A stretch of 18,420 bases of DNA from Alphaproteobacteria bacterium (GTDB taxonomy: Bacteria > Pseudomonadota > Alphaproteobacteria > Micavibrionales > UBA2020), in contig JAGXAX010000003.1 of the NCBI GenBank assembly GCA_018971405.1, positions 1 through 18,420 of the forward strand. Reading direction: 5' to 3'. The position numbers and the translations under genes were made by a program. How positions within the stretch are numbered: the first letter of the stretch is position 1; each line of letters begins with the position of its first letter. Under the pieces are notes generated by a model. The model saw nothing but the letters and a program-made list of their open reading frames with translations. It was not told the origin of the DNA and searched no databases. Below, piece after piece: positions 1-18,420 of this stretch.

Positions 1-127
1 AGCGGAGGACGAGTATATCTTCCCCGACGCGATGTCGCAGGACTGGGGCAGGCTGTGGATGAAAGATCCGGTCGCTCTCGAAAAACAGTTCGCCGCTCCC
101 CCCGCAGCATCGGAAAAAGCAGCTTAA
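1..127 (+). CDS. Short-chain dehydrogenase, C-terminal tail only (5' end outside window)
   Basis: Only the last 41 codons and the stop are present, read from base 2 and ending in TAA at 125-127. The peptide contains EDEYIFPD, MSQDWGRLWMKDPVALEKQF and a short Ala-rich end. It is almost the same as the C-terminus of the complete SDR at 148-888, so it is the tail of a tandem paralogue. The catalytic and cofactor-binding parts lie upstream of the window, so activity cannot be judged. The next gene starts 20 nt downstream, so the two are probably cotranscribed. Whether the upstream copy is intact cannot be seen. Confidence 0.85.
   Translation, partial: AEDEYIFPDAMSQDWGRLWMKDPVALEKQFAAPPAASEKAA
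31..95 (+). repeat. Tandem-duplication repeat, copy A (65 bp identical)
   Basis: These 65 bases are identical, including synonymous positions, to 792-856, at an offset of 761 bp. Divergence resumes immediately on both sides. The repeat lies in the 3' coding part of two tandem SDR genes. It reflects gene duplication, possibly with recent gene conversion, and not a mobile repeat. Confidence 0.9.
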
Positions 128-147
128 CCCCGCAAAGGAGAAAAGCC

Positions 148-888
148 ATGAAGCTCGAGAACAAAAACATCCTCGTCACCGGCGCCAGCCGCGGCATCGG
201 CGCGGCGATCGTGAAAGAACTGCTGAAGCACAAGACCGGCAAAATCTACGCCGCCGCCCGCAAGATGGGCGGCCTGCCGAAGTTCGGTGACGGCCGCGTG
301 ATGCCGGTCGAACTCGACATCACCAACGAGAAGCAGGTCTCCGCGGCCGCAAAAACCGCCAAGGACGTAAATGTGCTGATCAATAACGCGGGGATATTGC
401 ACTTCAGCAGCATGCTGGACGGCTCAATCGAGGATATCAAGGCCGACATGGACACCAACTATTACGGCACGCTCTCCATGGTCCGCGCCTTCGTGCCCGT
501 GCTTGAAAAGAACGGGCACGGGCTGATCGCCAACGTCGGCAGCGTCGCCGGCCTCGCGGCCATCTCCATGATCGGCGGCTATTCGGCGTCGAAATTCGCG
601 CTCAGCGCGCTCACGCAATCCTTGCGTGCCGAACTGGCAAGCAAGGGCATCCGCGTCTCGGGCATCTACCCCGGCCCGATCGACACCGGAATGGCGAAGA
701 ATTTCGCGATGGAGAAAGCCTCGCCGGAATCGACGGCCGAACTGATCGTCAAGGGACTGATCGCGGGAGACGAGTACATTTTCCCCGACAGGATGTCGCA
801 GGACTGGGGCAGGCTGTGGATGAAAGATCCGGTCGCTCTCGAAAAACAGTTCGCCGTTCCCCCCGCGACAGCGAAAGAGGCCGCTTGA
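148..888 (+). CDS. Short-chain dehydrogenase/reductase (SDR), classical type
   Basis: A 246-aa NAD(P)-dependent oxidoreductase of the classical SDR family; the substrate is unknown. The Rossmann motif TGASRGIG is at residues 11-18, NNAG at 79-82, and the catalytic tetrad reads N104, S132, Y145, K149 (YSASK). Arg38 after the second strand suggests NADP(H) preference, by inference. Asp57 fits the adenine-contacting position. The ATG at 148 is chosen because AAAGGAG (134-140) lies 7 nt upstream; an in-frame ATG at 55 would begin inside the preceding gene's tail and add an unrelated Arg/Ser-rich extension. The gene follows a paralogue by 20 nt and is followed by a strong terminator, so it is probably last in its operon. 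The length is normal for the family. Confidence 0.93.
   Translation: MKLENKNILVTGASRGIGAAIVKELLKHKTGKIYAAARKMGGLPKFGDGRVMPVELDITNEKQVSAAAKTAKDVNVLINNAGILHFSSMLDGSIEDIKADMDTNYYGTLSMVRAFVPVLEKNGHGLIANVGSVAGLAAISMIGGYSASKFALSALTQSLRAELASKGIRVSGIYPGPIDTGMAKNFAMEKASPESTAELIVKGLIAGDEYIFPDRMSQDWGRLWMKDPVALEKQFAVPPATAKEAA
792..856 (+). repeat. Tandem-duplication repeat, copy B (65 bp identical)
   Basis: Second copy of the 65-base identical block, partner of 31-95. It encodes the MSQDWGRLWMKD region of the downstream SDR. Beyond it the two genes differ, for example in the last six to eight codons. Confidence 0.9.
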
Positions 889-926
889 CCCCCCGGCGGC
901 GCCCGGCGCCGCACCCTCCAAAGACC

Positions 927-962
927 CGCCGTCGCGTTTGAAAGCGCGACGGCGTGCTTTTT
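927..962 (+). terminator. Rho-independent terminator after the SDR gene
   Basis: A 10-bp perfect GC-rich stem (927-936 with 945-954, CGCCGTCGCG arm) encloses an 8-nt loop and is followed by a T5 run at 958-962. It lies 39 nt after the SDR stop. On the other strand there is no good T run, so it mainly serves the plus-strand operon and insulates it from the convergent nuclease gene. Confidence 0.85.
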
Positions 963-972
963 CCAGCGTTTT

Positions 973-1497
973 TTACCGGGAACCGGCGCCCGCCCAGATG
1001 TCATCCCACTGGCGGGCATAGTCGGCGGCGATGGCGGGAACGTTGCTGACAACCATGACGTTCTCGGCGTTGTCGTATTCTGCGGAATAGGTGTAATTGA
1101 AACTGCCGAGCTCCACCGTTGCGCCGTCGATCACCATGAACTTGTCGTGCATGAGGTTGTACTGCGCGCTGATGCGCACGGGGATGCCATGCTCGCCCAA
1201 ATAGGCCGCGATCGGGCGGTTGTAGGGGTTTTTATCGAGCACGACCCGCACGTCCACGCCGCGGCCGCGCGCCGCGGCAAGGGCGCGGGCGATCGGCTTC
1301 GACGTGAAGGAATAGGCCGCGACAAGGATGGACTTTTTTGCGTCATGCACCGCGTGCTCGACCAGCCGCGACGCGCCGCCGCGCGGCGAAAAGGCGTCTT
1401 CAAGGCCGGCCGGCGCGGCGAAAGCCGGCGGCGCGGCGAAAAGCAGCAACGCCAGCATCATCAGGCCCCGCCCGCCCGTTTTCGGCTTGGCGCTCAC
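973..1497 (-). CDS. Secreted PLD-superfamily endonuclease (Nuc-like)
   Basis: A protein of about 174 aa with one phospholipase D signature, HDKFMVID (HxKx4D), followed by GSFNYT, as in the Nuc endonuclease family. In that family a homodimer forms the active site and cleaves DNA or phosphodiesters. The N-terminus looks like a signal peptide: a basic stretch, then LMMLALLLFAA, and a cleavage-like PAFA-A, so a periplasmic or exported location is inferred. I chose GTG at 1497 because it overlaps the upstream gene's stop as GTGA (4 nt), indicating translational coupling, and gives a good signal peptide. ATG at 1461 or 1458 is possible but would remove the basic n-region. The frame stays open to 1629, but that extension is Arg-rich and overlaps the neighbour. 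The length matches Nuc proteins. Confidence 0.82.
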   Translation of the reverse strand: MSAKPKTGGRGLMMLALLLFAAPPAFAAPAGLEDAFSPRGGASRLVEHAVHDAKKSILVAAYSFTSKPIARALAAARGRGVDVRVVLDKNPYNRPIAAYLGEHGIPVRISAQYNLMHDKFMVIDGATVELGSFNYTYSAEYDNAENVMVVSNVPAIAADYARQWDDIWAGAGSR

Positions 1498-2792
1498 GGG
1501 CGCGGCGGGCTTTTTTTGCGGCGCGGCGGCGTGGCGGCCGGCTTGCCCGCCAGCGCGTCGGAAACGGCCTGCGGCATCGGCGGCGGCGTGACGCCCGTGT
1601 TGCGGTCGCCGTCGTCGGCGCGCAGCCACTCGTAAGCGAAGGCGGAAAACGGCTGCGCGTCCGGCGGACAGAATCCGTCTTTCCCGCTCTTCGGCGCGGC
1701 GGTGTAGACCAATATGGTGCGGCCCGCAAGCTCCACCACATGCGGTACCACGCCGTTCACGCCGAGCGCCTGTCCGATGCTGTCTTTTTTGACGGCGAAG
1801 TTGCCGCGCAGCGCGGCATAATCGCCGAGGCCGGGAGTGTCCGGGATGGCATCGATGACCGCGGCGAGGCGGCGGCCTTCCGGCGTGTCGGTGCGCGCCC
1901 TGACGATATATTCCCCGCCGGAACGGTCTTCCAGCGTGAACGCCGGCGACGGCGGCACGGGCACGGTCTTGCCCGCGCTCCAGAAATCCTTCTTGCCTTC
2001 ACGGCGGACGGAGAGCAGCAGTTCCGCCCTGCCGCCGCCGCTGCTGTAGTAGCTGTAGGTCGCGCTGATGCGCACGTCCTCGCCCGCAGGCAGGGCCGCC
2101 AGCATCTTCGGCTTGTCCAGTTCCACCGCGGCTTCGATCGCGCGGCAGGCGTGCTTGAGCCGCCGCTCCCATTCCTTCTGGCGCGCCTTGAGATCGGCGA
2201 CCAGGGCGAGGCTGCGGCCTGCGGCGATAAAGCAGACGTGGTCGTTCGGCAGGTAGGAAAAGGCTTTGCGGAGCGCGCTTTTCGACGGCGGCGCGTAATC
2301 CGCGGGCGTCGTCACGCCCTCTTTTTTGACCGTGACGAGCGGCGCATTGCCGAGCCAGCCGCCCGCGAACAGCCGGTCGCCCGTGATCCGCTCTTCCTTT
2401 TCGTCAAGCAGGCCGCCGTCTGCAGGCACGAAATGCCCGCCCTTGTAATCGACCGGCACGTACATGAAGTATTCGGGATTCTTTTCCGGCGAGAGGAAAA
2501 TATGCGGCGCTTCGGCATAGGCGCGCGGCCACGTCTGCGGCCCCTGAAACACCTGCACGGCGCGGGCGTTCAGGCCGGTCAGCTCCAGCACCTCCGGCGC
2601 TTCAACCGCCAGCCGCGCCAGCAGGCCTTTATAGAGCGCATTCCAGCTGTCGCCGATCGCCTTGAGGTTCCCTTCCTTCAAGACAGGCACGGTTTCCAGT
2701 TCGCGGCGCAACTCGTCTTCCAGACGCCGCGCGGCGGCAAGGCTGCGCCCCGCCAATTTGTAGACGAGCATTCCGTTGCTTTTTATTTGCAT
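1494..2792 (-). CDS. Unrecognised 432-aa protein, coupled to a PLD nuclease
   Basis: I do not recognise a family. The start is taken at ATG 2792 because AAAGGA (2806-2801) lies 8 nt upstream; an extension to 2855 would run through AT-rich promoter-like DNA. The protein starts MQIKSNGMLVYKLAGRSL, then an Arg/Glu-rich, probably helical segment. A central part contains PEYFMYVPVDYKGGHF and a SYSYYSSGGG-like turn-rich stretch. The last 40 residues are Pro/Ala-rich and end in basic PRRKKSPPRP. No signal peptide or transmembrane segment is evident, so it is probably cytoplasmic. Its stop overlaps the GTG start of the nuclease gene, so the pair is an operon. A role as immunity, chaperone or regulator of the nuclease is possible but unsupported. 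Coding is supported by full-length codon bias and the RBS. Confidence 0.75.
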   Translation of the reverse strand: MQIKSNGMLVYKLAGRSLAAARRLEDELRRELETVPVLKEGNLKAIGDSWNALYKGLLARLAVEAPEVLELTGLNARAVQVFQGPQTWPRAYAEAPHIFLSPEKNPEYFMYVPVDYKGGHFVPADGGLLDEKEERITGDRLFAGGWLGNAPLVTVKKEGVTTPADYAPPSKSALRKAFSYLPNDHVCFIAAGRSLALVADLKARQKEWERRLKHACRAIEAAVELDKPKMLAALPAGEDVRISATYSYYSSGGGRAELLLSVRREGKKDFWSAGKTVPVPPSPAFTLEDRSGGEYIVRARTDTPEGRRLAAVIDAIPDTPGLGDYAALRGNFAVKKDSIGQALGVNGVVPHVVELAGRTILVYTAAPKSGKDGFCPPDAQPFSAFAYEWLRADDGDRNTGVTPPPMPQAVSDALAGKPAATPPRRKKSPPRP

Positions 2793-2950
2793 AACTTTTG
2801 TCCTTTGCCGCATTATGGCGCTTGAAAATTTTATGATTAATAGCGCCGGAATCATTCCTGTGTCAATGGCGCTGGAGAAGATACGCCATTTCCGTAAATA
2901 TAGACATCGGCCTTTGCACGCCCATGTGTTTCCTATAAGCTGGGCGGCAC
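2793..2950. promoter_or_regulatory. Divergent AT-rich promoter region between the unknown gene and malic enzyme
   Basis: This 158-bp gap is much richer in A/T than the flanking genes and separates divergent starts. A TATAAG hexamer at 2934-2939 lies 11 nt before the malic enzyme ATG and could be a -10 element giving a very short or leaderless 5' end. The TTGCAC at 2914-2919 is only 14 nt away, a poor spacing. GGCGCT (2817-2822) and AGCGCC (2842-2847) form a spaced inverted repeat of unknown meaning. No clear -35/-10 pair can be assigned to the minus gene. Confidence 0.4.
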
Positions 2951-4588
2951 ATGAAGCACCGTTTCAACAGGCTCTCCGCGCCGTTTCAGCACCCATGGCC
3001 CGCCGTCCTGCGCGCGGTGCGCAAAAAGCGCGCCGTTTCACAGGCCGCACGGGAACAGGCGGTTCTCGACCGGCTGCGGCAGAAAAAATCCGATATCGAG
3101 AAATATCTTTACCTGTCCGTGCTGCAGGCGCGCGACGAGAAGCTTTTCTATGCCGTCGCCCTGCATCACGTCGAAGAAATCATGCCGCTGATCTATACGC
3201 CTGCCGTGGGCGAAGCGTGCCTGAAGTTCTCGCATATCTTCAGGGAACCGCAAGGTCTGACCATCACCCCCGCCGACAAGGGCGAGATCCGCCGGAAGCT
3301 CGACCAATGGCCGGAAAAGGACGTGCGCTCCATCGTCGTGACCGACGGCGAACGCATCCTCGGCCTCGGCGACCTCGGCGCGAACGGCCTCGGCATTCCC
3401 GTCGGCAAGCTTGCGCTCTACACGCTCTGCGGCGGGCTCGACCCGCGAAAATCCCTGCCGGTGATGTTCGACGTCGGCACGAACAACGCGGAACTTCTGC
3501 AAGACCCGCTCTACGGCGGCGTACGGCAAAAGCGCCTGCAGGGAAAAGAATATTTCGAGCTGATGCGGGAGTTCGTCGCGGCCATAAACGACAAATATCC
3601 CAAGGCGCTCCTCCAGTTCGAGGACTTTTTCGGCGACAACGCCTACAAGCTTCTGGAGGAATACCGCGACAAGACGCTCTGCTTCAACGACGACATCCAG
3701 GGCACGGCCGCCGTGGTGCTGGCGGGCGTCTATGCCGCGCTCAGGATCACCCAAGAGGAGCTGAAGGACCAGCGCTTCGTCTTCCTCGGCGCGGGCACGG
3801 CCAACATCGGCATCGCCGATCTCGTCGTCAAGGCGCTGGAAGAGGCGGGCCTGACGAACGAAGAAGCGCGCGGCCGCATCTGGCTGGTGGACAGGGGCGG
3901 GCTCGTGACCGAGGACAGCCCCAACCTCACGCCGCAAAAAAAGATTTACGCCAAAAAGCACGCGCCGATGGGCTTCCTTGAAACCATCAGGGAGGTGAAA
4001 CCGCAAACGCTGGTCGGCGCGACCGGCAAGAGCGGCGCCTTCACGCGGGAAATCATCGCGGAAATGGCGAAACTCAACGGCCGTCCGCTGGTCTTCGCGC
4101 TCTCCAACCCGACGGCGCAGGCCGAGTGCACGGCGGAGCAGGCATATGAATGGAGCGGGGGCAAGGCCTTGTTCGCGACCGGCAGCCCTTTCGCCCCCGT
4201 GGCGCGGAGCGGGCAGACGTTCAGGCCGGGACAGGCCAACAACGCCTATATCTTCCCCGGCGTCGCGCTCGGCGCGCTCTCTTGCGAAGCCTCCCGCGTC
4301 ACCGGCGAAATGTTCCTCGCCGCGGCCAAGGCCCTTGCGGCGGAAGTCACGCAAGGCGATCTCGACGCAGGCACGCTCTACCCCCCTTTGAAGGACATCC
4401 GCGCCGCTTCGGCCAAAATCGCCGCGGCGGTAATGAAGACGGCGGCGGCGCAAAAGCTGAATGGCCGCCCGCTGCCGAAGGACATTCCCGCGTTTCTGAC
4501 GAAGGTCATGTACGATCCGGACGCGCCAGCCAGGCGCGCCGGCCCGTCCGCCGCCAACCAGAACAAAAAACCGCGGCCTGATCTCTAA
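2951..4588 (+). CDS. maeA: Malic enzyme (large MaeA/SfcA type), shortened N-terminus
   Basis: A 545-aa oxidative decarboxylase of malate to pyruvate; NAD versus NADP use cannot be told from sequence. Visible landmarks are IYTPAVGEAC with Tyr82, TDGERILGLGDLGANGLGIP with Arg135, catalytic Lys153 (PVGKLALYT), and the metal ligands in FEDFFGD (Glu223, Asp224) and CFNDDIQGT (Asp248). The dinucleotide loop FLGAGTANIG is near 279-287, and SNPT, ATGSPF and NNAYIFPG follow near the C-terminal part. E. coli MaeA has a longer N-terminus containing a GSAF...GLLP segment; here homology begins only near residue 31 and the first 30 residues are basic and unrelated. An in-frame TAA at 2936-2938 rules out an earlier start, and no Shine-Dalgarno is obvious. 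It converges on the kinase gene with 12 nt between stops. Confidence 0.93.
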   Translation: MKHRFNRLSAPFQHPWPAVLRAVRKKRAVSQAAREQAVLDRLRQKKSDIEKYLYLSVLQARDEKLFYAVALHHVEEIMPLIYTPAVGEACLKFSHIFREPQGLTITPADKGEIRRKLDQWPEKDVRSIVVTDGERILGLGDLGANGLGIPVGKLALYTLCGGLDPRKSLPVMFDVGTNNAELLQDPLYGGVRQKRLQGKEYFELMREFVAAINDKYPKALLQFEDFFGDNAYKLLEEYRDKTLCFNDDIQGTAAVVLAGVYAALRITQEELKDQRFVFLGAGTANIGIADLVVKALEEAGLTNEEARGRIWLVDRGGLVTEDSPNLTPQKKIYAKKHAPMGFLETIREVKPQTLVGATGKSGAFTREIIAEMAKLNGRPLVFALSNPTAQAECTAEQAYEWSGGKALFATGSPFAPVARSGQTFRPGQANNAYIFPGVALGALSCEASRVTGEMFLAAAKALAAEVTQGDLDAGTLYPPLKDIRAASAKIAAAVMKTAAAQKLNGRPLPKDIPAFLTKVMYDPDAPARRAGPSAANQNKKPRPDL

Positions 4589-4600
4589 ATGCCCTGACCG

Positions 4601-7963
<3,363 letters not shown>

Positions 7964-8001
7964 CTGTTTTATTTTTTCTCCTTAAGGTTTAGTTAAAACA
8001 A

Positions 8002-8029
8002 ATATTACATACTTGTAGTTGTGTTCCAA
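8002..8029 (-). promoter_or_regulatory. Candidate sigma70-type promoter for the MHYT kinase
   Basis: On the minus strand TTGGAA (8029-8024) and TAATAT (8007-8002) are separated by 16 nt, in the AT-rich gap between divergent genes. Transcription would begin about 30-35 nt before the kinase start and include its AAGGAG site. This is motif matching only. Confidence 0.45.
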
Positions 8030-8060
8030 GCATGTTAGTTTCCCCTGACATGCGTTTTTT
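8030..8060 (+). promoter_or_regulatory. Hairpin with T6 tail in the leader of the 8077 regulator
   Basis: GCATGT (8030-8035) and ACATGC (8048-8053) are perfect inverted arms around a 12-nt loop, followed by T6 at 8055-8060, only 16 nt before the ATG at 8077. In RNA form it looks like a weak terminator or attenuator; in DNA form it could be a dyad operator. No plus-strand gene lies upstream for it to terminate. The stem is short, so function is uncertain. Confidence 0.35.
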
Positions 8061-8076
8061 CAAGTAAAGAGCGGAC

Positions 8077-8823
8077 ATGGAAATATTCCAGCACATGAAT
8101 TTGACAAAGTTCGACTTTCTGGTGAACAAAATCAGAAAGGAGGTCGAAATCTGGTGCGTGATCAACGTGATGTTCGACGCTGCGGCCAAACCCGACGCCG
8201 CCTTCGCCCTTCAGCAGCTGCACACCTGCTTCGGGGCGATCGACGGGGCGATCTTCCAGATGAAGAACGACGAATTCGTCATCCTCGTCAGGCTGGGGCG
8301 GGAGCCTGACCTCGACGTCGTCAAAACCGACGTCGCCAGAAAATTTCCGGACCACAAATGCAGCGTGGAGATCAACGACCTTACCAAAAACGGCCTGCAG
8401 GCCATCAATATCCGGATGAGGGCCGCGCATGCCGCCCGCGGCGCCAGCACGGCGGGAAAAGATCCCGCGGTGAAGAAGTTCTTCGTCGTCGATGACGACC
8501 TCTTCATCCGCAAGACCATGAACCGCCTCCTCTCCGCGGAGGGGCTGGTGGTGGAGTTTGCCGACAGCGCCGAGATCGTGGAGAACTACAAGAAGGGTAG
8601 GCCGGACATCGTATTCGTCGACCTGCACCTGCCCGACAGCTCGGGCATCGACGTCATGAACCGCCTCCTCGCAGAGGATGCCCGCGCCAATATCGTCATC
8701 ATCTCGGCAGACAGCACCGCCGACAACGTGCTGCAGGCACAGGCCAAAGGATCGAAAGGCTTCCTCGGCAAGCCGCTGTGCAAGGAAAAAGTCCACCAGA
8801 TCGTCAAAAGCCTCACCGGCTGA
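8077..8823 (+). CDS. Response regulator: degenerate GGDEF-like N-terminus plus C-terminal receiver
   Basis: A 248-aa cytoplasmic protein. Residues about 132-246 are a receiver: Asp139-141 acidic pocket (VVDDD), phospho-acceptor Asp182 (FVDLHLPDSSG), Ser210 and Lys232 (GKP). Residues 1-125 are unusual. They include FQMKNDEFVILVRL (60-73), which resembles the region around the GG[DE]EF signature with the two glycines replaced by KN, so I infer a degenerate GGDEF-like or unknown input domain. Diguanylate cyclase activity is unlikely. There is no DNA-binding output. The start ATG 8077 follows AAAGAG (8066-8071). It is divergent from the MHYT hybrid kinase and probably receives phosphate from its HPt, though this is inference. 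Confidence 0.85.
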   Translation: MEIFQHMNLTKFDFLVNKIRKEVEIWCVINVMFDAAAKPDAAFALQQLHTCFGAIDGAIFQMKNDEFVILVRLGREPDLDVVKTDVARKFPDHKCSVEINDLTKNGLQAINIRMRAAHAARGASTAGKDPAVKKFFVVDDDLFIRKTMNRLLSAEGLVVEFADSAEIVENYKKGRPDIVFVDLHLPDSSGIDVMNRLLAEDARANIVIISADSTADNVLQAQAKGSKGFLGKPLCKEKVHQIVKSLTG

Positions 8824-8846
8824 AGCGGGCGCGGCGGCCCGCTTTT
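8822..8846 (+). terminator. Intrinsic terminator after the 8077 regulator
   Basis: An 8-bp stem (8823-8830 with 8837-8844, arm AAGCGGGC) with a 6-nt loop ends in TTTT (8843-8846). It begins at the regulator's stop codon and ends at the stop of the convergent HxlR gene. No T run follows on the minus strand. Confidence 0.75.
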
Positions 8847-9220
8847 CAGTCCTGCTGCAATCTGTCGTATTTCTTCTGCGCCTGCGTGATGGCCGGCTGG
8901 CTCTTGCGCACCCAGGTGATCAGCCCGTTCACCGGTTCGAGCAGCGTGCGCCCAAGGGCCGTCAGTTCATATTCGACGCTCGGCGGCTTGGTGGGATAAA
9001 CGGTGCGCGTCACCAGCCCGTCGCGCTCCAGCGAGCGCAGGTTGAGGGTCAGCATGCGCTGCGACACCCCTTCGATGCGGCGGCGGATCTCGTTGAAACG
9101 CAACGGGCCGTCCTCCAGCGTGCCGACGATGTAAAGGCTCCATTTGTCGCCGAGCCGGTCGAGAATCAGGCGCACGGTGGCGCAGTCTCCGGCGGGCATT
9201 TCCGGTTTACCAGGTGACAT
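8846..9220 (-). CDS. HxlR-family winged-helix transcriptional regulator
   Basis: A 124-aa MarR-like winged-helix dimeric DNA-binding protein of the HxlR/YodB type. Landmarks are the N-terminal Cys13 in [55 protein letters not shown] (split over residues about 41-70) and a wing ending VEYELTALG. In this family the N-terminal Cys is often the redox or electrophile sensor, as in YodB and HypR, which repress azoreductase or nitroreductase genes. The start ATG 9220 has AAGAAGG 7 nt upstream. It is divergent from an azoreductase across 87 bp, the classic regulator-target layout, so it probably represses azoR and perhaps itself. Confidence 0.93.
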
Positions 9221-9259
9221 AAATGTGCCTTCTTGCGGGGTTTTATAAAGTTACCTAAT

Positions 9260-9300
9260 GTTCCTTTATATTGATTAATAATATAACCTAAGAAAGGAAC
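9260..9300 (+). promoter_or_regulatory. Nested inverted repeats in the HxlR-azoR intergenic region
   Basis: Outer arms GTTCCTTT (9260-9267) and AAAGGAAC (9293-9300) are perfect complements. Inside them TTATATT (9266-9272) and AATATAA (9280-9286) form a second dyad around a 7-nt centre. The dyad is a plausible HxlR operator. The right outer arm contains the azoR Shine-Dalgarno AAGGA, so in a transcript starting upstream of 9260 the RBS could be paired. Operator or RNA structure cannot be told apart here. Confidence 0.5.
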
Positions 9301-9307
9301 CAAAACA

Positions 9308-9913
9308 ATGAAAACCATTCTTCATATCGAATCGAGCAGCAATCTCCATACCTCCGTCAGCCGCGAAATCGGCGCGGCGGCGCTGGAAAGCCTGCTGCGG
9401 GCGCATCCCGGCGCGAAAGTGGTCAACAGGGATCTCGCCAAAAATCCCGTGCCCCACCTTGCGCCCGCCTTCGTCGAGGTCATGTACACCAAGCCCGATG
9501 CGCCGGAACTGGCCCTGTCGCGCGAACTGGTCGATGAGCTCAAGGCGAGCGACGTCATCGTTCTCGAAGCGCCGATGTACAACTTCAACATCCCCTCGGT
9601 ACTGAAGGCCTGGATCGACCATGTCGCGCGCGCGGGGCTGACGTTCCAGTACGGCGCAAACGGCATCGAAGGCCTGCTGAAGGGCAAAAAGGCCATCCTC
9701 GTGCTTGGCCGCGGCGGCATGTACGCGCAAGGGCCGATGAAGGCCATGGACTATCAGGAGACTTACCTGCGCGCGGTGCTGGGCTTCCTCGGCATCACCG
9801 ATGTCGAAACCGTCCTGATCGAGGGCGTCGGCATGGGCCCGGACAAGCGCGCCGAAGCGCTGACGAAAGCCCGCGCCAGAATCGCGACGCTGACGGCGCT
9901 GAAGGCTGCTTAG
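9308..9913 (+). CDS. azoR: FMN-dependent NADH-azoreductase / quinone reductase
   Basis: A 201-aa flavodoxin-fold enzyme of the AzoR (AcpD) family, which reduces azo dyes and, more physiologically, quinones by two-electron transfer; normally a cytoplasmic homodimer. Landmarks are the FMN phosphate loop near HIESSSNLHTSVSRE (6-20), the isoalloxazine loop PMYNFNIPSVLKAWIDHV (89-106) followed by ARAGLTF, and LGRGGMY (133-139). The length matches E. coli AzoR. The start has AAGGA 9 nt upstream. The neighbouring HxlR regulator is divergent, so induction by quinones or electrophiles is inferred. It converges on kdpE with 24 nt between stops. Confidence 0.95.
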   Translation: MKTILHIESSSNLHTSVSREIGAAALESLLRAHPGAKVVNRDLAKNPVPHLAPAFVEVMYTKPDAPELALSRELVDELKASDVIVLEAPMYNFNIPSVLKAWIDHVARAGLTFQYGANGIEGLLKGKKAILVLGRGGMYAQGPMKAMDYQETYLRAVLGFLGITDVETVLIEGVGMGPDKRAEALTKARARIATLTALKAA

Positions 9914-9937
9914 AGGCGGCGCGCCGCGCGGGCCGGG

Positions 9938-10633
9938 TCAGGCGTTCAGCTTGTACCCGACCCCCGGCGCGGTGATGATAAAGCGCGGATGCAGCGGATC
10001 GTCGCCGAGCTTCTGGCGCAGGTGCTGGGTGTAGATGCGCAAGTAATGGTTGTTCTCGGCCGAGCTTTTGCCCCAGACCTCCTGCAAAAGCTGTTTGTGC
10101 GTGACGATCTTCCCCGCATGTTTCACCAGCAGCGCCAGCAGACGGAATTCGGTCGGCGTCAGGCGGATTTCGTTCCCGTCGACCTTGACGGCGCGGTTCT
10201 GCGCATCGAACGACAGCCCGTGCGCCGTGAACGTCCCGGCCGCGGGCGCTACCGCGCGCCGCGCGCGGCGCAGCGCGGCCTTGAGGCGCGCGAGCAGCTC
10301 GCCGGTGCTGAACGGTTTGGTGAGGTAGTCGTCCGCGCCCAGCTCCAGCGCGGCGATCTTGTCCTGCTCCTGCCCGCGGGCGGAGAGGATGATGACCGGA
10401 ATGTCGCTCCAGCCGCGCAGGCTCTTGATGATCTCGAGTCCGTCCATGTCCGGCAGGCCGAGGTCGAGAATCAGGATTTCCGGCACGCGGGCCTTGAGGT
10501 GCGCAAGGCCTTCCCGTCCGGTGAGGGCGAAGGCAGGGCTGAAACCGTTGGAAACAAGCGCGGCGGCGAGGAACTTGCGGATCTCCGGCTCGTCCTCGAT
10601 TGCCAGCACAGAAATTTTCTGCGTTTCAGCCAT
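9938..10633 (-). CDS. kdpE: KdpE-like OmpR-family response regulator
   Basis: A 231-aa two-domain regulator. The receiver has Glu13/Asp14, Asp57 (LILDLGLPDMDG), Ser84 and Lys106 (TKPF). A winged-helix DNA-binding domain at about 135-231 contains RLTPTEFRLLALL, HKQLLQEVWG and the end APGVGYKL. The sequence style (EPEIRKFL, NNHYLRIYTQHLRQKL) is that of KdpE, the regulator of K+ transport. The start at 10633 is preceded by GGAGGAG 7 nt upstream and overlaps the kinase stop by 8 nt, so translation is coupled. No kdpFABC is nearby; the likely target is kup, divergent beyond the kinase gene. Confidence 0.92.
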   Translation of the reverse strand: MAETQKISVLAIEDEPEIRKFLAAALVSNGFSPAFALTGREGLAHLKARVPEILILDLGLPDMDGLEIIKSLRGWSDIPVIILSARGQEQDKIAALELGADDYLTKPFSTGELLARLKAALRRARRAVAPAAGTFTAHGLSFDAQNRAVKVDGNEIRLTPTEFRLLALLVKHAGKIVTHKQLLQEVWGKSSAENNHYLRIYTQHLRQKLGDDPLHPRFIITAPGVGYKLNA

Positions 10634-11675
10634 GCGGCGGCTCCTCCGAAACCTTCACCGCCACCGGCAGCGTGAAACTGAAGCGCGCGCCGCCTTCCGG
10701 CCTGTTTTCCGCCCAGATGCGCGACTGGTGCGCCCTGATGATGCCCTCGCAGATCGCGAGCCCGAGGCCGCTGCCGCTTTTGTCGCGCGCGCGGCGGGTG
10801 AACTTCTCGAATATCCTTTTCTCGTCGCCGGGCGCGATGCCGGGGCCGGCGTCCGCAACGCTGACGATGATCTCATCGCCGCGCGCGACGGCCGTGAGCG
10901 TGATGGCGGAGTTTTGCGGGGCGTATTTGACCGCGTTTTCCAGCAGGTTGACGAGCACCTGCTCGATCAGCAGCCCGTCCACGTAAACGAGCGCCAGGTC
11001 TTTCTCCACGCGCGTTTCCACCGTGTGCGCGCCCTCCGGCACCTGCGACAGCGCCGCGCCGATCAGCTCGTCGATGTAATAGGGCTGCCGGTTGAGGGCG
11101 ACCGCGCCGGATTCAATGCGCGTGATGTCGAGCAGGTTGGAAACAATACGGCTGAGGCGCGCGGCCTCCTGATGGATCGACCGCGCCAGCTCCTTGACCG
11201 TCCCTTCCGGCATGTCGTCCTGCATCAGGCTGCTGGACGCGCCGGTGATCGAGGCAAGCGGCGTGCGCAGGTCGTGCGACACGGAGCTGAGCAGGAGGTT
11301 CTTGATGCGCTCGTTTTCGGCGGCGACGGTCGATTCCCGCGTCAGCCGCTCCTGCCGCCGCAAGCTGATGGCCTGCCCGGAAATGACCATGCTGGTGATC
11401 AGCATGACGAGCAGCGTCAGCCACGAAGAGCGGTTGTACATCTCGAACGTATAAAGCGGCTCGACAAAGAAAAAGTTGTAGCTCGCGCAGCTTAAGGCCG
11501 AAAACAGCACCGACGGCCCGCGCCCGAAGCGCGCCGCCACGAACACCGATGCCGCGAGATAGATCATCACGGCGTCCGTCGGGTTCAAGACGACGCTCAA
11601 GGCTTTGGCGAGCAGCGTCGCCACGACAGTCACGGCGGCGCTGCCAAGATAGCGGCTGGGCAGGGCTTTTTCCAT
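10626..11675 (-). CDS. kdpD: Short KdpD-like sensor kinase (DUF4118-HisKA-HATPase only)
   Basis: A 349-aa inner-membrane histidine kinase related to the C-terminal part of KdpD. Membrane helices fill about residues 10-105 as a DUF4118-like module (RFGRGPSVLFSALSCASYNF, FFVEPLYTF). HisKA follows directly with VSHDLRTPLASI and His134; then the N box with Asn247 (LENAVKYAP), DAGPGIAPG and GSGLGLAICEGI. E. coli KdpD is 894 aa with N-terminal KdpD and universal-stress-type domains and a GAF domain; all three are absent here. The region upstream is 103 bp and then kup on the other strand, so this is a real architecture and not a visible truncation. ATG 11675 has AAAAAGGA 5 nt upstream. It pairs with the overlapping kdpE. 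Confidence 0.9.
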   Translation of the reverse strand: MEKALPSRYLGSAAVTVVATLLAKALSVVLNPTDAVMIYLAASVFVAARFGRGPSVLFSALSCASYNFFFVEPLYTFEMYNRSSWLTLLVMLITSMVISGQAISLRRQERLTRESTVAAENERIKNLLLSSVSHDLRTPLASITGASSSLMQDDMPEGTVKELARSIHQEAARLSRIVSNLLDITRIESGAVALNRQPYYIDELIGAALSQVPEGAHTVETRVEKDLALVYVDGLLIEQVLVNLLENAVKYAPQNSAITLTAVARGDEIIVSVADAGPGIAPGDEKRIFEKFTRRARDKSGSGLGLAICEGIIRAHQSRIWAENRPEGGARFSFTLPVAVKVSEEPPHG

Positions 11676-11733
11676 ACCCGTCCTTTTTACACCGAAATCT
11701 CCCTGAAATAACTTGATTTCATGCGGGATACCT

Positions 11734-11755
11734 CTTTTTTACGCCTTTTTTACGG
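11734..11755 (+). promoter_or_regulatory. Tandem T-tract repeat, candidate KdpE operator upstream of kup
   Basis: Two adjacent 11-mers, CTTTTTTACGC (11734-11744) and CTTTTTTACGG (11745-11755), match at 10 of 11 positions, so the repeat period is one helical turn. From memory, the E. coli KdpE site upstream of kdpFABC is a similar T-rich direct repeat with TTTTTATAC and TTTTTTTACAC. A related single copy, CTTTTTACACCG, lies at 11683-11694 but overlaps the kdpD ribosome-binding site on the other strand. The site is next to a kdpDE pair and a K+ transporter. Confidence 0.6.
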
Positions 11756-11765
11756 CGAAGCGGCC

Positions 11766-11773
11766 TATACAAT
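11766..11773 (+). promoter_or_regulatory. Candidate -10 element of kup (TATACAAT)
   Basis: TATACAAT lies 5-7 nt before the chosen kup ATG at 11779. No good -35 hexamer sits 17 nt upstream; that place is occupied by the T-tract repeat, as expected of an activator-dependent promoter. Transcription from here would give a leaderless or nearly leaderless kup mRNA. No strong Shine-Dalgarno is visible. Confidence 0.4.
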
Positions 11774-11778
11774 GGGCG

Positions 11779-13701
11779 ATGCAAAGCCTTTCCTATGAAA
11801 TAAACCGGAAACTGGCGGACGACCGCGGCGACGGCCACGGCAAGAGCGCGTTTTCCGTACTGATGCTGGGCGCGCTGGGCGTCGTTTACGGCGACATCGG
11901 CACGAGCCCGCTTTACACCTTGCAGCAGTCTTTTTCCCAGACCGGCCTGCCGGTCACGGCGGCGACCCTCTTTCCCTTGCTCTCGATGATCTTCTGGCTG
12001 CTGGTGATCGTCGTCTCCGTCAAATACGTCCTCTTCATCCTACGCGCCGACAACAAGGGCGAGGGCGGCAACCTCGCCCTGCTCGCCCTCGTGCTGCGCC
12101 TGACCCGCCCGTCGCCGCGCCTCTGCGCGCTGATGGGGCTGGCGGGCATTCTCGGCGGCAGCCTCTTTTACGCCGATGCCGCCATCACCCCCGCCATCTC
12201 CGTCCTCTCCGCCGTCGAGGGGCTGCGCGTCATCGCGCCGGAACTCGCGCACCTCGTCGTGCCGGTCACGCTCGTCATCCTCGTCGCCCTTTTCTCGGTG
12301 CAAAAATACGGCACGGGAAAGATGGGTGCGCTGTTCGGGCCCGTCATGCTGCTGTGGTTCGGCACGCTCGCCGTGTTCGGCGTCATGGGCATCCTCGGCG
12401 CGCCGCAGGTGCTGGAAGCCGTCAATCCCCTCTACGCGCTGCACTTCATCGCCGCACGCCCGATGATGTCCTTCGTGGCGATCGGCGCGACCATGCTCGC
12501 CGTCACGGGCGCGGAGGCGCTCTACGCCGACATGGGGCATTTCGGCGCGCCGCCCATCCGCGCCGCGTGGTTTTTCGTCGTCTGGCCGTGCCTCGTGCTC
12601 AACTACTTCGGGCAGGGCGCGCTGCTGCTGGCGAAGCCCGCCGCACTCGCCAACCCCTTCTACCTGCTGGCGCCGGCGGCGCTCCATGTGCCGCTGCTGC
12701 TGCTTTCCGCGGCCGCGACCATCATCGCCTCGCAGGCCGTCATTTCCGGCACCTATTCGATCACGCGTCAGGCCATGCAGCTCGGCTTCCTGCCGCGCAT
12801 GCGCATCCTGCACACCTCGGAAAAGGAACTGGGGCAGATTTACATGCCCTTCGTCAACTGGGCGCTGCTGGCGCTGGTGGTTTTCATCGTCTTCGTCTTC
12901 CCGAGCTCTGACAGCCTCGCCTCCGCCTACGGCCTCGCCGTGACGGGCGCAATGCTGATCACCAGCCTCATGGTCATTGCGGTCATGCGCCTCAAGTGGC
13001 GCTGGCGCTGGGCGTGGATCCTCGCGACCGCCGGCGTCTTCACCGCCATCGACGCCGTGCTCTTCTCCGCGACGACGACGAAATTCATGTCCGGCGGCGC
13101 GATGCCGGTCACCGTCGCCGTCATGATCTTCACCGCCCTCACCACCTGGAAAAAGGGGCAGGCCGCGCTCGACGACAGGATCGCCGGCCAGTCGGTCTCC
13201 ATCGACCGGTTTATCCGCGAAGTGCGCAACAGCCCTTTCGTGCGCGTGCCGGGAACGGCGATCTACATGACGCCGCACCACAACAGGGTGCCGAACGCGA
13301 TGATGCTGAACATGCGCCACAACAAGATGCTCCACGAGCGCGTGATCTTCCTGACCGTCATTTTCGAGGAGGTGCCGCGCGTGGCGCGCGAAAACCGCAT
13401 CCACATCGCCGCGCTGGGCGACGACTTCTACAAGATGGACGTGCATTACGGCTTCAACGACGAGCCGGACATACCGGAAGCCATGAACTATTGCCTCAAG
13501 CGCGGCATGGACTTCGACAGCACGGCGGGCGCGTCGTTCTACGTCGGCACGGATACCATCCTGCCGGTCGCGGGCGGCGCCATGCCCTTCTGGCGCGACC
13601 TGCTGTTCGCCATCATGAAGCAGAACGCCTCCAGCGCCGCGGAATATTACAGGATCCCGGCAGACCGCGTGGTCGAAGTCGGCGGCAGGTACGAACTTTA
13701 A
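11779..13701 (+). CDS. kup: Kup-type potassium uptake transporter
   Basis: A 640-aa inner-membrane K+/H+ symporter of the KUP/HAK/KT family. Landmarks are GVVYGDIGTSPLYTL (34-48), RADNKGEGGNLALL, GGSLFYADAAITPAISVLSA, TGAEALYADMGHFGAPPIR, LNYFGQGALLL and ASQAVISGTYSITRQAMQLG. About twelve hydrophobic helices are followed by a soluble C-terminal domain (VRVPGTAIYMTP, HNKMLHERVIFLT) ending RVVEVGGRYEL, as in E. coli Kup (622 aa). The frame opens at a TTG at 11713, but ATG 11779 gives the family's usual N-terminal length, so I use it. It is divergent from kdpDE and replaces the expected kdpFABC. I see no convincing terminator after it. Confidence 0.96.
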   Translation: MQSLSYEINRKLADDRGDGHGKSAFSVLMLGALGVVYGDIGTSPLYTLQQSFSQTGLPVTAATLFPLLSMIFWLLVIVVSVKYVLFILRADNKGEGGNLALLALVLRLTRPSPRLCALMGLAGILGGSLFYADAAITPAISVLSAVEGLRVIAPELAHLVVPVTLVILVALFSVQKYGTGKMGALFGPVMLLWFGTLAVFGVMGILGAPQVLEAVNPLYALHFIAARPMMSFVAIGATMLAVTGAEALYADMGHFGAPPIRAAWFFVVWPCLVLNYFGQGALLLAKPAALANPFYLLAPAALHVPLLLLSAAATIIASQAVISGTYSITRQAMQLGFLPRMRILHTSEKELGQIYMPFVNWALLALVVFIVFVFPSSDSLASAYGLAVTGAMLITSLMVIAVMRLKWRWRWAWILATAGVFTAIDAVLFSATTTKFMSGGAMPVTVAVMIFTALTTWKKGQAALDDRIAGQSVSIDRFIREVRNSPFVRVPGTAIYMTPHHNRVPNAMMLNMRHNKMLHERVIFLTVIFEEVPRVARENRIHIAALGDDFYKMDVHYGFNDEPDIPEAMNYCLKRGMDFDSTAGASFYVGTDTILPVAGGAMPFWRDLLFAIMKQNASSAAEYYRIPADRVVEVGGRYEL

Positions 13702-13908
13702 CGCCCGGCGCCCGTCGTCAAACCCTCCCGCCGGCAATTTCGCCCCGCCGGCTGCAAAAATACGGGGAATTTCAAACAAGACGCAACAGTTCACATAGCG
13801 CCCCCCGGCGGGCGGAAGGCTTTAAAGAATCACCGATCGGCACAAGAGCCGCATAGGACTTGACTTGGAAGCGCGACAAGGGTCAACCTGGTAATTGGGG
13901 TGTGATTT
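13702..13908 (+). promoter_or_regulatory. Upstream region of the MASE1-PAS kinase with a stem-loop
   Basis: A 207-bp gap between kup and the kinase. The kup-proximal part is GC-rich with GCCGGC repeats but no T run. At 13860-13886 TTGACTTG and CAAGGGTCAA are complementary apart from a 2-nt bulge, giving a possible hairpin or dyad operator about 23 nt before the start. TTGACT at 13860 could also be a -35, but no fitting -10 follows. GGGG (13897-13900), 8 nt before ATG 13909, probably serves as the RBS. Confidence 0.4.
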
Positions 13909-15990
13909 ATGGGCAGCATCTTGAAATATGACGGCCGGTATGTGAGCCGCGTGCTGGCACTCGTGGCCCTGTACTACTTCACATCGCGCCTCGGCTTCAG
14001 CCTTGCTTCCGTCGCCCAGCAGGTGACGGTCATCTGGCCCCCGACGGGCATTTCCCTCGCGGCCGTGCTGATGTTCGGCCCCGATATCTGGCTGGGCATT
14101 TTTCTTGGCGCCTTCCTTGCCAACATCACGATGCACGAGCCCGCCCTCGCCGCCCTCTGCATCGGCGCGGGCAATACGCTGGAAGCGCTGGCGGGCGCAT
14201 GGCTGCTGCGCCGTTTCGCCGGACCCGCGCCCAATCTTGCGCACGTGCGCGACGTTCTCTGCCTGATTTTGTTCGCCGCCATCATCAGCACCGCCGTGAG
14301 CGCGACCATCGGCACGACCAGCCTTTGCTTTGCGGGGCTGCAGCCGTGGACGCATTATTTTCCGGTCTGGTTCACATGGTGGCTGGGCGACGCGGGCGGC
14401 GACGTCATCGTCGCGCCCCTGATTCTGACCTGGTATTACAACCCGTATCTGAGCCTTTCCCGCCGCGGCGCGCTGGAAGCGGCCGCGCTGGCGCTCGCCG
14501 TCGCTCTCTACGGCATCGTCATCTCCTCGCAATCGGAGATGTTCGGCATCGCGCAGTTCTACCCCAGCACCGTCTTTCCGCTGCTGATCTGGGCGGCCAT
14601 CCGTTTCGGAACGCGCGGCGTGACGACCGTCAACTTCCTCCTCTCCGCCATCGCGATCGGCCTGACGGCGATGCACATGGGGCCGTTCTCGCAAATGCCG
14701 ACCGGCCGCGTGCTCGACGTTTTGCAGACCTTCACCATCATCGCGGGCGTTACGGGGCTGGTCATGAGCGCCGCGCTCAGGGAGCGCGCCGAATCGGAAG
14801 AAACCGAGCAGGAAAGCCGGATACGCCTTGACGTGGTGCTGGACAATATCGTCGACGGGCTGATCACGATCGACGAAAAGGGCACCATCCGCAGCTACAA
14901 CAAGGCCTGTACCACGATCTTCGGTTATACGGCCGCGGAAGTCGTGGGCCGGAACGTCAAAATGCTGATGCCGCAGGATTACGCCGCGCATCACGACGAA
15001 TATGTTTCCAACTACATGAAAACGGGCAAGGCCAAGATCATCGGCATCGGCCGCGAGCTCGAAGGCCTGCGCAAGGACGGCACGCTGTTTCCCATGGAGC
15101 TGTCGGTCGCGGAAGTGAAGATGGGGCGCGGCGTCAGGTATTTCAGCGGCATCATCCGCGACATCAGCGAGCGGAAGAACGCGGAGAAAAGGCTGCAGGC
15201 GGCGCACGACTACCAGCAGGAAATAATCGGCGACCTCCGCCAGAAGGAAGTGGAGCTGCTGCGCTATACCCAAGACCTCAAGCGCAGCAACCAGGAGCTG
15301 GACGACTTCGCCTACATCGCCTCGCACGACCTCAAGGAGCCGCTGCGCGGGCTTTTGACGCAGGCCTCCTTCCTGCTCGAGGACTACAAGGACAGGCTGG
15401 ACGCGGAGGGCCTGCGCCGCCTGCACCGGCTGCAATACCTGAGCCTGCGGATGGAGAAGCTGATCGGCGACCTGCTTTATTTCTCGCGTCTCGGCCGCAC
15501 CGACCTCGCCGTGCAGGAGCTCGACGTCGGCGAAGCCGTGAGCGAGATCCGGCAGATGATGGACACGCTCCTCAAGGAGAAGAACGCGCGCGTCGTCGTG
15601 CCGCGTTCCCTGCCGCCCGTCGTCTGCGACAAGCTCAGGATGGTGGAAGTCTTGCGCAATCTCATCACCAACGCCATCAAATACAACGACAAGCCGGAGC
15701 GCGTCGTGGAAATAGGTTTTCTGGAGAAGGCGCGCGCGCCGCACGGCGACGAAACCAACGTCTTCTACGTCAGGGACAACGGCATCGGCATCGCGCCGGA
15801 ATTTCACGAGGCCATATTCCGCATTTTCAAGCGGCTCGAGAATCCCGCCGCCAGCGGGGAGGAAGGCACCGGCTCCGGACTGACCTTCGTCAAAAAAATC
15901 ATCGAGCGGCACAACGGGCGCATCTGGCTTGAATCCGCGCCCGGCGCCGGGGCGACTTTTTACTTCACGATAGGAACGATAGACATATGA
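13909..15990 (+). CDS. MASE1-PAS histidine kinase with FixL-like heme-PAS residues
   Basis: A 693-aa membrane sensor kinase. Residues about 10-290 form a MASE1-type multi-helix membrane domain (VIWPPTGISLAAVLMFG, WWLGDAGGDVIVAP). A PAS domain (305-420) follows with FGYTAAEVVGRNVKMLMP, HHDEYVSNYM, IIGIGRELEG and KDGTLFPMEL. This closely resembles the FixL heme PAS; His362 and Arg382 are 20 residues apart, as are heme ligand His200 and Arg220 of Bradyrhizobium FixL. A coiled coil leads to a phytochrome-kinase-type HisKA, DDFAYIASHDLKEPLRG with His473, and an ATPase with Asn588, DNGIGIAP and GTGSGLTF. There is no fused receiver. The stop overlaps the next regulator's start as ATGA. Oxygen or NO sensing is inferred; heme binding is unproven. 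Confidence 0.92.
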   Translation: MGSILKYDGRYVSRVLALVALYYFTSRLGFSLASVAQQVTVIWPPTGISLAAVLMFGPDIWLGIFLGAFLANITMHEPALAALCIGAGNTLEALAGAWLLRRFAGPAPNLAHVRDVLCLILFAAIISTAVSATIGTTSLCFAGLQPWTHYFPVWFTWWLGDAGGDVIVAPLILTWYYNPYLSLSRRGALEAAALALAVALYGIVISSQSEMFGIAQFYPSTVFPLLIWAAIRFGTRGVTTVNFLLSAIAIGLTAMHMGPFSQMPTGRVLDVLQTFTIIAGVTGLVMSAALRERAESEETEQESRIRLDVVLDNIVDGLITIDEKGTIRSYNKACTTIFGYTAAEVVGRNVKMLMPQDYAAHHDEYVSNYMKTGKAKIIGIGRELEGLRKDGTLFPMELSVAEVKMGRGVRYFSGIIRDISERKNAEKRLQAAHDYQQEIIGDLRQKEVELLRYTQDLKRSNQELDDFAYIASHDLKEPLRGLLTQASFLLEDYKDRLDAEGLRRLHRLQYLSLRMEKLIGDLLYFSRLGRTDLAVQELDVGEAVSEIRQMMDTLLKEKNARVVVPRSLPPVVCDKLRMVEVLRNLITNAIKYNDKPERVVEIGFLEKARAPHGDETNVFYVRDNGIGIAPEFHEAIFRIFKRLENPAASGEEGTGSGLTFVKKIIERHNGRIWLESAPGAGATFYFTIGTIDI

Positions 15991-16421
15991 CCGCCTCCTA
16001 TTTCGGACCGCGCCAGATTCTCGTCGTCGACGACAACGCGGATGATTACGAGGCGCTCGCGCGCGCCTTCAAAAAAACCGGCCTTTACGGCCACGTCACC
16101 CTCTGCACGTCGGGACAGATGGCGCTCGACAGGCTGAAAGGGGGGGCGGAACTGCCCACATTGATGCTGCTTGACCTGAACATGCCGGGTCTGGACGGTT
16201 TTCAAGTGCTGCAGGCCGTAAAAAGCGACGAAAGGCTCAAAGCCATCCCCATCGTCATCTGGACGACGTCCTCCAACGAGAAAGACATCAATGCCTGCTA
16301 CCGGCTCGGCGCCAACGCCTACATGCAAAAGCCCGTCATTTTCGACCAGCTGGTCGAGTCGGTAAAGCGTCTCAAGGAATACTGGTTTGAAGCGGCGGTT
16401 TTGCCTGTCTCTGAGTGCTAG
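15987..16421 (+). CDS. Rcp1-like single-domain response regulator
   Basis: A 144-aa stand-alone receiver. The acidic pocket is Asp15/Asp16 (VVDDNADD), phospho-acceptor Asp63 (LLDLNMPGLDG), Thr94 and Lys115 (QKP). The C-terminal KRLKEYWFEAAVLP is typical of Rcp1-type regulators that partner phytochrome-like kinases. It has no output domain, so it acts by protein contact or as a relay intermediate. Translation is coupled to the kinase through the ATGA overlap, with AGGAA 10 nt upstream. It is very similar to the receiver of the gene at 17141 (shared AFKK-GL, DI--CY--GANAY patterns), which suggests duplication. Confidence 0.92.
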   Translation: MTASYFGPRQILVVDDNADDYEALARAFKKTGLYGHVTLCTSGQMALDRLKGGAELPTLMLLDLNMPGLDGFQVLQAVKSDERLKAIPIVIWTTSSNEKDINACYRLGANAYMQKPVIFDQLVESVKRLKEYWFEAAVLPVSEC

Positions 16422-16635
16422 CATACGCCGTTCGGGGGTCTCCCCGATCATCGATATTCGCCAAAAATCATGGTTTACAAGGGGATATCCGCCGCTCTTG
16501 CCGGAAACGGCCGCATTGCGAGGCTTTTTTTGCTAAAACTTTATTGTAGTTTCATACAAGGTAAATCATGCCGCGTATAAGATGAAATTAGTACCGGCCG
16601 GAGATTTTTAAAAACGCGAACAGTTTTGGTGGACC
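16422..16635 (+). promoter_or_regulatory. Intergenic region: possible weak terminator and new promoter
   Basis: A 214-bp gap. A GAAA-capped 4-bp hairpin (16500-16511) is followed by an imperfect stem (16510-16524) and T7 (16525-16531), a weak terminator candidate for the kinase-regulator operon. The downstream part is AT-rich. TATAAG at 16576-16581 is a possible -10, and TTGCTA (16530) with CATACA (16553) at 17-nt spacing is a weaker alternative. GGTGG just before ATG 16636 is a close-set RBS. The later two regulators may thus have their own promoter. Confidence 0.35.
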
Positions 16636-17127
16636 ATGACAAAACATGAAATTCTACTGGTGGAGGATTCTCCGGAAGACGCCGATCTGGTGCGCAGAAC
16701 GATTGACAGGCACCTGCCCGGTCAGTTCAGCGTGACGCATAAAAAGAACATAAAGGATGCGGAATCCCATATCAAGGCGCACGGGAACGAGATCAGCGTC
16801 GTGCTGCTCGACCTCGGGCTGCCCGATACCAGCGACGGACGGGATACGTTCGAGCACATGAAGGAGTATGCGCCGAAAGTTCCCATCGTCGTCCTGACGG
16901 GGATGGAGGACCATGAGCTCGCTCTCGCGCTGGTCAGGGAGGGCGCGGAAGATTTCGTGAACAAGGGGCTGATACACGAAAAGCCGGAACTGCTGCGCAA
17001 CGCCCTCGAATTCGCCTCCTGCCGTCACGAGCTGATCGGCGACGTGCATAAGAAGCATCAGAAAAACATCGACGAAAAGGACGAAATTATCGCCTGGATG
17101 AGCGGAGGGTATTCGGTCAAAATGTGA
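16636..17127 (+). CDS. Stand-alone response regulator with extended C-terminal tail
   Basis: A 163-aa receiver protein. It has Asp11 (LLVEDSPEDADLVRR), phospho-acceptor Asp59 (VVLLDLGLPDTSDG), Thr88 (VVLTGMED) and Lys110 in NKGLI. The usual Pro after this Lys is replaced by Gly, as in some receivers that end in a VKG motif. This type lacks a DNA-binding domain. Residues about 134-163 form a hydrophilic, probably helical tail rich in His/Lys/Asp (HKKHQKNIDEKDEIIAW), which could be a docking segment. It is followed after 13 nt by the receiver-HTH gene, so the two are probably cotranscribed. Which kinase addresses it is unknown; the MASE1-PAS kinase upstream is the nearest. Confidence 0.88.
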   Translation: MTKHEILLVEDSPEDADLVRRTIDRHLPGQFSVTHKKNIKDAESHIKAHGNEISVVLLDLGLPDTSDGRDTFEHMKEYAPKVPIVVLTGMEDHELALALVREGAEDFVNKGLIHEKPELLRNALEFASCRHELIGDVHKKHQKNIDEKDEIIAWMSGGYSVKM

Positions 17128-17140
17128 GAAACGGAAATGA

Positions 17141-17851
17141 ATGGCACATAACACAGGGCCGATATTGCTGGTAGAAGACTGCGCCGACGACGCCGAAGCC
17201 GCGACGCACGCCTTCAAAAAGGCCGGTCTGGCCAATCCGCTGGCGCATGCCGCGTCGGCCGAGCAGGCGTTTGCATATCTGCAAGCCTCCGCGCGGCCGT
17301 GCCTTATTCTTCTCGATCTGAACATGCCCGGCATGGGCGGCCGCAAGTTCCTCGAAACGCTCAAGCAGGACGCCGCGCTGAAGGATATTCCCGTCGTCAT
17401 CATGACGGCATCGGATTGCGAACAGGACATCAAGTCCTGCTACGCCATGGGAGCCAACGCCTATATCGTCAAATCCTCCGACCTTGCGGGGCTGGCGACG
17501 GCCATCCGCCGGCTCAAGGAGCATTGGCTGGACACCGTGGCGCTGCCCGCCGTCTTCGAAGACGGCGGCGTATGGGAAACAGCTCCCCTCCCCGCCGCCG
17601 GAAAAGACGACGGGCCCTCCGGCCACCGCGCATACGCCCCGCCCGATGAAAAGGCCCTGCTGACGCCGCTCGAAGCAGAGACTCTCACGTGGATTTCCAG
17701 AGGCAAAAGCCGCTGGGAAACGGGCGTCATTCTCGGCGTCAGCGAGGACACGGTGAAGGCGCGGCTCGAAAGATGCCGCCAGAAGCTGGACGCCTCCAAC
17801 ACGACGCACGCCATCGCCATCGCCATCCTGCGCGGCTTGCTCGCTCAGTAG
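17141..17851 (+). CDS. Rcp1-like receiver fused to a LuxR-type HTH
   Basis: A 236-aa response regulator. The receiver (1-135) has Glu12/Asp13 (LLVEDCADDAEA), Asp59 (LLDLNMPGMGG), Thr89 and Lys111, the last followed by Ser instead of Pro (IVKSSDL). It keeps the Rcp1-type end RRLKEHWLDTVALP. After a Gly/Pro-rich linker (140-170), a LuxR/GerE helix-turn-helix occupies 172-234 (LLTPLEAETLTWISRGKS, WETGVILGVSEDTVKARL, AIAIAILRGLL). Rcp1-like receivers are normally without output, so this fusion is notable and makes it the only DNA-binding member of the cluster. The start ATG 17141 lies 13 nt after the preceding stop with only a weak CGGAAA RBS. It converges on the MEDS gene with 6 nt between stops. 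Confidence 0.92.
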   Translation: MAHNTGPILLVEDCADDAEAATHAFKKAGLANPLAHAASAEQAFAYLQASARPCLILLDLNMPGMGGRKFLETLKQDAALKDIPVVIMTASDCEQDIKSCYAMGANAYIVKSSDLAGLATAIRRLKEHWLDTVALPAVFEDGGVWETAPLPAAGKDDGPSGHRAYAPPDEKALLTPLEAETLTWISRGKSRWETGVILGVSEDTVKARLERCRQKLDASNTTHAIAIAILRGLLAQ

Positions 17852-17857
17852 GCTCCG

Positions 17858-18420
17858 CTATGCCATGGCCGCCGACCGGCAAAGCGCCGTGATCGCCTGA
17901 TCCAGTTTCGGGTCCCGCGACGCCGCCTCCGCACGCGGGATGGAGCCGGCATAATGGCTGTTAATGCGGGAAAGCGTTTCGTTGACGAAGACCGTCCGGT
18001 GGCTCAACAGCCCTTGCCGCATGACCTCGCGCGGCAGCGTGTCGTGATGATACTGGCAAATCCCGCACAGCGCGGGCTGTTTTTGAAATAATTTTTCAAG
18101 CCGCCATTCATATTCAAGAAGTTTGGAAAAATTGTCCTTGTTCGCGCCGAGCTCCCACGTCATGTCTCCCGTGGCGAACAGCCCTTTATACCCGTCGCGA
18201 AGCGCCTGATTCACGGCTTCTTCAAGCTTGCGGATCATGGCTTCCGTATCGAAAACGCCGTCTTCGGAAACGACGGGCGCGGAAGACAGAACGAGGGCGC
18301 CCCCGGCCACGGCGTCACCGACGTCGACCCGCAATTCCTCAAGCAGCGCGCGCATCACTTCGACGACAGAAGGGCTATGAAGGTACAGGCAGCGGTAATG
18401 ACCCGCCAGTTTTTCGCGTA
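17858..18420 (-). CDS. MEDS/DcmR-type sensory domain protein (5' end outside window)
   Basis: The frame stays open from the window edge to TAG at 17858, giving 186 residues; an internal GTG or ATG at 18358/18355 is not a convincing start because the similarity continues upstream (GHYRCLYLHSPSVVEVMRAL). Landmarks of the MEDS domain, named after methanogen and methylotroph DcmR sensory proteins, are GGALVLSS, FDTEAMIRKLEEAVNQAL, GYKGLFATGDMTWEL, LLEYEWRLEKLF, CGICQYHHDTLP and LLSHRTVFVN. The fold is RecA/KaiC-related in other members. No effector domain follows at the C-terminus. Its partner is unknown; the adjacent kinase-regulator cluster is an obvious suggestion. The remaining N-terminus cannot be seen. 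Confidence 0.82.
   Translation of the reverse strand, partial: REKLAGHYRCLYLHSPSVVEVMRALLEELRVDVGDAVAGGALVLSSAPVVSEDGVFDTEAMIRKLEEAVNQALRDGYKGLFATGDMTWELGANKDNFSKLLEYEWRLEKLFQKQPALCGICQYHHDTLPREVMRQGLLSHRTVFVNETLSRINSHYAGSIPRAEAASRDPKLDQAITALCRSAAMA

Follow-up and report, generated by a model that had tools for sequence, protein, structure and literature searches.

The part of KdpD that senses K+ is disputed, and the many domains of the protein make the matter hard to settle; its N-terminal serine-kinase domain has a known target, KdpB of the KdpFABC pump. A kup-linked arrangement of kdpD/kdpE-like genes is already published for Azotobacter, where KdpD1 and KdpE1 are encoded in one transcription unit with kup and are named as KupA regulators (PMC4465626). 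In E. coli, KdpDE targets the KdpFABC pump, and KdpD adds serine-kinase, Usp and GAF domains to DUF4118, HisKA and HATPase, as far as the available text of the accounts goes (PMC3264566, PMC2714519, PMC11018627). The locus described here, which lies in a window of 18,420 nucleotides (the whole stretch of alphaproteobacterial DNA that was analysed), shares with E. coli the latter three domains, a KdpE-type regulator and the layout of the binding site, whereas its kinase is shorter and its neighbor is kup.

As the original prediction had stated, a DUF4118-HisKA-HATPase kinase of 349 aa overlaps a KdpE-like regulator, by 8 nt, with a complete kup gene facing away from it on the other strand; the coordinates and domains hold (Table 1), as does the absence of kdpFABC from the window.

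Table 1. Features of the kup-KdpDE locus (window positions)
Feature	Coordinates	Strand	Details
KdpE-like response regulator	9938..10633	-	231 aa, receiver and Trans_reg_C winged helix
Minimal KdpD-like histidine kinase	10626..11675	-	349 aa
KdpE-type box TTTACG-CCTTT-TTTACG	11738..11754	+	divergent promoter; two 6-bp half-sites spaced 11 bp
-10-like stretch TATACAAT	11766..11773	+	11 to 13 bp past box; predicted by eye
kup K+ uptake permease	11779..13701	+	640 aa from ATG 11779; 662 aa from TTG 11713

In the profile search, the kinase contains DUF4118 (residues 9-114), HisKA (125-190), with the phospho-acceptor position at H134, and HATPase_c (234-339). The claim that the KdpD (PF02702), Usp and GAF domains are missing is borne out by zero matches at E <= 0.001, and the best NCBIfam model, NF007793, scores 259.5 against a cut-off of 1123, such that the full-length KdpD equivalog score is not reached. 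TM4, which is followed by a basic cluster (R106, R107, R110 and R113), runs straight into the kinase core with no GAF-length linker, and the AlphaFold2 model predicts a single continuous helix (82-150) from TM4 into the core. The reduction of the kinase relative to KdpD is real.

The regulator is of the OmpR/PhoB type and nearest to KdpE: its best PDB match is E. coli KdpE and its best NCBIfam model is KdpE (NF007820), with 249.9 bits falling below the equivalog cut-off of 325. It keeps D57, S84 and K106, and the catalytic residues of the pair are conserved. In addition, R199, R206 and T221 correspond to R193, R200 and T215, which contact DNA in E. coli KdpE (PMC3264566). The regulation of kdpFABC that characterizes KdpE has no counterpart in the draft genome, where zero KdpA were found, an absence that is weak evidence in a draft.

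The kup product scores 578 bits with PF02705, 151 bits with PF22776 and 566.7 with TIGR00794, above the cut-off of 539.6, as well as 707 with NF008015, below the cut-off of 883. With its K_trans and K_trans_C domains and the TIGR00794 score, it belongs to the Kup (KUP/HAK/KT) transporters. Translation probably starts at ATG 11779 rather than at the listed TTG 11713, because the conserved promoter box falls within the supposed first codons of the TTG reading frame and the orthologous frames of two relatives (G004 and G006) open at that ATG (640 and 641 aa).

The divergent promoter of kup and the kinase gene contains the box TTTACG-N5-TTTACG, with a longer repeat spanning 11735-11754; the same 6-5-6 layout with a TTTA core is described for the E. 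coli KdpE site (PMC3264566). This site is the single match in its own genome, and 0 matches were obtained in 200 window shuffles (<=3 mismatches), on which grounds a chance occurrence was rejected. The box is found upstream of kup at 10/10 kup-linked loci identified in the family, is conserved across five promoters of the genus, and is also present at the kdpFABC promoter of a genus mate (G004). Across 14 genomes, the pattern occurs at background level (27 matches vs 28 for the reversed control), with 19 of the 27 at kup, kdp, outer-membrane-type genes or the kdp relict of G005, and 8 elsewhere. The regulatory case for the box rests on its position, not on genome-wide abundance. A sigma-70 and terminator scan of the divergent promoter returned nothing, and the lack of a full sigma-70 promoter counts against regulation of kup from this site. 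At the sequence level, the parts, their conserved linkage, the box and the domain loss are established, and control of the adjacent kup by the pair is well supported by the linkage and the KdpE-type box in the shared promoter. The own genome has three Kup places, one of which is a contig-end fragment. The earlier description of the transporter as constitutive-type is doubtful for this kup, with the box upstream and, in the sequence examined, absent at the two other Kup copies, and constitutive expression is an unsafe assumption.

A search for the same layout, as originally proposed, covered 55 genomes, 12 of which encode DUF4118; in 10 of these 12, a short DUF4118 kinase is linked to kup. The own genome encodes one DUF4118 protein; neither KdpA, for which a check beyond the window had been suggested, nor TrkH was found in the draft, which is 88.6% complete in 364 contigs, and gene absences are therefore not proof. 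The genus mate G004 carries this kup pair together with kdpFABC and a full-length KdpD, and G010 also holds both systems. Of the proposal that the pair is wired to Kup instead of KdpFABC, control of kup is thus upheld by linkage and box, whereas "instead" fails as a rule. Because G004 carries both, a kdpFABC operon accompanied by full-length kdpD elsewhere in the genome would not alone refute the wiring to kup.

We consider it likely that the pair is a kup-dedicated offshoot of KdpDE. In this scheme, a shortage of K+, or a correlated state such as low turgor, would be perceived by the short kinase, which would then phosphorylate the KdpE-like regulator, and the regulator would activate kup from the box. 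Sensing would fall to the remaining parts of the kinase, namely the DUF4118 membrane domain, the adjoining basic segment and the kinase core. Two regulator molecules would occupy the tandem half-sites, directly upstream of the -10 and over the -35 position, from where they would bring RNA polymerase to the kup promoter; they may also act on their own divergent operon. The serine-kinase domain would be superfluous here; it has been shed, along with Usp and, within this genus, a linker of GAF length. K+ is a plausible signal for the kinase by analogy with truncated E. coli KdpDs, which still respond to K+ limitation (PMC2714519); a reference title within the same paper, about transmembrane domains, was weighed against the offshoot explanation. 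Given that E. coli KdpDs lacking the N-terminal part react to K+ limitation yet do not repress at higher K+, kup may stay on at moderate K+ under the short form. We infer binding of the box by the regulator, activation of kup over repression, K+ as the signal, and the set point.

The pair could instead control kup while reading a different cue (turgor, membrane state, pH or Na+ in place of K+), as a general envelope sensor without Usp and GAF. The K+-sensing sites suggested to date for E. coli KdpD are in the TM and GAF domains (PMC11018627), of which GAF is missing here, and KdpD has been portrayed as an integrator of several intracellular parameters (PMC2714519), which lends this reading some appeal; we nevertheless regard it as unlikely, as the target is a K+ importer, DUF4118 is retained, and the window box matches the kdpFABC box within the same genus. 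The location of the box over the -35 position of the putative kup promoter, in a region common to kup and the kinase gene, would also suit a regulator that represses kup, or that mainly serves its own divergent operon with kup as a bystander. This appears improbable in view of five sister-genus loci, where kup comes first, the kinase lies downstream in the same direction and the box still precedes kup. In these loci, 22-23 bp lie between the end of the box and the -10, which is a usual place for an activator.

Least credible is that a kdp operon was lost and that the short kinase is what decay has left of it, retained by chance beside kup. The kdp operon is indeed gone in part of the genus, as in G005, where the remnant consists of a pair of boxes, a porin gene and the final 55 codons of a kdpE, and KdpA was not found. 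However, this reading was rejected because G004 and G010 carry both systems; moreover, all five short kinases from the genus group together with 100/100 support, separate from the full-length KdpDs of the family, and the catalytic residues and promoter box are conserved.

Kup-linked and kdp-linked kinases were compared in a sample from Pseudomonadota. Of 80 named loci picked by similarity, 40 passed the kinase filter; L238 and L306 failed it and are outside the kup-linked and kdp-linked counts, and the final kinase tree excludes L305, which is not a kinase, and the long-branched L150. The N-terminal serine-kinase domain is present in 0/27 kup-linked and 33/34 kdp-linked kinases, L118 being the single exception, with kup adjacency across the phylum at least as frequent as counted among the matches listed. 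In this sample, the domain tracks kdpFABC and is missing with a kup partner, which provides independent support for the recent claim that it serves the pump. A single old kup-KdpDE unit inherited unchanged was rejected when the 27 kup-linked kinases were constrained together (AU p 0.00265), as was a common origin of the family's ten (p 3.1e-7), such that the sequences show more than one origin. In two alphaproteobacteria (L305 and L306), the pair is reduced to one membrane protein fused to the KdpE DNA-binding domain, which has no kinase or receiver and carries Glu or Thr at the phospho-histidine position.

The chances seem evenly balanced that Kdp-type sensing was repeatedly rewired to kup in Pseudomonadota, each time shedding the serine-kinase domain and placing a tandem site at the kup promoter. 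Shrinkage would have proceeded from kinases with Usp and GAF, through those with only a GAF-length linker and the 349-aa minimal kinase, to the one-protein form. If so, DUF4118 and the adjoining helix can suffice as a sensor, with phosphorylation optional. Repeats of 11 bp occur at 13/28 linked and 8/79 unlinked kup promoters, a descriptive comparison among related, non-independent genomes. A looser TTTA-type box is seen at 10/28 linked promoters, 9 of these 10 in this family; most linked kups beyond it have no such box, a point against the offshoot explanation, and the looser form also precedes one kup with no kinase in the examined sequence (L304). A TTGAT-type motif was derived post hoc from the same promoters, and its p-value is not a test.

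A kinase of DUF4118 plus catalytic core, with one K+ importer and a candidate promoter site, offers a clean test object, as does the one-protein form. Among described systems, the alphaproteobacterium S. fredii has KdpDE and kup, as here, but its KdpE, an ordinary KdpE, bound the kdpFABC and not the kup promoter, which was weighed against the offshoot explanation, and the available text describes no kup-linked pair (PMC9239096). The split KdpDs of Acidobacteriota and Chloroflexota resemble the window kinase in that the histidine kinase chain (TM/GAF/DHpCA) has no serine-kinase domain, and differ in having the serine kinase as a second chain and KdpFABC present; that survey was confined to species in which Kdp is annotated, and wherever a full-length variant was present it alone was retained (PMC11018627). 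The Azotobacter locus, whose account in the part available gives no promoter site or domain analysis, has kup as the distal gene (PMC4465626), whereas the window, with kdpD/kdpE-like genes likewise in the kup locus, has kup divergent from the pair and not co-transcribed, and five sister-genus loci have it co-directional.

The kinase encoded in the window matches DUF4118, HisKA and HATPase_c, beyond which Pfam (E <= 0.001) returns only a second, overlapping ATPase model. Its gene overlaps that of the regulator by 8 nt and is transcribed divergently from kup, so that the original prediction of a 349-aa kinase with only these three domains, overlapping a kdpE-like gene and divergent from kup, is borne out by Pfam and NCBIfam. 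The catalytic residues are retained, namely H134 of the kinase, within SSVSHDLRTPL, and D57, S84 and K106 of the regulator. For kup, ATG 11779 is probably the true start rather than the listed TTG 11713, since the orthologous frames of two genomes of the genus (G004, G006) start at the equivalent ATG; the divergent region would thus span 103 bp. In an AlphaFold2 model built with the window kinase and 35 relatives (mean pLDDT 87.2, pTM 0.62), helices 6-28, 32-50 and 52-70 are followed by a continuous helix 82-150 in which TM4 runs on into the first helix of the DHp (pLDDT 73-78 for residues 111-140), such that the signal would pass directly from TM4 to the kinase core, with no intervening module. 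The window is rich in further signalling genes, including one for a MASE1-PAS kinase with response-regulator genes after it (13909-17851, +) and one for an MHYT hybrid kinase of 1120 aa that has receiver and Hpt domains (4601-7963, -); long open frames without Pfam match (1494-2855 and 8035-8796, both -) may be shadows of genes on the other strand of GC-rich DNA.

Features of the window and of two fetched loci (L305, L306) with a one-protein form beside kup
Feature	Position	Strand	Basis
OmpR/PhoB-type regulator, 231 aa	9938-10633	-	top NCBIfam model and top solved relative are KdpE
Short kinase, 349 aa	10626-11675	-	DUF4118 9-114, HisKA 125-190, HATPase_c 234-339 (Pfam)
Putative KdpE-type box TTTACG-CCTTT-TTTACG, divergent region of window	11738-11754		compared with the E. 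coli site in the available part of PMC3264566
One-protein form, genome G477	L305:6476-7921	+	Pfam, BLAST
One-protein form, genome G617	L306:6208-7623	+	BLAST

The box shares the 6-5-6 layout and the TTTA core of the E. coli KdpE site (available part of PMC3264566). Searched as 20 bp with 3 mismatches permitted, it matches the window once and none of 200 shuffles, and the window site is the single occurrence of TTTACR-N5-TTTACR in its own genome. The 1.83-Mb draft (88.6% complete), of which the window is contig 188, contains one DUF4118 protein and three Kup places, one a fragment at a contig end; neither KdpA nor TrkH was found, which in a draft is weak evidence of absence. A search for the same layout elsewhere, proposed with the original prediction, found DUF4118 in 12 of 55 genomes (own, genus, family and order) and a short kinase tied to kup in 10 of these 12. 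Five loci of the genus (G000, the window's own genome, and G003-G006) have the kinase divergent from kup, and five from other genera of the family (G008, G010, G011, G016, G017) have kup first and the kinase downstream, co-directional; in G017 the two lie on separate contigs, the kinase contig starting with the final 96 residues of a Kup. The only DUF4118 kinase of G007 and G013 is a full-length KdpD, and G011 has two additional, weaker DUF4118 places, neither beside kup. The search for KdpA hit G004, G010 and G013, and G020 gave one weak partial match; therefore both systems coexist in G004 and G010, and wiring to kup instead of KdpFABC does not hold generally.

Each of the family's ten linked loci has the same box upstream of kup, and it is absent at six family kups without a linked kinase, including both other copies of the window's genome (one with only ~118 bp of upstream DNA available). 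Micavibrio sp. contig JAPWJZ010000008.1, probably that of G016, has the same locus and box, and the family is probably one of Micavibrio-like bacteria. In the five genus promoters, box and -10 region are conserved while much of the remaining sequence drifts; box and -10-like hexamer are 11 or 13 bp apart, versus 22-23 bp at the other five loci, so that the two layouts differ by about one helix turn. Across 14 genomes the pattern is not above background (27 matches versus 28 for a reversed control), although 19 of the 27 fall at kup, kdp, porin/Gcw_chp genes or the G005 relict described below, and 8 elsewhere. The box evidence, as read from these sequences, is thus one of place and not of frequency. 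The TTTACR box is present at 9 of 28 linked kups versus 1 of 79 unlinked, this one being the kup of G017, whose linkage spans a contig break. For the looser TTTAYR form the counts are 10 of 28 versus 2 of 79 (the second being locus L304), and for an 11-bp repeat matching at 8 or more of 9 positions they are 13 of 28 versus 8 of 79, whereas other spacings from 7 to 16 bp give 0-3 of 28 linked kups. Loci of other families have half-sites of different sequence, and in some promoters none is visible.

The box also lies upstream of kdpA in G004, whereas the kdpA side in G010 lacks the TTTACR-N5-TTTACR form. In G004, G010, G011 and G017 it precedes divergent porin genes of the BBP2 type (PF07642), and in G008 a Gcw_chp gene. 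BBP2-type outer-membrane porin genes by kup or kdp with their own box (L057:10485-11636, L060:8574-9725, L058:218-1396 and, by BLAST only, L243:4030-5175) suggest that K+ uptake through the outer and the inner membrane forms one regulon. In G016 (L244:4737-5682), a BBP2 porin gene with the box upstream is broken into several reading-frame pieces. In G005 (L242:5670-7166), paired boxes are flanked by a BBP2 porin gene on one side and by the final 55 codons of a kdpE on the other; KdpA was not found in this genome, and box pair and relict appear to be what remained when a kdp operon was deleted.

Among sampled kinases, chosen non-randomly (named loci by similarity, phylum loci by kup adjacency), the serine-kinase domain is present in 33 of 34 within 6 kb of kdpA or kdpB (the exception being L118), and in 1 of 30 rows within 4.2 kb of kup, namely the full KdpD of G010 in its own kdp operon; another 12 have neither kup nor kdp close by. 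Removal of this KdpD, duplicate L109 and the non-kinase L305 leaves 27 kup-linked kinases, all without the serine-kinase domain, with a Usp match persisting in 10. On a tree of 72 kinase-plus-regulator rows, the kup label changes 8 times, at least 7 on well-supported branches. A single clade is rejected both for all 27 (AU p 0.00265) and for the family's ten (AU p 3.1e-7). A published survey, in the part available, took species with annotated Kdp and counted only full-length KdpD where present (PMC11018627), so that kup-linked forms would be missed.

Within the class (289 genomes), kup adjoins a short DUF4118 kinase only in G000 and G316, the latter with a degenerate TTTATG-N5-TTTATG 93 bp upstream of kup; G120 has a full-length KdpD ~7 kb from kup. 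Among the matches listed for 398 genomes of the phylum, at least 18 stretches from 17 genomes (20 stretches fetched) carry kup and a DUF4118 protein, tail to tail in L320. Rhodocyclaceae MAG STC_64 (L114) has the order short kinase, regulator, kup, with TTTACG-N5-TTTACG upstream of the kinase. In a Halomonas MAG (L112:3241-8715), a KdpDE-like pair sits inside a Trk locus, in the row TrkH, DUF4118 kinase without serine-kinase domain, regulator, TrkA.

The L305 and L306 proteins (64% identity), each divergent from kup, comprise DUF4118, a GAF-length stretch, a DHp remnant carrying Glu (L305) or Thr (L306) in place of the phospho-histidine, and a KdpE-type winged helix; neither ATPase nor receiver was found (Pfam on L305, BLAST on both). 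The L305 protein is 38% identical to a Sphingomonas KdpD across 320 residues and, from residue 376 on, 55% to the DNA-binding part of the same species' KdpE. Both kup promoters share AATCCACATGGAATCTTTATG, with GAATC repeated at 11 bp in L305. Judged by sequence, a two-component pair appears to have shrunk here to a one-component membrane regulator.

We suggest that the window regulator most likely activates kup at low K+. Because E. coli KdpDs that lack the N-terminal part keep the response to K+ limitation and fail to repress at higher K+ (available part of PMC2714519), we infer that the short form moves the set point upward, which would fit a lower-affinity importer. As an alternative to the DUF4118 membrane domain, sensing could reside in the kinase core or in the basic segment past TM4 (R106, R107, R110, R113). 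For Azotobacter, kdpD/kdpE-like genes that share a transcription unit with kup are named as regulators of KupA (KdpD1-KdpE1; available part of PMC4465626). No title or abstract on a KdpE-type site at kup, or on a one-protein form, was found in the literature searched, mainly open-access journal papers; in S. fredii, according to the available part of PMC9239096, the kup promoter is not bound by KdpE. The DNA contacts R193, R200 and T215 of E. coli KdpE (available part of PMC3264566) correspond to R199, R206 and T221 in the window regulator.
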